This document shows positions 1 through 64,000 of a DNA stretch of 64,000 nucleotides, piece after piece; position 1 is the stretch's first letter, and the number at the start of each line of letters is the position of its first letter. The notes under the pieces are model-generated. The model searched no databases and was not told the origin of the DNA. It saw only the letters and a program-made list of their open reading frames with translations. This stretch comes from Sphingomonas sp. MA1305 (GTDB taxonomy: Bacteria > Pseudomonadota > Alphaproteobacteria > Sphingomonadales > Sphingomonadaceae). Location: contig NZ_RCVT01000001.1 in assembly GCF_016107325.1 (NCBI RefSeq), forward strand, positions 1,364,001 to 1,428,000, in the 5' to 3' direction. Both the position numbers and the translations under genes were made by a program.

Positions 1-215
1 GCCTCGACCTGCCGGGCCAGGGCCGAGGAGGCCGCATAAGAGATGACCGGACGAGGATGGCCCTGGCGGGCCCAGGCGTCGGCGACCGCGTCGAGCGATC
101 CTTGCAGACTGGCCGCGGCCAGGACCAGCGGCGGCCGGCGCTGCGCCGCCGCCGGCACGGCGATCGCCGCCCCGATCGCGACCAGCAGCGCGCGCCGGGT
201 CATTGCCTTCAGCAT
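1..215 (-). CDS. modA: Molybdate ABC transporter substrate-binding protein ModA, 5' part only
   Basis: Only the first 71 or so codons are inside the window; the rest lies beyond the left edge. ModA is the periplasmic molybdate/tungstate-binding lipobox-free protein that feeds the ModBC importer. The visible part has a Sec-type signal peptide (basic MLKAMTRR, hydrophobic stretch, cleavage near VPAAAQ, residues 1-25) followed by the typical first strand 'LVLAAASLQGSLDAVADAW' with the oxyanion-binding Ser of the AAASL motif, then 'ISYAASSALARQV'. Two ATG codons compete, at 221 and 215. The Shine-Dalgarno AAGGAG lies 1 base from the first and 7 from the second, so 215 is preferred. Family call from motif only; no modB/C is visible. 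moaA at 50.4 kb is consistent with a molybdenum-cofactor user. Confidence 0.75.
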   Translation of the reverse strand, partial: MLKAMTRRALLVAIGAAIAVPAAAQRRPPLVLAAASLQGSLDAVADAWARQGHPRPVISYAASSALARQVE

Positions 216-276
216 CGCCATGCTCCTTGCTTAGCTGCCTTCGCGCATCCGACCGCGCAGCGGCGGCGCCGGTTCA

Positions 277-1035
277 TCACTTGCCGGTCACATAATGGTC
301 GCCGGCCCACCGCGCCTGCATCGCCGCGTCCGGGCCGAAGCGCAACGTACCATGGTTGCCCTGCGCCAATTTGAAGCCGTTGGGGTCGGAGACCGCCGTG
401 ATCAGCGCACGATGCCGCGGGTCGGCGCCGCGCACCACCTCCAGACGATATCCCTGCCCGCCGGCATTGGCGACCACGGCGGCGCGATCGGGCAGCCGGT
501 CGCCGTCGAACTCGCCCTCGATCGCGATCACCGGCTCGTTGATGCCATCCTCATAGACGTCGAGCCGTCCCGCATCGCTGACCTTTTCCGCCCATTCCAC
601 GATGGCACGGCGGTACCGGACCATGGCATCGCCGCCGTAGAGCGACAACGACAGCCGGCGGCCGCAGCCGGGTTTCTGCACCTCGACGCCGCAGGCACCA
701 TGAACCACGCCGACCGCGGCGATCTTGCCGGCTGCATCGACCACCACGGCGCCCTTTTCGCCACAGGCATCTTGGCGGCAGGCGGTGAACAGCCAGGCGC
801 CGCCGATCCGCTGCGGCTTGTCCGCCTCCCCGCCCAGCACCGCCAGCGCTTGGTCGGCGACCGGGGGCAGGCCATCGCTGAGCAGATTGGCGCGCTGGCC
901 GCCGACCACCGCACGGATGGCGTCGGTCGCCCCAGGCGCCGCGAGCAGCTCGGCCGTGGTCAGGCAGGCGTCGGGCTGGGTCAGCGAACAGGTCGCCGGC
1001 GCGGCGGCGAGCAGGGCAAGGGCGATCAGCGGCAT
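277..1035 (-). CDS. Secreted protein of unknown function, Cys-rich, with one FG-GAP-like Asp motif
   Basis: This 252-residue protein begins with a very short signal peptide (MPLIALALLAAAPATC). I do not recognise the family. It contains about eight cysteines, several paired closely (TACRQDAC near residues 84-90, GACGVEVQKPGCG near 113-125), which suggests disulfides in the periplasm. Near residues 174-185 the run GEFDGDRLPDRAAVV resembles the Ca-binding Asp turn of FG-GAP/VCBS repeats, but only one copy is present. A GGAG ribosome-binding site lies about 10 bases upstream of the ATG. It sits 13 bp downstream of the S9 peptidase on the same strand, so the two are probably cotranscribed, and it may act with the peptidase in the periplasm. 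That functional link is inference. Confidence 0.65.
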   Translation of the reverse strand: MPLIALALLAAAPATCSLTQPDACLTTAELLAAPGATDAIRAVVGGQRANLLSDGLPPVADQALAVLGGEADKPQRIGGAWLFTACRQDACGEKGAVVVDAAGKIAAVGVVHGACGVEVQKPGCGRRLSLSLYGGDAMVRYRRAIVEWAEKVSDAGRLDVYEDGINEPVIAIEGEFDGDRLPDRAAVVANAGGQGYRLEVVRGADPRHRALITAVSDPNGFKLAQGNHGTLRFGPDAAMQARWAGDHYVTGK

Positions 1036-1048
1036 GGCGGGGCTCCGG

Positions 1049-3349
1049 TCAATGCGCCGCGGCAGGCGCGGGAGCGTTCTTCACGTTGCGGTCGAGGAAG
1101 TCGAGGATCGTTCGCCATAGATGCTCGCTGATCCCCGGTCCGCCGACGCGATGCGTCTGGCCGGGATAGAACATCATCTCGAACGGCGTATCGCTTCCCT
1201 GCATCGTCGCGGCGAAGCGCGTCGAATTGTCGAAGAAGACATTGTCGTCGGCCATGCCGTGGATCAGCAGCAGCGGCTCGCGGATCTTGGACGCATCCGT
1301 CACCGCCGCCGATTCGGCATAGCCCTGCGGATCCTTGGCGGGATCGCCGAGATAGCGTTCGGTGTAATGCGTGTCGTACAGCTGCCAGTCGGTGACCGGC
1401 GCCCCGGCCACCGCCGCGGCATAGACGCCCGGCGTCTTTTCCAGCATCTTCAGCGACAGATAGCCGCCGTACGACCAGCCATAAGTGGCGATCCGGGCCG
1501 GATCGACGAACGGCAGCGTCTTCAGATAGTCCGCCCCCGCCTTCTGGTCGGCGACCTCGACCGTGCCTATCGCGTGGTAGATCTGGTTCTCGAACGCCCG
1601 GCCGCGATTGGGCGAGCCGCGATTGTCGATCTGGAAGAAGATATAGCCCTGATCGACCAGCCATTGCGGCAGCGCCCCCTGCCAGCCGCGCGTCACCGTC
1701 TGGCTGCCCGGGCCGCCATAATGTTGGAAAAAGACCGGGTAGCGTTTGCCCGGCTCGAGCGGCGGGGTGATCATCTCCCAGTGCAGCACCGAGCCGTCGG
1801 CGGCCCTGATCGTGCCGAACTGCGTCGGCCGGTGACTGGCGACAAAGGGATGATAAGGATGGCCGGGCCGGATCGCATTCTCGTTGATCCAGGCGACGCG
1901 CGTGCCCGATGTATCGGCCAGATAGACCTGCGTCGGCTGCGCCGGATTGGACCGCCGGACGATGAAGCGGCTGGCCGCCGCGTCCATCGTCGCGGCATGG
2001 GTCCAGCCGGCCTCGGTCAGCCGGGTGACGATCTTCGGCCTGGCGAGATCGACGGCATAGAGATGCTGCTCCAGCACGTCATCCTTGTTGGCCATGAAGT
2101 AGAGGCGCCCGGCACGCTCGTCGACGCCGACCAACCCGGTGACGACCCACGGCCCTTCGGTCAGCTGGGTCCAGCGGCCGTCCGGCCGCCAGCGGTAGAG
2201 ATGGCCATAGCCGTCGCGCTCGGAGCGCCAGATCAGGCTGCCGTCGCCGAGCGGCCGGTAGCTGTCACTGAGGTGAAGCCAGCTCTTCGCGGGCGCGCGT
2301 TCGGTGAACAGCACGTGCGAGCGGCCCGTGGTCGGGTCGACGGCAAGCATGTCGAGCGTCTTCTGGTCGCGGCTCTGACGCTGGACCAGAAGCGTCGTGC
2401 CGTCGGGCGTCCAGTCGACCCGCGCCAGATAGATGTCGGGATCGGCGCCAAGGTCGACCTTGACCTGGCCCGAGCCGTCCGGCCGCATTACATGCAGCTC
2501 GACCAGCACGTTGGGCGTGCCCGCCGCCGGATAGCGCTGATCGTAGGTCTTGGTCCCGGTCGCGCCGATCGACGCGCGCGTCGCCACATGGACCGGCGCT
2601 TCGTCGAACCGTTCGACGGCGACGTAGCGTTCGTCGGGGCTCCACCAATAGCCGGTGCGGCGGTCCATTTCCTCCTGCGCGACGAATTCCGCCTCGCCGA
2701 AGTGGACGGTGCCGCCGCCCGCCGTGGTCAGCGCGCGCGCCGCACGGCCGTCGAGCGGCTGGACGAAGACATTCTGGTCGCGCACGAAGCTGACGAAGGC
2801 GCCCTTGGGGGAGATCACCGGGTTGAGCTGGCCGCCCGGCCGGTCGGTCAGCCGACGAACGCCGCCGTCGAGCGATGCCAGGTAGAGATCGCCGTCGATC
2901 GGTACCAGGATCGACCGGCCGTCGGGCGCGAAGTCATAAGTGACGATCCCCTTGGCCCCGCCGATCCGCGCGCGCTCGCGCTGCATCTTCTCGGCCTCGC
3001 TCAACGCGGCGCCGCTGCCGACCGTCTTGCTGTCGACCAGCATCCGCTCGGCACCGGTGCGGGTGTCGCGCGCCCATAGGTCGCTGCGCTCCTTCTCGTC
3101 GGCGCGCGGTCGCAGGAAGGTGAGCAGGCTGCCGTCCGGCGACAGGCGCAATTCGCTTGGCTGCGCCCCCGATAGGTCGGGGCTGGCGAAGACGCGCCGC
3201 AGCGTCAGCGCGCCAACGTCGGCGTCCGCCGCGACGGGCGCGCGGACCTGGGCATCAGCGTTCACCACGATCAGCCCCGCCGTTGCCCATGCCACTCCCA
3301 CCAACCATGCCCGCATCCCTGTCGCCCCACCCCTCGTGACGGCGTTCAT
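1049..3349 (-). CDS. S9 family prolyl peptidase, dipeptidyl-peptidase IV type, exported
   Basis: This serine peptidase removes X-Pro (or similar) dipeptides from peptide N-termini, probably in the periplasm. Residues 1-34 form a signal peptide. A beta-propeller follows to about residue 500, including the QEEMDRRTGYWWSPD segment near 225; the paired Glu is the amine-anchoring motif of true DPP-IV enzymes. The C-terminal alpha/beta-hydrolase domain carries the triad Ser626 (GWSYGGY), Asp701 (HGMADDNV) and His733 (PGQTHRVGG). The length of 766 residues is typical. The first ATG at 3349 has no clear Shine-Dalgarno; an in-frame ATG at 3316 (MRAWLVGVAW) gives a more compact signal peptide and may be the real start. 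It is followed by the Cys-rich secreted protein. Confidence 0.9.
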   Translation of the reverse strand: MNAVTRGGATGMRAWLVGVAWATAGLIVVNADAQVRAPVAADADVGALTLRRVFASPDLSGAQPSELRLSPDGSLLTFLRPRADEKERSDLWARDTRTGAERMLVDSKTVGSGAALSEAEKMQRERARIGGAKGIVTYDFAPDGRSILVPIDGDLYLASLDGGVRRLTDRPGGQLNPVISPKGAFVSFVRDQNVFVQPLDGRAARALTTAGGGTVHFGEAEFVAQEEMDRRTGYWWSPDERYVAVERFDEAPVHVATRASIGATGTKTYDQRYPAAGTPNVLVELHVMRPDGSGQVKVDLGADPDIYLARVDWTPDGTTLLVQRQSRDQKTLDMLAVDPTTGRSHVLFTERAPAKSWLHLSDSYRPLGDGSLIWRSERDGYGHLYRWRPDGRWTQLTEGPWVVTGLVGVDERAGRLYFMANKDDVLEQHLYAVDLARPKIVTRLTEAGWTHAATMDAAASRFIVRRSNPAQPTQVYLADTSGTRVAWINENAIRPGHPYHPFVASHRPTQFGTIRAADGSVLHWEMITPPLEPGKRYPVFFQHYGGPGSQTVTRGWQGALPQWLVDQGYIFFQIDNRGSPNRGRAFENQIYHAIGTVEVADQKAGADYLKTLPFVDPARIATYGWSYGGYLSLKMLEKTPGVYAAAVAGAPVTDWQLYDTHYTERYLGDPAKDPQGYAESAAVTDASKIREPLLLIHGMADDNVFFDNSTRFAATMQGSDTPFEMMFYPGQTHRVGGPGISEHLWRTILDFLDRNVKNAPAPAAAH

Positions 3350-3493
3350 ACGCCACGGCTCGCCGTGGTAAAGCTTTCTTGGGCTTTGGTTAGCGCGTCA
3401 TCAACCGCGTCTTTACTTGCTTCGTATAGGTCGGAAGTCGACAAGCGACGGGTCGGGCAACGGTGCCCGCCGCAATGCTCGCATCGGGGTAGC

Positions 3494-4153
3494 ATGTTGG
3501 ACACGGCACGAACGGCCTGGCACACGAGCGCTTGGACAGCCGTCCTCCGCCTGTCCGCAACCGATGGCAGCGCCTGTCATCCCTATGTGACCCATTTGCT
3601 GGGACAATCGCCGCCAGCGCGCGACCTGTCGGATGCGGTGCACGCGCTCTGTGCGGTGCACGGCCACCATCCCGGTCTCGCGGCCGACGCACGCAACGCC
3701 TGCGCGCAGCCCGATGCATGCGACTGGCTCGAATCGATCGCGCAGGCCTTCGTCGGCGAGCGCAGCTATATTGCGCATCTCGCCGCCGCCGCCGGCCCCC
3801 TGCCCTCGACCCCCGGTCAGGCGGAAAGCGAAACCGCTTTGCTCACCAGCCGCCACGCCATCGAGATGCTCGCCCGATCGGAACGGCGGGGCTGCGCCAC
3901 CGGTGCCGTCGCCGCGCTCGTCGTCGATTGGGCGGTGATCCGCGCGCTGCTGGATCAGGCCGCGAGCCGCTTCGGCATCGAGGCACCGGCGCTCGGCTTT
4001 CCGCCGGAAACGGTCACCGCCGCGCGGGTTGCGGAACTCGGTGCCTCGCCAGCGACGGAACGCGCCGTCTGCTTCGGCGCGCAGCAATTATTCGCGCAGC
4101 ATCGCGCGCTGTGGAATCTGTTGGAGGCCCGGGCCAGCGCCCGCGAGGGCTGA
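3494..4153 (+). CDS. Conserved hypothetical protein, mainly helical, no recognised domain
   Basis: A 219-residue soluble protein, rich in Ala, Leu and His and without a signal peptide or membrane segment. The open frame extends upstream to 3365, but the region before 3494 looks like promoter DNA. ATG 3494 (MLDTARTAWHTSAW) gives a natural N-terminus. The ribosome-binding site is weak (CGGGGTAG). Notable segments are HPYVTHLLGQSPPARDLSDAVHALCAVHG (split here into YVTHLLGQSP and LSDAVHALCAVHG), SYIAHLAAAAGPLPSTPGQ near residue 95, and a Cys in each third of the protein. Such proteins are seen next to MoxR ATPases in sphingomonads, but I cannot name a function. It precedes moxR by 76 bp on the same strand. 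Confidence 0.6.
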   Translation: MLDTARTAWHTSAWTAVLRLSATDGSACHPYVTHLLGQSPPARDLSDAVHALCAVHGHHPGLAADARNACAQPDACDWLESIAQAFVGERSYIAHLAAAAGPLPSTPGQAESETALLTSRHAIEMLARSERRGCATGAVAALVVDWAVIRALLDQAASRFGIEAPALGFPPETVTAARVAELGASPATERAVCFGAQQLFAQHRALWNLLEARASAREG

Positions 4154-4229
4154 CCACCCCGGCCGACGGGATTTGCGTCGCCCCGCCATCGCGCCTATCG
4201 CCATACCCGATCTTCCAGAAGGACCGGGC

Positions 4230-5078
4230 ATGCAGCGTTTCGAGGGCACCCAGAGCTATGTCGCGACCGACGATCTGAAGGTTGCGGTCAATGCCGCGGT
4301 GACGCTGCGTCGCCCGTTGCTGGTCAAGGGCGAGCCCGGCACCGGCAAGACCGTCCTCGCCTATGAGATCGCGCAGGCGATCGGCGCGCCGCTGATCGAA
4401 TGGACCGTCAAGTCGACCACCAAGGCGAATCAGGGCCTGTACGAATATGATGCGGTTGCACGGCTGCGCGACGGCCAGCTCGGCGATCCACGCGTCCACG
4501 ACATCGGCAATTACATCCGGCGCGGCAAATTGTGGGAGGCCTTCACCCATCCGACGCCGCCCGTCCTGCTGATCGACGAGATCGACAAGGCGGACATCGA
4601 ATTCCCCAACGACCTGCTCCACGAACTCGATCGCATGGAATTCCACGTCTACGAAACCGGCGAGACGGTGCGCGCCACCGAACGGCCGGTCGTGGTCATC
4701 ACCTCGAACAACGAAAAGGAGCTGCCCGACGCCTTCCTGCGGCGCTGCTTCTTCCACTACATTCGCTTCCCGGACCGCGACACGATGCAGGCGATCGTCG
4801 ACGTCCATTTCCCGGGCATCCAGAAGCTGCTGGTCAGCCGCGCCCTCGATCTCTTCTACGAGGTGCGCGACGTCCCCGGGCTCAAGAAAAAGCCGTCGAC
4901 CAGCGAATTGCTCGACTGGCTCAAGCTGCTGCTGCACGAGGACATGCCGCTCGAGGTGCTGCAGAACCGCGATCCGACCAAGGCGATCCCGCCGCTGCAT
5001 GGCGCGCTGCTGAAGAACGAGGCGGACGTGATGCTGTTCGAGCGGCTCGCCTTCATGGCGAAGCGGCAGGGACGCTGA
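4230..5078 (+). CDS. MoxR-family AAA+ ATPase
   Basis: A 282-residue AAA+ ATPase of the MoxR group, a cytoplasmic chaperone-like enzyme that usually works with a von Willebrand factor A (VWA) partner to mature or insert metal cofactors or remodel complexes. Walker A is GEPGTGKT (residues 34-41), Walker B is VLLIDEID (111-118), sensor 1 lies in VVVITSNNEKELPDAF (about 150-166) and the arginine finger in LRRC directly after it. The start is fixed by AGAAGGA 8 bases upstream of ATG 4230; the open frame extends further upstream but without a start of equal quality. The cognate VWA gene is probably the CoxE-like gene at 7954, separated from it by a CHAP amidase and a hydrolase on the same strand. 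Confidence 0.92.
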   Translation: MQRFEGTQSYVATDDLKVAVNAAVTLRRPLLVKGEPGTGKTVLAYEIAQAIGAPLIEWTVKSTTKANQGLYEYDAVARLRDGQLGDPRVHDIGNYIRRGKLWEAFTHPTPPVLLIDEIDKADIEFPNDLLHELDRMEFHVYETGETVRATERPVVVITSNNEKELPDAFLRRCFFHYIRFPDRDTMQAIVDVHFPGIQKLLVSRALDLFYEVRDVPGLKKKPSTSELLDWLKLLLHEDMPLEVLQNRDPTKAIPPLHGALLKNEADVMLFERLAFMAKRQGR

Positions 5079-5283
5079 ACGGCAGGCGCGGCGCAGTGGC
5101 ATCGGTGCGGCATTGGCACGGCACTCCGCTTTTAAAGTGCCCCATACCGCCAAACGCCACTGATCCCATTACGCTTTCGTAACGTCTGGAGCGCAAGACG
5201 TTGCTCCGTGACCGACCTCGATCCGGTCGTTCTGGAGTCACGTTAACCATAACTGCCAACCCGCCAGTCACCTCCGCCGGACT

Positions 5284-5865
5284 ATGGCAGGCGTCATGCG
5301 GGGCATTCTTCCCAAATGCGGCATCTCGGCCGTGGCAGCGATCGTGGCGGTGGCGACCATGCCTGCCGCGATGGCGAGCAGCTTGCTCGACTATGTCGGC
5401 CAATGCGTCCCCTTCGCCCGCGCCGCCTCCGGCATCCAGATCTACGGCGATGCCTGGACCTGGTGGGACCAGGCCGAAGGCCGCTACGAGCGTGGTCATC
5501 GCCCCGCGGTCGGTTCGGTTATCGTCTTCGCCAAGACGGCGCGCCTGCCGCTCGGCCATGTCGCGGTGGTCAGCCGGATCGTCGAGCGGCGCGTGCTGAT
5601 GCTCACTCACGCCAATTGGTCGCGCCAGAATGGCGAGCGCGGCCGTGCCGAACAGGACGTCACGCTGTACGACGTCTCGCCCGGCAACGACTGGAGCGAG
5701 GTCAAGGTCTGGTTCCGCGACAATGACGGGCTCGGCGGCAGCATCTACGCGATCAAGGGCTTCATCTACGGCGAGGGACGCGCCGCCGCCGGCCTGTCGG
5801 CGCGCAACCCTGACTATGTCGGCGCCCTGATCGACGCCTATGTCCCCGGTGCCGGCCGGCGCTAA
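5284..5865 (+). CDS. Exported CHAP-domain peptidoglycan amidase/peptidase
   Basis: CHAP proteins (cysteine, histidine-dependent amidohydrolase/peptidase) cleave amide bonds in murein. This 193-residue protein has a signal peptide (residues 1-31, ending MPAAMAS). The CHAP core contains the nucleophile Cys41 (GQCVPFAR) and His92 (GHVAVVSRI), with the characteristic DAWTWWDQA segment between them. No separate cell-wall-binding domain is visible. The first ATG (5284) and an ATG four codons later (5296) are both possible; neither has a strong ribosome-binding site. The gene lies between moxR and the CocE-like hydrolase. An upstream TTAACCAT at 5243-5250 resembles half of a CtrA box, but this is weak evidence for cell-cycle control. 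Confidence 0.85.
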   Translation: MAGVMRGILPKCGISAVAAIVAVATMPAAMASSLLDYVGQCVPFARAASGIQIYGDAWTWWDQAEGRYERGHRPAVGSVIVFAKTARLPLGHVAVVSRIVERRVLMLTHANWSRQNGERGRAEQDVTLYDVSPGNDWSEVKVWFRDNDGLGGSIYAIKGFIYGEGRAAAGLSARNPDYVGALIDAYVPGAGRR

Positions 5866-5970
5866 GTCCGCTTCGCCACGGGCGCTCGTGCGACCGACAT
5901 GGATTAGCCGCTTCCACGCCCGTCGCGCCTGTGTCATCCCTGTAGCAACAAAAGCTTACAGGACCTGCCG

Positions 5971-7890
5971 ATGCGCCGCGCCCTTACCCTGTCCCTGCTC
6001 GCCGCCCCCCTGCTCGCTGCGGCACTCGCGGCCGGCGGCCAGGCGCAGCAACTCGGCTCCGACATCCCCAAGACGTTCAAGCCGGTCGACGGCGCGTTCG
6101 ATTTCGAGCGGCGTAGCGTCGACATTCCGATGCGCGACGGGGTCAAGCTTCACGCGGTGATCGTCCAGCGCAAGGGGCTGACCGACGCGCCGATCGTGCT
6201 GCAGCGCACCCCCTATGGCGCGGAAAGCGCGACGCAGCGGGAAAGCTCGTCGCACGGCGCGATGACCGTGCGCGCCTCCGATGCGATGCTGCTCGATGCC
6301 GGCTACATCCGCGTCTACGAGGACGTGCGCGGCAAATACGGGTCGGAGGGCGATTACGTCAACGAACGCCCGCTGATCGGGCCGCTCAACGGCACCAAGG
6401 TCGATCACAGCACCGACGCCTATGACACGATCGACTGGCTGGTGAAGAACCTGAAGAACAGCAACGGCCGCGTCGGCATCATCGGCACCAGCTATGACGG
6501 CATGATGGCGGCGATGGCGCTGGTGAAGCCGCATCCGGCGTTGAAGGCGTCGGTGCCGATGAACCCGGTGATCAACACCTGGATGAACGACGACGATTTC
6601 CACGGTGGGGCCTTCCGCCTGATCGGCTTCGATTATTATTACGGGCAGGACGCAGCGAAGGGCAATGCCGGCGACCTGTGGCGCGATGCCTATGACGACT
6701 ACGACGTCTTTCTGCGCGCCGGCTCGGCGAGCGATTTCGTCCGCAGTCACGGCCTGCAGCAATTGCCCTGGGTCAACCGGATGCTCGCCCATCCTGCCTA
6801 TGACGCCTTCTGGCAGGCGCAGGCGCTGGAGGACATCCTGCCCAAGCAGCCGCAGACCGTGCCGACGCTTTGGGTCGCCTCGCAATGGGACCAGGAGGAT
6901 ATCTACGGCGCCATCGCCGCCTATCGCGCGGTCAGCAACGTCGATCCGAACCACGTCAACCATCTCGTTCTCGGCCCCTGGGCGCATGGCGGCGCCAATG
7001 GCGACGGATCGACGCTGGGCGCGATCCGCTTCGATTCGGACACCGGCCTTTGGTTCCGGCGCGAGGTGCTGCTGCCCTTCCTCGACGCGCATCTGAAGAG
7101 CGACGGCGCCGCCGACACGCTGGCGCCGGTCACCGCCTTCCAGACCGGCAGCAACCGCTGGCAGACGCTGCCGACCTGGCCGCTCGCCTGCGACGCGACC
7201 TGCACCGCGCCGATGACCAAGCTCTATTTCGCCGGCAATGGCACGCTCGACTGGAATGCGGCGACGGCGAACGGGCGCGACAGCTACGTCTCCGATCCGG
7301 CCAAGCCGATCCCCTATCGCCTGCGCCCGATCCGGCCGACCTATGCGACCGGATCGACCTGGCGGCAGTGGCTGGTCGACGATCAGCGCCCCTTCTCCGA
7401 TCGTACCGACGTGCTCGTCTGGCAGACCCCGGCGCTGACCCGGCCGGTGGCGATCTCCGGCGCGGCGGTCGTCGATCTGCTCGCCAGCACCACCGGCAGC
7501 GACGGCGATTTCGTCGCCAAGCTGATCGACGTCTATCCGGCCGAATATACCGACAAGCCGGAAATGGGCGGCTATCAGCTGCCGGTCGCGATGGACATCT
7601 TGCGCGGCCGCTATCGCGAGGGCTTTGTGACGGCGAAGCCGATCGCGCCCAATCAGGCGCTGCGCTATCGCATCGTCTTGCCGCACGCCAACCACGTCTT
7701 CCTGCCGGGTCATCGGATCATGGTGCAGGTCCAGTCGAGCTGGTTCCCGCTCTATGACCGCAACCCGCAGACCTTCGTGCCGAGCATCATGAACGCCCGG
7801 CCGGGCGATTACCGCAAGGCGACGATCACGGTGGATTACGGCGGCGCGCACGGCAGCGCGATCGAACTGCCGGTGGTGGCGGCGAAATAG
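5971..7890 (+). CDS. CocE/NonD family hydrolase, exported
   Basis: This 639-residue enzyme is a member of the S15/CocE alpha/beta-hydrolases, which hydrolyse acyl esters, amides or X-Pro peptides. The natural substrate cannot be read from sequence. A signal peptide occupies residues 1-26 (cleavage near GGQAQQ), so it acts in the periplasm. The N-terminal hydrolase domain shows the family signature RGKYGSEGDY (about 120-129), the nucleophile Ser174 in GTSYDGMM, and the late His in LGPWAHGG near 337. The C-terminal jelly-roll (X-Pro_dipeptidyl-peptidase C domain) runs from about residue 400 to the end and includes FVAKLIDVYP. It is in the same orientation as its neighbours, 105 bp after the CHAP gene and 63 bp before the VWA gene. 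Confidence 0.88.
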   Translation: MRRALTLSLLAAPLLAAALAAGGQAQQLGSDIPKTFKPVDGAFDFERRSVDIPMRDGVKLHAVIVQRKGLTDAPIVLQRTPYGAESATQRESSSHGAMTVRASDAMLLDAGYIRVYEDVRGKYGSEGDYVNERPLIGPLNGTKVDHSTDAYDTIDWLVKNLKNSNGRVGIIGTSYDGMMAAMALVKPHPALKASVPMNPVINTWMNDDDFHGGAFRLIGFDYYYGQDAAKGNAGDLWRDAYDDYDVFLRAGSASDFVRSHGLQQLPWVNRMLAHPAYDAFWQAQALEDILPKQPQTVPTLWVASQWDQEDIYGAIAAYRAVSNVDPNHVNHLVLGPWAHGGANGDGSTLGAIRFDSDTGLWFRREVLLPFLDAHLKSDGAADTLAPVTAFQTGSNRWQTLPTWPLACDATCTAPMTKLYFAGNGTLDWNAATANGRDSYVSDPAKPIPYRLRPIRPTYATGSTWRQWLVDDQRPFSDRTDVLVWQTPALTRPVAISGAAVVDLLASTTGSDGDFVAKLIDVYPAEYTDKPEMGGYQLPVAMDILRGRYREGFVTAKPIAPNQALRYRIVLPHANHVFLPGHRIMVQVQSSWFPLYDRNPQTFVPSIMNARPGDYRKATITVDYGGAHGSAIELPVVAAK

Positions 7891-7953
7891 CGGCCATGCC
7901 GATCCGCCGGCGGGGCTGGCGCGACGATCGGCAAAGCCGCTAGACCGTCGGCC

Positions 7954-9132
7954 ATGTTCCTGACCTTCCTCGACGCGCTGCGCAGCGCCGGCATCCCGGC
8001 GAGCCTCAAGGAGCATCTGCTGCTGCTCGAGGCGCTGGAGGCGGAGGTGATCGAGCCGAGCCCCGACGCCTTCTACTATCTCGCCCGCGCCACCTATGTG
8101 AAGGACGAGGGCCTGCTCGACCGCTTCGACCAGGTCTTCGCGCACGTCTTCCGCGGCCTGGAGGCGAGCTACGGCACCGCCCCCGCCGAGCTGCCCGCCG
8201 ACTGGCTGAAGGCGGTGGCGCAGCGCTATCTCAGCCCGGAGGAGATGGCCAGGATCGAGGCGCTCGGCTCGTGGGACGAGCTGATGGCGACGCTGCAGCA
8301 GCGACTCGCCGAGCAGGAGGGCCGCCACCAGGGCGGCAGCAAATGGATCGGCACCGGCGGCACCAGCCCGTTCGGCAACAGCGGCTACAATCCCGAAGGC
8401 GTGCGCATCGGCGGCGAGAGTGTCCACAAGCGCGCGGTCAAGGTCTGGGAACAGCGCGACTTCCGCAACCTCGACAACACCCGCGAGCTCGGCACCCGCA
8501 ACATCAAGGTCGCGCTACGCCGCCTGCGCCGCTTCGCGCGCGAGGGCGCGGCGGACGAACTCGACATCGACGGCACGATCCAGGGCACCGCCCGCCAGGG
8601 CTGGCTCGACGTGCGCATGCGGCCCGAGCGGCGCAATGCGGTCAAGGTGCTGCTGTTCCTCGACGTCGGCGGCTCGATGGACCCGTGGGTGCGGCTCTGC
8701 GAGGAGCTGTTCAGCGCCGCGACCGCGGAGTTCAAGAACCTCGAATTCTTCTATTTCCACAATTGCCCCTATGAGGGCGTGTGGAAGGACAATCGCCGCC
8801 GTTTCCAGGAACGCACCGCGACCGCCGACCTGCTTCATAAATTCGGCCACGATTATAAGCTGGTCTTCGTCGGCGACGCGTCGATGAGCCCCTATGAGAT
8901 CACCCAGCCGGGCGGATCGGTCGAGCATTTCAACGAGGAGGCGGGGGCGACCTGGCTGCAGCGGCTGGCGGCGACCTACCCCGCCGCGGTCTGGCTCAAC
9001 CCGATTCCCGAAGCGCAATGGGGCTATACGCCGTCGATCGGGCTGATCCGGCGGCTGATGACCGACCGCATGTATCCGCTCACCCTCGCCGGCCTCGACG
9101 ATGCGATGCGCGAGCTGACCCGCAAACGCTAG
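7954..9132 (+). CDS. CoxE-like VWA-domain protein
   Basis: A 392-residue cytoplasmic protein of the COG3825/CoxE-like group, the usual partner of MoxR ATPases. The N-terminal half is helical and begins MFLTFLDALRSAGIPASLKE, typical of the group. The C-terminal VWA fold begins near residue 230. Its metal-binding MIDAS motif reads DVGGSMD (about 237-243), a DxGxS variant of the classical DxSxS that is normal for this subgroup as I know it. It is followed by EELFSAATAEFKNLEFFYFHNC. No signal peptide or transmembrane segment is seen. The moxR gene at 4230 is presumably its partner although two exported hydrolases intervene; that separation is unusual. Confidence 0.85.
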   Translation: MFLTFLDALRSAGIPASLKEHLLLLEALEAEVIEPSPDAFYYLARATYVKDEGLLDRFDQVFAHVFRGLEASYGTAPAELPADWLKAVAQRYLSPEEMARIEALGSWDELMATLQQRLAEQEGRHQGGSKWIGTGGTSPFGNSGYNPEGVRIGGESVHKRAVKVWEQRDFRNLDNTRELGTRNIKVALRRLRRFAREGAADELDIDGTIQGTARQGWLDVRMRPERRNAVKVLLFLDVGGSMDPWVRLCEELFSAATAEFKNLEFFYFHNCPYEGVWKDNRRRFQERTATADLLHKFGHDYKLVFVGDASMSPYEITQPGGSVEHFNEEAGATWLQRLAATYPAAVWLNPIPEAQWGYTPSIGLIRRLMTDRMYPLTLAGLDDAMRELTRKR

Positions 9133-9178
9133 TCGGACCGGATCGGACGTGTTAGAATCGCGGGACAGGAGGTTTCCG

Positions 9179-9424
9179 ATTCGCGTTCTGCTCCCCCTCG
9201 TCCTGCTCGTCGCGCCGCCCGCCCTGGCGCAGTCCGCCAAGCCCGCCAAGCCGCAGTCCCGCCAGTGCGAACGCCCCCAGGCCTCGCAGGTCGGCTTCGG
9301 CACGCCCAAGGCGAAGCCCCGCAAGCTCGGCGAGATGCCACCGGCCAAACCCTTCTACACCGTGCTGCGCGAGATCGACGGCTGCCCACAGAATGTCGCC
9401 GTCCGCGAGATGCCGAAGCGGTAG
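9179..9424 (+). CDS. Small exported protein, probable ATT start (alternative GTG at 9149)
   Basis: A small protein of 81 residues from 9179, or 91 from 9149. From 9179 it reads (M)RVLLPLVLLVAPPALAQ, a textbook signal peptide, followed by a Lys/Pro-rich linker and a mature part with two cysteines (QCERPQA and DGCPQNV) that could form a disulfide. A perfect AGGAGG at 9167-9172 lies 6 bases before codon ATT 9179. The in-frame GTG at 9149 has no ribosome-binding site and would put charged residues (MLESRDRRF) before the signal peptide. Sequence shows the Shine-Dalgarno clearly; use of ATT is inference. I do not recognise the family. It follows the VWA gene by under 50 bp and may be in the same transcript. 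Confidence 0.6.
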   Translation: MRVLLPLVLLVAPPALAQSAKPAKPQSRQCERPQASQVGFGTPKAKPRKLGEMPPAKPFYTVLREIDGCPQNVAVREMPKR

Positions 9425-9485
9425 GGCAGCCGGGCTCCGCGCCCGCTGCCCTCCTCCAGAGCGGCAGATGCCCCCGCACCTATAC

Positions 9486-9581
9486 CGTCATCCCCGCGCA
9501 GGCGGGGATCCAGACACGCTGACCTCAGTGCAAGAGGCGCGGCCGTCACGTTTCTGGATTCCCGCCTGCGCGGGAATGACG
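9486..9581. repeat. Intergenic inverted repeat, 'CGTCATCCCCGC' family
   Basis: Two 28-base arms, 9486-9513 and 9554-9581, are near-perfect reverse complements (CGTCATCCCCGC..GGCGGGGATCCAG against CTGGATTCCCGCC..GCGGGAATGACG). About 40 bases lie between them. Each arm is itself a small hairpin. The same element is found at 21819-21914. It lies between convergent genes (the small exported protein and anmK), where it may act as a bidirectional transcript end. Elements of this kind are common in sphingomonad genomes. The rest of the gap up to 9667 holds nothing else I can identify. Confidence 0.85.
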
Positions 9582-9667
9582 ATGGTCGATAGCACTGCCA
9601 TCGCTGCGAAAGGAGACGAACGAAGGCATCCCGCGGCCCAGGAAATAACGGCCGACGAAGGCGCCGC

Positions 9668-10753
9668 CTAAATCCGGCTCACCACCCCGCCCGGCATCGC
9701 CGCCGGCACGCCGGTCGTGCCGGGGAAACTGATCGGCAGGCCCTTCAGCGTCCGCACCGCCATATAGGCGAAGCCCTCCGCCTCCATCGCATCGCCGTTC
9801 CAGCCGAGCGTGTCGCTCGCCACCGGCGTCAATCCGGTGCGCTCGCCGATCATCCGCAGCAGCGTCGGATTGTGCCGGCCGCCGCCCGCGACGATCAGCT
9901 GCCGCGGCCGTTCGGGCAGCAGGGTCAGCGCCTCCGCGACCGTCGCCGCGGTAAAGGCGGTCAGCGTCGCCGCCCCGTCCGCCGCCGCCAGGCCACGTGC
10001 CGGCTGGATGATGAAGTCGTTCCGATCGAGCGATTTGGGCGGTGGCGCATCAAAATAGGGATGGTCAAGCATCGCGGTCAGCACCGTCTCGTCGACCCGC
10101 CCCGCCGCCGCCAGCGCACCCTCCGCGTCGTAGCGCGCGCCGCTCTCCGCCTCAACCCAACTGTCGATCAGCCCGTTTGCCGGCCCGGTGTCGAACGCGA
10201 TCAACGACCCGTCCGCACCGACATAGGTGATGTTGCCGACCCCGCCGAGGTTGAGCACCGCGACCGGCTTGGCCAGGTCCGCCACCAAAGCGGCATGATA
10301 GACGGGCAGCAGCGGCGCCCCCTGCCCGCCCGCGGCGACATCGGCACTGCGCAGGTCGCTGACCGTGGTGATGCCGGTCGCCCGCGCCAGCGTGTCGCCG
10401 CTGCCGATCTGCCAGGTCCAGCCGCGGTCGGGCCGGTGCGCGATGGTCTGGCCATGATAGCCGATCACCGCGACGTCGGCCGCCGCCACCCCCGCGTCGC
10501 GCAGCAATTTGTGGACGGCGAGCGCATGCGCACGGTCGATCAACTCGCCCGCCGCGACGATATCGGGGCTCTGCCGCGGCCGGTCGAAGGTCAGCGCCAG
10601 CGCCGTCGCCGCCGCCAGCTGCTCGCGCGCGGCATCCGAATAGGGCTCGCCGCGGAAGGCGATGGCGCGCACCTCCGCCTCGCCGTCCGTCTCGATCAGC
10701 GCCGCATCGATCCCGTCGAGCGACGTTCCGGACATCAAACCGATCGCGAGCAT
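9668..10753 (-). CDS. anmK: Anhydro-N-acetylmuramic acid kinase
   Basis: AnmK phosphorylates and opens 1,6-anhydro-MurNAc to MurNAc-6-phosphate during cytoplasmic peptidoglycan recycling. The 361-residue length fits the family. The N-terminus MLAIGLMSGTSLDGIDAAL is the diagnostic phosphate-binding motif of AnmK. Later segments VIGYHGQTIAHRP (about 100-112), NLGGVGNITYV (about 168-178), FDTGPANGLIDSWV and VAGGGRHNPTLL (near 285-296) are all typical. The ATG is preceded by GGAAGGGGA. Its left neighbour is convergent across the repeat at 9486. It is followed upstream, on the same strand, by a GH31 enzyme 73 bp away, and the pair may share a transcript; recycling with glycan degradation is a plausible theme but not proven. 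Confidence 0.95.
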   Translation of the reverse strand: MLAIGLMSGTSLDGIDAALIETDGEAEVRAIAFRGEPYSDAAREQLAAATALALTFDRPRQSPDIVAAGELIDRAHALAVHKLLRDAGVAAADVAVIGYHGQTIAHRPDRGWTWQIGSGDTLARATGITTVSDLRSADVAAGGQGAPLLPVYHAALVADLAKPVAVLNLGGVGNITYVGADGSLIAFDTGPANGLIDSWVEAESGARYDAEGALAAAGRVDETVLTAMLDHPYFDAPPPKSLDRNDFIIQPARGLAAADGAATLTAFTAATVAEALTLLPERPRQLIVAGGGRHNPTLLRMIGERTGLTPVASDTLGWNGDAMEAEGFAYMAVRTLKGLPISFPGTTGVPAAMPGGVVSRI

Positions 10754-10826
10754 GGCATCCCCTTCCCCACCTGACTGCCCGCGCCGCCCGCCGCTGTCGA
10801 GCGGCGACGCGGCACGCCGTGGCCGA

Positions 10827-13355
10827 TCAGCGCCGTGCGATGACCAGATCGGCCGGCCGGCGCTGATCGGGCAGGGTGAAGCGCAGCGTCTGGCTCACCG
10901 CATCCGCGGCCGCCGTCACGCCGCGGGCACCGGTCACCACGCCCTCGCCCTGCCAGCCGTGGACGACGACGGTGATCGCCGACCACCACGGCTTGAACCG
11001 CCCCTCGCGCGCGGCGAAACTGAGCGTCAGCCCATCGGGCGTCACCGCGCAGCGCACCGCCTGGCGCAGATAGACGCCCTTACGGAAGTCCATCGAATGG
11101 CCGTCGTCGGCATAAAGGCCGCCGCGGCAATCGTCGCCCGGATAGACGTCGAGCTGCAATGGCCCGTTCGGCGTTTCGCTTGTGCTCTGCACCAAAGGCT
11201 GGCGCGGCAGGATCGTGCCGGCCCGGACGAAGACCGGCAGGTAATCGAGCCGCGGCGTCACCGTGACGCGGTCGCCGCGGGCGGTCGCCTCGCCGGTCGC
11301 CTGGCTGGCCGACTGGATCTGCCCCGCTTCCTGCGTCTCGGGCGTGCCCGCGCGCCGTCCGGTCCAATAATCGTACCAGCCGCCCGCCGGCAGGCAGACG
11401 TCATAGGCGACCGGCTGGTCCGGCCGCGGCGGCGGCGCGACGAGCAGCGAGCGGCCGACGGTGAACGCCCAGCTCTGGTCGCACGACATGCGCAACGCCG
11501 ACGGATAGTCGTAGAAGACCGGCCGCAGGATCGGGTCGCCCAGCCGACTGTTCTGGTCGGCCAAGGCATAGAGATAGGGCATCAGCCGATAGCGTTCCTC
11601 GATGAAACGCCGGCGGATCGCCAGATGCTCCGGCCCGTCGACCCAGGGCTCGACGCGCGGCGTGCCCTTGGCCGAATGGTCGCGGAACACCGGATAGAAG
11701 GCGCCGATCTCGAACCAGCGGGTCGACAGTTCCGGGCTCGGCCCGCCGGCGAAGCCGGTGACGTCCGCCGCGCCATAGGAGAAACCGGACAGGCCAAGGT
11801 TGATGATCTGCTGCACCGACAGTTTCAGATGGTCCCAGGTCGCCAGATTGTCGCCGGTCCAGGTCACCGCATAACGCTGTCCGCCGGCATAGCTCGCCCG
11901 CGTCATCACGAAGGCGCGCTCGTTCGGCGCCAGCTTGCGCAGCCCGTCATAGGTCGCGCGCGTATTCTCCATGCCATAGACGTTGTGGATCTCGGCATGG
12001 GTCGCGATGCGGCTGGCGAAATCGTCGCTGGCGATGCGGTGGCGGACATCGGCCGGCATGGTCTTGGTCGGCGTCTCGAAGATCGCCGGCTCGTTCATGT
12101 CGTTCCACGCGCCCGCGACGCCGTCTGATACCTGCTTGGCGAACAGGCCGCCCCACCAGTCACGGGTCGCCGTCTGGGTGAAATCGGGAAAGACCGACGG
12201 GCCCGGCCACACCGGCGCGACATAGACCGATCCGTCGGCGCGATGCACGAACCGATCCTGCTTGGTGCCGCTGTCATAGGGCGCATAGCCCTGGTCGGGC
12301 GCGTGCGCGACATGCAGGTCGGTGATGGTCACGACCTTGAAACCGTCCTTGCCCAGGTCGCGGATCATCCCCTTCATGTCGGGGAAGGCCTGGGTATTGA
12401 CGGTGAACGGGCGGTTGCGATCCTGGAAGTCGATGTCGAGCCACAGCACGTCGGTCGGCACGCGCTCCTGGCGCAGCCGTGCCGCCACCTGCTTCAGCTC
12501 GTCGGCGGTCATGTAGCTGTAGCGCGACTGCTGGTAGCCGAGCGCCCATTGCGGCACCAGCGGCGCCTTGCCGGTCAGATCGGTATAGCGCCGCGTCACC
12601 TCGGCGGTGGTCGGCCCGGCGATCAGATAATAATCCGCCGGCCCGTCTGGCGCGCCGAACGCCAGCACCCCGTCGTCGCGATGGCCGAAGTCGAACCAGG
12701 TCCGCCAGCTGTTGTCGAGGAAGATGCCGTAGCTGCCGCCGTCGCCGCCGACGCCGATGAAGAAGGGGATCGACTTGTAGATCGGATCTTCCGCGCTGGT
12801 GAAGCCGAAGGCGTCGGTGTTCCAGTCGACGAAGCTCTTGCCGCGCCGGTCGAGCCCACCGGTCTTGTCGCCCAGCCCGAAATAATGCTCGCCCTGTGGC
12901 ATCGCCTTGGCGAAGCCGAAGCCCTTGCCGTCGCGGCGAAAGGGCGCGGCGTCGGCGGAGATGACCTTGCCGGCCGGATCGGTCACCGTCATCCGCCCGT
13001 CTGCGGCAAAGGCGACGCGCAACGCGGCGGTGGTGAAGCCGTCGGCGGTCGGTGTCACCCGCGCCCGCTGCTTGCGGACCGCGGCGTCGACCGCCCAGCT
13101 CGCATCCTCCGGCATGGCGCCGTTCTGGCCGATGCGGACGCGCAGGATGGCGTCGGTCAGCGCGACGACGCGGATCGTCTCTGCCCCCAATCGCACTGCG
13201 ACGCCGTCGGGCTGCGCAGTCACCACCGCGGCCGTGGCGACGGCCGGCGCGGCCGCCTGCGCGATCGCGGCTCCCGGCAGCAGCGCGATCGGCGCGAGCG
13301 TCAGCAGCAGCGCGGCGCGCCGGCAGGCGAAGGGTGTGAAGCCTCGCGAGGTCAT
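10827..13355 (-). CDS. GH31 family alpha-glucosidase, exported
   Basis: This 842-residue glycoside hydrolase should release alpha-linked glucose or xylose from oligosaccharides in the periplasm or outside the cell. Residues 1-32 are a signal peptide (MTSRGFTPFACRRAALLLTL, cleavage near AAIAQA). An N-terminal beta-sandwich precedes a TIM barrel. The GH31 nucleophile motif GAWNDMNEPAIF carries the catalytic Asp at about residue 419, and the acid/base region WTGDNLATWDHL lies near residue 500. LWLDIDFQDRNRPF is the conserved strand before it, and FPDMKGMIRDLGKDGFK is typical. A DUF5110-like sandwich follows the barrel. GGGAGAG precedes the ATG. The exact substrate (maltose, isomaltose, xylosides) cannot be told from sequence alone. 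Confidence 0.9.
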   Translation of the reverse strand: MTSRGFTPFACRRAALLLTLAPIALLPGAAIAQAAAPAVATAAVVTAQPDGVAVRLGAETIRVVALTDAILRVRIGQNGAMPEDASWAVDAAVRKQRARVTPTADGFTTAALRVAFAADGRMTVTDPAGKVISADAAPFRRDGKGFGFAKAMPQGEHYFGLGDKTGGLDRRGKSFVDWNTDAFGFTSAEDPIYKSIPFFIGVGGDGGSYGIFLDNSWRTWFDFGHRDDGVLAFGAPDGPADYYLIAGPTTAEVTRRYTDLTGKAPLVPQWALGYQQSRYSYMTADELKQVAARLRQERVPTDVLWLDIDFQDRNRPFTVNTQAFPDMKGMIRDLGKDGFKVVTITDLHVAHAPDQGYAPYDSGTKQDRFVHRADGSVYVAPVWPGPSVFPDFTQTATRDWWGGLFAKQVSDGVAGAWNDMNEPAIFETPTKTMPADVRHRIASDDFASRIATHAEIHNVYGMENTRATYDGLRKLAPNERAFVMTRASYAGGQRYAVTWTGDNLATWDHLKLSVQQIINLGLSGFSYGAADVTGFAGGPSPELSTRWFEIGAFYPVFRDHSAKGTPRVEPWVDGPEHLAIRRRFIEERYRLMPYLYALADQNSRLGDPILRPVFYDYPSALRMSCDQSWAFTVGRSLLVAPPPRPDQPVAYDVCLPAGGWYDYWTGRRAGTPETQEAGQIQSASQATGEATARGDRVTVTPRLDYLPVFVRAGTILPRQPLVQSTSETPNGPLQLDVYPGDDCRGGLYADDGHSMDFRKGVYLRQAVRCAVTPDGLTLSFAAREGRFKPWWSAITVVVHGWQGEGVVTGARGVTAAADAVSQTLRFTLPDQRRPADLVIARR

Positions 13356-13416
13356 GATTCTCTCCCTGGGGATGGGTCTGTATTGCAGTCCCGGTTGCGG
13401 GAGCGATGCCTGCGCG

Positions 13417-14934
13417 TCAACTGCGGATCACGGCGGCCAGATAGGCCGACAGCCGATCCGCCGTGCCTTCCGGCACGTGCAGGCCGAGCTTGCTGCGACG
13501 GAACAGCACGTCCTCCGCCGTCCGCGCCCATTCGTGCACGACAAGGTAATCGACCTCGCGCGTCCACAGCCCGCCGCCCAGGTCCTCGCCGAGATCGGCC
13601 GGCATCTCTGCGCCGTCCAATATCGCCTCGGCCCCGGTACCATAGGCACGCGCCAGCCGCCTGAGGAAGCCCGCCTCGAACCGCGGATAGCGGGCCGCGA
13701 GCGCGGCCACCAAGGGGTAGAAGGCGGCGAAGTCGCCGCCCGGCAAGACGGCGCCCCGCGTCCAGGCCGGTCCCGCATTCGGAAACCAGCCGGCCAGCCG
13801 GTCCATCGCCTGTTCCGCCAGCCGGCGGTGCGTGGTGATCTTGCCGCCGAACACGCTGAGCAACGGCGGGCTCGTCGCGTCCCCGTCGAGATCGAGCACA
13901 TAGTCGCGCGTTACCGCCGAGGCGTTCGCCGCATGATCGTCGTACAGCGGCCGGATGCCGGCATAGCTCCACACCACCGCAGGTGTCGCACCGGTGAAAT
14001 AGCGCGCGATCGTCGCGAGCAGATAGGCCGTCTCGTCGGCATCGATCGCCGCCGGCCCCGGCGCGCCGCTCCACGCGACGTCGGTCGTGCCGACCAAAGT
14101 GAACCGCCCCTCATAGGGGATGGCGAACACCACCCGCCCGTCCGGGTTCTGCAGCAGGAAGGCGTGTTCGCCCTCGTACAGGCGCGGCACGACGATATGG
14201 CTGCCCTTGATCAGCCGGACGCCGCGATCGCTTGGGCCGTGCGGCAGGCGACCGAGCACCTCCGCCACCCATGGCCCCGCCGCATTGACCAGCGCACGCG
14301 CGCGCACCGGTGCCGCCCGGCCCGCGATCCGCGCCTGCCAGCCGTCGCCGTCGCGCGATGCCCCCTCGAACCGCGTCCGCGTCAGCACCGTCGCGCCGCG
14401 ATCCGCCGCATCGCGCGCGGTCAGCACCACCAGCCGGCTGTCTTCCACCCAGCAATCCGAATAGACGAAGGCGCGGCCGCCATCCTTCAATCCGGCACCG
14501 CGCGGATCGCGGTCGAGCCGGATCGTCTCGGTCGCCGGCAGCCGCCGTCGCCCGCCGAGATGGTCGTAGAGGAACAGCCCGGCGCGCACCATCCATGCCG
14601 GCCGGGGCGAATGGATCTGCGGCAGCACGAAGCGCAGCGGCCAGATGATGTGCGGCGCCATGCCCCACAACGTCTCGCGCTCGATCAGCGCCTCGCGCAC
14701 CAGCCGTATCTCGCCATATTCCAGATAGCGCAGGCCGCCGTGGATCAGCTTGGTCGACGCAGACGAGGTATGGCTGGCCAGATCGTCCTGCTCGACCAGC
14801 AGGACGGACAGGCCGCGTCCGGCCGCATCGCGTGCGATCGCGACGCCGTTGATGCCGCCGCCGACGACCAGCAGGTCGACCGTGTCCGGCGCAGCGGCCG
14901 CCAGCTTTCGATTGACGCTCACGCCCGCCAGCAT
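13417..14934 (-). CDS. glpD: Aerobic glycerol-3-phosphate dehydrogenase
   Basis: GlpD oxidises glycerol-3-phosphate to dihydroxyacetone phosphate with FAD and passes electrons to quinone at the inner membrane. The dinucleotide-binding GGGINGVAIARDAAGRG lies near residues 20-36, followed by LLVEQDDLASHTSSASTKLI and HGGLRYLEYGEIRLVREAL, all hallmark GlpD segments. The C-terminal DAO_C domain is present (RYPRFEAGFLRRLARAYG onward). The open frame reaches 14985, but that would overlap the glpK start. ATG 14934 (MLAGVSVNRKL) is a better fit, and a GTG at 14919 is also possible; no strong ribosome-binding site decides. It is divergent from glpK with about 44 bp between starts. No glpR or glpF is visible. 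Confidence 0.93.
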   Translation of the reverse strand: MLAGVSVNRKLAAAAPDTVDLLVVGGGINGVAIARDAAGRGLSVLLVEQDDLASHTSSASTKLIHGGLRYLEYGEIRLVREALIERETLWGMAPHIIWPLRFVLPQIHSPRPAWMVRAGLFLYDHLGGRRRLPATETIRLDRDPRGAGLKDGGRAFVYSDCWVEDSRLVVLTARDAADRGATVLTRTRFEGASRDGDGWQARIAGRAAPVRARALVNAAGPWVAEVLGRLPHGPSDRGVRLIKGSHIVVPRLYEGEHAFLLQNPDGRVVFAIPYEGRFTLVGTTDVAWSGAPGPAAIDADETAYLLATIARYFTGATPAVVWSYAGIRPLYDDHAANASAVTRDYVLDLDGDATSPPLLSVFGGKITTHRRLAEQAMDRLAGWFPNAGPAWTRGAVLPGGDFAAFYPLVAALAARYPRFEAGFLRRLARAYGTGAEAILDGAEMPADLGEDLGGGLWTREVDYLVVHEWARTAEDVLFRRSKLGLHVPEGTADRLSAYLAAVIRS

Positions 14935-14978
14935 GACACAGGCCCGGTCAACCGCAAAGCCGACAGGGAGAGGCCCGC

Positions 14979-16469
14979 GTGGCACCGCCGCAGCATATCC
15001 TCGCGATCGATCAGGGCACCACCTCGACGCGCGCGATCGTCTTCGATGCGCGCGCGCACCCCGTCGCCACCGCGCAGGTCGAATTCGCGCAACATTATCC
15101 GCAGCCCGGCTGGGTCGAGCACGATCCGGACGACATCTGGCGCGACACGCTCGCCGTCGCCCGGCGCGCGATCGCGGACAGCGGCGTCGGTGCGGCCGGC
15201 ATCGCCGGCATCGGCATCACCAACCAGCGCGAGACGGTGGTGCTGTGGGACCGCGCAACCGGCGCGCCGGTCCATCGCGCGATCGTGTGGCAGGATCGCC
15301 GCACCGCCGATGTCTGCGCCCGGCTGCGCGCCGAGGGGCATGAGGACATGGTCCGCGCTCGGACCGGCCTGCTGCTCGACCCCTATTTCTCCGCCACCAA
15401 GCTCGCCTGGATGCTCGACACGCTGCCCGGCGTGCGGGCGCGGGCGGAGCGCGGCGAGCTCGCCTTCGGCACCATCGACAGCTTCCTGCTCTGGCGGCTG
15501 ACCGGCGGCGCGGTGCATGCGACCGACGTCACCAACGCCGGCCGCACCCTGCTGTTCGACATCCACGCCGGCGCCTGGGACGCGGATCTCTGCCGCCTGT
15601 TCGGGGTGCCGATGGCGCTGCTGCCCGAGGTCCATGACAATGCCCATGTCTTCGGCGACACCGCCGCCGGCCTGTTCGACGCGGCGATCCCGATCGCCGG
15701 CATCGCCGGTGACCAGCAGGCGGCGCTGTTCGGCCAGGCCTGTTTCGAGGCCGGCATGGCAAAGTCGACCTATGGCACCGGCTGCTTCCTGCTGCTCAAC
15801 ACCGGCGACGAGGCGGTCGCGTCGGGCAACCGCCTGCTCACCACGCCGGCCTGGCGGCTCGACGGCCGCACCACCTATGCGCTGGAGGGATCGATCTTCG
15901 TCGCCGGCGCCGCGGTCAAATGGCTGCGCGACGGCATTGGCGTCATCACCCATGCCAGTCAGACCAACGACCTCGCCACCACCGTCCCCGACAGCCATGG
16001 CGTCTATATGGTCCCCGCCTTCGTCGGACTCGGCGCGCCCTATTGGGACCCGGAGGCGCGCGGCGCGATCTTCGGCCTGACGCTGGGCGCGACCCAGGCG
16101 CATCTCGCCCGCGCGGCGCTGGAGGCGGTCGGCTATCAGACGCGCGACCTGATGCAGGCGATGGCCGACGACGGCGGCGATGCGCCCGCCGCGCTGCGCG
16201 TCGACGGCGGCATGGCGGCGAACGACTGGCTCTGCCAGTTCCTCGCCGATCTTTTGGAGGTGCCGGTCGAGCGGCCGGAGCATCTCGAAACCACCGCGCG
16301 CGGCGCCGCCTTTCTGGCGGGGCTGGCGACCGGCGTCTGGCCCGATCTCGCCGCGCTGGCCGCGACCTGGCGGCGGGGGCAGCGGTTCATGCCGGGGATG
16401 GCGGACGCGCAGCGCGCGCGCCTGGTCGAGGGATGGCGCCGCGCCGTGGCGCGGACGCGATCGCAGTGA
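14979..16469 (+). CDS. glpK: Glycerol kinase, GTG start
   Basis: GlpK phosphorylates glycerol to glycerol-3-phosphate with ATP, providing the substrate of the adjacent divergent GlpD. The 496-residue FGGY kinase begins with the N-terminal signature [17 protein letters not shown] (residues 7-23). [44 protein letters not shown] and the FGGY C-terminal segment [17 protein letters not shown] are all present. The start is GTG 14979, supported by GGGAGAGG at 14966-14973. Transcription of glpK and glpD diverges from a very short shared region, so a common regulator is likely. No inversion of canonical catalytic residues was noticed. Confidence 0.96.
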
Positions 16470-16491
16470 GGGGGTACGACAGCCGGTCGGC

Positions 16492-16890
16492 TCAGGCGCG
16501 GCGGTGCGCCTCCGCCTCGCGCGCCGCGGCGATGCCGTCGACGACCAGCTCGTATTCCGCCGGCGAATAGCCCGAGGCGATGAAGGCCCGCACCTCGGCC
16601 GACGGCACCGAATAGCCGCGCCGCCAGCTCAGCACCGCGATGCGGCGCAGCGCCTCCAGCTTCGGATCGGCGAGCTGCGTGCTCGCCTTGATGCCGAACA
16701 CCCATTCGAGCAGCCGCGACAGCACGCCCGGCGCGCGCAGGCTCGACGGTCCGTCGCGCCGTGCCAGCGCGATCACCGACCGCTCCAATTCGCTCAGGCT
16801 CGGCCGGTCCTCGACCAGCGTCAGCCGCCGCACCGCCTCGACGCGGGCATAGCCTGCCATGCCGGGCTCCGCGAATGCCAGATAGGCCAT
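16492..16890 (-). CDS. AhpD/carboxymuconolactone-decarboxylase-like protein without cysteines
   Basis: A 132-residue protein whose C-terminal part (ADPKLEALRRIAV.., VRAFIASGYSPAEYELVV, residues 75-125) matches the second half of AhpD/CMD-fold peroxidase-like proteins, which typically read DPKLEALR..FLAAGYT..QVLEVV. The N-terminal half, where AhpD carries the redox CxxC, is present as LSELERSVIALARRD but the protein contains no cysteine at all. It therefore cannot work by the usual thiol chemistry. GGGAGG lies 6 bases before the ATG. The TetR gene lies upstream on the same strand, and two TetR-type operators lie between them. The role is unknown; a ligand-binding or detoxification accessory role is a guess. 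Confidence 0.6.
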   Translation of the reverse strand: MAYLAFAEPGMAGYARVEAVRRLTLVEDRPSLSELERSVIALARRDGPSSLRAPGVLSRLLEWVFGIKASTQLADPKLEALRRIAVLSWRRGYSVPSAEVRAFIASGYSPAEYELVVDGIAAAREAEAHRRA

Positions 16891-17016
16891 GTGTACCTCC
16901 CTCTTCGCCGGTTGCGCGCCGACCCCGCCGCTCCCGTCGGGAGGGGCGCGCGTGCCGCGGTCAACCTGTCATCTTGCCGAAAGCCGACCGGCGGTTCGCT
17001 TCGCTTGCTACCGATC

Positions 17017-17040
17017 TTCTATACTGATCGGTATAGAAGC
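17017..17040. promoter_or_regulatory. TetR operator O1 upstream of the AhpD-like gene
   Basis: A 24-base palindrome with one mismatched pair: the outer arms CTTCTATAC and GTATAGAAG are exact complements around the core TGATCG. It shares the ACCGATCGGT-type core with two other sites at 17067 and 17734. It lies about 130 bp upstream of the AhpD-like start, so it probably mediates repression by the neighbouring TetR protein. Confidence 0.65.
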
Positions 17041-17066
17041 CCGTTCACCATCGGTCAAGCATTATG

Positions 17067-17078
17067 TACCGGTCGGTA
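17067..17078. promoter_or_regulatory. TetR operator O2, TACCGGTCGGTA
   Basis: A 12-base near-palindrome (TACCGGTCGGTA) about 27 bases from O1, with the same TACCG/CGGTA half-sites. Centre-to-centre spacing to O1 is about 44 bp, roughly four helical turns, which would suit two dimers on one face of DNA. The call is from pattern only. Confidence 0.5.
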
Positions 17079-17109
17079 GAAAAAGATTTTCGCCCGTCTG
17101 GCGCTTCGC

Positions 17110-17733
17110 TCAGCGGCCCGGCCAGATCTGCAGCGCGGTATCGACCACCCGCTCCAGATCGGCGCGCGTCGCGCCTGACGACGCCTGCACCGCCATCCCC
17201 TGCAGCAGCGCGTAGAGAAAATGGGTCAGGCCCGTCGCATCGATCGTCGCGGGCAGGTCGCCGTCGCGCTGCGCCTGGGCGAAGCGGTCGACCAGCGCCT
17301 GCTGCGACGACTGGCGCCGGGCGATGACCGCCGCCTTGATCGCCTGCGCCTCGTCGCCGCAGGCCATGGAGTGGATCACGCCGAGGCAGCCGTGCGGCTC
17401 GTCGCGCGCCATCTGCGCCGCCAGCGCGCCGCGCAGGATATGCTCCGCCACCGCCCGCGCGCTCGGCTGTTCCAGCGCCCGGCGGGTATAGGCCAGCTTC
17501 TCCTGCTCGTAGAGGTCGAGCGCCTTGTGGAACAGCGCCTCCTTGTTGCCGAAGGCGGCATAGAGGCTCGGCCGGGTGATCCCCATCGCCTCGGTCAGGT
17601 CGGTGAGCGAGGCCGCCTCATAGCCCTTGCTCCAGAAGACGCGCAGCGCCGCGGCGAGCGCGGCATCGGTGCAGAATTCGCGCGGCCGCCCCTTGGACGC
17701 GGGGGCCGGCGCCAGGGCCAGATCACTTTCCAT
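17110..17733 (-). CDS. TetR/AcrR family transcriptional regulator, likely leaderless
   Basis: A 207-residue repressor. The N-terminal helix-turn-helix is at about residues 22-62 (TDAALAAALRVFWSKGYEAA, then LTDLTEAMGITRPSLYAAFG and NKEALFHKAL), the classic TetR layout. The C-terminal ligand domain, of the TetR_C type with HGCLGVIHSMACGDEA, binds an unknown inducer. The frame is open up to 17877, but ATG 17733 gives the normal family start. No ribosome-binding site precedes it: instead a TATATA box at about 17744-17750 and an operator at 17734-17745 abut the ATG, so the mRNA is probably leaderless and self-repressed. The downstream AhpD-like gene on the same strand has matching operators and is the likely target. 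Confidence 0.88.
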   Translation of the reverse strand: MESDLALAPAPASKGRPREFCTDAALAAALRVFWSKGYEAASLTDLTEAMGITRPSLYAAFGNKEALFHKALDLYEQEKLAYTRRALEQPSARAVAEHILRGALAAQMARDEPHGCLGVIHSMACGDEAQAIKAAVIARRQSSQQALVDRFAQAQRDGDLPATIDATGLTHFLYALLQGMAVQASSGATRADLERVVDTALQIWPGR

Positions 17734-17747
17734 ATCGATCGGTATAT
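17734..17747. promoter_or_regulatory. TetR auto-operator O3 with adjacent TATATA box
   Basis: On the minus strand the bases just before the tetR ATG read ATATACCGATCGAT, carrying the same ACCGATCG core as O1 and O2 with one mismatch from a full palindrome. A TATATA run directly upstream would place a -10 box about 10 bases from the ATG. Binding here would block the promoter of tetR itself. Confidence 0.55.
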
Positions 17748-17863
17748 ATATCGCCGGCGCGAAAAGGAAAGGCCCCGGCACCCCGCTCGCCGTCCCCCTG
17801 CCCGGCCCAGGGATATTCCTGACCCTGCGGGACGTTGATCCCGGCAGACCCGAGGAGACGATG

Positions 17864-18241
17864 ATGAACGACAGCAAGGTCGATCCCGAGCGCGGCGACC
17901 GCGGCCCGTTCGACGCCGATCAGGGCACCTTCGGCCAGGACTATAATCGCGACCGCGAGGCCGCGATGGGCCGCGACAACCCCAGCGGCACGGTCGGCGC
18001 GCGCCCCGGCGACTCACCGCCGCCGCGCGATCCGAACCTGCCCGCCGACAACGGCCGCCGCGCCTATTTCGACCCGGAGACCGGCGAGGTGCACGGCAGC
18101 GGATCGTCCGCCGGCGGCGGCAATCCCGGCGACGATCTCAACAGCGACGCCGGCGGCGGCGACGGCTATCCGCTGACCGGCCGTGCCGGTACGGTCGAGC
18201 AGGCACCGGACGATCTCGGCCCGCCGCATTTCAAGGAATAG
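17864..18241 (+). CDS. Small hydrophilic, probably disordered protein
   Basis: A 125-residue protein very rich in Gly, Asp, Pro, Asn and Arg, with no hydrophobic core, signal peptide or membrane segment. It begins MNDSKVDPERGDRGPFDADQ and ends with APDDLGPPHFKE. It has one YFDPETGEVHGSG segment that resembles a folded beta hairpin. I do not recognise the family; the composition suggests an intrinsically disordered protein, perhaps stress-related. ATG 17861 and 17864 are adjacent; GAGGAG at 17852-17857 is 6 bases before 17864, which is preferred. The gene is divergent from tetR, sharing the 130-bp region with operator O3, so TetR might also affect it. It is convergent with radA. Confidence 0.65.
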   Translation: MNDSKVDPERGDRGPFDADQGTFGQDYNRDREAAMGRDNPSGTVGARPGDSPPPRDPNLPADNGRRAYFDPETGEVHGSGSSAGGGNPGDDLNSDAGGGDGYPLTGRAGTVEQAPDDLGPPHFKE

Positions 18242-18297
18242 CGGCCGTATCGAAACGCCCGGCGGGGCGGCGCGGCCCAGCCGCCCGCCCCGTCGCC

Positions 18298-19677
18298 TCA
18301 TCCCCGGCCGAGCATATGGTCGACGAACTGCGCCAGCGTGCGGAATCCCGCCAGCTTCAGCCCGCTGTCCTCGCCACCCTTGGTCATCGCCACCGGCACC
18401 AGTGCCCTCTCGAAGCCGAGCTTCGCCGCCTCCTTCAGCCGCAGCGCGCCATGCGCCACCGGGCGGATCTCCCCCGACAGGGAAATCTCGCCGAACGCCA
18501 CCGCATCGACCGGCACCGGCCGTTCAGATAGCGCGGACACCAACGCCGCCGCCACCGCGACGTCGGCCGCCGGGTCCTGCACGCGATAGCCGCCGGCGAC
18601 GTTGAGATAGACTTCCGCCGAGGAGAAGGAGAGGCCGCAGCGCGCCTCCAGCACGGCGAGGATCATCGCCAGCCTGCCGCTGTCCCAGCCGACCACCGCG
18701 CGACGCGGCGTCGCCCCGCTCGCCAGCCGGACGGTCAGCGCCTGGATCTCGACCAGCACCGGCCGCGTCCCCTCCAGCGCCGGGAAGACGGTCGCCCCCG
18801 TCACCCCCTCCTCGCGGTTGGTCAGGAACAGCGCCGAGGGGTTGGACACCTCGCTCAGCCCCTCGTTCTGCATCGCGAACACGCCGATCTCGTCGGTGCC
18901 GCCGAAGCGGTTCTTGATCGCGCGCAGGATTCGATATTGGTGACTGCGTTCGCCCTCGAACGCGAGCACGGTGTCGACCATATGCTCCAGCACGCGCGGC
19001 CCGGCGATGCTGCCGTCCTTAGTGACATGGCCGACGAGCACCAGCGCGGTGCCGCGCTCCTTGGCGAAGCGGATCAGCTCCTGCGCCGAGGCGCGCACCT
19101 GGCTGACCGTGCCGGGCGCGCCCTCGATCGTGTCGGAATGCATCGTCTGGATCGAATCGATCACCAGCAGCGCCGGCGGCGCGCCCATCGACAGGGTGGT
19201 GAGGATGTCGCGGGTCGAGGTCGCCGCCGCCAGCTGCACCGGTGCTGCGCCCAGCCCCAGCCGCCGCGCCCGCAGCCGCACCTGGTCCGCCGCCTCCTCG
19301 CCGGAGACATAGGCCACGGCCCGCCCCGCGCTCGCCAGCTTCGCCGCCGCCTGCAGCAGCAACGTCGACTTGCCGATGCCGGGATCGCCGCCGATCAGCG
19401 TCGCCGACCCCTCGACGAAGCCGCCGCCGAGCGCCCGGTCCAGCTCGGCGATCCCCGTCGCCATCCGTTCGGGCAGCGCGATGTCCGCGTCGAGCCCGAC
19501 CAGCTGCACCGCCCGCCCGCCGCTCTGCAGATTATGTTTGGCGTGGAACGGCGTGACGACCGAGGGCGCTTCCTCGACCAGGGTGTTCCATTCCGCGCAA
19601 TCGGCGCACTGCCCCGCCCAGCGGTGCGACACCGATCCGCAGGCCTGGCAGACATATCGTTTCTGGGGCTTCGCCAT
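18298..19677 (-). CDS. radA: DNA repair protein RadA
   Basis: RadA (Sms) is a RecA-like ATPase that drives branch migration and processing of recombination intermediates. The 459-residue protein begins MAKPQKRYVCQACGSVSH and has the N-terminal four-Cys zinc finger (CQACGS..GQCADC). Walker A GGDPGIGKSTLLLQ lies near residue 95, the RadA-specific KNRFGGTDEIGVF motif near 255, and a C-terminal Lon-protease-like domain ends the protein (DVAVAAALVSALSERPVP, FGEISLSGEIRPV). The frame is open to 19785; ATG 19677 gives the standard start with the zinc finger at the beginning. The gene is upstream of a repeat element and is not obviously cotranscribed with anything. Confidence 0.97.
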   Translation of the reverse strand: MAKPQKRYVCQACGSVSHRWAGQCADCAEWNTLVEEAPSVVTPFHAKHNLQSGGRAVQLVGLDADIALPERMATGIAELDRALGGGFVEGSATLIGGDPGIGKSTLLLQAAAKLASAGRAVAYVSGEEAADQVRLRARRLGLGAAPVQLAAATSTRDILTTLSMGAPPALLVIDSIQTMHSDTIEGAPGTVSQVRASAQELIRFAKERGTALVLVGHVTKDGSIAGPRVLEHMVDTVLAFEGERSHQYRILRAIKNRFGGTDEIGVFAMQNEGLSEVSNPSALFLTNREEGVTGATVFPALEGTRPVLVEIQALTVRLASGATPRRAVVGWDSGRLAMILAVLEARCGLSFSSAEVYLNVAGGYRVQDPAADVAVAAALVSALSERPVPVDAVAFGEISLSGEIRPVAHGALRLKEAAKLGFERALVPVAMTKGGEDSGLKLAGFRTLAQFVDHMLGRG

Positions 19678-19718
19678 GGCGGCGGATATAGCGACGCGAG
19701 AACGATTAGGGAACAGCA

Positions 19719-19851
19719 ATCCTCCCCGGCACGGGGACGTGGCAGCGCGTGAGCGCTGACGGAGGGGGCCGTCCACGCAGCGCAACGTCCGTGGAAAGCC
19801 CCCTCCACCGCCTTCGGCGGTCCCCCTCCCCGCGAGCGGGGAGGATTTCCG
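19719..19851. repeat. Intergenic repeat with 'CCTCCCC..GGGGAGG' ends
   Basis: The gap between gst and radA holds a GC-rich element whose ends are reverse complements (AATCCTCCCCGGCACGGGG on the left; CCCCGCGAGCGGGGAGGATT on the right). Internally there is a hairpin with GTGGCAGCGCGTGAGCGCTGAC and a second one, CACCGCCTTCGGCGGT (parts only shown). This is a second class of dispersed repeat, different from the 9486/21819 type. Only one copy is in this window. It may serve as a transcript end for gst-distal or radA-proximal RNA. Confidence 0.65.
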
Positions 19852-19857
19852 CCAGGC

Positions 19858-20562
19858 CTATCCCGGCGGCGGGATGTTGAGGCCGCGCTGCACCGCCGGC
19901 CGGGCCAGCCCCCGCTCCAGCCAGGCGGCGACATTGCCGAACTGGTCGAAGCCGACCAGCTCGCGCGCCTCGTAGAAGGTGATCAGGTTGCGCACCCAGC
20001 CGAGCATCGCAATGTCCGCGATCGAATAATGGTCGCCGAGGAACCAGCTGCGATCGGCCAGCACCCGGTCCATCACGCCGAGCAGCCGCTGCGCCTCCGC
20101 GACGTAGCGGTCGCGCGGCCGCTTGTCCTCCCAATCCTTGCCGGCGAATTTGTTGAAGAAGCCGAGCTGGCCGAACATCGGACCGACGCCGCCCATCTGG
20201 AACATCACCCACTGGATCGCCTGCCACCGGTCCGCCGGCCCCTGGCCGAGCAGCTGGCCGGTCTTCTCCGCCAGATAAAGCAGGATCGCACCGCTTTCGA
20301 ACAGCGCCAGCGGCACACCGCCCGGCCCTTCCGGATCGATCATCGCCGGGATCTTGCCGTTCGGGTTGAGCGAGACGAAGGCGTCCGACTTCTGGTCGTC
20401 CTTGGCGAAATCGACCAGATGCGCCTCATACGGCAGGCCGGTCTCCTCGAGCATGATCGACGCCTTGACGCCATTGGGCGTCGGCAGCGAGTAGAGCTGG
20501 ATGCGATCGGGATATTGCGCCGGCCAGCGCTGCGTGATCGGAAAGGCGGATAGGTCGGCCAT
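19858..20562 (-). CDS. Glutathione S-transferase, YghU/YfcG (Nu-class)-like
   Basis: A 234-residue cytosolic glutathione-dependent enzyme. The N-terminal thioredoxin fold shows IQLYSLPTPNGVKASIMLEE (residues 21-40). The TPNG motif in place of the usual catalytic Tyr/Ser is the mark of YghU-type proteins, which act as disulfide-bond reductases with two glutathiones. LNPNGKIPAMIDPEG and LFESGAILLYLAEKTGQLLG form the glutathione-binding half; the C-terminal helical domain follows, with SIADIAMLGWVRN. The open frame extends to 20676, but the ATG at 20562 is preceded by GAGGGAG and gives the family's normal start. It is divergent from the glycosyltransferase with 58 bp between starts. Confidence 0.9.
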   Translation of the reverse strand: MADLSAFPITQRWPAQYPDRIQLYSLPTPNGVKASIMLEETGLPYEAHLVDFAKDDQKSDAFVSLNPNGKIPAMIDPEGPGGVPLALFESGAILLYLAEKTGQLLGQGPADRWQAIQWVMFQMGGVGPMFGQLGFFNKFAGKDWEDKRPRDRYVAEAQRLLGVMDRVLADRSWFLGDHYSIADIAMLGWVRNLITFYEARELVGFDQFGNVAAWLERGLARPAVQRGLNIPPPG

Positions 20563-20620
20563 GGTCGTCAACTCCCTCGTCGGTTGCGCCCCGACATAGT
20601 CGTGCCGCAATCGCCGCGCT

Positions 20621-21799
20621 ATGGCCGACGCCGTCATGCAACCGTCGGATCTTCGCGTCGCGCTGTTCAGCGGCAACTACAATTACACGCGCGACGGCGC
20701 CAATCAGGCGCTCAACCTGCTGGTCGGGCATCTGCTGCGCCAGGGCGTGACGGTGCGCGTCTATTCGCCGACCATCGATCCGCCCGCCTTTCCGCCGACC
20801 GGGGATATCGTCTCGGTGCCGGCGATCCCGATGCCGGGCGGTCGCGCCGAATATCGTCTGGGCCGATATCTGCCCGCGGCGACGCGCGCCGATCTGGAAG
20901 CCTTTGCCCCCAACATCGTCCACGTCTCCGCGCCCGAATTCCTCAACCACGGCGCGGTCACCTGGGCACGGCGACACGGCGTGCCCGTCGTCGCCTCGTT
21001 CCACACCCGCTTCGAAACCTATTTCCGCTATTACAAGATCGGCTTCATCGAACCGCTGATCAAGGCGATCATGACGCGCTTCTACAATCGCGTCGATCTG
21101 GTCATGCCGCCCAGCCCCAGCATGGGCGCGACGATGCGCGAATGGGGCGTGACCACGCCGATGACGCTGTGGTCGCGCGGCATCGACCACGACCGCTTCC
21201 GCCCCGACCGCCGCAGCCCCGACTGGCGCCGCTCGCTCGGCATCGCCGACGACGAGGTGGCGATCGGCTTCCTCGGCCGGCTGGTCAAGGAAAAGGGCCT
21301 CGACGTCTTTGCCGACGTGCTCGCCGAACTGCGCCGGCGCGGGGTGCGCCACAAGGCGCTGGTGATCGGCAAGGGCCCGGCGGAGGCATGGTTCGCCGAG
21401 GCCGCGCCGGGTGCGGTGTTCGCCGGCTTCCAGTCGGGCGACGCGCTGGGCCGGGCGGTCGCGTCGATGGACATCTTCTTCAATCCCAGCATCACCGAGA
21501 CATTCGGCAACGTCACCACCGAGGCGATGGCCGCCGGCGTGCCGGTCGTCGCCGCGCGCGCGACCGGCGCGGTCGACCTCGTCGAGGACGGCGTCACCGG
21601 CTATCTGGTTAGCCCCCGCGACATCGCCGGCTATGCCGATGCGATCGCCCGTATCGCCGGCGACCCCGTGCTCCGCACCAACATGGGCCACGCCGGCCAC
21701 GCCGCCGCGGCCGGCTACAAATGGGATACGGCGAACCAGGCGGTGCTCGACGCCTATCTGAAACTTCGCGCCGAAAAGGCTCATTCCGACGGCAATTGA
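20621..21799 (+). CDS. GT4-family glycosyltransferase (GT-B fold)
   Basis: A 392-residue glycosyltransferase that probably transfers a nucleotide-sugar residue to a lipid or sugar acceptor at the inner membrane. The N-terminal domain begins DLRVALFSGNYNYTRDGANQ, with the glycine-rich acceptor-side loop GANQALN. The C-terminal Rossmann domain (GFLGRLVKEKGLDVFADVL near 220) ends with the GT4 E-x7-E region SITETFGNVTTEAMAAGVPV near 291-310, where FGNVTTEAM holds the donor-binding Glu. It resembles plant/bacterial sulfoquinovosyl or mannosyl transferases (MgtA-like); the donor sugar cannot be assigned. The start may be ATG 20621 or 20636. It stands alone, followed by the repeat at 21819. Confidence 0.85.
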   Translation: MADAVMQPSDLRVALFSGNYNYTRDGANQALNLLVGHLLRQGVTVRVYSPTIDPPAFPPTGDIVSVPAIPMPGGRAEYRLGRYLPAATRADLEAFAPNIVHVSAPEFLNHGAVTWARRHGVPVVASFHTRFETYFRYYKIGFIEPLIKAIMTRFYNRVDLVMPPSPSMGATMREWGVTTPMTLWSRGIDHDRFRPDRRSPDWRRSLGIADDEVAIGFLGRLVKEKGLDVFADVLAELRRRGVRHKALVIGKGPAEAWFAEAAPGAVFAGFQSGDALGRAVASMDIFFNPSITETFGNVTTEAMAAGVPVVAARATGAVDLVEDGVTGYLVSPRDIAGYADAIARIAGDPVLRTNMGHAGHAAAAGYKWDTANQAVLDAYLKLRAEKAHSDGN

Positions 21800-21818
21800 G
21801 CATCAACCCGCCCAACGC

Positions 21819-21914
21819 CGTCATCCCCGCGAAGGCGGGGATCCAGAACCTCTGATGTTTCGGACCGATCGCTGGCGTCAGCCAATCTGGATTCCCGCCT
21901 CCGCGGGAATCACG
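21819..21914. repeat. Intergenic inverted repeat, 'CGTCATCCCCGC' family, second copy
   Basis: The left arm, 21819-21846, starts CGTCATCCCCGCGAAGGC and the right arm, 21887-21914, starts CTGGATTCCCGCCTCCGC. They are reverse complements with a few mismatches. It is clearly the same element as 9486-9581, and again lies between convergent genes (the glycosyltransferase and DUF2218). It may function as a bidirectional terminator. Confidence 0.85.
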
Positions 21915-21932
21915 ACGATATGCGAGGTCCGC

Positions 21933-22223
21933 CTATCCCGCCCGCCAGTCGAAGGTCAGCGGCGCCTCGCGGAAGGCGAAGCGGTCGAGGTGGCGCGCCA
22001 CCACCTCGCGCATCCGCGCCTCGTCGTCGCCCTCCGGTACGGTCAGCACGACATCGAGCGTTTCGCTGTCCGCCCGCATCTGCAGTCGCGATCCGTTGGG
22101 AAAGGCGATCTCGCCCTCCTCCTCCGAATAGCGGACCTCCATCTTATGGCTCCAATGCTTGGCGAGCTGCTGGAGATAGCGGCTGGCCGAATGGGTCGGC
22201 ACCCGTGCCACCGAGACGCTCAT
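21933..22223 (-). CDS. DUF2218 family protein
   Basis: A 96-residue soluble protein starting MSVSVARVPTHSASRYLQQL, with KHWSHKMEVRYSEEEGEI and GSRLQMRADSETLDVVLTV. This is the typical DUF2218 pattern: an N-terminal helix with HSASRYLQQLAKHW, then alternating beta strands. The biochemical function of DUF2218 is not known to me; it is often near metal-uptake or stress genes. Its ATG overlaps the stop codon of the PadR regulator gene (ATGA), so the two are translationally coupled and almost certainly an operon. It is convergent with the glycosyltransferase across the repeat at 21819. Confidence 0.85.
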   Translation of the reverse strand: MSVSVARVPTHSASRYLQQLAKHWSHKMEVRYSEEEGEIAFPNGSRLQMRADSETLDVVLTVPEGDDEARMREVVARHLDRFAFREAPLTFDWRAG

Positions 22224-22846
22224 TTCAGCCGCTCGATCTTGCGGACGACCTCGTCGATCAGCTCGGCGACATCGTGCGCGGCCTCTTCCGACAGATCGTT
22301 GGCCTCCAGCCGGTTCTGCAGCACGGTGCGCAGGTTGCGCATCGCCCGCCGGATCGGCACGCGGTCGGTGCGCGCACGATGCTCGCCCAGCCCGGTCAGC
22401 CTGGCCATCAGCGCGGCGACCAGCTCGGCCCGCTCCGCCAGATGCGCCCGTCCCGCCTCGGTCACCGCGAAGCGCTTGCGCGCGCCCTCGCTTGCCTGCT
22501 CCTCGATCAGCTCCATCTCGTTGAGCATGGTCAGCGCGGGATAGACCACGCCGGGGCTCGGCGCATAGGCGCCGCCGGTCAGCTCCTCGACCGCCTTGAT
22601 CAGTTCGTAGCCGTGGCGCGGCGTGTCGGCGATCATCTTCAGCAGCACAAGGCGCAATTCGCTGCCGTCGAACATCCGCCGTCGCCCGCCGCCGCCACCG
22701 CGGCCGTGCTCGCCGAACAGCTCGGCAAAGCCCTGCTCCAGCCGCTCGCCCCATTGCTCCCAGCCGCCGCGCGGCCCGAAGCCATGGTCGCGTCCATGGC
22801 CATGGCCCCGCCCCATGCGGTGTCCTTCGTGTCTGTGTCCGAACAT
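22220..22846 (-). CDS. PadR family transcriptional regulator with His/Gly-rich N-terminus
   Basis: A 208-residue repressor. The first 25 residues (MFGHRHEGHRMGRGHGHG and on) carry six histidines among Gly and Arg, an unusual extension that could bind a metal. The PadR winged helix covers about residues 58-132 (LRLVLLKMIADTPRHGYELI, GVVYPALTMLNEMELIEEQ, KRFAVTEAGRAHLAE), and the C-terminal dimerising coiled coil follows (RNLRTVLQNRLEANDLSEE). An AGGAGA lies 4 and 7 bases before adjacent ATG codons 22849 and 22846; 22846 is chosen. The frame is open to 22900. A perfect inverted repeat at 22874-22919 overlaps its promoter, and DUF2218 follows with a 4-base overlap. Confidence 0.88.
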   Translation of the reverse strand: MFGHRHEGHRMGRGHGHGRDHGFGPRGGWEQWGERLEQGFAELFGEHGRGGGGGRRRMFDGSELRLVLLKMIADTPRHGYELIKAVEELTGGAYAPSPGVVYPALTMLNEMELIEEQASEGARKRFAVTEAGRAHLAERAELVAALMARLTGLGEHRARTDRVPIRRAMRNLRTVLQNRLEANDLSEEAAHDVAELIDEVVRKIERLK

Positions 22847-22873
22847 CATGGTCTCCTGTCGTTCCTGTCGCGA

Positions 22874-22919
22874 AGATATATCGCAGATCGAAAGAGTCAA
22901 GACCGTCTGCGATATATCT
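22874..22919. promoter_or_regulatory. Perfect 14-bp inverted repeat, candidate PadR operator
   Basis: AGATATATCGCAGA (22874-22887) and TCTGCGATATATCT (22906-22919) are perfect reverse complements, separated by 18 bases, so their centres are 32 bp (three turns) apart. It sits about 30 bases upstream of the PadR start and about 100 bases upstream of rarA. PadR-family proteins often bind paired palindromes of this kind; each half contains the self-complementary GATATATC. Autoregulation of padR-DUF2218 is likely, and an effect on rarA possible. Confidence 0.7.
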
Positions 22920-23015
22920 CGCTATGCTGGAACCATGGCCTATACGCGAGACTTTCGAGAACTTCCGGCTGCCAGCCCAGGTGACGGCGTCGCCGCCACC
23001 CCCTATCTCGGCGCC

Positions 23016-24335
23016 ATGGCAGACCTGCTCACCGGCCTCGAACCGGAGCCGACCCCCGCCCCGGCCGCGGCCGATGCCCCGCTCGCCGACCGGCTGCGCC
23101 CGCAGCGGCTCGCCGAGGTCGTCGGGCAGGAGCATCTCACCGGCCCCGACGGCGCGATCGGCCGCATGGTCGCCGCCGGGCGGCTGTCGTCGATGATCCT
23201 CTGGGGTCCGCCGGGCACCGGCAAGACCACCATCGCGCGCCTGCTCGCCGACGCCGTGTCCCTGCGCTTCGTCGCCATTTCCGCCGTCTTCTCGGGCGTC
23301 GCCGACCTCAAGAAGGCCTTTGCCGAGGCCCGCGACCACGCCCGCCTCGGCCGGCGCACGTTGCTGTTCGTCGACGAGATCCACCGCTTCAATCGCGCGC
23401 AGCAGGATGGTTTCCTGCCCTATGTCGAGGACGGCACCGTCACCCTGGTCGGCGCGACCACGGAAAACCCGTCCTTCGAACTCAATGCCGCGGTGCTCAG
23501 CCGCGCGCAGGTGCTGATCCTCCACCGTCTGGGTGCCGAGGCGCTCGGCAAGCTGCTCGACCGCGCCGAGGCGCTGGAGGGCCGCCCCCTGCCGCTGACC
23601 CAGGAGGCGCGCGCGGCGATGATCGCGCAAGCCGATGGCGACGGCCGTTTCCTGCTCAACCAGGCGGAGACCCTGTTCTCCGTCGACCTGTCTGCGCCGC
23701 TCGATCCCGCCGGCCTGTCCGCCTTCCTGCAGCGGCGCGTGGCGGTCTACGACAAGGACCGTGAGGGCCATTACAATCTGATCAGCGCGCTCCACAAATC
23801 GATCCGCGGCTCCGATCCGCAGGCGGCGCTCTATTATCTCGCCCGCATGCTGACCGCCGGCGAGGAGCCGCTCTACGTGCTCCGCCGCCTGACCCGTGCC
23901 GCGGTCGAGGACATCGGCCTCGCCGATCCGCAGGCGCTGGTCCAGTGTATCGCCGCCAAGGACACCTACGACTTCCTCGGCTCGCCGGAGGGCGAGCTGG
24001 CGATCGCCCAGGCCTGCCTCTACCTCGCCACCGCGCCCAAATCGAACGCCGCCTATATGGCGCAGAAGAAGGCGTGGCGGACGGCGAAGGAGACGGGGTC
24101 GCTGATGCCGCCGGACAATATCCTCAACGCCCCGACCAAGCTGATGAAGCAGATCGGCTATGGCGCCGATTACGCCTATGACCATGACGCGCCGGACGGC
24201 TTCTCGGGCGCCAATTACTGGCCGGCCGAATTGCCGCCGCAGACCTTCTACGCGCCGAGCGGTCGCGGCTTCGAGAAGCGCCTGCAGGAACGGCTCGACT
24301 ATTGGGACCAGCTGCGCCGCGAGCGCAACGGCTAG
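23016..24335 (+). CDS. rarA: Replication-associated recombination protein RarA (MgsA)
   Basis: RarA is an AAA+ clamp-loader-like ATPase that acts at stalled replication forks. The 439-residue protein, beginning MADLLTGLEPEPTP, has Walker A GPPGTGKT (64-71), Walker B LLFVDEIHRFN (about 118-128), sensor 1 GATTENPSFELNAAVLSRAQ and the C-terminal MgsA oligomerisation domain (KSIRGSDPQAALYYLARML, YLATAPKSNAAYMAQKKAW). The frame is open upstream to 22623, and an ATG at 22935 is possible, but only 23016 gives the usual family start. No strong ribosome-binding site was found. Its stop overlaps that of the convergent decarboxylase by 4 bases. Confidence 0.93.
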   Translation: MADLLTGLEPEPTPAPAAADAPLADRLRPQRLAEVVGQEHLTGPDGAIGRMVAAGRLSSMILWGPPGTGKTTIARLLADAVSLRFVAISAVFSGVADLKKAFAEARDHARLGRRTLLFVDEIHRFNRAQQDGFLPYVEDGTVTLVGATTENPSFELNAAVLSRAQVLILHRLGAEALGKLLDRAEALEGRPLPLTQEARAAMIAQADGDGRFLLNQAETLFSVDLSAPLDPAGLSAFLQRRVAVYDKDREGHYNLISALHKSIRGSDPQAALYYLARMLTAGEEPLYVLRRLTRAAVEDIGLADPQALVQCIAAKDTYDFLGSPEGELAIAQACLYLATAPKSNAAYMAQKKAWRTAKETGSLMPPDNILNAPTKLMKQIGYGADYAYDHDAPDGFSGANYWPAELPPQTFYAPSGRGFEKRLQERLDYWDQLRRERNG

Positions 24336-25192
24336 CGCGACGCCAGCGCCTTGCCGGCCCGGATCGCCTGCCCCTCGACCAGACCCGGCGCCAGCGCGAC
24401 GCCGGCCGGCAGGAAGACAACGATGGTCGAACCATGTTCGAACCAGCCCATTTCGTCGCCCTTGCTCAGGCGCGCGTCACAGGCCACCCGCGCCGAGCCG
24501 ACGTCCCGCAACGATCGCTCGGTGTCGAGGAAGGTCAGCCGGATGCTCGCCACCAGGATCGCCGCAACCGGCACCAGCAGCAGCGGCGTGCCGTCCGCCA
24601 ACCGCGCCTCGATCACCGCCCGCTCGTTGCGGCAGAACAGCCGTTCGACCCGCTTGAGCGCGATCGGATTGACGTTCCAGCAGTCGCCCGAAAGATAGGT
24701 CACGCCCCCCACGGTCAAACCGTGCGGCGCGTGGAAGCGGTGGTACATGCCCGCGGTCAGCCGCAGCGTCACGAAGCTGCCGTCGCGGAACCTGTCCGCC
24801 ACCGCGGCATCGGGGATCAACTCGCCGAGCCGGTAGGGGAAGCCCTTGACCTGATACAGACGATCGCCGTCGATCCGCCCGTGCGCACCCACGATCGCAT
24901 CGCAGGGCGAGGCGATCGTCGCCGGATCGGGATCGAAGACCCGCGCGCCCGGCCGCAGCGCCCGCGTGAAGCCATCGCGCAGGGACCGGAAGCGTGTCGT
25001 CGCCGCATCCGACAGATCGACCCCGCCGAAAAAGCGCCACAGCGCCAGCGCCGGCCGCGCCACCAGCGGGTGCTCGACCGCAGCGATCCGCCCGACCATC
25101 CGGGTGGCGAATCGCCGCGGCAGGCGGTTGGTGAGCAGGAAATTGATGTCCTCCTGCAACAGCAGCCGCATCAGGCCCTTCGGGGCTGTCAT
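24332..25192 (-). CDS. Phosphatidylserine decarboxylase-like enzyme (PSD-B/archaetidylserine type)
   Basis: PSD enzymes convert phosphatidylserine to phosphatidylethanolamine using a pyruvoyl group created by self-cleavage. The 286-residue length fits the long, PSD-B-like subgroup. The Asp-His-Ser triad is complete: SPCDAIVG (about 94-101), MYHRFHAPHG (about 149-158), and the self-cleavage site GST in WFEHGSTIVVF (about 253-263). HGST differs from the usual LGST but keeps the Gly-Ser-Thr core. GVTYLSGDCWNVNPIALKR is also typical. The ATG 25192 is divergent from the aminotransferase start at 25208 (about 15 bp), an extremely tight head-to-head pair. Together with pmtA at 28.2 kb this makes a headgroup-synthesis neighbourhood; whether it is the only PSD of the genome is unknown. 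Confidence 0.88.
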   Translation of the reverse strand: MTAPKGLMRLLLQEDINFLLTNRLPRRFATRMVGRIAAVEHPLVARPALALWRFFGGVDLSDAATTRFRSLRDGFTRALRPGARVFDPDPATIASPCDAIVGAHGRIDGDRLYQVKGFPYRLGELIPDAAVADRFRDGSFVTLRLTAGMYHRFHAPHGLTVGGVTYLSGDCWNVNPIALKRVERLFCRNERAVIEARLADGTPLLLVPVAAILVASIRLTFLDTERSLRDVGSARVACDARLSKGDEMGWFEHGSTIVVFLPAGVALAPGLVEGQAIRAGKALASR

Positions 25193-25207
25193 CGTGACGT
25201 CACCCGT

Positions 25208-26878
25208 ATGCGCTCAAGCGCGGTCATGTCGCTCCTCCTCTATCCGATCGCCGCGGGCACCGGTCTGCTCGCCGCCACCAAGGGCCGCCAGCGTCTCGCG
25301 CTGTCGCGCGCCAAGCATCGCTCGCTCGGCGGCCATGTCCGCATGGCCAAGCGTATCGCCGGCCTGATCCCCTTTTACGAATACGGCCCCGATCGCTTCT
25401 TCCGCGCCGACGACGCGCCCGAGGAGATCGCCAGCCGCCGCCAGGCCGGCTTCGAGCGGCTCGGCGCCCTGTACGCGGAGCGCTTCGCCAGGACGCTCGC
25501 CCTTACCCGCGAAACCCGCGACGGCCTGTCCGACCTGCAGTTCACCGGCGTCTATCGCGTGCCCTTCCAGTTCAGCCGCCGCGTGCGCGAGTCGCTCGGC
25601 ACCGGTGCCTTCCTCGCCCGTTCCGAGGGGCCATGCGTCTACGATCTCGACGACAACCGGCTGATCGACCTGACCGGCTCCTACGGCGTCAACCTGCTCG
25701 GTTATGAGGCGTACAAGCGGATGATCCGGGAGGGCGCGGCGCTGGTCGAGCAATTGGGTCCGGTGCTTGGCGGGCTGCACCCGGTGACGGCCGACAATGT
25801 CGCCCGCATTCGCGCGATATCCGGCATGGACGAGGTCTCGTTCCATATGTCCGGCACGGAGGCGGTGATGCAGGCGGTGCGGCTCGCCCGCTATCACACC
25901 CGCCGTCGCCGCATCGTCCGCTTCGCCGGCGCCTATCACGGCTGGTGGGGCGACGTGCAGCCGGGGATCGGCAACCCCGTTCCCGCCGACGGCACGCTGA
26001 CGCTCGCGGATCAGTCCGAGCAGACGCTCCGCGTGCTCGCCAGCCGCAAGGACATCGCCTGCGTGCTGGTCAACCCCCTGCAGGCGATGCACCCCAATGG
26101 CGCCGCGCCATCCGACGGCCAGCTGGTCGACGGCGGCCGCACGGCGGCGGCCGATCGCGAGGCCTATGGCGCTTGGCTGCGCCGGCTGGCGGAGGTGTGC
26201 CGCGGCAACGGCATCGTGCTGATCCTCGACGAGGTGTTCGTCGGCTTCCGCCTCGCGCGTGGCGGTGCCGCGGAATATTTCGGGGTCACGCCGGATCTCG
26301 TCACCTATGGCAAGACGCTCGGCGGCGGCCTGCCGGTCGGCGTACTCGCCGGCCGTGCCGCGCTGATGAAGCGCTGGCGCGACGATCGCCCCGTCGACAT
26401 CTGCTTCGCGCGCGGCACGTTCAACGCCCATCCCTATGTCATGGGCGCGATGAACGCCTTCCTGCGGCACCTCGACACGCCCGAGGGGCAGGCGCTGTAC
26501 GACGGTCTGGACGAACGCTGGCACGACCGCGCGGCGCGACTCAACGCCGCGCTCGCCGCGGAGGAGTTGCCGGTGCGGGTGGCCAATCTCCAGACGATCT
26601 GGACCGTCCTCTACGACGCGCCATCGGCCTATAATTGGATGCTGCAATATTACCTCCGCGCCGAGGGGCTGGCGCTGAGCTGGGTCGGCACCGGGCGGCT
26701 GATCTTCAGCCTCGACATCGACGACACGCTGTTCGCGGAGATCGTCGAACGCTTCGTCGCCGCGGTACGGGCGATGCAGGCGGATGGCTGGTTCTGGCAT
26801 CCCGAGGGCATCACCAACAAACAGGTGCGGCGGCGGCTGCTGCGCGAATCGATCGCCGTGCGGCTGGGCCGCCGCTGA
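25208..26878 (+). CDS. Class-III PLP aminotransferase, GSA-aminomutase-like with N-terminal extension
   Basis: A 556-residue protein, about 130 residues longer than glutamate-1-semialdehyde aminomutase (HemL). The PLP lysine is K369 in VTYGKTLGGGLPVG, with phosphate-binding SGTEAVM (about 218-224), VRFAGAYHGWW and LILDEVFVGFRLARGG (about 337-352). The first 130 residues hold no recognised domain, start MRSSAVMSLLLYPIAAGTG (a hydrophobic patch that could touch membrane) and include GLIPFYEYGPDRFFRADD. Housekeeping HemL is not expected here with this extension, so a lipid or secondary substrate is more likely. The start is ATG 25208 or 25226. It stands divergent from the PSD-like gene, which suggests shared control. 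Confidence 0.85.
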   Translation: MRSSAVMSLLLYPIAAGTGLLAATKGRQRLALSRAKHRSLGGHVRMAKRIAGLIPFYEYGPDRFFRADDAPEEIASRRQAGFERLGALYAERFARTLALTRETRDGLSDLQFTGVYRVPFQFSRRVRESLGTGAFLARSEGPCVYDLDDNRLIDLTGSYGVNLLGYEAYKRMIREGAALVEQLGPVLGGLHPVTADNVARIRAISGMDEVSFHMSGTEAVMQAVRLARYHTRRRRIVRFAGAYHGWWGDVQPGIGNPVPADGTLTLADQSEQTLRVLASRKDIACVLVNPLQAMHPNGAAPSDGQLVDGGRTAAADREAYGAWLRRLAEVCRGNGIVLILDEVFVGFRLARGGAAEYFGVTPDLVTYGKTLGGGLPVGVLAGRAALMKRWRDDRPVDICFARGTFNAHPYVMGAMNAFLRHLDTPEGQALYDGLDERWHDRAARLNAALAAEELPVRVANLQTIWTVLYDAPSAYNWMLQYYLRAEGLALSWVGTGRLIFSLDIDDTLFAEIVERFVAAVRAMQADGWFWHPEGITNKQVRRRLLRESIAVRLGRR

Positions 26879-26885
26879 CACGAGA

Positions 26886-26909
26886 AGGGGCGGCCGCGGC
26901 GCCGCCCCT
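26886..26909. terminator. Hairpin between convergent genes, candidate bidirectional terminator
   Basis: AGGGGCGGC and GCCGCCCCT are perfect 9-base arms around a CGCGGC loop. There is no T-run on either side, so it would be a weak Rho-independent terminator. It lies between the stops of the aminotransferase and the Mpo1-like gene. Confidence 0.45.
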
Positions 26910-26934
26910 CCCGCTCCGCCACGATGCCGACGCG

Positions 26935-27543
26935 TCAGCCGTGTGCGACCGCGTCGGGGTCGTCGAACCGCTCGCCGCGCAGCAATCGGCCGGGCGCACT
27001 CTTGTACATCTTGAAATCGTTGAACGGGTCGGTGACGATCTTCGTCGCCCAGACCAGCCCGGTCTCGATGTCGCGCTGGAAGAACAGCTGCACCGAGCGG
27101 AAGACGATGGCCCCCGCGCCGAGGAACAGCCAAGCGGTCCCGACGCGGCGCAGCGTCGTCTGCCACCCGTCCGGCGCGGCCAGCAGCCCGCCCAGCGTCG
27201 GCGCCAGGAACAGCGCCACCGGGATCGCCGCCCACAGGCTCATCAGCACGACCTTGCGCGCCAGATTGTAACCGACCTTGATCTCTTCCTTATGCTCGTG
27301 GCTCGCGTCGTTTTTATGGTCGTAGCCCTTGGGCTCGAAGAAGAAATGCCCCGCCTGGCGGCTCGTCATCGCCACCCCCCAGGCGAGCAGGCTCGCCACC
27401 GCGGTGTCGACGAACAGCAAGGCATAGGCCGTCAGGAACGTGCAGGCGCTGACGAAGTGAAGGCTCTGGTTGACCAGGCTGTGATGATAATAGCGATGAT
27501 CGTCCCACCGCTGTTCGGCGAGCTGCGCGCGGAAATTGGTCAT
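26935..27543 (-). CDS. Mpo1/DUF962-like multi-spanning membrane protein
   Basis: A 202-residue membrane protein with about four hydrophobic segments (residues 28-46, 48-62, 94-120, 138-154). It begins MTNFRAQLAEQRWDDHRYYH, and the HHSLVNQSLHFVSACTFL segment fits the His/Asn/His pattern of DUF962, the family of yeast Mpo1, an Fe(II) dioxygenase of 2-hydroxy fatty acids. RQAGHFFFEPKGYDHKN is similar to the second metal-binding part. If real, the activity would suit an organism rich in 2-hydroxy fatty acids such as a sphingomonad. The match is moderate only. Its ATG overlaps the stop of pmtA by 4 bases, so the two are coupled. Confidence 0.55.
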   Translation of the reverse strand: MTNFRAQLAEQRWDDHRYYHHSLVNQSLHFVSACTFLTAYALLFVDTAVASLLAWGVAMTSRQAGHFFFEPKGYDHKNDASHEHKEEIKVGYNLARKVVLMSLWAAIPVALFLAPTLGGLLAAPDGWQTTLRRVGTAWLFLGAGAIVFRSVQLFFQRDIETGLVWATKIVTDPFNDFKMYKSAPGRLLRGERFDDPDAVAHG

Positions 27544-28202
27544 TGCACCTGATCCTGTACCGAGGCGGTCTTGGCGAAACGGACGAGCGAGAAGTGACCG
27601 AGCGGCGGGATCGGCCGCGCCTCGATCAGCGTCACGTCGGCACGCCCCGCCGCCCAATCCTCATAGAGCGAAAACGGAAAGTCGGTGCGGAAGCCGAGCC
27701 GGCTGGTGATCGGCATCAGCCCCTTTTCGATTTTGCCGCGCAACCCGCCGCTGGCGCTGACGCGGGTGGTGACGACGATCTCCCCACCGGGGCGGCAGAC
27801 ACGGGCGAATTCGTCGAGCGCCCGCTCCGGGTGCGGCACCGCCGACACGACATATTGCGCGACCACGCAGTCGAAGGCGTTGTCCGGATAATGGAGCGCC
27901 TCGGCATCGCCGACCTCGATCGCCTCGACATTGTCGAGCTTCAGGCGGCGGACCCGATCACGCGCCTTGCCCAGCATGTCCTCGGAAATGTCGACGCCGA
28001 CGATGCGGCTATCCGCCGAATAGCCGGGCAGCGAGATGCCGGTGCCGACGCCGACCTCCAGGATGCGCCTGCCGACGCCTTCCGCCGCCCGGATTGCCGC
28101 GGCGCGGCCCTGGCGAAACACCGGGCCGAAGACGAGGTCGTAGACCGGCGCCCAACGATCATAGGCCTTGGCGACGCCGGCGGTGTTCATCTGTACTGAC
28201 AA
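27540..28202 (-). CDS. pmtA: Phosphatidylethanolamine N-methyltransferase (Rhodobacter type), TTG start
   Basis: PmtA methylates phosphatidylethanolamine three times with SAM to form phosphatidylcholine. The 220-residue class-I methyltransferase resembles the soluble Rhodobacter sphaeroides type. It has YDRWAPVYDLVFGPVFRQGR (residues 14-33), the SAM motif ILEVGVGTGISLPGY (about 47-61), VGVDISEDMLGKAR and VCRPGGEIVVTTRV. The TTG 28202 codon lies 7 bases after a perfect AAGGAG; the ATG at 28190 would be 19 bases away, so the TTG is preferred. It is followed by the Mpo1-like gene with a stop-start overlap. The PSD-like gene 3 kb away would supply its substrate. Confidence 0.87.
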   Translation of the reverse strand: MSVQMNTAGVAKAYDRWAPVYDLVFGPVFRQGRAAAIRAAEGVGRRILEVGVGTGISLPGYSADSRIVGVDISEDMLGKARDRVRRLKLDNVEAIEVGDAEALHYPDNAFDCVVAQYVVSAVPHPERALDEFARVCRPGGEIVVTTRVSASGGLRGKIEKGLMPITSRLGFRTDFPFSLYEDWAAGRADVTLIEARPIPPLGHFSLVRFAKTASVQDQVQ

Positions 28203-28310
28203 GAAGATGCTCCTTCACACGTCACAATTCGTGTCACATCTTCCTCAGCGCTGTGGCAGCCGTCCGTGTCAGTTGGGCTACCTTTACGCGACAGTCGCCT
28301 TCATAAATCG

Positions 28311-28324
28311 GACACTATAGTGTC
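28311..28324. promoter_or_regulatory. Perfect 14-bp palindrome GACACTATAGTGTC
   Basis: This perfect palindrome lies in the divergent region between pmtA (minus) and the small lipoprotein (plus). GTGTC/GACAC half-sites are also seen nearby (near 28232 and 28266). It is about 84 bp upstream of the lipoprotein start and may be an operator for either gene. The regulator is unknown. The surrounding gap 28203-28407 (205 bp) holds no other gene I can support. Confidence 0.5.
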
Positions 28325-28407
28325 ATGCGCGCGGGTCAGCGCCGCGGGGCGACACGCGGCCTTTGGCTCGGACAGGCGTTGTTGCATCGTATGCAAAGGG
28401 AGGCACG

Positions 28408-28764
28408 ATGATGACGAACCGGACGATCGGACTCTTGGCGCCGATGGCGCTGGCGCTACTCGCAAGCGCCTGCAACTCGACGGAGCCGGCACCCGCCGGC
28501 AATCAAGCCGCTGCCGCAGCCCCCAAGCCGGGTGGCTTCGCCGCCAAGGTCGTCGCACTGTCGGAAGGTCAGCGCCAGGGTGTGATGCTGCGCGCGATCC
28601 GCGATGCCGGCCACCAATGTCAGGGCGTGGCCGGCACCCGCCGCCAGCCGCAGGGTGTCAACGGCCTGCCCGCATGGGCCGCGACCTGCGAGGATGGCAG
28701 CAACTGGCTGGTGTCGTTCGGCGACGACGGCATGGCGCGCGTAACGGGGCTGCCGGCGCGATAA
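28408..28764 (+). CDS. Small lipoprotein of unknown function
   Basis: A 118-residue lipoprotein. The signal sequence ends in the lipobox LLASAC (Cys22), with N, S after Cys, so outer-membrane sorting is expected. An Ala/Pro-rich linker (residues 26-42) precedes a compact domain with EGQRQGVMLRAIRDAGHQC and WAATCEDGSNWLVSFGDDG, in which two cysteines could pair. This resembles small sphingomonad lipoproteins without assigned function. GGGAGG lies just upstream of adjacent ATGs 28408/28411. It is convergent with the M1 aminopeptidase gene across a 312-bp gap that holds a hairpin (28944-28981) and a repeated motif. Confidence 0.7.
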   Translation: MMTNRTIGLLAPMALALLASACNSTEPAPAGNQAAAAAPKPGGFAAKVVALSEGQRQGVMLRAIRDAGHQCQGVAGTRRQPQGVNGLPAWAATCEDGSNWLVSFGDDGMARVTGLPAR

Positions 28765-28934
28765 CGCCCGCCCGCGCGCAGCACCCTCGAGCGAGGTTCA
28801 ATTAGGCTGAATATTCTCCCGCTTACGGGAACGGGCCGGCGGAGCGGGCTTAGCAAACGCGACGTCGCGTGGAATTCCGCTCCGTCGGCGCCGCCACGCT
28901 GCCACCACCGCCGGCGGGAAGGTCGAAGAAACCA

Positions 28935-29059
28935 CTGTCCTACAGAGCGTCGGTGTGCCTAGGCTCACCGACGCTCTTTCTCACCGTTCAACTGCCTTCG
29001 CGATCGACCGCCGTCGGGAGGAGAGAATCCCCGTCTAGGCGTCAATTCTGTCAAGACTC
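28935..29059 (-). repeat. Compound motif copy 1 (TTGACAGAATTGACGCCT .. CTGTAGGACAG)
   Basis: On the minus strand, beginning 17 bases after the aminopeptidase stop, the sequence reads GAGTCTTGACAGAATTGACG, then about 50 bases later GTGAGAAAGAGCGTC, a perfect 11-bp stem-loop, and CTGTAGGACAG. The same modules occur in the same order at 40939-41107. TTGAC is directly repeated within the first module with a 9-base period. The element is not explained by a gene. It could be a small RNA, a promoter-leader cassette or a decayed mobile element. Confidence 0.6.
28944..28981 (+). terminator. Strong hairpin with T-rich tail, candidate terminator
   Basis: GAGCGTCGGTG and CACCGACGCTC form an 11-bp perfect stem with a 10-base loop, followed on the plus strand by TTTCTC. 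It could end transcription from the small lipoprotein 180 bases upstream. It coincides with the stem of the compound motif on the minus strand, so its role may instead be in that element. Confidence 0.5.
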
Positions 29060-29076
29060 GCGCTTGCGCGCCGGCC

Positions 29077-31674
29077 TCACTGCCCCAGCCAGCGTGCCAC
29101 CGCCGGACGCAGGCGATCGGCCGCCGCCTTGCGGACGGCGATGCTCGACAAGGTCCGCTTGACGCCGCCGCGCGAGGCTTCCGGAATATATTGGTCGGCA
29201 TAGGCCTGGATCTTGCCGGGCAACGCTGGGTCGTTCGATCCGCCGCCGAGCGCGACGATATAGCCGGCACGCTGGCTTTCCTCGACGAAGCCGTTGACCA
29301 GGTCACGGTTCGCCACCGCCCAGTCGAACGCCATGTCGGGGTGGAAGGCCGAAACGCTGCGCAGCAGCGAGGCCTTCTGTGGCGTGGTCAATTGATTGCT
29401 GCGCAGCAGTTCCAGCGCCCGCTGGGCGACCGCCGTGTCGCGGGTATAACCAAGCAGCCCGACGTAGCGGTTCTTCGCCACCGGGTTGGTCTCCGCCATG
29501 GTCAGCTTGAGCAGCTGGTCCCATTCCGCCGGCGTCGCGTTGATCGCGAAGGTCGACAGGATCGGGCTGCGGATCGCGGGCGGGATCGCCGTCGGATCGG
29601 TCGCCAGCTGCGCGACGTAGCGCCGCGCCTGTGCCGTCACTTCCGGATCGCCGTTGGCGCCCAACCGCCCGACCAGCGTTTCGCGCAGGTTGGAGATCGG
29701 TGCCGCTTCGCCGGGCTTGGCGGCGAAGCCGACCCGTTGCAGCACCGGTCCCAGCACCTTGACCGTGCGCTCGCGCAGCGGCTGTTCGAGCGGCGTGTTG
29801 GCGAACAGCCCGCTGAGGCTGCCGAGCCGACCGGCGACCACCTCCAGCTCCATCGGATCGGCGGCCGGCGTCACCTGCCCCATCACGTCGAAGAAGCGCG
29901 ACAGGTCCTGATAGCCGCCGGCGGCGAGCGCATAATCGTCGCCCAGCGTGCCCAGCCGATCGCGCAGCGACAGCTTGGTATAGTCGCGCACGATCGCGTC
30001 GTGGCCGGCCTGATCGTAGAGGACCCGCGTGTAGCTACCCTTGCCCTTGTCGAGGATCAGCGTCCCGCAACCCGGCACGGTGATTGTAGTCGCCGGCCCG
30101 GTGACCACGGCGCGGGTCTCGCCCCCACCGACCGTCCCCACAACGAGCGGCACGTGCCAGGTCTGCGGCGTCTTGGACGGCTGGTCGAGACCGAAACGCC
30201 CCTGCGCCAGCGTCGCGCTGGTGGTGCCGTTGACGCAGCGCGCAGTGGTCAGGCTGACCAGCGGCACGCCGCCCTGCAAGGTGAAGTCATGCGCGATGCC
30301 GGCGATCGGCGTGCCCGACGCCGCCGAAAGCTCTTCCCACAGCTGGTCGGTGACCGTGTTGCCGTATTTGTACTTCGCCATGTAGCGGCGGATACCGCTG
30401 CGGAAGGCGTCGGGGCCGAGCGTCGATTCGAGCATGCCGATCACCGCCTGCCCCTTGGAATAGGTGATGCCGTCGAAGGCCTCGGCCAGCTGGTCGACCG
30501 TCTCGACCTTGCGGATGATCGGATGCGTCGCCGCCGTCGCATCGATGCCCATCGCCGCCTCGCGGGCGCCGGCGACCTCTTCCGCACCCGCATTCCACGA
30601 CGGATTGAGGTCGTTGGAGGCCTTGCCCTCCATCCACGACGCGAAGCCCTCGTTCAGCCACAGATCGTCCCACCAGGCCATGGTGACGAGGTCGCCGAAC
30701 CACTGGTGCGCCATCTCGTGCGCGACGACGGTGAAGATGCGCTGGCGACCGCTTTCCGTCGCCCGCTTGGGATCGAACAGCAGCTCCGGCTCGAAATAGA
30801 AGATCGCGCCCCAATTCTCCATCGCGCTGAAGAACTGGCTCAATCCCGGACCGGCGATCATGTCGAGCTTGGGCAGCGGATAGGGCGTGCCGAAGTAATC
30901 GTTGTAATAGGTCAGCAGGCGCTTGGCGGACGCCAAAGCGTAATCGCCCTGATCGACGACGCCGCGGCGCGAGATCACGCCGATCTCGACGTTGCCGGCC
31001 TTGACCGTCTTGCGCTCGAGATCGCCCATGCCGAGGAACAGCAGATAGCTCGACATGACCGGCGTCTCGGCGAAGCTGTACAGCTGCTTGCCGTCCGCCT
31101 GGCTGGCGATGTTGGTCGCCGGCATGTTGGAGAAGGCGAGCTGCCCCTTGGGCGCGACCGCCTTCAGCCGGAACTTCGCCTTGAACGCGGGCTCGTCCCA
31201 CATCGGCGCGAAGCGGCGCGCGTCCGGCGCCTCGAACTGGGTCGCGAGCATCCGCGCCTTGGACCCGTCCTGATTGGTATAGTCGATCGCGAACAGGCCG
31301 GAGGCCGACTGGTTGATCGTCCCGGTCCAGCGCAGCGCGACCTGATGGCGGCCAACGCCCGCCGCCGCGGGCAGCGTCAGCGTCAGCTGCTGCGCTTCCG
31401 GGTTGAGCGTATAGGTCGCCGGCTTGCCATCGACGGTGGCGTTGGTGATGGTCAGATTGGCGGCGTTGAGCACGATGGTGCGCGTCGCGCTCTTGACGTC
31501 GACCGTTACCGTCTCGCTGCCGGAGAAGGTCATCGCCTGCGCATCGGGGGCGACGGTGATGTCGTAGAGCACGGGCACCACCGTCTTGGGCAGCGAACCC
31601 GCCGCCAGGGCGGGGGCCGAAACCGAAAAGGCGAGTGCAGCAGCAAAGGAGAGCTTCGAGACGGAGAGCTTCAT
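29077..31674 (-). CDS. M1 family metallo-aminopeptidase, exported
   Basis: A zinc aminopeptidase that removes N-terminal residues from peptides, exported by a signal peptide (MKLSVSKLSFAAALAFSVSA, cleavage near ALAAG). The zinc site HEMAHQWFGDLVTMAWWDDL then WLNEGFASW provides HExxH-x18-E at about residues 318-341. The exopeptidase GxMEN motif appears as SAMENWGAIF near 284-293. The C-terminal ERAP1-like helical domain runs from about 540 to 865. The length of 865 residues matches the family. Its sequence is closer to eukaryote-like M1 enzymes than to the cytosolic PepN of E. coli. It is a single gene: convergent with the lipoprotein, divergent from the nitronate-monooxygenase-like gene. Confidence 0.93.
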   Translation of the reverse strand: MKLSVSKLSFAAALAFSVSAPALAAGSLPKTVVPVLYDITVAPDAQAMTFSGSETVTVDVKSATRTIVLNAANLTITNATVDGKPATYTLNPEAQQLTLTLPAAAGVGRHQVALRWTGTINQSASGLFAIDYTNQDGSKARMLATQFEAPDARRFAPMWDEPAFKAKFRLKAVAPKGQLAFSNMPATNIASQADGKQLYSFAETPVMSSYLLFLGMGDLERKTVKAGNVEIGVISRRGVVDQGDYALASAKRLLTYYNDYFGTPYPLPKLDMIAGPGLSQFFSAMENWGAIFYFEPELLFDPKRATESGRQRIFTVVAHEMAHQWFGDLVTMAWWDDLWLNEGFASWMEGKASNDLNPSWNAGAEEVAGAREAAMGIDATAATHPIIRKVETVDQLAEAFDGITYSKGQAVIGMLESTLGPDAFRSGIRRYMAKYKYGNTVTDQLWEELSAASGTPIAGIAHDFTLQGGVPLVSLTTARCVNGTTSATLAQGRFGLDQPSKTPQTWHVPLVVGTVGGGETRAVVTGPATTITVPGCGTLILDKGKGSYTRVLYDQAGHDAIVRDYTKLSLRDRLGTLGDDYALAAGGYQDLSRFFDVMGQVTPAADPMELEVVAGRLGSLSGLFANTPLEQPLRERTVKVLGPVLQRVGFAAKPGEAAPISNLRETLVGRLGANGDPEVTAQARRYVAQLATDPTAIPPAIRSPILSTFAINATPAEWDQLLKLTMAETNPVAKNRYVGLLGYTRDTAVAQRALELLRSNQLTTPQKASLLRSVSAFHPDMAFDWAVANRDLVNGFVEESQRAGYIVALGGGSNDPALPGKIQAYADQYIPEASRGGVKRTLSSIAVRKAAADRLRPAVARWLGQ

Positions 31675-31796
31675 GAGCGACGGACATCCTCAGTCAGTGT
31701 ATGAGCGTGTTCCTACACCTTTGCCGGCGCCTCGCAAGCGCTCGGCACGGCCATCGTGCGCTGGACAGGGTGATCCGTTGCGCTAGAAAACCGATC

Positions 31797-32756
31797 ATGA
31801 CCCTGCCCGCCCCGCTCGATCGCCTGCGCCTGCCCGTCATCGGCTCGCCGCTGTTCATCATTTCCAATCCGGACCTGGTGATCGCGCAATGCAAGGCGGG
31901 GATCGTGGGCTCGTTTCCGGCGCTCAATGCGCGGCCACAGACGCTGCTCGACGAATGGCTGCATCGGATCACCGAGGAACTGGCCGCCTACAATCGCGAC
32001 CATCCCGACGCGCCGGCGGCCCCCTTCGCGGTCAACCAGATCGTCCATAAGTCCAACGACCGGCTCGAAGCGGATCTCGCCACCTGCGCCAAATGGCAGG
32101 TGCCGATCGTCATCACCTCGCTCGGCGCGCGGGAGGATCTCAACACCGCGGTGCATGGCTGGGGCGGCATCACGCTGCACGACGTCATCGACGACCGGTT
32201 TGCGCGCAAGGCGGTGGAAAAGGGCGCCGATGGCCTGATCGCCGTGGCGGCCGGGGCCGGCGGCCATGCCGGCCGGCTGTCGCCCTTCGCGATCGTGCAG
32301 GAAATCCGCCAGTGGTTCAATGGCCCGCTCGCCCTGTCCGGATCGATCGCCACTGGCGGCGCGATCCTCGCCGCGCAGGCGATGGGTGCCGACCTCGCCT
32401 ATATCGGCTCGCCCTTCATCGCGACCGAAGAGGCCAATGCCGCTCCCGCCTATAAGGATGCGGTGGTCGCGGCGCGGGCGGCGGACATCGTCTATTCGAA
32501 CCTGTTCACCGGCGTGCACGGCAATTATCTGCGTGCGTCGATCGAGGCGGCGGGACTCGATCCCGACCATCTGCCCGAAGGCGACCTCAAGACGATGGAC
32601 TTCGGCGGCGGCAACGGCAGCAAGGCCAAGGCGTGGCGCGACATCTGGGGTGCCGGTCAGGGCATCGGCGTAGTCGATCACGTGATGCCGGCCGCCGATC
32701 TCGTCGCGCGACTCAGCGACGAATATCGCGCCGCCCGCGATCGGCTTCATCGCTGA
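31797..32756 (+). CDS. Nitronate monooxygenase-family (NPD) FMN enzyme
   Basis: A 319-residue flavin TIM-barrel enzyme of the nitronate monooxygenase/2-nitropropane dioxygenase family, which oxidises alkyl nitronates or is of unknown substrate. The start MTLPAPLDRLRLPVIGSPLF shows the conserved N-terminal strand. QCKAGIVGSFPALNARP, the loop VAAGAGGHAGRLSPFA (with GGHAG, the FMN/active-site His) near residue 155, and GSIATGGAILAAQAMGADLAYIGSPFI (split: GSIATGGAILAAQAMGADLA and YIGSPFI) binding the phosphate are all present. Start ATG 31797; the frame is open to 31701 but overlaps promoter DNA. It is divergent from the aminopeptidase gene by about 120 bp. Confidence 0.87.
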   Translation: MTLPAPLDRLRLPVIGSPLFIISNPDLVIAQCKAGIVGSFPALNARPQTLLDEWLHRITEELAAYNRDHPDAPAAPFAVNQIVHKSNDRLEADLATCAKWQVPIVITSLGAREDLNTAVHGWGGITLHDVIDDRFARKAVEKGADGLIAVAAGAGGHAGRLSPFAIVQEIRQWFNGPLALSGSIATGGAILAAQAMGADLAYIGSPFIATEEANAAPAYKDAVVAARAADIVYSNLFTGVHGNYLRASIEAAGLDPDHLPEGDLKTMDFGGGNGSKAKAWRDIWGAGQGIGVVDHVMPAADLVARLSDEYRAARDRLHR

Positions 32757-32783
32757 TCGATGATCGGGCCGGGCGCGCTATAG

Positions 32784-33242
32784 TCAGAACGCCTGCGCCA
32801 GCCGGTCGTGCAGGCCATGCACCGGGCTCGGTGCCGCCATCATATCCTGTGCCGCATCGAGCAGGCCGACGCGGCGGTGGAGATCGGCGCTGGCCGCGAC
32901 CAGCGAGCGGGCACGCGGCGGCAGCGCTTGCAACAGGTCGGCATCGAATTGCGGCGCATGACCCAGCCGCCGTGCCGGATCGAGCGCATCCCGCTCGCGC
33001 ATTTCACCCGCGTCAACCGCGCGCTGGGTCAGCAGCCAGGCGATGACGTGCATCAGACGGGTCGTCACCTTCAGCGATTCGCACGAGAATCCGACCCGGA
33101 CCAGTGGATCGAGCGCGTCGCGCTCGGCACGGCCGTCTTCGTCGAAATAACCGCGCGCCTCGTCGGCGAGCAGCATCGCCTCCGTATAGAGCGTGTCGAG
33201 CAAGCGGGTGTGGATCGGTGATTCGCGGCGACGGATCGTCAT
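32784..33242 (-). CDS. DUF1465 family protein
   Basis: A 152-residue soluble, mostly helical protein starting MTIRRRESPIHTRLLDTLY. The DUF1465 pattern is clear: LYTEAMLLADEARGYFDEDG (about 19-38), FSCESLKVTTRLMHVIAWLL (about 52-71), then the conserved RERDALDPARRLG. The family is restricted to alphaproteobacteria and its members have been connected with cell division control, but no molecular activity is known to me. An ATG at 33269 is in frame, but 33242 fits the family start. It is followed on the same strand, upstream, by a small YdcH-like gene at 33318; the pair could be cotranscribed. Confidence 0.85.
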   Translation of the reverse strand: MTIRRRESPIHTRLLDTLYTEAMLLADEARGYFDEDGRAERDALDPLVRVGFSCESLKVTTRLMHVIAWLLTQRAVDAGEMRERDALDPARRLGHAPQFDADLLQALPPRARSLVAASADLHRRVGLLDAAQDMMAAPSPVHGLHDRLAQAF

Positions 33243-33317
33243 ACGGTCACCGGTGGCATAGGCCGGCATTCCGTCCCAGCATCAAGATCGCGCCATCTGT
33301 GCCGATCCGGGCCGTCG

Positions 33318-33515
33318 TCACGCGATAATGTCCGGGATCAGTTCGTCTTCCAAGGCACTGATCTGATCCTTCAGCCGCAGCTTGCGCTTCTTCAGTCGGG
33401 CGATTTGCAGCTGATCCGGCGTCGCCGTCGTCGCCAGCGCGGCAATGGCCGCGTCGAGATCGCGATGCTCGGTGCGGAGAAGGTCCAGCCTGGCGATGAT
33501 CTGCGCGTCGTCCAT
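33318..33515 (-). CDS. YdcH/DUF465 small coiled-coil protein
   Basis: A 65-residue protein, start MDDAQIIARLDLLRTEHRDL, with the typical DUF465 pattern of two antiparallel helices: LDAAIAALATTATPDQLQIA and RLKKRKLRLKDQISALEDEL. The KKRKLRLKDQI motif is the family's mark. Function unknown; DUF465 proteins form small coiled coils. The open frame extends to 33659, but the ATG near 33515 is the family start. A second, distinct DUF465 gene is divergent at 33707, making a head-to-head pair with about 190 bp between them. Confidence 0.85.
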   Translation of the reverse strand: MDDAQIIARLDLLRTEHRDLDAAIAALATTATPDQLQIARLKKRKLRLKDQISALEDELIPDIIA

Positions 33516-33706
33516 GATGCCCCCTTGCCCCTCTTCTCTACGGTCGGGACCATCCGCCAGCAAGCATACGCATCGCGCCTCCAGCCGCCGACGGGTCACC
33601 GCATCGTCGCCGCCGGTCGTCGCGTTCGGCCGAATCAGGGGAGGACATTTGGCCGCCACAGTGGTTTACTGCGTCCCCCAACGATGCATTCAGGAGGTAC
33701 ACCGAT

Positions 33707-33862
33707 ATGCATACCGCGCATCAACAGGCCCTGGAAACGAAGCACGCCGCGCTCGATCGCCGCATCGCCGACGAAGTCCACCGCCCGATGCCCGACGCGG
33801 CGATCCTGACCGATCTCAAGCGCCAGAAGCTGCGCCTCAAGGAAGAGCTGTCGAAGCTCTGA
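33707..33862 (+). CDS. YdcH/DUF465 small coiled-coil protein, second copy
   Basis: A 51-residue protein beginning MHTAHQQALETKHAALDRRI and ending TDLKRQKLRLKEELSKL. The C-terminal KRQKLRLKEEL matches the DUF465 motif and the divergent gene's KKRKLRLKDQI. A perfect AGGAGG at 33692-33697 precedes ATG 33707 by 9 bases, so translation is likely strong. It is short and easy to miss. A perfect hairpin with a T-run follows at 33870. Function unknown. Confidence 0.85.
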   Translation: MHTAHQQALETKHAALDRRIADEVHRPMPDAAILTDLKRQKLRLKEELSKL

Positions 33863-33869
33863 CCGTTGC

Positions 33870-33898
33870 GCCCCTCCCCCGCTGCGGGAGGGGCTTTC
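33870..33898 (+). terminator. Rho-independent terminator after the second YdcH gene
   Basis: GCCCCTCCC and GGGAGGGGC form a 9-bp stem with a 7-base loop, followed by TTT. It begins 8 bases after the stop of the 51-residue YdcH gene. It would also face the end of the convergent PilZ gene. Confidence 0.75.
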
Positions 33899-33911
33899 AC
33901 CGTCCGATCGG

Positions 33912-34223
33912 TCAGCCGCTAGCTTGAGACGGATCGATCGGTTCCGCGAATGCCACGCCGATCCGCTGTTCCGCGCACCAGGCGACGGTACCCGCCACCT
34001 CGCCGACCGCAGGCAGCGACAGGGTGAGCGTCGTCCCGATCTCCATCACCCGAGGGCACAGGATCATCGCGCCATCGGCCGATAGATTGCGGACCATAAC
34101 GTCATGCGGATGGGACTCGCCTTCGAATTGCACCGCAGCGGACAACGCCACGGGCTCGCGCGGAAGGACCCGACGATTCGCGAGATCGTCGGCCGAGGGC
34201 GCGTGATCGCCGATCGGGGGCAT
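33912..34223 (-). CDS. Single-domain PilZ protein
   Basis: A 103-residue protein consisting of little more than one PilZ domain, a cyclic-di-GMP receptor. The binding motif RxxxR appears as NRRVLPREPV (about 17-26), and the second part as NLSADGAMI (about 51-59), matching D/NxSxxG. EIGTTLTLSLPAVGEVAGTV and RIGVAFAEP complete the barrel. The start is ATG 34223, 8 bases after the dksA stop, with a weak GAGCGG; coupling with dksA is therefore likely. The frame is open to 34352 inside dksA. Target unknown. A second single-domain PilZ protein is encoded at 40.6 kb. Confidence 0.87.
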   Translation of the reverse strand: MPPIGDHAPSADDLANRRVLPREPVALSAAVQFEGESHPHDVMVRNLSADGAMILCPRVMEIGTTLTLSLPAVGEVAGTVAWCAEQRIGVAFAEPIDPSQASG

Positions 34224-34231
34224 TTCGCCGC

Positions 34232-34696
34232 TCAATCTTCGCGTGACACTTTCTCGCTGCGCTCGTGACGCTCCTGCGCCTCCAGCGTCATCGTTGCGAT
34301 CGGACGGGCTTCGAGCCGGCCGAGGCTGATCGGCTCGCCGGTCACCTCGCAATAGCCGTATTCGCCTTCCTCGATCCGGCGCAACGCCGCATCGATCTTC
34401 GCGATCAGCTTGCGCTGGCGGTCGCGGGTGCGCAGCTCGATCGACCAGTCCGTCTCGCTCGACGCACGATCGGTCAGATCAGGCTCGCGCAGCGAGTCGA
34501 TCTGCAGTTGATTGAGCGTGCCGGCCGCGTCCTGCAGGATCGCTTCCTTCCAGCGGATCAGCTTGGCGCGAAAATAGGCCTGCTGGCGCAGGCTCATGAA
34601 CGGCTCATCGGCGCTTGGCCGATAGCCGTCCTCGGCATCGTTTGCCGGCAATGGGTTGGCCGTATCGTCGTGTACGCGATGCAATTGCGCTACCAT
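34232..34696 (-). CDS. dksA: DksA/TraR family transcription factor with degenerate zinc finger
   Basis: DksA binds in the RNA polymerase secondary channel and, with ppGpp, tunes initiation at rRNA and amino-acid promoters. The 154-residue protein has the coiled coil (RWKEAILQDAAGTLNQLQID, RTRDRQRKLIAKIDAALRRI), with the tip residues in the DLTDRASSETDW loop. The globular part EEGEYGYCEVTGEPISLGRL retains only one of the four zinc Cys (C-x2-T-G in place of CxxC), as in other Cys-poor DksA proteins. The frame is open to 34816, but ATG 34696 is preceded by GGGAGAG. PilZ follows directly. The degenerate finger should make it resistant to zinc limitation and thiol oxidation; this is inferred from DksA2 studies. 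Confidence 0.88.
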   Translation of the reverse strand: MVAQLHRVHDDTANPLPANDAEDGYRPSADEPFMSLRQQAYFRAKLIRWKEAILQDAAGTLNQLQIDSLREPDLTDRASSETDWSIELRTRDRQRKLIAKIDAALRRIEEGEYGYCEVTGEPISLGRLEARPIATMTLEAQERHERSEKVSRED

Positions 34697-35092
34697 ACCA
34701 CTCTCCCTCCGGCCCCGAGTGCCCAGGGACCGCCCCCAATGGTGATCGCGCCTATAATCATGCCGGGCCTCGGCCACAAGCGAGCAGAGTTGCCGATTGC
34801 TGCCATTTCGCGACATTTAATTGCAAATCGTGCTGATTGGCGCGGCGCAAGGCGACTATGCTCCGCGCTTCCGGCCGTCGCGACGTCAATCCGCCGACGC
34901 CGACCGATGTCTCGCCTTGGCACATTAACGCGTTAACCCGCTGGCGGCCCTGCGCGAATCCCGTCTCGACACGCACTAAGGTGGTTAACGAACTTGCACT
35001 TAAACCTTTGATTTGCACTTGCTGCTGCATGGGCGAGCGATCGTCACGACGGGACGGACGGTGCTCCAGCGCCGGCAGCGAAAGAGAATGAC
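34697..35092. promoter_or_regulatory. 396-bp divergent intergenic region, dksA / repetitive protein
   Basis: No open frame looks coding. It holds the perfect palindrome TTAACGCGTTAA (34925-34936), which is not a canonical CtrA box (N4 spacing instead of N7), and two copies of TTGCACTT (34994-35001 and 35013-35020) 19 bases apart, about 80-100 bp upstream of the repetitive protein. These may be operator or promoter elements for that gene. AT content is slightly higher than the surroundings, consistent with promoters in both directions. The dksA ribosome-binding site lies at the left end. Confidence 0.4.
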
Positions 35093-36136
<1,044 letters not shown>

Positions 36137-36156
36137 GCGGGATCGTTTCGAGGGGG

Positions 36157-36197
36157 CGAAGGGGTCGCGGACGATAGTCCGGCGGCCCCTTCGTTTA
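36157..36197 (+). terminator. Rho-independent terminator after the repetitive gene
   Basis: CGAAGGGG and CCCCTTCG pair around an inner GGAC/GTCC stem, followed by TTTAT on the plus strand. It starts 20 bases after the stop codon. It could serve the convergent host-attachment-like gene in the other direction as well, though the T-run is only on the plus side. Confidence 0.75.
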
Positions 36198-36213
36198 TCC
36201 AGATGACGCCGTG

Positions 36214-36723
36214 TCAGGCGTTATGCAGCGCCTGTTCAATGTCCGCGACCGTGTGGCCGGTCAGATCCTTGGCCAGCTCGCCGGCGAGGCGGTTGCTGAC
36301 CTCCTTATGGTAATGCTTGCGCAGCTCGCCCAGCGTCTTGGGCGGCGCGACGATGATCAGCGTCTCGAAGGCGTTCGACAACGCCCGCTTCTTCAGCATC
36401 TCGGCCGTCTCTGCGGCGAAGCGGTCCTCTTCCTGCTGGTGGAAGTCGGTCTCGCCCATCGACCCGCGCGACGGCGCAAACTGCGCACCGCCGCCGCTGG
36501 CGTGGTTCGATCCGCCCTGCGCTACCGGCGGCGCGCCTGCTCCGCTCTGCGTCGAGCTGGCGCCGCCGGCCGCGTCGGTCTTCTGGTCGCGATCCGCCGG
36601 ATTGGCATGTTCCTCGGCATGTTCGACCTGGAGGTTGGGATAATCGCTGTCGCCTTCGTTGCGGAAGAACAGCGCCTTGCGCCCGTCCGCGACCAGCACG
36701 AAGGCGTTGTGCGGGACCTGCAT
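36214..36723 (-). CDS. Host-attachment protein family (PF10116-like)
   Basis: A 169-residue protein of the host-attachment (baeRF) family, proteins related to eRF1/Pelota domains and named after an Agrobacterium protein linked to attachment. NAFVLVADGRKALFFRNEGD (residues 6-25) is the conserved N-terminal strand. ETDFHQQEEDRFAAETAEML (about 90-110) and FETLIIVAPPKTLGELRKHY (about 118-137) match the family. Between them, residues 45-85 are a disordered Gly/Ala/Ser linker (GGASSTQSGAGAPPVAQGGS). No signal peptide, so it is presumably cytoplasmic. It is divergent from serS by about 100 bp. Confidence 0.85.
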   Translation of the reverse strand: MQVPHNAFVLVADGRKALFFRNEGDSDYPNLQVEHAEEHANPADRDQKTDAAGGASSTQSGAGAPPVAQGGSNHASGGGAQFAPSRGSMGETDFHQQEEDRFAAETAEMLKKRALSNAFETLIIVAPPKTLGELRKHYHKEVSNRLAGELAKDLTGHTVADIEQALHNA

Positions 36724-36766
36724 CTCTCATCTCCTGATCGTTGAACCGACAGGGTAACGCCGGTGA

Positions 36767-38104
<1,338 letters not shown>

Positions 38105-38105
38105 C

Positions 38106-39215
38106 ATGATGCGGCGGTCGGGCGTCGCCAGTCTGGCCTCGCTGACGCTGGCGCTCGCCGGCTGCATTCCAAGCGTTGACGCGCCACCGTCCGGTCCCTA
38201 CCAGCCGGCACCGCCGCCGGCCTATCCGGCCGACGACCGCCCCCCTCCCGTCGAGCACGACGACGACCTGCCGTCGCGTCAGGCCGACCAGCCGGTCAGC
38301 ATGCCCCGCACCGCCCGCCCGGCGTGGGAGGCGCGGCCGGTGACGCCGGACGCCAAGGTCGTCGCGGACCAGCGCTACACCGTCGCCCCCGGCGACTCGC
38401 TGCGCCGCATCGCCGAGCGCACCGGTGCGGGTGCGGCGGCGATCGCGCGCGCCAACGGCCTCGTCCCGCCCTTTCCGGTGCGTTCCGGCGAGCAGCTGGT
38501 CATCCCAGGCGGCCGCTATCACCTCGTCCGCCAAGGCGAGACCGGCATCGCCATCGCCCGCGCCTATGGCGTCGAATGGTCGCGGATCGTCGCCGCCAAT
38601 GCGCTGCAGGAACCCTATATCCTCGCCGCCGGCCAGCGCATCCTGATCCCCGGCGACCCCGGCCGTGCGCCCTCCACCGCCGAGCGCGCCGCCGCCTTCA
38701 AACTCGACATCGACGACATCCTGACCGGTGGCGAACCCGCCCCCGCCCCGCGCCAGGCCGCCGCCAAGCCGGTGGCGACGCCGCGGCGCGTCCTGCCGCC
38801 GTCCGCCGTCGTCGCCGCCCCGGCACAGCTTGCGCGCGGCGGCTTCCTCTGGCCGGTCGACGGCGCCGTCGTCACCCGCTTCGGTCCGGGCCGCAGCGGC
38901 GAGCGCAACGACGGCATCAAGATCGCCGTGCCGATCGGCACGCCGGTGCGTGCCGCCGCCGACGGCGTCGTCGCTTATGCCGGCGACGGCATCGCCGCGC
39001 TCGGCGGGCTGATCATTGTCAAGCACGGCGACGGCTGGACCAGCGTTTACGGCCACGCCAGTAAGCTGCTCGTTCAGCGCGGCCAGAGCGTCAAGCGCGG
39101 CCAGACCATCGCGCTGTCGGGCGACACCGGCTATGCCGAGCGGCCGGAGCTGCATTTCGAGCTGCGCAAGGGGCGCACCCCGGTCGATCCGCAAAGCCAG
39201 CTGCCGCGGCGCTAG
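38106..39215 (+). CDS. NlpD-like lipoprotein, LysM and degenerate M23 domain
   Basis: A 369-residue lipoprotein (lipobox LALAGC, Cys19) of the NlpD/EnvC-type activators of murein amidases during cell division. Two LysM domains bind peptidoglycan (YTVAPGDSLRRIAERTGAGA and YHLVRQGETGIAIARAYGVE, about 95-185). A Pro/Ala linker precedes the M23 fold (FLWPVDGAVVTRFGPG; ADGVVAYAGDGIAALGGLII). The HxxxD of active M23 enzymes reads NDGIKIA here (no His, Lys in place of Asp), so it should not cut murein itself, while HFELRKG at the end is conserved. The start is one of two adjacent ATGs (38106/38109), one base after serS. It is likely envelope-anchored. Confidence 0.87.
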   Translation: MMRRSGVASLASLTLALAGCIPSVDAPPSGPYQPAPPPAYPADDRPPPVEHDDDLPSRQADQPVSMPRTARPAWEARPVTPDAKVVADQRYTVAPGDSLRRIAERTGAGAAAIARANGLVPPFPVRSGEQLVIPGGRYHLVRQGETGIAIARAYGVEWSRIVAANALQEPYILAAGQRILIPGDPGRAPSTAERAAAFKLDIDDILTGGEPAPAPRQAAAKPVATPRRVLPPSAVVAAPAQLARGGFLWPVDGAVVTRFGPGRSGERNDGIKIAVPIGTPVRAAADGVVAYAGDGIAALGGLIIVKHGDGWTSVYGHASKLLVQRGQSVKRGQTIALSGDTGYAERPELHFELRKGRTPVDPQSQLPRR

Positions 39216-39280
39216 CCGCCGCCTTGCGCGATCGTCGCGACAGGTGACGGGGCCGCACCGGCTGTGTAACGGCTGCGCGC

Positions 39281-40507
39281 ATGACCTACGCCTCCGACCT
39301 GCTCAACACGCTCTCGACGCGCGGCTACATCCACCAGCTGACCGACGCCGATGCGCTCGACGCGCTCGCCGCCAAGGGGGTCGTGCCGGGCTATATCGGC
39401 TTCGACCCGACCGCGCCGTCGCTGCACGTCGGCAGCCTCGTCCAGATCATGCTGCTGCGCCGGCTGCAGCAGACCGGGCACAAGCCGATCGTGCTGATGG
39501 GCGGCGGCACCGGCAAGATCGGCGATCCGAGCTTCAAGGACGAGGCGCGCAAGCTGCTCGGCGAGGACGGCATCAAGGCCAACGTCGCCTCCATCAAGCG
39601 CATCTTCGAACGCTTCCTGACCTTCGGTGACGGGCCGACCGACGCGGTGATGCTCGACAATGCCGAATGGCTCGACCGGCTGGAATATATCCCCTTCCTG
39701 CGCGAGGTCGGCCAGCATTTCAGCGTCAACCGCATGCTCAGCTTCGATTCGGTCAAGCTGCGCCTCGACCGGGAGCAATCGCTCAGCTTCCTCGAATTCA
39801 ACTACATGATCCTGCAGGCCTATGACTTCCGCGAGCTGGCGCATCGCCACGGCTGCCGGTTGCAGATGGGCGGCAGCGACCAATGGGGCAATATCGTCAA
39901 CGGTATCGAGCTCGCCCGGCGGATGGACGGGATCGAGGTGTTCGGCGTCACCACGCCGCTGATCACCACCGCCGACGGCGGCAAGATGGGCAAGACGATG
40001 GCCGGCGCGGTCTGGCTGCACGAGGACCAGCTCTCGCATTTCGATTACTGGCAGTTCTGGCGCAACACCGACGATCGCGATGTCGGCCGTTTCCTGCGGC
40101 TGTTCACCGACCTGCCCCTCGACGAGATCGCCTTGCTCGAGGCCTTGCCGGGCGCCGAGATCAACGAGGCGAAGAAGGTGCTCGCCAACGAGGCGACCGC
40201 CATGTGCCGCGGTCGCGCCGCCGCGGAGGAGGCGGCGGAGACCGCGCGCCGCACCTTCGAGGAAGGCGCGAGCGGCGGGGCACTGCCGACCGTTACCGTC
40301 GCCGGCGGGTCGATCGGCGTCGTCGACGCGCTGATCGCGCTTGGCTTCGCCAAGTCGAAGGGCGAGGCGCGACGGCTGATTGCCGGCGGCGGCGCCCGAC
40401 TCGGCACCGACAAGATCACTGACGAGGCGCAGGTGATCGCCGTCGGGCCCGAGCCGGTCCGCCTGTCGGCCGGCAAGAAGAACCACGGGCTGCTGATCGC
40501 CGGCTGA
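39281..40507 (+). CDS. tyrS: Tyrosyl-tRNA synthetase
   Basis: TyrRS (class I) charges tRNA-Tyr. The 408-residue protein begins [20 protein letters not shown]. The HIGH-equivalent is [10 protein letters not shown] (about 46-55), tyrosine-binding residues lie in [17 protein letters not shown] (near 198-214), and KMSKS is KMGKT at about 235-239. A C-terminal S4 RNA-binding domain covers about residues 345-408 ([20 protein letters not shown]). The KMGKT form is common in alphaproteobacteria. It is 65 bp after the NlpD-like gene and may share transcription with serS; no T-box or leader is evident. Confidence 0.97.
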
Positions 40508-40592
40508 TGCGACGAACCGAGTGCTGCGGTAAGTCTCTGTAAAGGGTGCGTCTTTAGTAAACGTCCACAACGGTCTGAATGGGCAGATCGTG

Positions 40593-40919
40593 ATGAGGCG
40601 CCAGCATGTGCTCGGAGCGTTGAACCAGACGTACGACGGGCGGGCCGAACCCCGCGACGAGGTCCATTTCCGGGGCCGCGTGCTGCTCGCCGATCGCCGT
40701 ACGGTCACGGTGCTCGTCGTCAATCTGTCCCCGGGCGGTCTGATGATCCGCAGCGATGCGCCGGTCAGCGTCGGCGAATGGATCCGCGTGCAGCTGCCGC
40801 TGGTCGGCGAGATGCAGGTCGCGGTGCGCTGGGCCTTGGGCGGACGGATCGGCTGCCAGTTCGAACGCCCGATCCCGGCCGGCCAGTATCACGCGGTGCT
40901 GGGTGCGATGAAGGCTTGA
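40593..40919 (+). CDS. Single-domain PilZ protein
   Basis: A protein of about 108 residues made of one PilZ domain, a cyclic-di-GMP effector. GRAEPRDEVHFRGRV (about 17-31) gives the RxxxR-like part, although it is R-A-E-P-R, and VVNLSPGGLMIRSD (about 42-55) the NxSxxG part. Segments VGEWIRVQLPLVGEM and RIGCQFERPI finish the barrel. It is related to the PilZ protein at 33912 but not identical. GTG one codon upstream of the ATG is an alternative start. It follows tyrS by about 85 bp and is followed by gene-free DNA that holds the second copy of a compound motif. Confidence 0.83.
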   Translation: MRRQHVLGALNQTYDGRAEPRDEVHFRGRVLLADRRTVTVLVVNLSPGGLMIRSDAPVSVGEWIRVQLPLVGEMQVAVRWALGGRIGCQFERPIPAGQYHAVLGAMKA

Positions 40920-40938
40920 GCGCCGCGCGAACGCCCAC

Positions 40939-41107
40939 GAGACTTGACAGAATTGACGCCTGAACGCGCCGGAAACGATCCCTGTCGCGAAATATCATTG
41001 CGCGTCGCTGCGGCAGGCGCGCTCGCGGCCGCGCCATCGCCGTCAGTGTGACCGGCCATGAGAAAGAACGTCGAGGGACCTTAGCAGTCATTGTTCCTGT
41101 AGGACAG
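40939..41107 (+). repeat. Compound motif copy 2 (TTGACAGAATTGACGCCT .. CTGTAGGACAG)
   Basis: Nineteen bases after the PilZ stop, GAGACTTGACAGAATTGACG repeats the first module of the element at 28935-29059 (minus) with one difference; both copies continue with CCT. After about 97 bases follow ATGAGAAAGAACGTCG, ACCTTAGCA and CTGTAGGACAG, matching the second module. The two copies share order and strand sense but not the spacer. Read as a peptide, ATGAGAAAG would open an 8-codon frame ending in TAG, which is too short to trust. The gap 40920-41494 otherwise holds only a small HTH-like frame. Confidence 0.6.
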
Positions 41108-41241
41108 CGTTGCGGCCCGGTGATGGCCATGGCGGCATCGCGCCACGTTCTCGCAAAGCCGGGTGGCGTGGCGGCGATACTCCCCTTTCGTGGGACATGG
41201 CCGAACGCTTCGAACGTCATGGTTAGCCCCGGAAACCCGAC

Positions 41242-41397
41242 GTGGTCCAGAAGCTGCACACGCTCGCCAAAAAGGGCATGGCGCTCAAGGCAATTGCCAA
41301 AGCGCTGATGCGAAGCGAGCCATCGGTCAAGGAACGCGCCGGGGCGGATGGGCTGTCGATCGCCAAGCTGAGGCAAGATTGCCGACCGGGTATGTGA
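41242..41397 (+). CDS. Small HTH-like reading frame, possibly a gene remnant
   Basis: A 51-codon frame from GTG: the translation VQKLHTLAKKGMALKAIAKA then LMRSEPSVKERAGADGLSI looks like a helix-turn-helix (AIAKALMRSEPSVKERA), similar to small DNA-binding proteins that begin with a W-x-D-x-V-x-x-L segment. That upstream part is missing here because a TAG lies 6 codons before the GTG, so this is either a tiny protein or a truncated remnant. A GGAAA lies 8 bases before GTG. I cannot tell whether it is expressed. Confidence 0.35.
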   Translation: MVQKLHTLAKKGMALKAIAKALMRSEPSVKERAGADGLSIAKLRQDCRPGM

Positions 41398-41494
41398 CCC
41401 TGTTTCCGGCACCCGCGTCTACCCTCATCCGCACACCGGCCGCGTCCGGCAGCAGTCAGCCCTGCCACCCGTTGCCGATCGGCGCGGTCCGGAT

Positions 41495-42094
41495 ATGATG
41501 CAGATTATGCTGACATCAGGCCCCCTGCAGTCGCTTGCGCTCCATGCCGCCGCCATCTTGGTCCTTTCGGCTCAGGCGATGCCGATCGGGCACGAGACGC
41601 GAGGTCCCTTCGACGGCATTCCAGGCGTCACGATCGTCGATTATGATGTTGCCGGTCGCACACCGAAGGCGATCCGACATTCGATCGACGCGGCGCGGCC
41701 GACAGACACCAACGATGGCACGCGCGTCGACGGGCTATCGAGATGGAACGTCCGCTGGCGGTGGCAGAATGACGGGCGGGGACATTGTTCGACGACGCAG
41801 GAAGACATCTCCTTTTCCGCCACCGTGACGGTTCCGCGGCTATCCGACGCCAAGGTTTCGCCGGCCGTGCAGGAACAATTCGACCGGTACCGCAAATCCC
41901 TGCTCGCGCATGAGGAAGGGCATGTCCGCTACGCTTGGGATCACCGCAACGACATCGTCAAGGCCATCAACACCGCGGGCTGCGACAAGGCAGGCGCCGC
42001 AGCCAAAGCCGCCCTGGCGATAATCGCGTCGCATGACGTCGCGTTCGACCGCGAAACCCATCATGGCGGCAGTACGATTGCGGCATTCGGCTGA
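41495..42094 (+). CDS. DUF922 family putative zinc peptidase, exported
   Basis: A 199-residue protein with an N-terminal hydrophobic signal (MMQIMLTSGPLQSLALHAAA to about residue 30). The DUF922 pattern is seen: DGLSRWNVRWRWQNDGRGHC near 77-97, then LLAHEEGHVRYAWDHRNDIV (about 134-153), where HEEGH is a zinc-binding HExxH, and near the end DRETHHGG, a possible third ligand. This suggests a periplasmic metallopeptidase, but no activity is known to me. Start codons at 41495 and 41507 are both possible. It is convergent with recG across 89 bp. It stands alone. Confidence 0.8.
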   Translation: MMQIMLTSGPLQSLALHAAAILVLSAQAMPIGHETRGPFDGIPGVTIVDYDVAGRTPKAIRHSIDAARPTDTNDGTRVDGLSRWNVRWRWQNDGRGHCSTTQEDISFSATVTVPRLSDAKVSPAVQEQFDRYRKSLLAHEEGHVRYAWDHRNDIVKAINTAGCDKAGAAAKAALAIIASHDVAFDRETHHGGSTIAAFG

Positions 42095-42183
42095 CCTACG
42101 CATCCGCAAGCGGTCGCTTCCGCGGTGACGCGGGGGTCGATCGGCTGCGGTCGCGCGGACCCGGTGGCGCCCGCCTCCTCCTG

Positions 42184-44235
42184 TCACCCCGATCGCAGCA
42201 GCGCCACGCCCGCATCGCGGTCGAACAAATAGAGGGCGATCCGGGCGGCCTCGCCGCGCGCGCCCTCCAGCCCGCCGTCGCGGCCGATCAGCAGGCGCGC
42301 GTCGTCCTGCGCGCATTGCATCAGGTCGGTCAGCATCTCCGGCGTGGCGAGGCGGAAGGCCATTTCGCCGGACTGGCGCGTCCCGAGCAATTCACCGCTG
42401 CCGCGCAGGCGCAAATCCTCCTCGGCGATGCGGAAGCCGTCGTTGGTGTCGCGCATCAGCGCCAGCCGTGCCCGCGACGTCTCGCTGAGCGTCGACCCGC
42501 GTAACAGCAGGCACCGCGACAGCCCCCCGCCCCGCCCAACCCGGCCGCGCAGCTGGTGAAGCTGGGCAAGGCCGAAACGGTCGGCATGTTCGATGACGAT
42601 CAGCGTCGCATTGGGCACGTCGACACCGACCTCGATCACCGTCGTCGCGACCAGCACGGACAGGCGGTTGCCGGCGAACGCCTCCATCACCGCGTCCTTC
42701 TCCGGCCCTTTCATGCGGCCGTGGACGACGCCGACCCGTTCACCGAAGCGAAGCCGCAGCTGTTCGGCGCGCATCTCCGCGGCGGCGAGGTCGCTCTTCT
42801 CGCTTTCCTCGACCAGCGGGCAGACCCAATAGGCCTGGCCTCCATCCGCGATATGCCGCCCGAGCGCCTCGACCACTTCGTCAAGCCGGTCCTCGCTGAC
42901 CACGCGCGTCTCGATCGGCTGGCGGCCGGGCGGCATCTCGTCGAGGCGGCTGACGTCCATCTCGCCATATTGCGCCAGCGTCAGCGTGCGCGGGATCGGC
43001 GTCGCGGTCATCGCCAGCAGGTGCGGCGGCGTGCGCCCCTTGGCCTGCAGCATCATCCGCTCGGCGACGCCGAAGCGGTGCTGTTCGTCGACGACGACGA
43101 GCGCGAGGTCCTTGTAGGCGACCGCCTCCTGGAAGATGGCGTGCGTGCCGACGAGGATGTCGATCTCGCCGCTCGCCAGACCCATCAAGGTCGCCTCGCG
43201 CGCGCGACCCTTGTCGCGGCCGGTCAGCACGGCGACGTTGAGCGGCAGGCCGGCGAGCGTCTTGCGGAGCGTCTCGTAATGCTGGCGGGCGAGGATCTCG
43301 GTCGGCGCGAGCATGGCGCCTTGCGCGCCCGCCTCCACCGCGATCAGCAGCGCCATCGCCGCGACCAACGTCTTGCCGGCGCCGACGTCACCCTGCAACA
43401 GCCGCAGCATCGGCGCGGTCTGGGCGAGGTCGCCCTCGATCTCCGCGATCGTGCGGCTTTGCGCACCCGTCAGCGTGTAGGGCAGCTTGAGCAGGTCGCG
43501 CAGCCGCCCGTCGCCGTGCAGCGCGCGGCCGCGGCGCTTGCGAGTGTCGGCGCGGACCAGCGTCATCGCCAGCTGATTGGCGAAGATCTCGTCATAGGCG
43601 AGCCGCTCGCGCGCGACCTTGTCGGCGGGGTCGTCGTGGATCGCGGCCAAAGCGTCGCGCCAGTCTGGCCAGCCGCGCTTCCCTTTCAGGCCGGGTTCGA
43701 TCCATTCGGCCAGCACCGGCGCGCGCTCGACCGCCTGCTGCGCCAGCGCGGCGAGGCGACGCGAGGTCAGCCCTTCGGACAGGGGATAGATCGGCTCGCG
43801 GGCGCGAAACGGCTCGTCGGCTTCGGCCAGGTCGGGGTGGATGATCTGGAGGGTCTGGCCATATTGCTCCAGCTTGCCCGACACGCGGCGCGGCTCGCCC
43901 AGCGGCAGCAGCTTCTTCACCCAGCCGGACGAGCCGCCGAAATAAACGAGGCTGACATAATTGCCGCGGGCATCGACCGCCTGCACCCGCGTCGGTCCGC
44001 GGCCGCTGCTGGTCCGATAATCGACCGGGGTAAGCTGGATCGCGATGATGCGGCCGGCGTCGGCCTCGTCGAGTTCGTCGCGCGCCACCCGGTCGATCCA
44101 GCCGCTCGGCAGATGGAAGGCGACGTCGACGACGCGCGCGAGGCCGAGCCGTTCGAGCGGCTTGGCGAGCGCGGGGCCGACACCCTTCAGCGCGGTGACT
44201 TCGGCGAACAGCGGATTGAGGATGAGCGGGCGCAT
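42184..44235 (-). CDS. recG: ATP-dependent DNA helicase RecG
   Basis: RecG reverses stalled replication forks and branch-migrates Holliday junctions. The 683-residue protein has the N-terminal OB-fold wedge domain (about 1-170), Walker A LLQGDVGAGKTLVAAMALLI near residue 290, DEQH box VVDEQHRFGVAERM near 380, TATPIPRTLTLAQYGEMDVS, and helicase C motifs TTVIEVGVDVPNATLIVIEH and QLHQLRGRVGRG. The RecG-specific TRG segment is present in the C-terminal part. It starts from ATG 44235 and is divergent from sdhE by 75 bp. The layout recG/sdhE/mfd is common in alphaproteobacteria. Confidence 0.97.
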   Translation of the reverse strand: MRPLILNPLFAEVTALKGVGPALAKPLERLGLARVVDVAFHLPSGWIDRVARDELDEADAGRIIAIQLTPVDYRTSSGRGPTRVQAVDARGNYVSLVYFGGSSGWVKKLLPLGEPRRVSGKLEQYGQTLQIIHPDLAEADEPFRAREPIYPLSEGLTSRRLAALAQQAVERAPVLAEWIEPGLKGKRGWPDWRDALAAIHDDPADKVARERLAYDEIFANQLAMTLVRADTRKRRGRALHGDGRLRDLLKLPYTLTGAQSRTIAEIEGDLAQTAPMLRLLQGDVGAGKTLVAAMALLIAVEAGAQGAMLAPTEILARQHYETLRKTLAGLPLNVAVLTGRDKGRAREATLMGLASGEIDILVGTHAIFQEAVAYKDLALVVVDEQHRFGVAERMMLQAKGRTPPHLLAMTATPIPRTLTLAQYGEMDVSRLDEMPPGRQPIETRVVSEDRLDEVVEALGRHIADGGQAYWVCPLVEESEKSDLAAAEMRAEQLRLRFGERVGVVHGRMKGPEKDAVMEAFAGNRLSVLVATTVIEVGVDVPNATLIVIEHADRFGLAQLHQLRGRVGRGGGLSRCLLLRGSTLSETSRARLALMRDTNDGFRIAEEDLRLRGSGELLGTRQSGEMAFRLATPEMLTDLMQCAQDDARLLIGRDGGLEGARGEAARIALYLFDRDAGVALLRSG

Positions 44236-44310
44236 GACTACATGACCGCTATAGCCGACCCGACGTGTGCCGCCAGCACCCGCCGGGCGTTACGCCATTG
44301 GGAATGCTGC

Positions 44311-44577
44311 ATGGATCACGCCACCCGCCTCAAACGCCTGAAGTTCCGCGCCTGGCACCGCGGCACCAAGGAGGCGGATCTGATGATCGGCGGCTTCTTC
44401 GACGCGCACGGGCCGAGCCTTTCGCCGGCGGAGCTCGACTGGTTCGAGGCGCTGCTCGAGGAGCAGGACGTCGACATCATGGGCTGGGCGATCGGATCGC
44501 TGCCCTGCCCCAACCGTTGGCAGGGGCCGATGATGGATCGCATGCGCGCGATCACCTACGTGCCGGTGGCGCGTTGA
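44311..44577 (+). CDS. sdhE: FAD assembly factor SdhE
   Basis: SdhE (YgfY, DUF339) helps attach FAD covalently to succinate dehydrogenase SdhA. The 88-residue protein begins MDHATRLKRLKFRAWHRGTK, contains the family's RxxxRGTKExDxMxGxF pattern as RAWHRGTKEADLMIGGFFDA (about 13-32) and the loop FEALLEEQDVDIMGWAIG. The Gly-x-x-Glu (RGTKE) used for flavinylation is intact. The start is ATG 44311, although the open frame on this strand is longer. It is divergent from recG and followed by an intergenic repeat before mfd. Confidence 0.93.
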   Translation: MDHATRLKRLKFRAWHRGTKEADLMIGGFFDAHGPSLSPAELDWFEALLEEQDVDIMGWAIGSLPCPNRWQGPMMDRMRAITYVPVAR

Positions 44578-44594
44578 CGCACCACTGATTTCCG

Positions 44595-44692
44595 TCGTCA
44601 CCCCGGACTCGTTCCGGGGTCCACCGATCCGCTAGCGCCGCAGCGCTGGGCTTACGCGGCACCGTGGATGCCGGAACAAGTCCGGCATGACG
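44595..44692. repeat. Intergenic inverted repeat, third class
   Basis: GTCACCCCGGACTCGTTCCG near 44597 and CGGAACAAGTCCGGCATGAC ending at 44691 are imperfect reverse complements, flanking about 45 bases. Each half can fold on itself. It is the 'CGTCACCCCGGACTTGTTCC' type often seen between sphingomonad genes and unlike the two other repeat classes here. It overlaps the upstream ATG (44687) of the mfd frame. Confidence 0.7.
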
Positions 44693-44701
44693 AAAGATAC
44701 G

Positions 44702-47700
44702 ATGCCCGACCTTCAGACGATCCTTACCGCCAAGACCATCCTGACCCTGTCGGGCGTGCCGCATGGCTTCCAGCCCACGGTGCTCGCCGATCTGGCGCGC
44801 GCCGCAGCGGCGAAGGGCGGGCGCGTCGTGTTCGTCGCGTCCGACGAGGCGCAGATGCGGGCGATCGCCAGCACCGCCGCCTTCTTCGCGCCCGAGCTCG
44901 AAGTGCTGGGCCTGCCGGCATGGGACTGCCTACCCTATGATCGCGCCTCGCCGACGCTGCGCATCATGGCGGAGCGGGTCGCGGCGCTGCATCGGCTGCA
45001 GCGGCAGGTGAAGACGCCACAGCTGCTGCTGACCACCGCCAATGCCGCGACGCAGCGGGTGCTGACGCCGTTCCGCATCCGGCAGCTGGTGGCGCGGCTG
45101 GCGCCCGGCGAGCGGATCGACCGCGACAAGCTCGCGCAGTTGCTTCAGGCGAACGGCTATGTCCGTACCGACACGGTGCACGACCACGGCGAATATGCGG
45201 TGCGCGGCGGCATCGTCGACCTCTATCCGAGCGGCGAGGAACAGGCACTGCGCCTGGACTTCTTCGGCGACGAGATCGAGACGGTGCGGACGTTCAGTCC
45301 GGAGGATCAGCGGACCACCGGCCGGATCGACGGCTTCGTGCTGCTGCCCGCATCCGAGGCGCTGCTCGACGAGGATTCGATCAAGCGCTTCCGCAGCCGC
45401 TATCGCGACAAGTTCGGCGCCACCGCGACGGGGGACCCGCTGTATCAGGCGGTCAGCGACGGGCGACGGCTGGCGGGCATGGAACATTGGCTGCCGCTGT
45501 TCGAGGACAAATTGGCGACGCTGTTCGACCATCTCGGGCCCGACGACGTGATCGTGCGCGACGCGGGCGTGGCGGGCGCGGTCGAGGGCCGGCTGGAGGC
45601 GATCGCCGATTATTACGAGAACCGGCAGCGGGCGGAGGGTGCGCAGCCGGGCAGCTACCGGCCGCTTGGGCAGACCGCGCTCTACCTCGGCGAACGCGAA
45701 TGGCGCGAGACGGTCGAGGCGCGGCACATGCACGTGACGACGCCGTTCCACGAGCCGGAGAGCAGAACGGTGCTCGACTTCGGCGTCGACGGCGCGCGCG
45801 ACTTCGCGCCCGAACGCTCGGGCGGCGCCAACGTCTACGAGGCGGTCGTCCAGCACATCGGCCGTCTGCGCAAGGACGGCAAGAAGCCGATCCTCGCCAG
45901 CTATTCGATCGGCGCGCGCGAGCGGCTGGGCAATCTGCTCAAGGATCATGGCCTGACTGGCGCCAAGGCGGCGGAAACCTGGCAGCAGGCGCTGGGCGTC
46001 GCCGATACCGGCAAGAGCGCCGGCGTGGCGCTGGTCGTGCTGCCGCTCGACCACGGCTTCACCGCGCCCGACGTCGCGGTGCTGACCGAACAGGACATGC
46101 TCGGCGACCGGCTGATCCGGCGGGCGAAGCGCAAGAAATCGGCGGACGCCTTCCTCGCCGAGCTGGCGACGCTGACGCCGGGCGACCTCGTCGTCCACAG
46201 CGACCATGGCATCGGCAAATATCTCGGCCTGACCTCGATCCCGGTCGGCCAGAGCCCGCATGATTGCGTCGCGGTCGAATATGCCGGCGGCGACAAATTG
46301 TTCGTGCCGGTCGAGAATCTCGAAGTGCTGTCGCGCTACGGCAGCAGCGAGGAGGCGACCGCGCTCGACCGGCTGGGCGGCGAGGCGTGGCAGCGGCGCA
46401 AGTCGCGGATGAAGGAGCGGATCCGCGAGATCGCCGGCGAGCTGATCCGCACCGCCGCCGAACGCGCGCTGCGCCCGGGCGAGATCGCCGAGCCAGACCC
46501 CAGCGGCTATCCGAGCTTCGTCGACCGCTTCCCCTATGAGGAGACGGACGATCAGGACCGCGCGATCGACGACGTGCTCGGCGATCTGGCGGCGGGCAAG
46601 CCGATGGACCGGCTGATCGTCGGCGACGTCGGCTTCGGCAAGACCGAGGTCGCGCTGCGCGCCGCCTTCGTTGCGGCGATGGCCGGCATGCAGGTCGCGG
46701 TGGTCTGCCCGACGACCCTGCTCGCGCGTCAGCATTTCAACAATTTCTGCGCGCGGTTCGAGGGCTTTCCGATCGAGATCGGCCGCCTGTCGCGACTGGT
46801 CACGGCGAGCGAGGTGAAGGCGACCAAGGAGGGCCTTGCCAACGGATCGATCGACGTGGTGATCGGCACGCACGCGCTGCTCGCCAAGACCGTCGAGTTC
46901 AAGCGGCTCGGGCTGGTCGTCGTCGACGAGGAGCAGCGGTTCGGCGTCACCCACAAGGAACGGCTGAAGGCGATGCGCGCCGACGTGCACATGCTGACGC
47001 TGACCGCGACGCCGATCCCGCGCACGCTGCAGATGGCGATGTCCGGCTTGCGCGAACTATCGGTGATCCAGACGCCGCCGGTCGATCGCCTCGCGGTGCG
47101 CACCTATGTCATGCCGTGGGACCCGGTGGTGCTGCGCGAGGCGCTGCTGCGCGAACATTATCGCGGCGGGCAAAGCTTCCTGGTCACGCCGCGCATCGCC
47201 GACCTGCCCGATCTCGAGGAATTCCTGCGCAACGAGGTGCCGGAGATCCGCTACGTCATCGCCCACGGCCAGATGAGCGCGACCGAGGTCGAGGAGCGGA
47301 TGAGCGCCTTCTACGACAAGAAGTTCGAGGTGCTGATCTCCACCACGATCATCGAGAGCGGCATCGACATCGCCTCCGCCAACACGATGATCGTCAACCG
47401 CGCCGATCGCTTCGGCCTCGCCCAGCTCTATCAGTTGCGCGGGCGCGTCGGCCGGTCAAAGACGCGCGCCTATGCCTATCTGGTCACCCCGCCCGAACGG
47501 CAGATGACCGACACGGCGGAGAAACGGCTGAAGGTGCTGAGCGACCTCGACTCGCTCGGCGCGGGGTTCCAGCTCGCCAGCCACGACCTCGACATCCGCG
47601 GCGCGGGCAATCTGCTCGGCGACGAACAGTCCGGTCATATCAAGGAGGTCGGCTACGAACTCTACCAGTCGATGCTGGAAGAAGCGATCATGGACGCCAA

Positions 47701-48181
47701 GGCCGGCGGCCTCGCCAGCGATCGCCCGCGTGACTTCTCGCCCCAGATCACCGTCGATGCGCCGATCCTGATCCCGGACGATTACGTGCCCGACCTCGAC
47801 CTGCGCATGGGCCTGTACCGGCGCCTCAACGAGCTGGACGAGAGCCGCGAGATCGAGGCGTTCGCGGCAGAGATGATCGACCGGTTCGGCCCGCTGCCCG
47901 ACGCGACCGACAATCTGATCCGGGTCATCGAGATCAAGCTCAACGCGAAGAAGGCGTGCATCGCCAAGATGGATGTCGGCCCGCGCGGGGTGCTGGTCGC
48001 CTTCCACAACGACACGCCGCCGAACTTCCGCGGCCTGCTCGCCTATGTCGAGCGGCTCAACGGCGTCGCCAAGCTCAGGCCGGACAGCAAGCTGGTGCTG
48101 CAGCGCGCCTGGCCGGACGCCAAGGCGCGGCTGCACGGCGCGTTGCAATTGTCGAAGGGGCTGGCCAAGGCGGCGGGCTGA
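44702..48181 (+). CDS. mfd: Transcription-repair coupling factor Mfd
   Basis: Mfd removes stalled RNA polymerase from DNA lesions and recruits UvrA. The protein (1159 residues from ATG 44702, 1164 from 44687) has the UvrB-like N-terminal region (residues 1-340, SGVPHGFQPTVLADLARA; FGDEIETVRTFSPEDQRTTG), the RNA polymerase-interacting domain (near 480-545, LTPGDLVVHSDHGIGKYLGL), and the RecG-like translocase with Walker A LIVGDVGFGKTEVALRAAF near 640, VVDEEQRFGVTHKERL, TATPIPRTLQMAMSGLRELS and QLYQLRGRVGRSKTRAYAYL. The C-terminal TRCF domain binds UvrA when exposed. The first ATG lies in the repeat at 44595, so 44702 is preferred. Confidence 0.96.
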   Translation: MPDLQTILTAKTILTLSGVPHGFQPTVLADLARAAAAKGGRVVFVASDEAQMRAIASTAAFFAPELEVLGLPAWDCLPYDRASPTLRIMAERVAALHRLQRQVKTPQLLLTTANAATQRVLTPFRIRQLVARLAPGERIDRDKLAQLLQANGYVRTDTVHDHGEYAVRGGIVDLYPSGEEQALRLDFFGDEIETVRTFSPEDQRTTGRIDGFVLLPASEALLDEDSIKRFRSRYRDKFGATATGDPLYQAVSDGRRLAGMEHWLPLFEDKLATLFDHLGPDDVIVRDAGVAGAVEGRLEAIADYYENRQRAEGAQPGSYRPLGQTALYLGEREWRETVEARHMHVTTPFHEPESRTVLDFGVDGARDFAPERSGGANVYEAVVQHIGRLRKDGKKPILASYSIGARERLGNLLKDHGLTGAKAAETWQQALGVADTGKSAGVALVVLPLDHGFTAPDVAVLTEQDMLGDRLIRRAKRKKSADAFLAELATLTPGDLVVHSDHGIGKYLGLTSIPVGQSPHDCVAVEYAGGDKLFVPVENLEVLSRYGSSEEATALDRLGGEAWQRRKSRMKERIREIAGELIRTAAERALRPGEIAEPDPSGYPSFVDRFPYEETDDQDRAIDDVLGDLAAGKPMDRLIVGDVGFGKTEVALRAAFVAAMAGMQVAVVCPTTLLARQHFNNFCARFEGFPIEIGRLSRLVTASEVKATKEGLANGSIDVVIGTHALLAKTVEFKRLGLVVVDEEQRFGVTHKERLKAMRADVHMLTLTATPIPRTLQMAMSGLRELSVIQTPPVDRLAVRTYVMPWDPVVLREALLREHYRGGQSFLVTPRIADLPDLEEFLRNEVPEIRYVIAHGQMSATEVEERMSAFYDKKFEVLISTTIIESGIDIASANTMIVNRADRFGLAQLYQLRGRVGRSKTRAYAYLVTPPERQMTDTAEKRLKVLSDLDSLGAGFQLASHDLDIRGAGNLLGDEQSGHIKEVGYELYQSMLEEAIMDAKAGGLASDRPRDFSPQITVDAPILIPDDYVPDLDLRMGLYRRLNELDESREIEAFAAEMIDRFGPLPDATDNLIRVIEIKLNAKKACIAKMDVGPRGVLVAFHNDTPPNFRGLLAYVERLNGVAKLRPDSKLVLQRAWPDAKARLHGALQLSKGLAKAAG

Positions 48182-48199
48182 GCCGTCCGCCGGTCAGGC

Positions 48200-48607
48200 T
48201 CAGCTGCTGTGGTCGGCGATGATCTTCCAGCCGCCCGCCTGCCGCTCGAAGACCAGCGAGGTCATGCCGCTGTCGGTACGGCCGCCGGGGTAGGTCAGCG
48301 TCCACCGCGCCCAGAGCATCTGGTGGGTCGGGTCGATCGGCCGGCTGCCGAGCATGCGGAACGACAGCGCACCGCGCTTGCGCGGGTCCTTGCCGTAGCC
48401 GGCATCGTAGCGCGCCGCGATCGCCCGCTTGCCGCGCACCAGCCCCGTCTTGGTGACGAACACCGCATCCTCCGCGTAGACGGCGAGAAACCGCGGGATG
48501 TCGCCGCGTGTCCAGGCCGTGGCACTATCCTGCATCGCGCGTTCGATGCCGGCGCGGGGATCGGTCGCCGGGGCGGCGGTGGCGGCAGCGAGCAGCAGCG
48601 CGATCAT
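48200..48607 (-). CDS. SnoaL-like/DUF4440 protein, exported
   Basis: A 135-residue protein with a short signal peptide (MIALLLAAATAAPATDPRAG) and a cone-shaped NTF2/SnoaL fold. The conserved parts are MQDSATAWTRGDIPRFLAVY near 24-43, AEDAVFVTKTGLVRGKRAIA and YGKDPRKRGALSFRMLGSRP, then ending in FERQAGGWKIIADHSS. This matches DUF4440 nuclear-transport-factor-2-like proteins, whose functions vary. It overlaps the stop of the EAL gene by 4 bases, which implies translational coupling. The frame is open far upstream but in the EAL gene's other frame. It is convergent with mfd. Confidence 0.83.
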   Translation of the reverse strand: MIALLLAAATAAPATDPRAGIERAMQDSATAWTRGDIPRFLAVYAEDAVFVTKTGLVRGKRAIAARYDAGYGKDPRKRGALSFRMLGSRPIDPTHQMLWARWTLTYPGGRTDSGMTSLVFERQAGGWKIIADHSS

Positions 48608-50259
48608 CGAGGCGTCTCCAGCAATCGGATCAGCGCCGCCTCGTCGAGCGGCGGCGCGAGCAGAAAGCCCTGAACATAGGCACAGCCCTCCGCGGCGAGC
48701 AAGGCGCGCTGCGCCTCCGTCTCCACCCCCTCGGCGATCACGGGCAGGTCGAGCGACCGCGCCAGCGCCATCACCGCGCGCACCACGCCGCGATCGTCGC
48801 TCGGCTGCCCCGCACCGCCTACCGCCAGTGCCTTGTCGAGCTTGAGATAATCGAGCGGCAGAGCAGCGAGGTAAGCCAGGCTGGAATAGCCGGTGCCGAA
48901 ATCGTCGAGCGCGACGCGGGTGCCGGCGGCACGGATCGCACGCAGCACGCCGGCCGCCGCGTCCAGATCGCGAACCGCACCCGTTTCGGTGATCTCGACG
49001 GTCAATCGGTCGGGCGCGACCCCGGTGGCAGCGGCCTGGGCGAGGAAGGATGCGGCGAACCCCGGCCGGGCAAGGTCGGCGGCGGTCAGATTGAGCGAGA
49101 CGCGCAACGCCGCCAGCGTCCCGGTCCAGCCGGCGATCCGCCGCAGTACCAGCCCCTGGATGTGATCGGACAGCGCGAGACCAAGATCGGCGCGCTCCGC
49201 CGCGGCGAACAGCGCGTCCGCGCCGAGCGAGCCGAGCCGGCCGTGCCGCCAACGAGCCAGCGCCTCCACCCCGATGATCGGGCCGCCGTCGATCGGTGCC
49301 TGCGGCTGGAACAAGATGTCGATCTCGCCGCGCTCGATCGCATGGTGCAGGTCGACGGCCAGCGCATCGAGCGGCATCGCCCCTTGCGGGCCGGCGATCC
49401 GTACCATGCCGCTGTCGCCGCTCTTTGCGGCCGCCAGCGCCTCGCCGGCACGATGCAGCAGACGCGGGGCGTCGTCTCCCGCCCCGCTCTCCGCCATGCC
49501 CCAGCGGCTGCCGAGCACCGCTTCGCCCCCGCCGACGCCGAACGGCCGGGCCAGCGCCGCGTCGAGCCGCGCCGCCAGCACATCGAGCGTCGCCGGATCG
49601 GCGGCCGCCGTGACGACCAACTCGCTGCCGCTCGGCGCGACGACGAGCCCGGACGTGTCGAGCAGATCGGCGACGATCGCCTGCACCTGCGCACGCGCCG
49701 CCGCGATCAGGGAGTCGCCGGCAGCCCGTCCCCGCGCCGCGTTCAGGATGTCGAGCCGCGACAGTGCGATCCTGAGCACGCCGACATGGCGGCCGGCGAC
49801 GAGATGGGCGTCGATCCAGTGTTCGGCCTCCGCCAATCGTGCTTCGGGCTGACGCCGGTCGCCATCATCGCGCCCGCCCGCACGGCGGACGTGGCGTTGC
49901 GCGAATCGCAGCGTCTGGCGCAGACTTTCGCCGTCACCCGGCGGCGCCAGAAAATGCGTGGCGCCGGCAGCGAAATGCGCGTCGAGCGCGTCGCCATCAG
50001 GCCGGTCGAGCAGCACCACCAATGCGCCGCCGGTCGCGGCGATATAGCCGCCCAACGCCTTGCTCGCGGCAAGGCCGGCATCCGTCCCGCCACGCCCGTC
50101 GACCAGGACGACCCGCACGCGCTCGGCCAGCGCCGCCTGGACGTCGGCCGCCGCCGGAGCCGCCACCAACCAACCGTCCTCCGCCGCCACCGCGGCGAGG
50201 GCGTCGTGATCCCGCGGCGACACGATCATCAACGTGAGGTGCTTTGCTTCTGCTGCCAT
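48604..50259 (-). CDS. Cyclic-di-GMP phosphodiesterase, degenerate REC and GGDEF, intact EAL
   Basis: A 551-residue cytoplasmic regulator. Residues 1-120 resemble a response-receiver fold but lack the acidic pair and the phosphorylation geometry (VRVVLVDGRGG). Residues 140-300 form a GGDEF-like domain whose signature is lost (GSELVVTA). The EAL domain from about 310 is complete: GVEALARW, SLNLTAADLA, VEITETGAV, VALDDFGTGYSSLAY, LKLDKAL, VIAEGVETEAQ and QGFLLAPP. It should hydrolyse cyclic-di-GMP to pGpG. ATG 50259 fits. A SnoaL-like gene is coupled downstream. With the two PilZ proteins in this window it suggests cyclic-di-GMP signalling, but no direct link is shown. Confidence 0.9.
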   Translation of the reverse strand: MAAEAKHLTLMIVSPRDHDALAAVAAEDGWLVAAPAAADVQAALAERVRVVLVDGRGGTDAGLAASKALGGYIAATGGALVVLLDRPDGDALDAHFAAGATHFLAPPGDGESLRQTLRFAQRHVRRAGGRDDGDRRQPEARLAEAEHWIDAHLVAGRHVGVLRIALSRLDILNAARGRAAGDSLIAAARAQVQAIVADLLDTSGLVVAPSGSELVVTAAADPATLDVLAARLDAALARPFGVGGGEAVLGSRWGMAESGAGDDAPRLLHRAGEALAAAKSGDSGMVRIAGPQGAMPLDALAVDLHHAIERGEIDILFQPQAPIDGGPIIGVEALARWRHGRLGSLGADALFAAAERADLGLALSDHIQGLVLRRIAGWTGTLAALRVSLNLTAADLARPGFAASFLAQAAATGVAPDRLTVEITETGAVRDLDAAAGVLRAIRAAGTRVALDDFGTGYSSLAYLAALPLDYLKLDKALAVGGAGQPSDDRGVVRAVMALARSLDLPVIAEGVETEAQRALLAAEGCAYVQGFLLAPPLDEAALIRLLETPR

Positions 50260-50395
50260 TATCCCGTGCCTAGCGGCAGTTCCGGGCCGGTGAAAGCGGC
50301 TGGCGCGACGGCCGATACGCCCGGTATATCGCCACAGAACTTTACGGGGACGGAACGGACTTGTCCGCGGCGGGTTGACCGCTTAGCTCGCTGAC

Positions 50396-51424
50396 ATGAC
50401 CACCGCTTCTCCTTCTCCCGACCGGCGGCTGGTCGATGCGCACGGGCGGGCGATCCGCTACCTGCGCATTTCCGTGACCGACCGCTGCGACCTGCGCTGC
50501 CGCTACTGCATGGCGGAGCAGATGACGTTCCTGCCGCGTGCGAAGCTGCTGAGCCTCGACGAGATCGCGATCATTGCCGAACGCTTCATCGCGCGCGGGG
50601 TGACCAAGATCCGCCTGTCGGGCGGCGAGCCCCTGGTGCGCCGCGACGTCGGCGATCTGGTGCGGCGGCTCGGACGCCATGTCGGCGCCACCGGCCCGGA
50701 CGGCGGACTCGACGAACTGACCATGACGACCAATGCGACGCGGCTCGCCGACCATGCCGAGACGCTGGTCGCTGCGGGTATCCGGCGGATCAACGTCAGC
50801 CTCGACAGTCTCAACCCGGCCACCTTCCGCTACATCACCCGTCACGGCGACGTCGCTCAGGTGCTGGACGGCATCGCCTCCGCCAAGGCGGCCGGGCTGG
50901 CGGTCAAGATCAACATGGTCGCGCTGGCCGGTCTCAACGAGGACGAGATCGGCCCGATGCTCGCCTGGTGCCTTGAGCAGGGCCACGATCTGTCGCTGAT
51001 CGAGACGATGCCGCTCGGCGCGATCGACGAGGATCGCACCGACCGGTTCGTGCCGCTGACCCGCGTGCTCGAGCGGTTGCAGGGCGAGTTCCCGCTGGTC
51101 CGCGACAGCCATCGCACCGGCGGCCCGGCGCGCTATTGGCGGGTCGAGGGCAGCACAACGCGGCTGGGACTCATCTCCCCGCTCACCGCCAATTTCTGCG
51201 ACGGCTGCAATCGCGTGCGGCTGACCACCGAGGGGACATTGTACATGTGCCTCGGCCATGAGGACCGCGTCGATCTGAAGGCGGCGCTGCGTGAGGGTGG
51301 CATCGCCGCCCTCGATGCGGCGATCGACGACGCGCTGTTGCGCAAACCGGCGCGGCACGACTTCCGCATCGACCGGGGCGCCGCGCCCGCGACCAGCCGG
51401 CATATGAGCGTCACCGGCGGATGA
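50396..51424 (+). CDS. moaA: GTP 3',8-cyclase MoaA
   Basis: MoaA is the radical-SAM enzyme that converts GTP to 3',8-cyclo-GTP in molybdenum-cofactor synthesis. The 342-residue protein has the radical SAM cluster motif VTDRCDLRCRYCMAEQ (CxxxCxxC, about 23-38), the glycine-rich KIRLSGGEPLVRRD, and the second cluster motif FCDGCNRVRLTTEGTLYMC near 269-290. The start ATG 50396 lacks a strong ribosome-binding site. nadK follows with a 4-base ATGA overlap, so the two are coupled; the pairing of MoaA with NAD kinase is odd but probably has no direct metabolic meaning. modA lies at the other end of the window. Confidence 0.95.
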   Translation: MTTASPSPDRRLVDAHGRAIRYLRISVTDRCDLRCRYCMAEQMTFLPRAKLLSLDEIAIIAERFIARGVTKIRLSGGEPLVRRDVGDLVRRLGRHVGATGPDGGLDELTMTTNATRLADHAETLVAAGIRRINVSLDSLNPATFRYITRHGDVAQVLDGIASAKAAGLAVKINMVALAGLNEDEIGPMLAWCLEQGHDLSLIETMPLGAIDEDRTDRFVPLTRVLERLQGEFPLVRDSHRTGGPARYWRVEGSTTRLGLISPLTANFCDGCNRVRLTTEGTLYMCLGHEDRVDLKAALREGGIAALDAAIDDALLRKPARHDFRIDRGAAPATSRHMSVTGG

Positions 51425-52200
51425 ACGTGTTCGAACGGCGCGCGCTCGTCGCTTCGCCCACGCCACCCGCCCAGGCCGCGGCGCGCGAGCTGGCCGACGC
51501 GTTCGACTGGGTCGATCCGGCCGAGGCGGATGTGATCATCGCGCTGGGCGGCGACGGCTTCCTGTTGCAGGCGCTGCACAGCCAGCTCGACCAGCGTCGC
51601 CCGGCGGTGCCGGTGTTCGGCATGAACCTCGGGACGGTCGGCTTCCTGATGAACGAGTGGCGGCAATTCGATCTGGAGGAGCGGCTGTCCCGTGCGCGCC
51701 CGTTCAAGGTGACGCCGCTGACCGCGACGGTGACCACCAACGACGGCCGCATCCATCAGGCCCCGGCGATCAACGAAGTGTCGCTGCTGCGCGAGACGCG
51801 GCAGACCGCGAAGCTCGAGGTGACGGTCAACGACCGCGTGGTGCTGCCCGAATTGGCCTGCGACGGTATTCTGGTGGCGACGCCGGCCGGATCGACGGCG
51901 TACAATCTATCCGCGCAGGGGCCGATCCTGCCGCTGGGCTCCAACCTGCTCGCGCTGACCCCGATCAGTCCGTTCCGCCCGCGCCGCTGGCGCGGTGCGA
52001 TCCTGCCCGACAAGGCGCGGATTACCCTGCGCATCCTCGACGCGGGCAAGCGGCCGGTGTCCGCCGTCGCCGACCAGCGCGAATTTCGCGACGTCGCCGA
52101 AGTTTCGGTCTGCATCGACCGCGCGCGCGAACTGACCCTGCTGTTCGATCCCGAACATGCGCTCGACGACCGGATCACGATGGAGCAATTCATCGCCTGA
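51421..52200 (+). CDS. nadK: NAD kinase
   Basis: NadK phosphorylates NAD to NADP. The 259-residue protein carries the diacylglycerol-kinase-like GGDG motif in VIIALGGDGFLLQALHSQL (about 38-56), then GMNLGTVGFLMNEW near 69-82 and the second conserved block VATPAGSTAYNLSAQGPILP. The start is ATG 51421, overlapping the moaA stop. Length is typical of alphaproteobacterial NadK (about 255). No unusual features. The tRNA-Asn gene follows 131 bp downstream. Confidence 0.95.
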   Translation: MNVFERRALVASPTPPAQAAARELADAFDWVDPAEADVIIALGGDGFLLQALHSQLDQRRPAVPVFGMNLGTVGFLMNEWRQFDLEERLSRARPFKVTPLTATVTTNDGRIHQAPAINEVSLLRETRQTAKLEVTVNDRVVLPELACDGILVATPAGSTAYNLSAQGPILPLGSNLLALTPISPFRPRRWRGAILPDKARITLRILDAGKRPVSAVADQREFRDVAEVSVCIDRARELTLLFDPEHALDDRITMEQFIA

Positions 52201-52331
52201 ACCCGGCCGGTGGCGTCGACGTGCACCCTGGGCGCGCTGCGTCATGACGATCTCGTGAAATTCGCCGCGAAACGGGGTTGCGCTGCCGAAAATGCCGGCT
52301 ATAGACCCCCTCCACACAGCGACGGTAACGG

Positions 52332-52406
52332 TCCCTGATAGCTCAGCGGTAGAGCTCTCGACTGTTAATCGAGCGGCCGTTGGTTCGAATCCAACTCAGG
52401 GAGCCA
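52332..52406 (+). tRNA. tRNA-Asn (anticodon GTT)
   Basis: A complete 75-base tRNA with encoded CCA. The acceptor arms are TCCCTGA and TCAGGGA, the D arm has GCTCAGCGGTAGAGC, the anticodon arm TCTCGACTGTTAATCGAG has GTT in the loop, and GGTTCGAATCC is the T arm. tRNA-Asn genes are used by many integrative elements, but no integrase or duplicated 3' end is seen here. Confidence 0.97.
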
Positions 52407-52541
52407 TCGCTGCGCCACCGGGCGCAGCAGACCTACCTGTCGCTGTGTCTTCCCCCCTTTTCACCAAGAGTGTTGCCAAGCCGGCAGCGAATCGACATCA
52501 TCCGCGCCAGAGGCACATAACGTGCCCGCTGGAGAGGCTTG

Positions 52542-52658
52542 ATGATCATTCTGGAAGTGCTGATCGGCGCCATGGCCGCCGCTGTACTCGCCGCCCCCGT
52601 GCTGATGGCGGTCACCGGCAAGAGCCGCGACACCGCCGACGAGACGCTGCCGGGCTAA
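52542..52658 (+). CDS. Very small membrane protein (38 residues)
   Basis: The frame reads MIILEVLIGAMAAAVLAAPV then LMAVTGKSRDTADETLPG: one hydrophobic helix of about 20 residues and a short polar tail. GGAGAGG at 52531-52537 precedes ATG 52542 by 4 bases. It is too short to classify. Its position directly after the tRNA-Asn suggests an independent promoter, or read-through from it. Not all such frames are real; the good ribosome-binding site and composition support this one. Confidence 0.5.
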   Translation: MIILEVLIGAMAAAVLAAPVLMAVTGKSRDTADETLPG

Positions 52659-52741
52659 AAGGCTGCCGCCGGGGCTGCGGCCACGATCCAGATTAACGCA
52701 TCTGCCATACCACAAGCCTATGGCTGGCGGTTCTGACCGCC

Positions 52742-52981
52742 TTGCCTTGGGAACACCCCGTGGACCGTATCGACTCCCCGCCCGCCCCGCTTCCCCATGC
52801 CGCGCAACTGGTCGCATCGATCCACCAGCCGGTTCGCGCCAGCCTCGACGAGTGTCTGGCGCGCTGGCAGCGGCTCGACGAGGCCGCCCGCTGCCATGCC
52901 TATCTGGTGCTGGAGGGGCCGGAGCCGAACGCTCGCCGGACGCTCAACGCCGCGCAGATCGCGGCGCTCGTCGCGCACTGA
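52742..52981 (+). CDS. Small hypothetical protein
   Basis: A frame of up to 79 residues with a helical middle part (HAAQLVASIHQPVRASLDEC, LARWQRLDEAARCHAYLVLE) and the end RRTLNAAQIAALVAH, a plausible folded unit. The first codon is TTG 52742; a GTG at 52760 (MDRIDSPPAPLPH) may be the real start, but neither has a clear ribosome-binding site. I do not recognise a family. It lies in a run of short frames after tRNA-Asn and is convergent with the 41-residue membrane protein. Confidence 0.45.
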   Translation: MPWEHPVDRIDSPPAPLPHAAQLVASIHQPVRASLDECLARWQRLDEAARCHAYLVLEGPEPNARRTLNAAQIAALVAH

Positions 52982-53000
52982 TAGGCTAACGAACCCAGCG

Positions 53001-53126
53001 CTAGCGCCCCAGCGAATACCAGACCAGCACCGCCACCGCGATTACGACCAGCGCTATGAGGAACAGCACCATGCGCGGCACCGCCTGGCGTTGCGGGCCG
53101 CGGTGAAGAGGATTCTGGTCGGCCAT
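53001..53126 (-). CDS. Very small membrane protein (41 residues)
   Basis: MADQNPLHRGPQRQAVPRMV then LFLIALVVIAVAVLVWYSLG: a basic N-terminal part followed by one clear transmembrane helix at the C-terminus. The frame is open to 53273, but ATG 53126 gives a compact tail-anchored protein. No strong ribosome-binding site is seen. Similar short proteins with this tail-anchored form occur in sphingomonads. It is divergent from the yjbQ-like gene by 128 bp. Confidence 0.55.
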   Translation of the reverse strand: MADQNPLHRGPQRQAVPRMVLFLIALVVIAVAVLVWYSLGR

Positions 53127-53254
53127 GATGTTCGCGTCCCGTCTGGTTGAGGGCCTTGCCAACGTCCGACGGGCCCGCCCGCTCCGCCCGGGTGGAACTG
53201 CGCGCCGCCGTCGCGGGTAGGATCGACCGGATAGCATGCGGGACCGATTCGACG

Positions 53255-53671
53255 ATGCGACAGGCGAGCACAATCATCCAGATCGAGACGCGGCGCCCCG
53301 GCCTCGTCGAATTCACCGAGCGCGTCACCGGCTGGGTCGCCGCGCAGGGAATGGCCGAGGGACTGCTCACCGTCTTCTGCCGTCATACCTCTGCGTCGCT
53401 GGTCATTCAGGAAAATGCCGCGCCTGCGGTCCGCCGCGACATGGAGGCTTATTTCGACCGGATCGCGCCGCAGGGGCCGCTGTACGAGCATGACGACGAG
53501 GGGCCGGACGACATGCCGGCGCACCTCAAGACGGCGCTGATCGGCGTGCAGCTGTCGATACCGCTGATCGACGGGGCGCTGGCGCTCGGCACCTGGCAGG
53601 GCATCTATCTGTTCGAGCATCGCAGCCGCCCGCATCGGCGCAGCATCGCCCTGCATCTGATCGGCGCATGA
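53255..53671 (+). CDS. YjbQ/UPF0047 family protein
   Basis: A 138-residue protein of the UPF0047 family, known for weak thiamine-phosphate-synthase activity in E. coli YjbQ. It begins MRQASTIIQIETRRPGLVEF. VFCRHTSASLVIQENAAPAV (about 40-59) is the family motif with a metal-binding His, followed by the DDMPAHLKTALIGVQLSIPL block (about 87-106), and GTWQGIYLFEHR near 116-127 completes the active site. The frame is open from 53147; ATG 53255 gives the family start. No thi genes are near. It is single and followed by a lipoprotein. Confidence 0.9.
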   Translation: MRQASTIIQIETRRPGLVEFTERVTGWVAAQGMAEGLLTVFCRHTSASLVIQENAAPAVRRDMEAYFDRIAPQGPLYEHDDEGPDDMPAHLKTALIGVQLSIPLIDGALALGTWQGIYLFEHRSRPHRRSIALHLIGA

Positions 53672-53793
53672 ACCGGGAGATGAAATCGCGTTCACCCGTG
53701 CCCGGGGGGAGCCAAGTCGTTCATCGCTCGTTCCGGTGGAAGACGCTAAATGCGGGGAGTTCGCCGCATCCGCGCGCGAAGGAGTAGGGAAAC

Positions 53794-54375
53794 ATGATGC
53801 ATCTAGGCCGCAAGGCTGTGGTTGCGGCATTGGCCGCGAGCACGCTGCTGGTCGCCGGCTGCGCGACCGAGACTACCTATCGCCCCGCCACCGGGCAGGG
53901 CTTCAATCGTACCGGCTACAGCGATCGTCAGGTCGAAGCCGACCGGTTCATCGTCAGCTTCGCCGGCAACAGCGTCACGTCGCGCGATACCGTCGAACGC
54001 TATCTGCTGTTCCGCGCCGCCGAACTGACGCTGCAGAACGGCTATGACTATTTCGTGATGGCCAATCGCGACACCGATCGCCAGACGCGCACCTATACGA
54101 CGCCCGGCTTCGGCTATGGCGGCTTCGGCGGCTATTGGGGACCGTCGTGGCGCTATTACGGCCGCGGTTTCGGCTGGCGCAGCTGGGACCCGTGGTTCGG
54201 TGGCTTCGGCCCGTGGGACAATGGCTTCGATATCCGTCAGATCGATCGCTACGAGGCGACGGCGGAGATCGTCATGCGCAAGGGACCGATCCCCCGCGAC
54301 AATCTGCGCGCGTTCAACGCCCGTTCGGTGGTCGACACGATTGGGCCGACCGTGGTGCTGCCCAAGACGAACTGA
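53794..54375 (+). CDS. CC0125/CC1285-type lipoprotein
   Basis: A 193-residue lipoprotein (lipobox LLVAGC, Cys23, followed by Ala). The mature part has an alpha/beta unit with DRFIVSFAGNSVTSRDTVER and YLLFRAAELTLQNGYDYFVM (about 50-90), the family pattern. A Gly/Tyr/Trp-rich insert follows (GFGYGGFGGYWGPSWRYYGR, about 108-150), then the beta strand EATAEIVMRKGP. Such proteins are described in Caulobacter; function is unknown. AAGGAG lies 11 bases before ATG 53794. A perfect bidirectional terminator follows. The Gly-aromatic insert is low-complexity and may be disordered. Confidence 0.82.
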   Translation: MMHLGRKAVVAALAASTLLVAGCATETTYRPATGQGFNRTGYSDRQVEADRFIVSFAGNSVTSRDTVERYLLFRAAELTLQNGYDYFVMANRDTDRQTRTYTTPGFGYGGFGGYWGPSWRYYGRGFGWRSWDPWFGGFGPWDNGFDIRQIDRYEATAEIVMRKGPIPRDNLRAFNARSVVDTIGPTVVLPKTN

Positions 54376-54400
54376 GCCGTCTCAACGGCCCGGAATGCAG

Positions 54401-54435
54401 AAAGGGCCGGTCGCCATCGCGACCGGCCCTTTTCT
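54401..54435. terminator. Bidirectional Rho-independent terminator
   Basis: AAAGGGCCGGTCGC and GCGACCGGCCCTTT form a perfect 14-bp stem with a CATC loop and T-rich flanks on both strands (TTTT on plus; TTTCTGC on minus). It separates the lipoprotein gene from convergent secA. Confidence 0.9.
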
Positions 54436-54477
54436 GTTGCCGCGGTCCGGGTCGTACGACCCGCGCCGCCGCATTGC

Positions 54478-57228
<2,751 letters not shown>

Positions 57229-57342
57229 ATGTCCTAAATTGAAAGGCGCGCGCGCAACGTAGAGCAGCGTCGCCGAAGAGGGCGTGGGTCGTGGCGCGAA
57301 CGGCCGGAGCGGTCGGAAAGTTCGCTGTAAACGACGTGCGCG

Positions 57343-57594
57343 CTATTCGCGGCGGCGGCTGGCGTAGAGTGGGGTTTCGGCGACTGCGAGCATGGGCAGC
57401 GCCAATCCAACGGCGACGGCGACCAACCGAGCGACCGCCTGCTGCGGGCGTCGCGCGATGGGCATCGCGGCGACGGTGGCCGCGGCGGCGGCGACCTGCG
57501 CGCTCACCGCCTGTGCCGCAGCGGGCGCACGCGCCGCGGAGCCAACCCCGGTAAGGGCTGACAAGAGCGCGGAAAAGAGCAGCAACAGGTTCAT
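57343..57594 (-). CDS. Small Ala-rich protein, membrane-anchored or exported
   Basis: An 83-residue protein starting MNLLLLFSALLSALTGVGSA (a signal or anchor) followed by an Ala/Val-rich middle part (QAVSAQVAAAAATVAAMPIA) and a second hydrophobic stretch (VARLVAVAVGLALPMLAV) before a charged tail. The composition could be biased by high GC, and no ribosome-binding site is clear. The frame is open to 57633. It seems to be an orphan seen in sphingomonads beside secA-argJ, but this is from memory of similar layouts and not certain. Confidence 0.45.
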   Translation of the reverse strand: MNLLLLFSALLSALTGVGSAARAPAAAQAVSAQVAAAAATVAAMPIARRPQQAVARLVAVAVGLALPMLAVAETPLYASRRRE

Positions 57595-57659
57595 TGCGCA
57601 GCCGGCATAGAGCGTGCCGCCGCGGGCGTCCACCGGCTAAGCGCGCCCCTATCTCAAGA

Positions 57660-58313
57660 TCACTTGCTCGCCGTTTTATCCGGCAACAGCGTGATTGAGA
57701 ATCCGATCAACGCCTTGCCGGCGATCCGACGTCCGCCGTTCATGATCCGTGGCAGCGAAGTCGCATTTTGCGCGGCGCCGACGCATGGGTCGCTTGCGCG
57801 CTGATAATTGGTCAGGACCTTGCACGCCGTGACTTGACCGGTGGTGTCGATCGATACCTCGATCATCGTGTCGGTCAGGACGGTTCCGGCGGCATTGACT
57901 TCGACATTGCCTGGGTCGCTGTCCAACTGCCATCGGACGCCGCGCAGTTGGTACGTGCTAGCGATTGCCCTGCCCTTTTGGCGGGCGGGGCGGAAACGAC
58001 CGTTGTGCATCGCCAATTCGCACGTCTTCGCATCGAGTGCAGCAGAGCCACTCGACTCTGTTATCACGCAGGCCGACGGCTTCCCGAGCGGATCGAGCAT
58101 GAGCTTGATCGATACTCTGCCTTGGTCGCCGGCCCGACGAGCCTCGGGCGGGTAGGCGTCAACCGGAAACCAGTCACCCTGGTCGCCGATCGGCACCGGC
58201 GGTTCATAGCCCTCCGGCGAGGCGGCGCGGGGCGGATCGGCTTGCGGCGCGGTCGCGGGCGTCGTCGCCTGCGTCACCAGGATCGTCGCCAACGCCATCG
58301 TCATGTCGATCAT
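57660..58313 (-). CDS. TonB C-terminal-domain protein
   Basis: A 217-residue exported protein with an N-terminal signal (MIDMTMALATILVTQATTPA). Residues 50-110 match the TonB_C fold (WFPVDAYPPEARRAGDQGRV, SIKLMLDPLGKPSACVITES, SSGSAALDAKTCELAMHNGR), with FRPARQKGR at the end. The second half (VEVSIDTTGQVTACKVLTNY) appears to be a repeat of the same fold. No transmembrane-anchored Pro-rich linker of a true TonB is present, so it is not the energy transducer itself. The Cys pairs (C82/C98 and C163/C177 region) may be disulfides. It is divergent from argJ by about 70 bp. Confidence 0.75.
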   Translation of the reverse strand: MIDMTMALATILVTQATTPATAPQADPPRAASPEGYEPPVPIGDQGDWFPVDAYPPEARRAGDQGRVSIKLMLDPLGKPSACVITESSGSAALDAKTCELAMHNGRFRPARQKGRAIASTYQLRGVRWQLDSDPGNVEVNAAGTVLTDTMIEVSIDTTGQVTACKVLTNYQRASDPCVGAAQNATSLPRIMNGGRRIAGKALIGFSITLLPDKTASK

Positions 58314-58384
58314 CGCCCTACCCCCTACCCCGCTGTCATCATCCCGTCGTTGATACGGGCCGCGACTGCTTCCATAGCGGCAGC

Positions 58385-59617
58385 ATGACAGATCATGCGC
58401 GCTCGCCGCTAGCCCCCGCCGCCTTCCCCGCCCTGCCCCCGGTCGCCGGCGTCGTGCCGCATGTCGCGCGGGCGCGGTACAAAACTTGGGACCGCTGCGA
58501 CCTGACCTTCGTCGCGCTCGCGCCGGGGACGAGCGTCGCGGGCGTGCTGACGCAGAGCAAATGCCCGTCGCCGGAGGTGGAATGGTGCCGCAAGGCGCTG
58601 ACGCTCGGGCAGGCGCGGGCGCTGGTCGTTAATGCCGGCAACTCCAACGCCTTCACCGGCCATCGCGGCCGCACCGCGGTGGAGGCGATCGCGGCGCGAA
58701 CCGCCCAGCATATCGGCTGCCAGCCGTCGGACGTATTTGTCGCCTCGACCGGCGTGATCGGCGTGCCGCTGCCGGTCGACAAGGCGGAGGCCGGGCTCGA
58801 CGCGGCCTTTGCCGCCGAACCGTGCGACTGGCAGGCGGCGGCGGAGACGATCGGCACCACCGACACCTATCCCAAGGGCGCGACCACCACCGCGATCGTC
58901 GATGGGCGGACCGTGACCCTGGTCGGCATCATCAAGGGGTCGGGCATGATCGCGCCGGACATGGCGACGATGCTCGGCTTCATCTTCACCGATGCGGCGG
59001 TCGAGCCCGGCTTCCTGCAGGCGGCGCTCAACGCCGCGAACACCACCACCTTCTCGTGCATCACCGTCGACGGCGACACGTCGACCAGCGACACGGTGCT
59101 CGCCTTCGCCACCGGCACGGCCGGCAATACGCCGCTCGCCGGGCCCGACAGCGACGGTGCCGATGCCTTCGCCGCCGCGCTCGCCGATCTGTGCCGTCAG
59201 CTAGCGCTGCTGGTCGTGCGCGACGGCGAGGGCGCGAGCAAGCTCATCCAGATCACCGTCGCGGGCGCGGAGAGCGACCGCAGCGCGCACCGCATCGCCA
59301 TGTCGATCGCCAATTCGCCGCTGGTCAAGACGGCGATCGCGGGCGAGGACGCCAATTGGGGCCGCGTCGTGATGGCCGTCGGCAAGGCCGGCGAGCCCGC
59401 CGAGCGCGACAGATTGTCGATCCGCTTCGGTGCGACGCAGGTCGCCGAAGGCGGCCTCGCGGTCGAGGGCTATGACGAGGCGCCGGTCGCCGCGCATCTG
59501 AAGGGGCAGGAGGTCGAGATCGGCGTAGACCTCGGCCTTGGTGACGGCGTCGCGACGGTTTGGACGTGCGACCTGACGCACGGCTATATCGCGATCAACG
59601 CCGATTATCGGAGCTGA
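58385..59617 (+). CDS. argJ: Bifunctional ornithine acetyltransferase / N-acetylglutamate synthase ArgJ
   Basis: ArgJ recycles the acetyl group from N-acetylornithine to glutamate in arginine synthesis. The 410-residue precursor self-cleaves at the conserved KGSGMIAPDMATML segment (about 180-193), between Ala and Thr. The N-terminal ALVVNAGNSNAFTGHRG (about 79-95), TTAIVDGRTVTLVGIIKG and TTFSCITVDGDTSTSDTVLA (about 219-238) are typical. The C-terminal end THGYIAINADYRS is intact. Start ATG 58385. It is followed, 10 bp later, by an inositol-monophosphatase-family gene on the same strand, probably one operon. Confidence 0.95.
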   Translation: MTDHARSPLAPAAFPALPPVAGVVPHVARARYKTWDRCDLTFVALAPGTSVAGVLTQSKCPSPEVEWCRKALTLGQARALVVNAGNSNAFTGHRGRTAVEAIAARTAQHIGCQPSDVFVASTGVIGVPLPVDKAEAGLDAAFAAEPCDWQAAAETIGTTDTYPKGATTTAIVDGRTVTLVGIIKGSGMIAPDMATMLGFIFTDAAVEPGFLQAALNAANTTTFSCITVDGDTSTSDTVLAFATGTAGNTPLAGPDSDGADAFAAALADLCRQLALLVVRDGEGASKLIQITVAGAESDRSAHRIAMSIANSPLVKTAIAGEDANWGRVVMAVGKAGEPAERDRLSIRFGATQVAEGGLAVEGYDEAPVAAHLKGQEVEIGVDLGLGDGVATVWTCDLTHGYIAINADYRS

Positions 59618-59627
59618 AGAGGCCGAA

Positions 59628-60422
59628 ATGACCCACAAGCACCATGACGCCGTCGTCGCGCTGATGCGCCGGGTCGGGGCCGAGATCGTGATGCCGCATT
59701 TCCGCAACCTGTCGCCCGATCAGGTGATCGAGAAGGCAGCGGACGATCTCGTCACCGTCGCCGATCGCGCCAGCGAGGCGGCGCTGACCGAAGGATTGCT
59801 GGCGATCGACGCCACCGCGCGGGTCGTCGGCGAGGAGGCGGTGGCCGCCGATCCGACGATCCTCGACGGCATCGACCGCGGCCGCGTCTGGATCGTCGAC
59901 CCGATCGACGGGACCAACAATTATGCCAATGGCCGCACCCCGTTCGGCATCATGATCGCGCTTGCCGAAGACGACGTGGTGCAGGCGGGCTGGATCCTCG
60001 ATCCGGTGAGCGACCGGCTGGTCCATGCGGTTGCCGATGGCGGTGCCTACGTCGACGGCGAGCGGGTCTTCGCACGCGGCACGGGCGGCACGCAGCCCGT
60101 GGCGGGCGTGGCGACCTATTTCCTGTCGGCCGAGGAATTGGCCGACATCGACGCGCGCGCCGCCGGCCACTGGCAGATCAAGCCGATGCCACGTTGTGCG
60201 GCGGAACAATATCCCCGGCTGGTGCTGGGCACCGATGACGCCGCGCTGTTCCGCCGGACATTGCCGTGGGATCATGCCGCCGGCAGCCTATTCCTGCGCG
60301 AGGCCGGTGGCGTCGTACGGCGGCTGGACGGGGCGGACTATCGGATCGGTGATGGCCGGAGCGGGATGATCGCGGCGGCATCGCCGGCATTGTGGGAGCG
60401 CGCGCGAGCGGTGCTGGCCTGA
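59628..60422 (+). CDS. Inositol monophosphatase family phosphatase
   Basis: A 264-residue metal-dependent phosphatase of the IMPase/HisN/CysQ family. Metal site motifs: GEEAVAADP (about 66-74), DPIDGTNNYANGRTPFGIMI (about 91-110), and WDHAAGSLFLREAGGVVRRL (about 211-230), the three standard blocks. N-terminal ADRASEAALTEGLLAI is also typical. Substrate could be inositol phosphate, histidinol phosphate or 3'-phosphoadenosine phosphate; the WDHAAG form with NNYANG is closest to generic IMPase. It is immediately downstream of argJ, so a metabolic housekeeping role is likely; no closer assignment is possible here. It is convergent with trxA. Confidence 0.87.
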   Translation: MTHKHHDAVVALMRRVGAEIVMPHFRNLSPDQVIEKAADDLVTVADRASEAALTEGLLAIDATARVVGEEAVAADPTILDGIDRGRVWIVDPIDGTNNYANGRTPFGIMIALAEDDVVQAGWILDPVSDRLVHAVADGGAYVDGERVFARGTGGTQPVAGVATYFLSAEELADIDARAAGHWQIKPMPRCAAEQYPRLVLGTDDAALFRRTLPWDHAAGSLFLREAGGVVRRLDGADYRIGDGRSGMIAAASPALWERARAVLA

Positions 60423-60449
60423 GCCGTGTCTCGCAGCCCGTCAAACGAA

Positions 60450-60470
60450 GGGGGGCGTAGGACGCCCCCC
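60450..60470. terminator. Hairpin between convergent genes, candidate terminator
   Basis: GGGGGGCGT and ACGCCCCCC make a 9-bp perfect stem with a 3-base loop. On the minus strand it is followed by CTTCGTTTG, a weak T-run, and begins 7 bases after the trxA stop. It may end transcription of trxA and also of the phosphatase gene. Confidence 0.6.
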
Positions 60471-60476
60471 GAGACC

Positions 60477-60800
60477 TCAGGCGAGTTCGCCTTCCAGCCA
60501 GGCCTTGATCCGGCCCTTGGGCTCGGCACCGACCTTGGTCGCCGCCGGCGCGCCGGCCTTGAACAGGATCATCGTCGGAATGCCACGCACGCCGTAACGG
60601 CCCGGCGCATCGGGATTGTCGTCGATGTTGAGCTTGGCGATCGTCACCTTCTCGCCCAGTTCCTCCGAGAGTTCCTCCAGGCTCGGCCCGATCATCTTGC
60701 ACGGTCCGCACCATTCCGCCCAGAAATCGACCAGCACGGGGCCATCGGCATTGAGCACGTCGCTCTGGAAGCTGGAATCGGTGATCGTCTTGGTCGCCAT
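60477..60800 (-). CDS. trxA: Thioredoxin
   Basis: A 107-residue thioredoxin, a cytoplasmic disulfide reductase kept reduced by thioredoxin reductase. [20 protein letters not shown] (about 22-41) holds the catalytic WCGPC; the buried Asp is in [10 protein letters not shown], the cis-Pro in [14 protein letters not shown] (about 70-83). The start ATG 60800 has AGGAGA 4-9 bases upstream; the longer frame to 60818 is unlikely. It follows addA on the same strand, an order frequent in alphaproteobacteria. Promoter not evident in the 60-bp gap, so cotranscription with addA is possible. Confidence 0.97.
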
Positions 60801-60860
60801 GGATAATCTCCTTTGCACCCCATTTAGGATGGGGCGGGTGTCGGCTCAACCGCTTGGGGG

Positions 60861-63800
60861 CTAGCTTTGCTCCGGCCGCGCCAAGCCTGGCTTGTGCGCG
60901 GCGAGCAGCGCCGGCGGCAGGTCGAAGAGCCGCGGCCCGGCGGTATAGAGCAGCCCCGCCTCCACCCGCCGCCCCGGGAAAACGATCGCCAGCGCGGCGG
61001 CATAGGCGCCGAGCTGGGCGAGGTGATAAGCGGGAATCTCGTCATGGTTCGCGGGCGGCCGGCGGCCGGTCTTGAAGTCGACGACGCGCACCGCCTCTGC
61101 CGTGACCAGCAGCCGGTCGACGGTGCCCGACACGACGGTGCCGTCGTCCAGCGTCGCGGCGATCGGCGCCTCCGCCAGCGCCTCCGGACCGAACAGGTCG
61201 GCGAAGCGCGGATCGTCGAGGATCGACAGCACGCAATCGACGATCTCCGCGCGCGCGACCGGATCGGCGAGGCCGCCGGCGCCGGCCAGCCAGCGATCGG
61301 CGGCACCCGCCCGGTCCGACGGCGCCAACGCCGGCAATCGTTCGAACAGCGCATGGTAGAGCCGGCCACGCTCCGCCGCGGCGCGCATCGCGGCGGCGGG
61401 GGGCGGATCGCTGACCTCGTCCTCGCCGAGCGCGGATGGGGCGAGCGGGCGCGGCGGTCGACTTTCCTGCGGCGCGGCCCGGCGTGCCCATGCCGGGACC
61501 GCGGCACGCTCGGTCGCCTCGCTGACCACGGGCGGGCGCGGCTTGGCCGGCGGTTGCGGCTCGCTGCCGGCGAAGCTGCGCGCGCCCTCCCCTACGGCGC
61601 CGAGCGCGTCGAAGGCGCGGGCGGCGGCGGCATACCAGCTCGCCTCGGGCGGCACGCCCTTGGCCCGCGGGCCGAGTGCCCCGCTGATCACCAGCCGTTC
61701 CTCGGCGCGTGTCGCGGCGACGTAGAACAGCCGCCAATGCTCTTCGAGCTCGCGCCGTTCGAGTTCGCTGATCGCCGTGTCGAGCGGCCCGCCCCGCTCG
61801 GCCGAGCGGGGGCGGAAGATCGGGATCGGCTGGGCACCGGGCTCGGGCGACCAGCGCACCAGCGTACGTGGCGCAGCGGTGGGATCGACCGTGGCATCGG
61901 CAAGGATGACGAGCGGCGCCTGCAGACCCTTGGCGCCGTGCGCGGTCATCACCCGCACCGCATCGAGTGGCGCCGAGGGATCGCGGACGATCTCGACGTC
62001 GCCGCGGTCGAACCAATCAAGGAACCGCTGCAGCGACGGCGTCGAACTGGTCTCGAACAGCAGGGCGGCGTTGAGCAATTCCTCGATCGGGTCGCGCGCC
62101 TCCTCGCCCAGCCGGCGGATCAGCTTGCGCCGGCCATCGAGCGGCCCCGACAGCAGCGCCTCGAGGAATTGATAGGGCGTGTCGATGTCGGCGCGGCCGA
62201 GCATGGCGCGCAACGGCGCGAGCCGCTCGTCGGACTGCGTGTCGGTCAACCGCGACCACAGGCTGCCCGCGGCGCGGGGAGCGGCCGCCATCAGCTCATC
62301 CTGCGTCCAGCCGATCAGCGGCGAGACGAGCAGGCTGGCGAGCGACAGATCGTCGTCGGGCTGCAGCACGAAGCGGATGGCGGCAAGCAGGTCCTGCACG
62401 GCGAGCGGCGCATTGAGCCGCAACCGATCGACGCCGGCGACCGGCACGCCTTCCGCGTAGAGGCGCGCGACGATCAGCGAGGCAAGGTCGCCGCGGCGCT
62501 TGACCAGGATCATGACGTCCTCGGGGCGCAGCGGCCGGCCCTTGCTTTCCAGCATCAGCCCGCCCTTCAGCCAGTCGCGCACCGCACGCGCGATGCGGAC
62601 CGCCTGTTCGCGCACCGCATCGTCGATCCAGGCTTCCTCGTCCTCCTCGCTGCCGCCGGCGACGACCGGCGGCCACAGGTCGACCCGGCCCGGGCCGGCG
62701 ACCTCGCTGGCGTGGCGTTCGAGATCGCCGGCGATGCCGAGTCCGGGATCGCCGATCGCCGCCACCGCCGCATCGACGAATTCGAGTACCGGCCGGGTCG
62801 AGCGGAAGGAATGGGTCAACGACAATTGGTTGAACGGCAGGCCGCGTTCCTGCTCCGGCCAGTCGAGGTCGCCCGCCACCGCCGCGGCGCGCTGCGCGAA
62901 ATGACCCTCCGCCCAGCGGAAGTTGATCGGATCGGTGCCCTGGAAGCCGAAGATCGCCTGCTTATAGTCGCCGACGGTGAACAGCGTCCGCGTCGCCGGC
63001 GCGAACACGCCGCGGCCGACGAAGAACTCCGACGCCAGCGCGGTGACGATCCGCCACTGGTTGAGGTTGGTGTCCTGCGCCTCGTCGATCAGCACATGTT
63101 CCGTGCCCTGGTCGAGCTTGTAGCGCACCCATTCGCCGATGCCGGGCTGTTCGAGCAGCCGGACGGTGACCGCGATCAGATCGTCGAAATCGACCGCGCC
63201 GATCCGCCGCTTCGCCGCCGCATAGGCGCGCGCATAGTCGCGCCCGACCGCCAGCCCTGCGGCGAGCAGATCGGCATAGGCGGCGCGGCTGGTCAACGAC
63301 AGCAGGTCGAGGCAATGCGCGCCGAGCTCGGCGGCGAGATCCTCATAGTCGGGCTCGGCATCGACCAGCTTCTTCGACGCCTTGCGGGGCTCGTTCTTGC
63401 CGGTCAACACCGTACCGGCCAAATCCTCCAGCGTCTGCGCGCGAGATGCGGGCGACGCCGCCAGCCAGGCATCGAAGCGCGCGGCATGGCCGAGCCCCGT
63501 CGCCGTCGCCCAGGCGCGGTTCGCCGCCGCCAGCCGCTCGATCACCCCTGTGTCGATCAGGTCGCAGCCCGAGGCCAGCGCGTCGCCGATGTCGCCCTGG
63601 GGCAGGTCGAGTGCGCGGCGCAGCCACGGCTGGATGCCGCTCGGCAAGACCTCCAGCGCCGGCAGCGACCGCGCGCAGGCGAGCAGGAAGGCTTCCGCCC
63701 CGCCCTCGCCGAGACGCAGCGACAGCGCGCCGATCGTGTCGATCGGGGTCAGCCGCCCCTCGCGCTCCGCGTCGGCGAGCAGCTGGGCGAGCGTCTCGCG

Positions 63801-64000
63801 CGCCAGCACCGCCTCCTCGCGCGCCTCCAACGGGCGAAAGCCGGGGGTCAGCGCCGCCTCGACCGGGAAGGCGGCCAGCAGGCTCTGGCAGAAGCCGTGG
63901 ATCGTCTGGATGCGCAGGCCGCCGCCCGGCGCGTCGAGCACGCGCGCGAACAGGGTACGGGCGCGATCCTGCAACGCCGGCGTTGCCCGCTCGCCGAGCG
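60861..64000 (-). CDS. addA: Double-strand break repair helicase-nuclease AddA, 3' part (N-terminus outside window)
   Basis: AddA is the UvrD-like helicase and RecB-type nuclease of the AddAB complex that resects double-strand breaks for RecA. The visible 1046 codons continue past the right edge: the frame reads LGERATPALQDRARTLFARV without a stop, and the Walker A region lies beyond. Inside are IQTIHGFCQSLLAAFPVEA, the helicase motif DEAQDTNLNQWRIV, VGDYKQAIFGFQGTDPINFR, VMTAHGAKGLQAPLVILAD, FYVAATRAEERLVI and the nuclease site VSGTVDRLLVTAEAVRVVDF then KTGRRPP near the end. The AddA-type iron-sulfur residues are not expected. trxA follows. Confidence 0.95.
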   Translation of the reverse strand, partial: LGERATPALQDRARTLFARVLDAPGGGLRIQTIHGFCQSLLAAFPVEAALTPGFRPLEAREEAVLARETLAQLLADAEREGRLTPIDTIGALSLRLGEGGAEAFLLACARSLPALEVLPSGIQPWLRRALDLPQGDIGDALASGCDLIDTGVIERLAAANRAWATATGLGHAARFDAWLAASPASRAQTLEDLAGTVLTGKNEPRKASKKLVDAEPDYEDLAAELGAHCLDLLSLTSRAAYADLLAAGLAVGRDYARAYAAAKRRIGAVDFDDLIAVTVRLLEQPGIGEWVRYKLDQGTEHVLIDEAQDTNLNQWRIVTALASEFFVGRGVFAPATRTLFTVGDYKQAIFGFQGTDPINFRWAEGHFAQRAAAVAGDLDWPEQERGLPFNQLSLTHSFRSTRPVLEFVDAAVAAIGDPGLGIAGDLERHASEVAGPGRVDLWPPVVAGGSEEDEEAWIDDAVREQAVRIARAVRDWLKGGLMLESKGRPLRPEDVMILVKRRGDLASLIVARLYAEGVPVAGVDRLRLNAPLAVQDLLAAIRFVLQPDDDLSLASLLVSPLIGWTQDELMAAAPRAAGSLWSRLTDTQSDERLAPLRAMLGRADIDTPYQFLEALLSGPLDGRRKLIRRLGEEARDPIEELLNAALLFETSSTPSLQRFLDWFDRGDVEIVRDPSAPLDAVRVMTAHGAKGLQAPLVILADATVDPTAAPRTLVRWSPEPGAQPIPIFRPRSAERGGPLDTAISELERRELEEHWRLFYVAATRAEERLVISGALGPRAKGVPPEASWYAAAARAFDALGAVGEGARSFAGSEPQPPAKPRPPVVSEATERAAVPAWARRAAPQESRPPRPLAPSALGEDEVSDPPPAAAMRAAAERGRLYHALFERLPALAPSDRAGAADRWLAGAGGLADPVARAEIVDCVLSILDDPRFADLFGPEALAEAPIAATLDDGTVVSGTVDRLLVTAEAVRVVDFKTGRRPPANHDEIPAYHLAQLGAYAAALAIVFPGRRVEAGLLYTAGPRLFDLPPALLAAHKPGLARPEQS

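Follow-up and report, generated by a model that had tools for sequence, protein, structure and literature searches.

Gene content of the locus

The region described here is part of a 64,000 nucleotide stretch (the window) of contig NZ_RCVT01000001.1 of Sphingomonas sp. MA1305. It contains four adjacent genes, which are listed in Table 1 together with several features that they encode. The initial annotation had recognized in them a phosphatidylserine decarboxylase-like enzyme (PSD2 in this work), a class III aminotransferase (AT), an Mpo1-like protein and a PmtA-like methyltransferase, and all four genes were confirmed. AT had been described as a protein of 556 aa whose gene starts about 15 bp from that of PSD2, which holds if translation begins at the ATG at 25208; however, the ATG at 25226 (550 aa, 33 bp from the PSD2 start) is a better fit to the orthologues in their alignment. 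The PmtA-like protein has 216 aa when read from the ATG at 28190, the start listed for this frame being a TTG at 28202, and its stop codon overlaps the start codon of the Mpo1-like gene (ATGA), in agreement with the coupling proposed earlier for these two genes.

Table 1. Positions (numbered within the window) of the genes and of selected features
Feature	Position	Strand	Basis
PSD2, extra phosphatidylserine decarboxylase-like enzyme, 286 aa	24332..25192	-	PF02666 180.9 bits; TIGR00163 above cut-off; adjoins AT
Codon of PSD2 Ser255 in HGST, predicted self-cleavage/pyruvoyl serine	24428..24430	-	Invariant in 85/85 aligned rows
AT, class III aminotransferase of 550 aa carrying a hydrophobic helix at the N-terminus	25226..26878	+	PF00202 122.7 bits; orthologue alignment; nearest solved relative 6kfm
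Plausible membrane anchor of AT (residues 5-29), a hydrophobic N-terminal helix	25238..25312	+	Helix in model (pLDDT about 58-85); hydropathy
AT residues 59-125, part of extension common to PKS/NRPS aminotransferase domains	25400..25600	+	6kfm alignment; profile matches
Codon of AT Lys363, predicted PLP lysine	26312..26314	+	Invariant in 26/26 aligned orthologues; role by class III aminotransferase analogy
Helical membrane protein of 202 aa, Mpo1-like (PF06127, DUF962-type)	26935..27543	-	Weak profile match; proximity to AT
PmtA-like phospholipid N-methyltransferase, 216 aa	27540..28190	-	8ys9 134 bits; alphaproteobacterial partner, not core

Characteristics of the PSD2 protein

PSD2 is a member of the PF02666 fold family and its score with TIGR00163 (146.6 bits) exceeds the cut-off of 111.75. 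A PSD match was detected at 85 of the 86 AT loci, and after omission of one fragment (L086, 99 aa, at a contig end) the remaining 84 sequences were aligned with that from the window. The residues D98, H151, and S255, which are the equivalents of D90, H144, and S254 in the E. coli PSD (PDB 7cnw, 6l06), are invariant in all 85 rows. Although the initial annotation referred to a complete catalytic triad, the equivalent of D142 is Met149 in the window protein, and hence this description is valid only for D90-H144-S254. PSD2 further differs from the E. coli enzyme in that Y137, D142, and S166 are replaced by R, M, and N, respectively, in all of the rows, and the phosphate-contact residues Y137 and S166 are thus not kept. 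As Arg at position 137 is reported for 15% of the PSD family (PMC7952604), phosphatidylserine may still be a substrate of PSD2. Another psd gene, located beside a pssA-like gene as the initial annotation had envisaged, is present elsewhere in this genome, and at least two PSD genes scoring above 100 bits were found in 22 of 24 carriers. The PSD2 beside AT is an extra copy, in addition to this other psd.

Relationship and architecture of the aminotransferase

The long N-terminal extension noted earlier for AT is real, as matches of the Aminotran_3 type begin only near residue 125-135. The hydropathy of the best 17-residue segment in the N-terminal region is at least 1.6 in 67 of 87 orthologues (1.61 in the window protein) and lower in the other 20, so that a membrane anchor is plausible but not certain. 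Further along the extension, the structure 6kfm aligns to residues 59-523 of the AT model, and the profile matches to five of seven aminotransferase domains of polyketide and non-ribosomal peptide synthases (PKS/NRPS) begin at AT residue 60-77, with that to the sixth beginning at 77.

The above structure, which is the AMT domain of the mycosubtilin synthase MycA (PDB 6kfm, 6kfu), is the best solved match of AT by sequence (170 bits) and also by fold, where the predicted model gave a Z score of 32.9 over 419 residues, covering part of the N-terminal extension. The margin over HemL (Z 30.3), which has the same class III fold, is modest. In the phylogenetic tree, the AT clade was the sister group of the PKS/NRPS aminotransferase domains with support of 96/87, and the HemL-like proteins branched outside of them. 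Of the seven PKS/NRPS-type domains in this tree, an assembly-line context was confirmed for three, and the five HemL-like rows of the tree and profile comparison were taken as such by assumption. By sequence, tree and predicted fold, AT is hence a distinct clade beside the PKS/NRPS domains, and the glutamate-1-semialdehyde (GSA) type of enzyme named in the initial annotation is not supported.

The MycA domain is reported to move an amino group from Gln onto a beta-ketoacyl thioester (PMC3870968), and by analogy the chemistry of the separate AT clade may be similar to that of such beta-ketoacyl AMT domains. In contrast to these domains, AT stands alone as a protein of about 550 aa and carries a hydrophobic helix at its N-terminus; it is not embedded beside carrier or condensation domains, has lipid genes adjacent to it and shows no conserved assembly-line neighbors. 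Its stem in the tree is also long (2.42), and its chemistry may therefore have changed.

The Mpo1-like and PmtA-like proteins and neighboring glycosyltransferases

The Mpo1-like protein from the window scores 21.6 bits with PF06127, the Fe-dependent 2-hydroxy-fatty-acid dioxygenase family of yeast Mpo1, which is below the Pfam gathering score of 24; the protein from locus L109 scores 24.2 bits. The match is consistent, being present at E 0.05 or better in 52 of 53 orthologues, but the scores are mostly weak. Additionally, these proteins differ from the yeast family in that their length is about 200 aa and their second half, which is conserved, lies outside the 95-position profile. Sequence and fold searches gave no usable match to a solved structure (best Z 3.6, which is uninformative). 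Mpo1-like genes with 48-50% identity are also found on eight Bradyrhizobium plasmids, and in three such plasmid regions the annotation shows neither AT nor PSD next to them.

For the PmtA-like protein, the closest solved relative is the phosphatidylethanolamine N-methyltransferase 8ys9 (134 bits, E 4.4e-38; next match E 1.3e-13), and the gene is the sole close copy in this genome. Its score of 141.7 bits with NF045882 falls below the cut-off of 390, but this model is, by its name, based upon Legionella and hence provides a narrow test. Beside many other copies of the block, GT4 glycosyltransferases resembling lipid glycosyltransferases are present. The window also contains a GT4 gene (20621-21799), a candidate member of the block that is 26-34% identical to the GT4s near other copies, which is located 2.5 kb from PSD2 with PadR-type and MgsA-type genes intervening.

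Conservation and distribution of the gene block

The gene neighborhoods were compared for the best 80 of 589 AT relatives, a sample that for this reason leans toward close relatives, and loci with too short a flank were left out of the individual counts (2 of 80 for PSD2, 11 for the Mpo1-like gene, 13 for PmtA, and 30 for GT4). In this sample, PSD2 adjoins AT in all 78 loci with sufficient flank, with 12-162 bp between it and the AT match. An Mpo1-like gene lies within 2.3 kb of AT in 68 of 69 loci. At one locus (L110, from Acidisphaera), PSD2 and AT are present, but no Mpo1-like gene was found within 10 kb. PmtA is present at 54 of 67 loci, and those lacking it consist of 11 betaproteobacterial loci (some of them presumed to be such from the genus or order names in their titles), L118 (titled Proteobacteria), and L110. 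As PmtA is missing at these 13 loci, its inclusion among the core genes is rejected. Clustering of the conserved neighbors at the 80 loci revealed no carrier protein, ketosynthase, or ligase, and there is no ketone-making enzyme in the conserved block; two clusters (c5 and c10), which by eye appeared to be shadow frames antisense to the block genes, were excluded.

Among 385 alphaproteobacterial genomes, the Mpo1-like family is confined to exactly the same five genomes as full-length AT (four others passed the threshold of E 1e-35 with partial AT matches of 33-36% and were excluded from the carriers), and among 41 relatives a PSD2 orthologue is present in exactly the five AT genomes. Due to this synteny and co-occurrence in the same genomes, a chance neighborhood is ruled out, and the earlier view that these genes belong together is upheld. 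PSD2, AT, and the Mpo1-like gene form a conserved block inherited as a unit across distantly related proteobacteria, and the joint inheritance of these three core genes points to a lipid-modifying pathway. The arrangement of the block, whose conservation in relatives had been an issue for the initial annotation, is kept among the carriers; however, these are a minority in the genus, where only 4 of 24 other genomes have it. The named loci from the best 80 of 589 relatives also include Bradyrhizobium, Methylobacterium, and betaproteobacteria. These bacteria are not known to have sphingolipids, and their presence among the carriers means that a special tie to sphingomonad lipids, as suggested earlier, is not favored.

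Possible function of the block

We consider the chances about even that this locus encodes an accessory module for membrane lipids, whose core consists of PSD2, AT, and the Mpo1-like protein and in which AT aminates a membrane-held keto-lipid; the substrates and the product are what we infer for such a module. Through a pyruvoyl Schiff base, PSD2 would remove the carboxyl group from an alpha-amino-acid head group, with phosphatidylserine or an analogue as the substrate. AT, which its N-terminal helix would keep at the membrane, would transfer an amino group to a lipid ketone, with the MycA domain as the analogue. The Mpo1-like protein could carry out an Fe-dependent oxidation, perhaps on a 2-hydroxy-acyl chain. 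In the alphaproteobacteria this core is accompanied by PmtA, and in many other copies by a GT4 glycosyltransferase. The product would be a phospholipid or glycolipid with an amino modification, which PmtA, where it occurs, would N-methylate. More tentatively, a hitherto unseen class of membrane lipid could be made in many alpha- and betaproteobacteria by a membrane-bound relative of the polyketide beta-aminotransferases, acting with an Mpo1-like oxygenase and with a second PSD reserved for this purpose. Our searches of open-licence papers turned up no account of this block, an absence which is weak evidence. From the aminolipid pathway first suggested for this locus, the coherence of the genes, the second psd, and the apparent lack of a description are retained, but the GSA type, the sphingomonad tie, and the core position of PmtA are not.

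If this proposal is correct, an amino-modified membrane lipid has gone unnoticed in plant-associated, soil, and water bacteria, and beta-amination chemistry has been transferred from assembly lines to membrane-lipid synthesis. It would also provide a function for a block that is now annotated, in one public copy, as archaetidylserine decarboxylase, class III-fold aminotransferase, and hypothetical protein. The co-inheritance of the genes leads to a prediction for lipidomics, in which carriers and non-carriers within a single genus can be compared.

Another possibility, which we regard as unlikely, is that AT acts on the ethanolamine head group that PSD2 generates, either deaminating it to a lipid aldehyde or cleaving it off, and that the Mpo1-like protein or the glycosyltransferase uses the product. 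Primary amines are often substrates of class III enzymes, and ethanolamine-phosphate phospho-lyase is a class III relative that cleaves the head group. PSD2 and AT are always adjacent at the loci from the best 80 of 589 relatives, which, like the lipid glycosyltransferase-like GT4s, is consistent with such a route, but the clustering of AT with beta-keto aminotransferase domains and its closeness in sequence to MycA argue against it. It is distinctly unlikely that PSD2 and PmtA serve the ordinary supply of phosphatidylethanolamine and phosphatidylcholine from phosphatidylserine, with AT and the Mpo1-like gene as unrelated neighbors. Both proteins are recognizable as enzymes of this route and no other close copy of PmtA is present, but the genome has another psd beside its pssA-like gene, and at the loci from the best 80 of 589 relatives it is AT, PSD2, and the Mpo1-like gene that are constant, whereas PmtA is variable; these three also co-occur in the same genomes. 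More doubtful still is a role of the block in producing a small amino-fatty-acid product, secreted or soluble, instead of a lipid of the bulk membrane. Although AT is akin to domains of lipopeptide assembly lines, its conserved partners at the 80 loci (best of 589 relatives) are lipid enzymes, with no carrier protein, ketosynthase, or ligase among them.

Lastly, the identity of AT as the GSA aminomutase for heme, which the HemL models NF000818 (179.6 bits) and TIGR00713 (167.2 bits) might suggest, is almost certainly wrong and is rejected, as these scores are far below the respective cut-offs of 398 and 527.3 bits, this genome has an ALA synthase (653 bits), and a separate HemL (568-604 bits) coexists with AT in all five of the beta- and gammaproteobacterial carriers tested. 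The refuting case named by the initial annotation, with AT as the only GSA aminomutase of the genome, fails on these findings.

Arrangement and conservation of the gene block

The window spans C1:1364001-1428000 of a 4.04 Mb genome (10 contigs). The four genes named in the initial annotation were all found where it had placed them (see Table), and the PmtA-like gene shares 4 bp with the Mpo1-like gene. Of the two candidate starts for the aminotransferase (AT) gene, the ATG at 25226 agrees with the starting place of the orthologous ATs in their alignment. Hence, although the close head-to-head arrangement with PSD2, the adjoining phosphatidylserine-decarboxylase (PSD)-like gene, is upheld, the gap is better taken as 33 bp than as about 15 bp.

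Table. Genes of the block and of its surroundings in the window and at other loci (L-numbers)
Feature	Location	Strand	Remark
PSD-like gene (PSD2)	24332-25192	-	window
AT gene	25208 or 25226-26878	+	window; two candidate starts
Mpo1-like gene	26935-27543	-	window
PmtA-like gene	27540-28190	-	window
GT4	20621-21799		window
GT4 with N-terminal PHP-like part	L155:3674-6352; L156:2344-5022; L157:5378-8110; L147:12475-15003		
Two-domain acyltransferase	L155:8101-9855; L154:12224-14005		directly after Mpo1-like gene
MFS transporter	L149:13693-14955; L116:13686-14966; L109:6408-7604; L135:5979-7574; L159:10194-11492		near block
Lone Mpo1-like gene	L164, L165, L167 (9001-9639)		Bradyrhizobium plasmids

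Full-length AT was present in 5 of the 41 genomes of relatives, viz. our own and 4 of the 24 others of the genus (72-74% identity). It was also detected in 5 of 385 alphaproteobacteria, our own included (the other four with 60-64% identity; four further genomes passing E 1e-35 showed only partial matches at 33-36%). Across the phylum, 21 genomes out of 299 had it, our own again included (others 50-71%). In a scan of named genomes, the best 80 of 589 related loci carry titles such as Sphingomonas, Methylobacterium, Bradyrhizobium, Methylocapsa, Acetobacteraceae, Variovorax, Sulfuricella and Zoogloea, among others. Four titles seem unlikely to fit their sequences, namely Bacillus (L090), Nitrosovibrio (L101), Asaia (L104) and Bordetella (L111); between L101 and L104 identity reaches 93% for PmtA and 87% for PSD2.

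Neighbours were counted by tblastn at those of the best 80 loci that had enough flank. PSD2 adjoined AT in 78 of 78, and nearby there was an Mpo1-like gene in 68 of 69 (the one without it being L110) and a PmtA-like gene in 54 of 67. A GT4 glycosyltransferase of some kind was found at a distance of up to 6 kb in 29 of 50. In all 79 of these 80 loci with a PSD hit, the AT and PSD2 matches were 12-162 bp apart, their order being inverted only at L135. For the carriers, the PSD2 and Mpo1-like counts argue against the possibility, raised in the initial annotation, that the cluster is not conserved in relatives.

The composition of the block is thus conserved, and its genes are co-inherited. Among the 41 relatives, the genomes with PSD2 (75-80% identity, besides the window's own copy) were precisely the five that have AT, and five other genomes of this set had PSDs at 32-36% only. 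The Mpo1-like profile (E 1e-10) matched, among the same 385 genomes, exactly the five with full-length AT (G000, G283, G319, G364 and G400). Pairwise distances of the four gene families were correlated (r 0.79 to 0.86; no control set was compared). Strict linkage is, however, countered by eight Bradyrhizobium plasmids with an Mpo1-like gene of 48-50% identity. In three regions examined, where annotation is incomplete, no AT or PSD was annotated within 9 kb of this gene, and two of the three were rich in transposases. The lone genes of the Table are on conjugative plasmids; insertion sequences surround two of these genes, and one plasmid record names the gene 'Blr4581 protein'. A plasmid search with AT (E 1e-60) gave one record, a Sphingomonas plasmid bearing the entire block, annotated as archaetidylserine decarboxylase, class III-fold aminotransferase, hypothetical protein and methyltransferase.

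Affinity of the aminotransferase

The initial annotation had described AT as a glutamate-1-semialdehyde (GSA)-type enzyme. Its identification as the aminomutase HemL is rejected, as its score of 167.2 bits falls short of the cut-off (527.3), and AT sits instead beside the aminotransferase (AMT) domains of PKS/NRPS assembly lines. Nor is AT the only GSA aminomutase of a genome depending upon it, since an ALA synthase (653 bits) is present. In all six alphaproteobacterial carriers tested ALA synthase was above its cut-off and no HemL above cut-off was found, whereas a HemL distinct from AT (568-604 bits) was present in each of the five beta/gamma carriers tested.

Among solved proteins AT is most similar, by both sequence and fold, to mycosubtilin synthase in its AMT domain (sequence score 170.1 bits, against 131.7 for the best HemL). 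The best fold match of the AlphaFold model (mean pLDDT 82.8) was 6kfm (Z 32.9, rmsd 2.7, 419 residues aligned, model 59-523); the best HemL entry, 3l44 (Z 30.3), trailed it by a modest gap. A profile of 26 AT orthologues scored seven long-ORF domains at 175-211 bits and five free-standing HemL-like proteins at 146-159. In a tree of 31 rows, the AT clade (100/100), with a long stem (2.42), branched beside the long-ORF domains (96/87). Of three of these seven domains examined, acyltransferase and carrier domains adjoin L042 and L065, and a condensation domain adjoins L042 and L068. The AT clade therefore adjoins beta-keto aminotransferase domains; the MycA domain is described as transferring the amine from Gln onto a beta-ketothioester (PMC3870968).

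Residues 5-29 of AT form a hydrophobic helix (best hydropathy at least 1.6 in 67 of 87 orthologues; 1.61 in the window), and the protein from about residue 59 onward is common to AMT domains by profile and fold alignment. The N-terminal "extension" is therefore two-part.

The additional decarboxylase

PSD2 is an additional copy, being one of two PF02666 genes in the genome. The other (NF003679, 312.8 bits, cut-off 252) overlaps the start of an ORF with pssA as its best model (TIGR00473, 103.4 bits, just below the cut-off of 107), so that a second psd, of the kind the initial annotation proposed to look for, is present beside a pssA-like gene. At least two PF02666 genes above 100 bits occur in 22 of 24 AT genomes, the exceptions being G504 (one gene and a fragment) and G532 (one; incomplete assembly).

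D90 alone can suffice for PSD self-maturation. The PSD2 alignment (85 rows, 84 of them from outside the window) shows no variation at the catalytic D, H and S, and the positions of E. coli Y137, D142 and S166 hold R, M and N in 85 of 85 rows. The complete triad proposed earlier thus holds for D, H and S but not at the D142 position. One published source names D90/D142-H144-S254 for self-maturation, states that Y137 and S166 touch the lipid phosphate, and gives Arg at position 137 in 15% of the family (PMC7952604). The N at 166 says little by itself because the genome's other PSD has it too. From these residues, PSD2 should still be able to decarboxylate, and its head-group site is possibly changed.

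Mpo1-like protein, PmtA and the proposed module

Matches of the Mpo1-like proteins to PF06127 are weak yet consistent, with 52 of 53 reaching an E-value of at most 0.05. Many residues are invariant in the alignment, around QRWDDHR-Y-H, N-Q--LH and RQ-GH--FEP. The model is helical and confident (mean pLDDT 90.1), and neither sequence nor fold comparison found a solved relative. PmtA is closest to 8ys9 among solved structures and is the sole close copy in the genome (next match 28% identical).

The enzyme superfamilies of the block are already known; no description of the AT clade, of the linkage or of this set of genes together was found in the published literature searched. That the block is a dedicated lipid module is very probable. 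Within it, AT would aminate a membrane-held keto-lipid, and PSD2, an extra PSD whose catalytic residues are intact, would act on an amino-acid head group. The Mpo1-like protein may carry out the Fe-dependent oxidation known from yeast Mpo1, with methylation by PmtA in alphaproteobacteria and glycosylation by GT4 in other copies as putative further steps. We give this whole reading, substrates and steps included, an even chance.

Glycosyltransferases and other neighbours

In family f191 (five genomes) the genes run on one strand as AT, GT4 fusion, PSD and Mpo1-like gene, the fusion lying between AT and PSD; its GT4 was recognized by a Pfam domain in three and by similarity in two. The N-terminal part of these fusions and of that at L147 has the motifs HxH, NHNN and GGSDDH, which we take to be PHP-phosphoesterase-like; Pfam reported the GT4 part alone and no PHP domain there. 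Such a fusion might pair head-group removal with glycosylation. At L159 the GT4 is similar to lipid glycosyltransferases, scoring 147 bits with NF053787 and 137 bits with NF049988, in each case below cut-off. The two-domain acyltransferase combines PF19576 and PF13444 (by Pfam at L155; L154 alike by eye), a pairing also seen in OlsF ornithine-lipid synthases. At some beta-type loci an MFS transporter (PF07690 for L159) that resembles the lysophospholipid transporter LplT is found near the block. The GT4 of the window, a candidate member lying 2.5 kb from PSD2, has 31-34% identity to the GT4s that accompany several further copies of the block.
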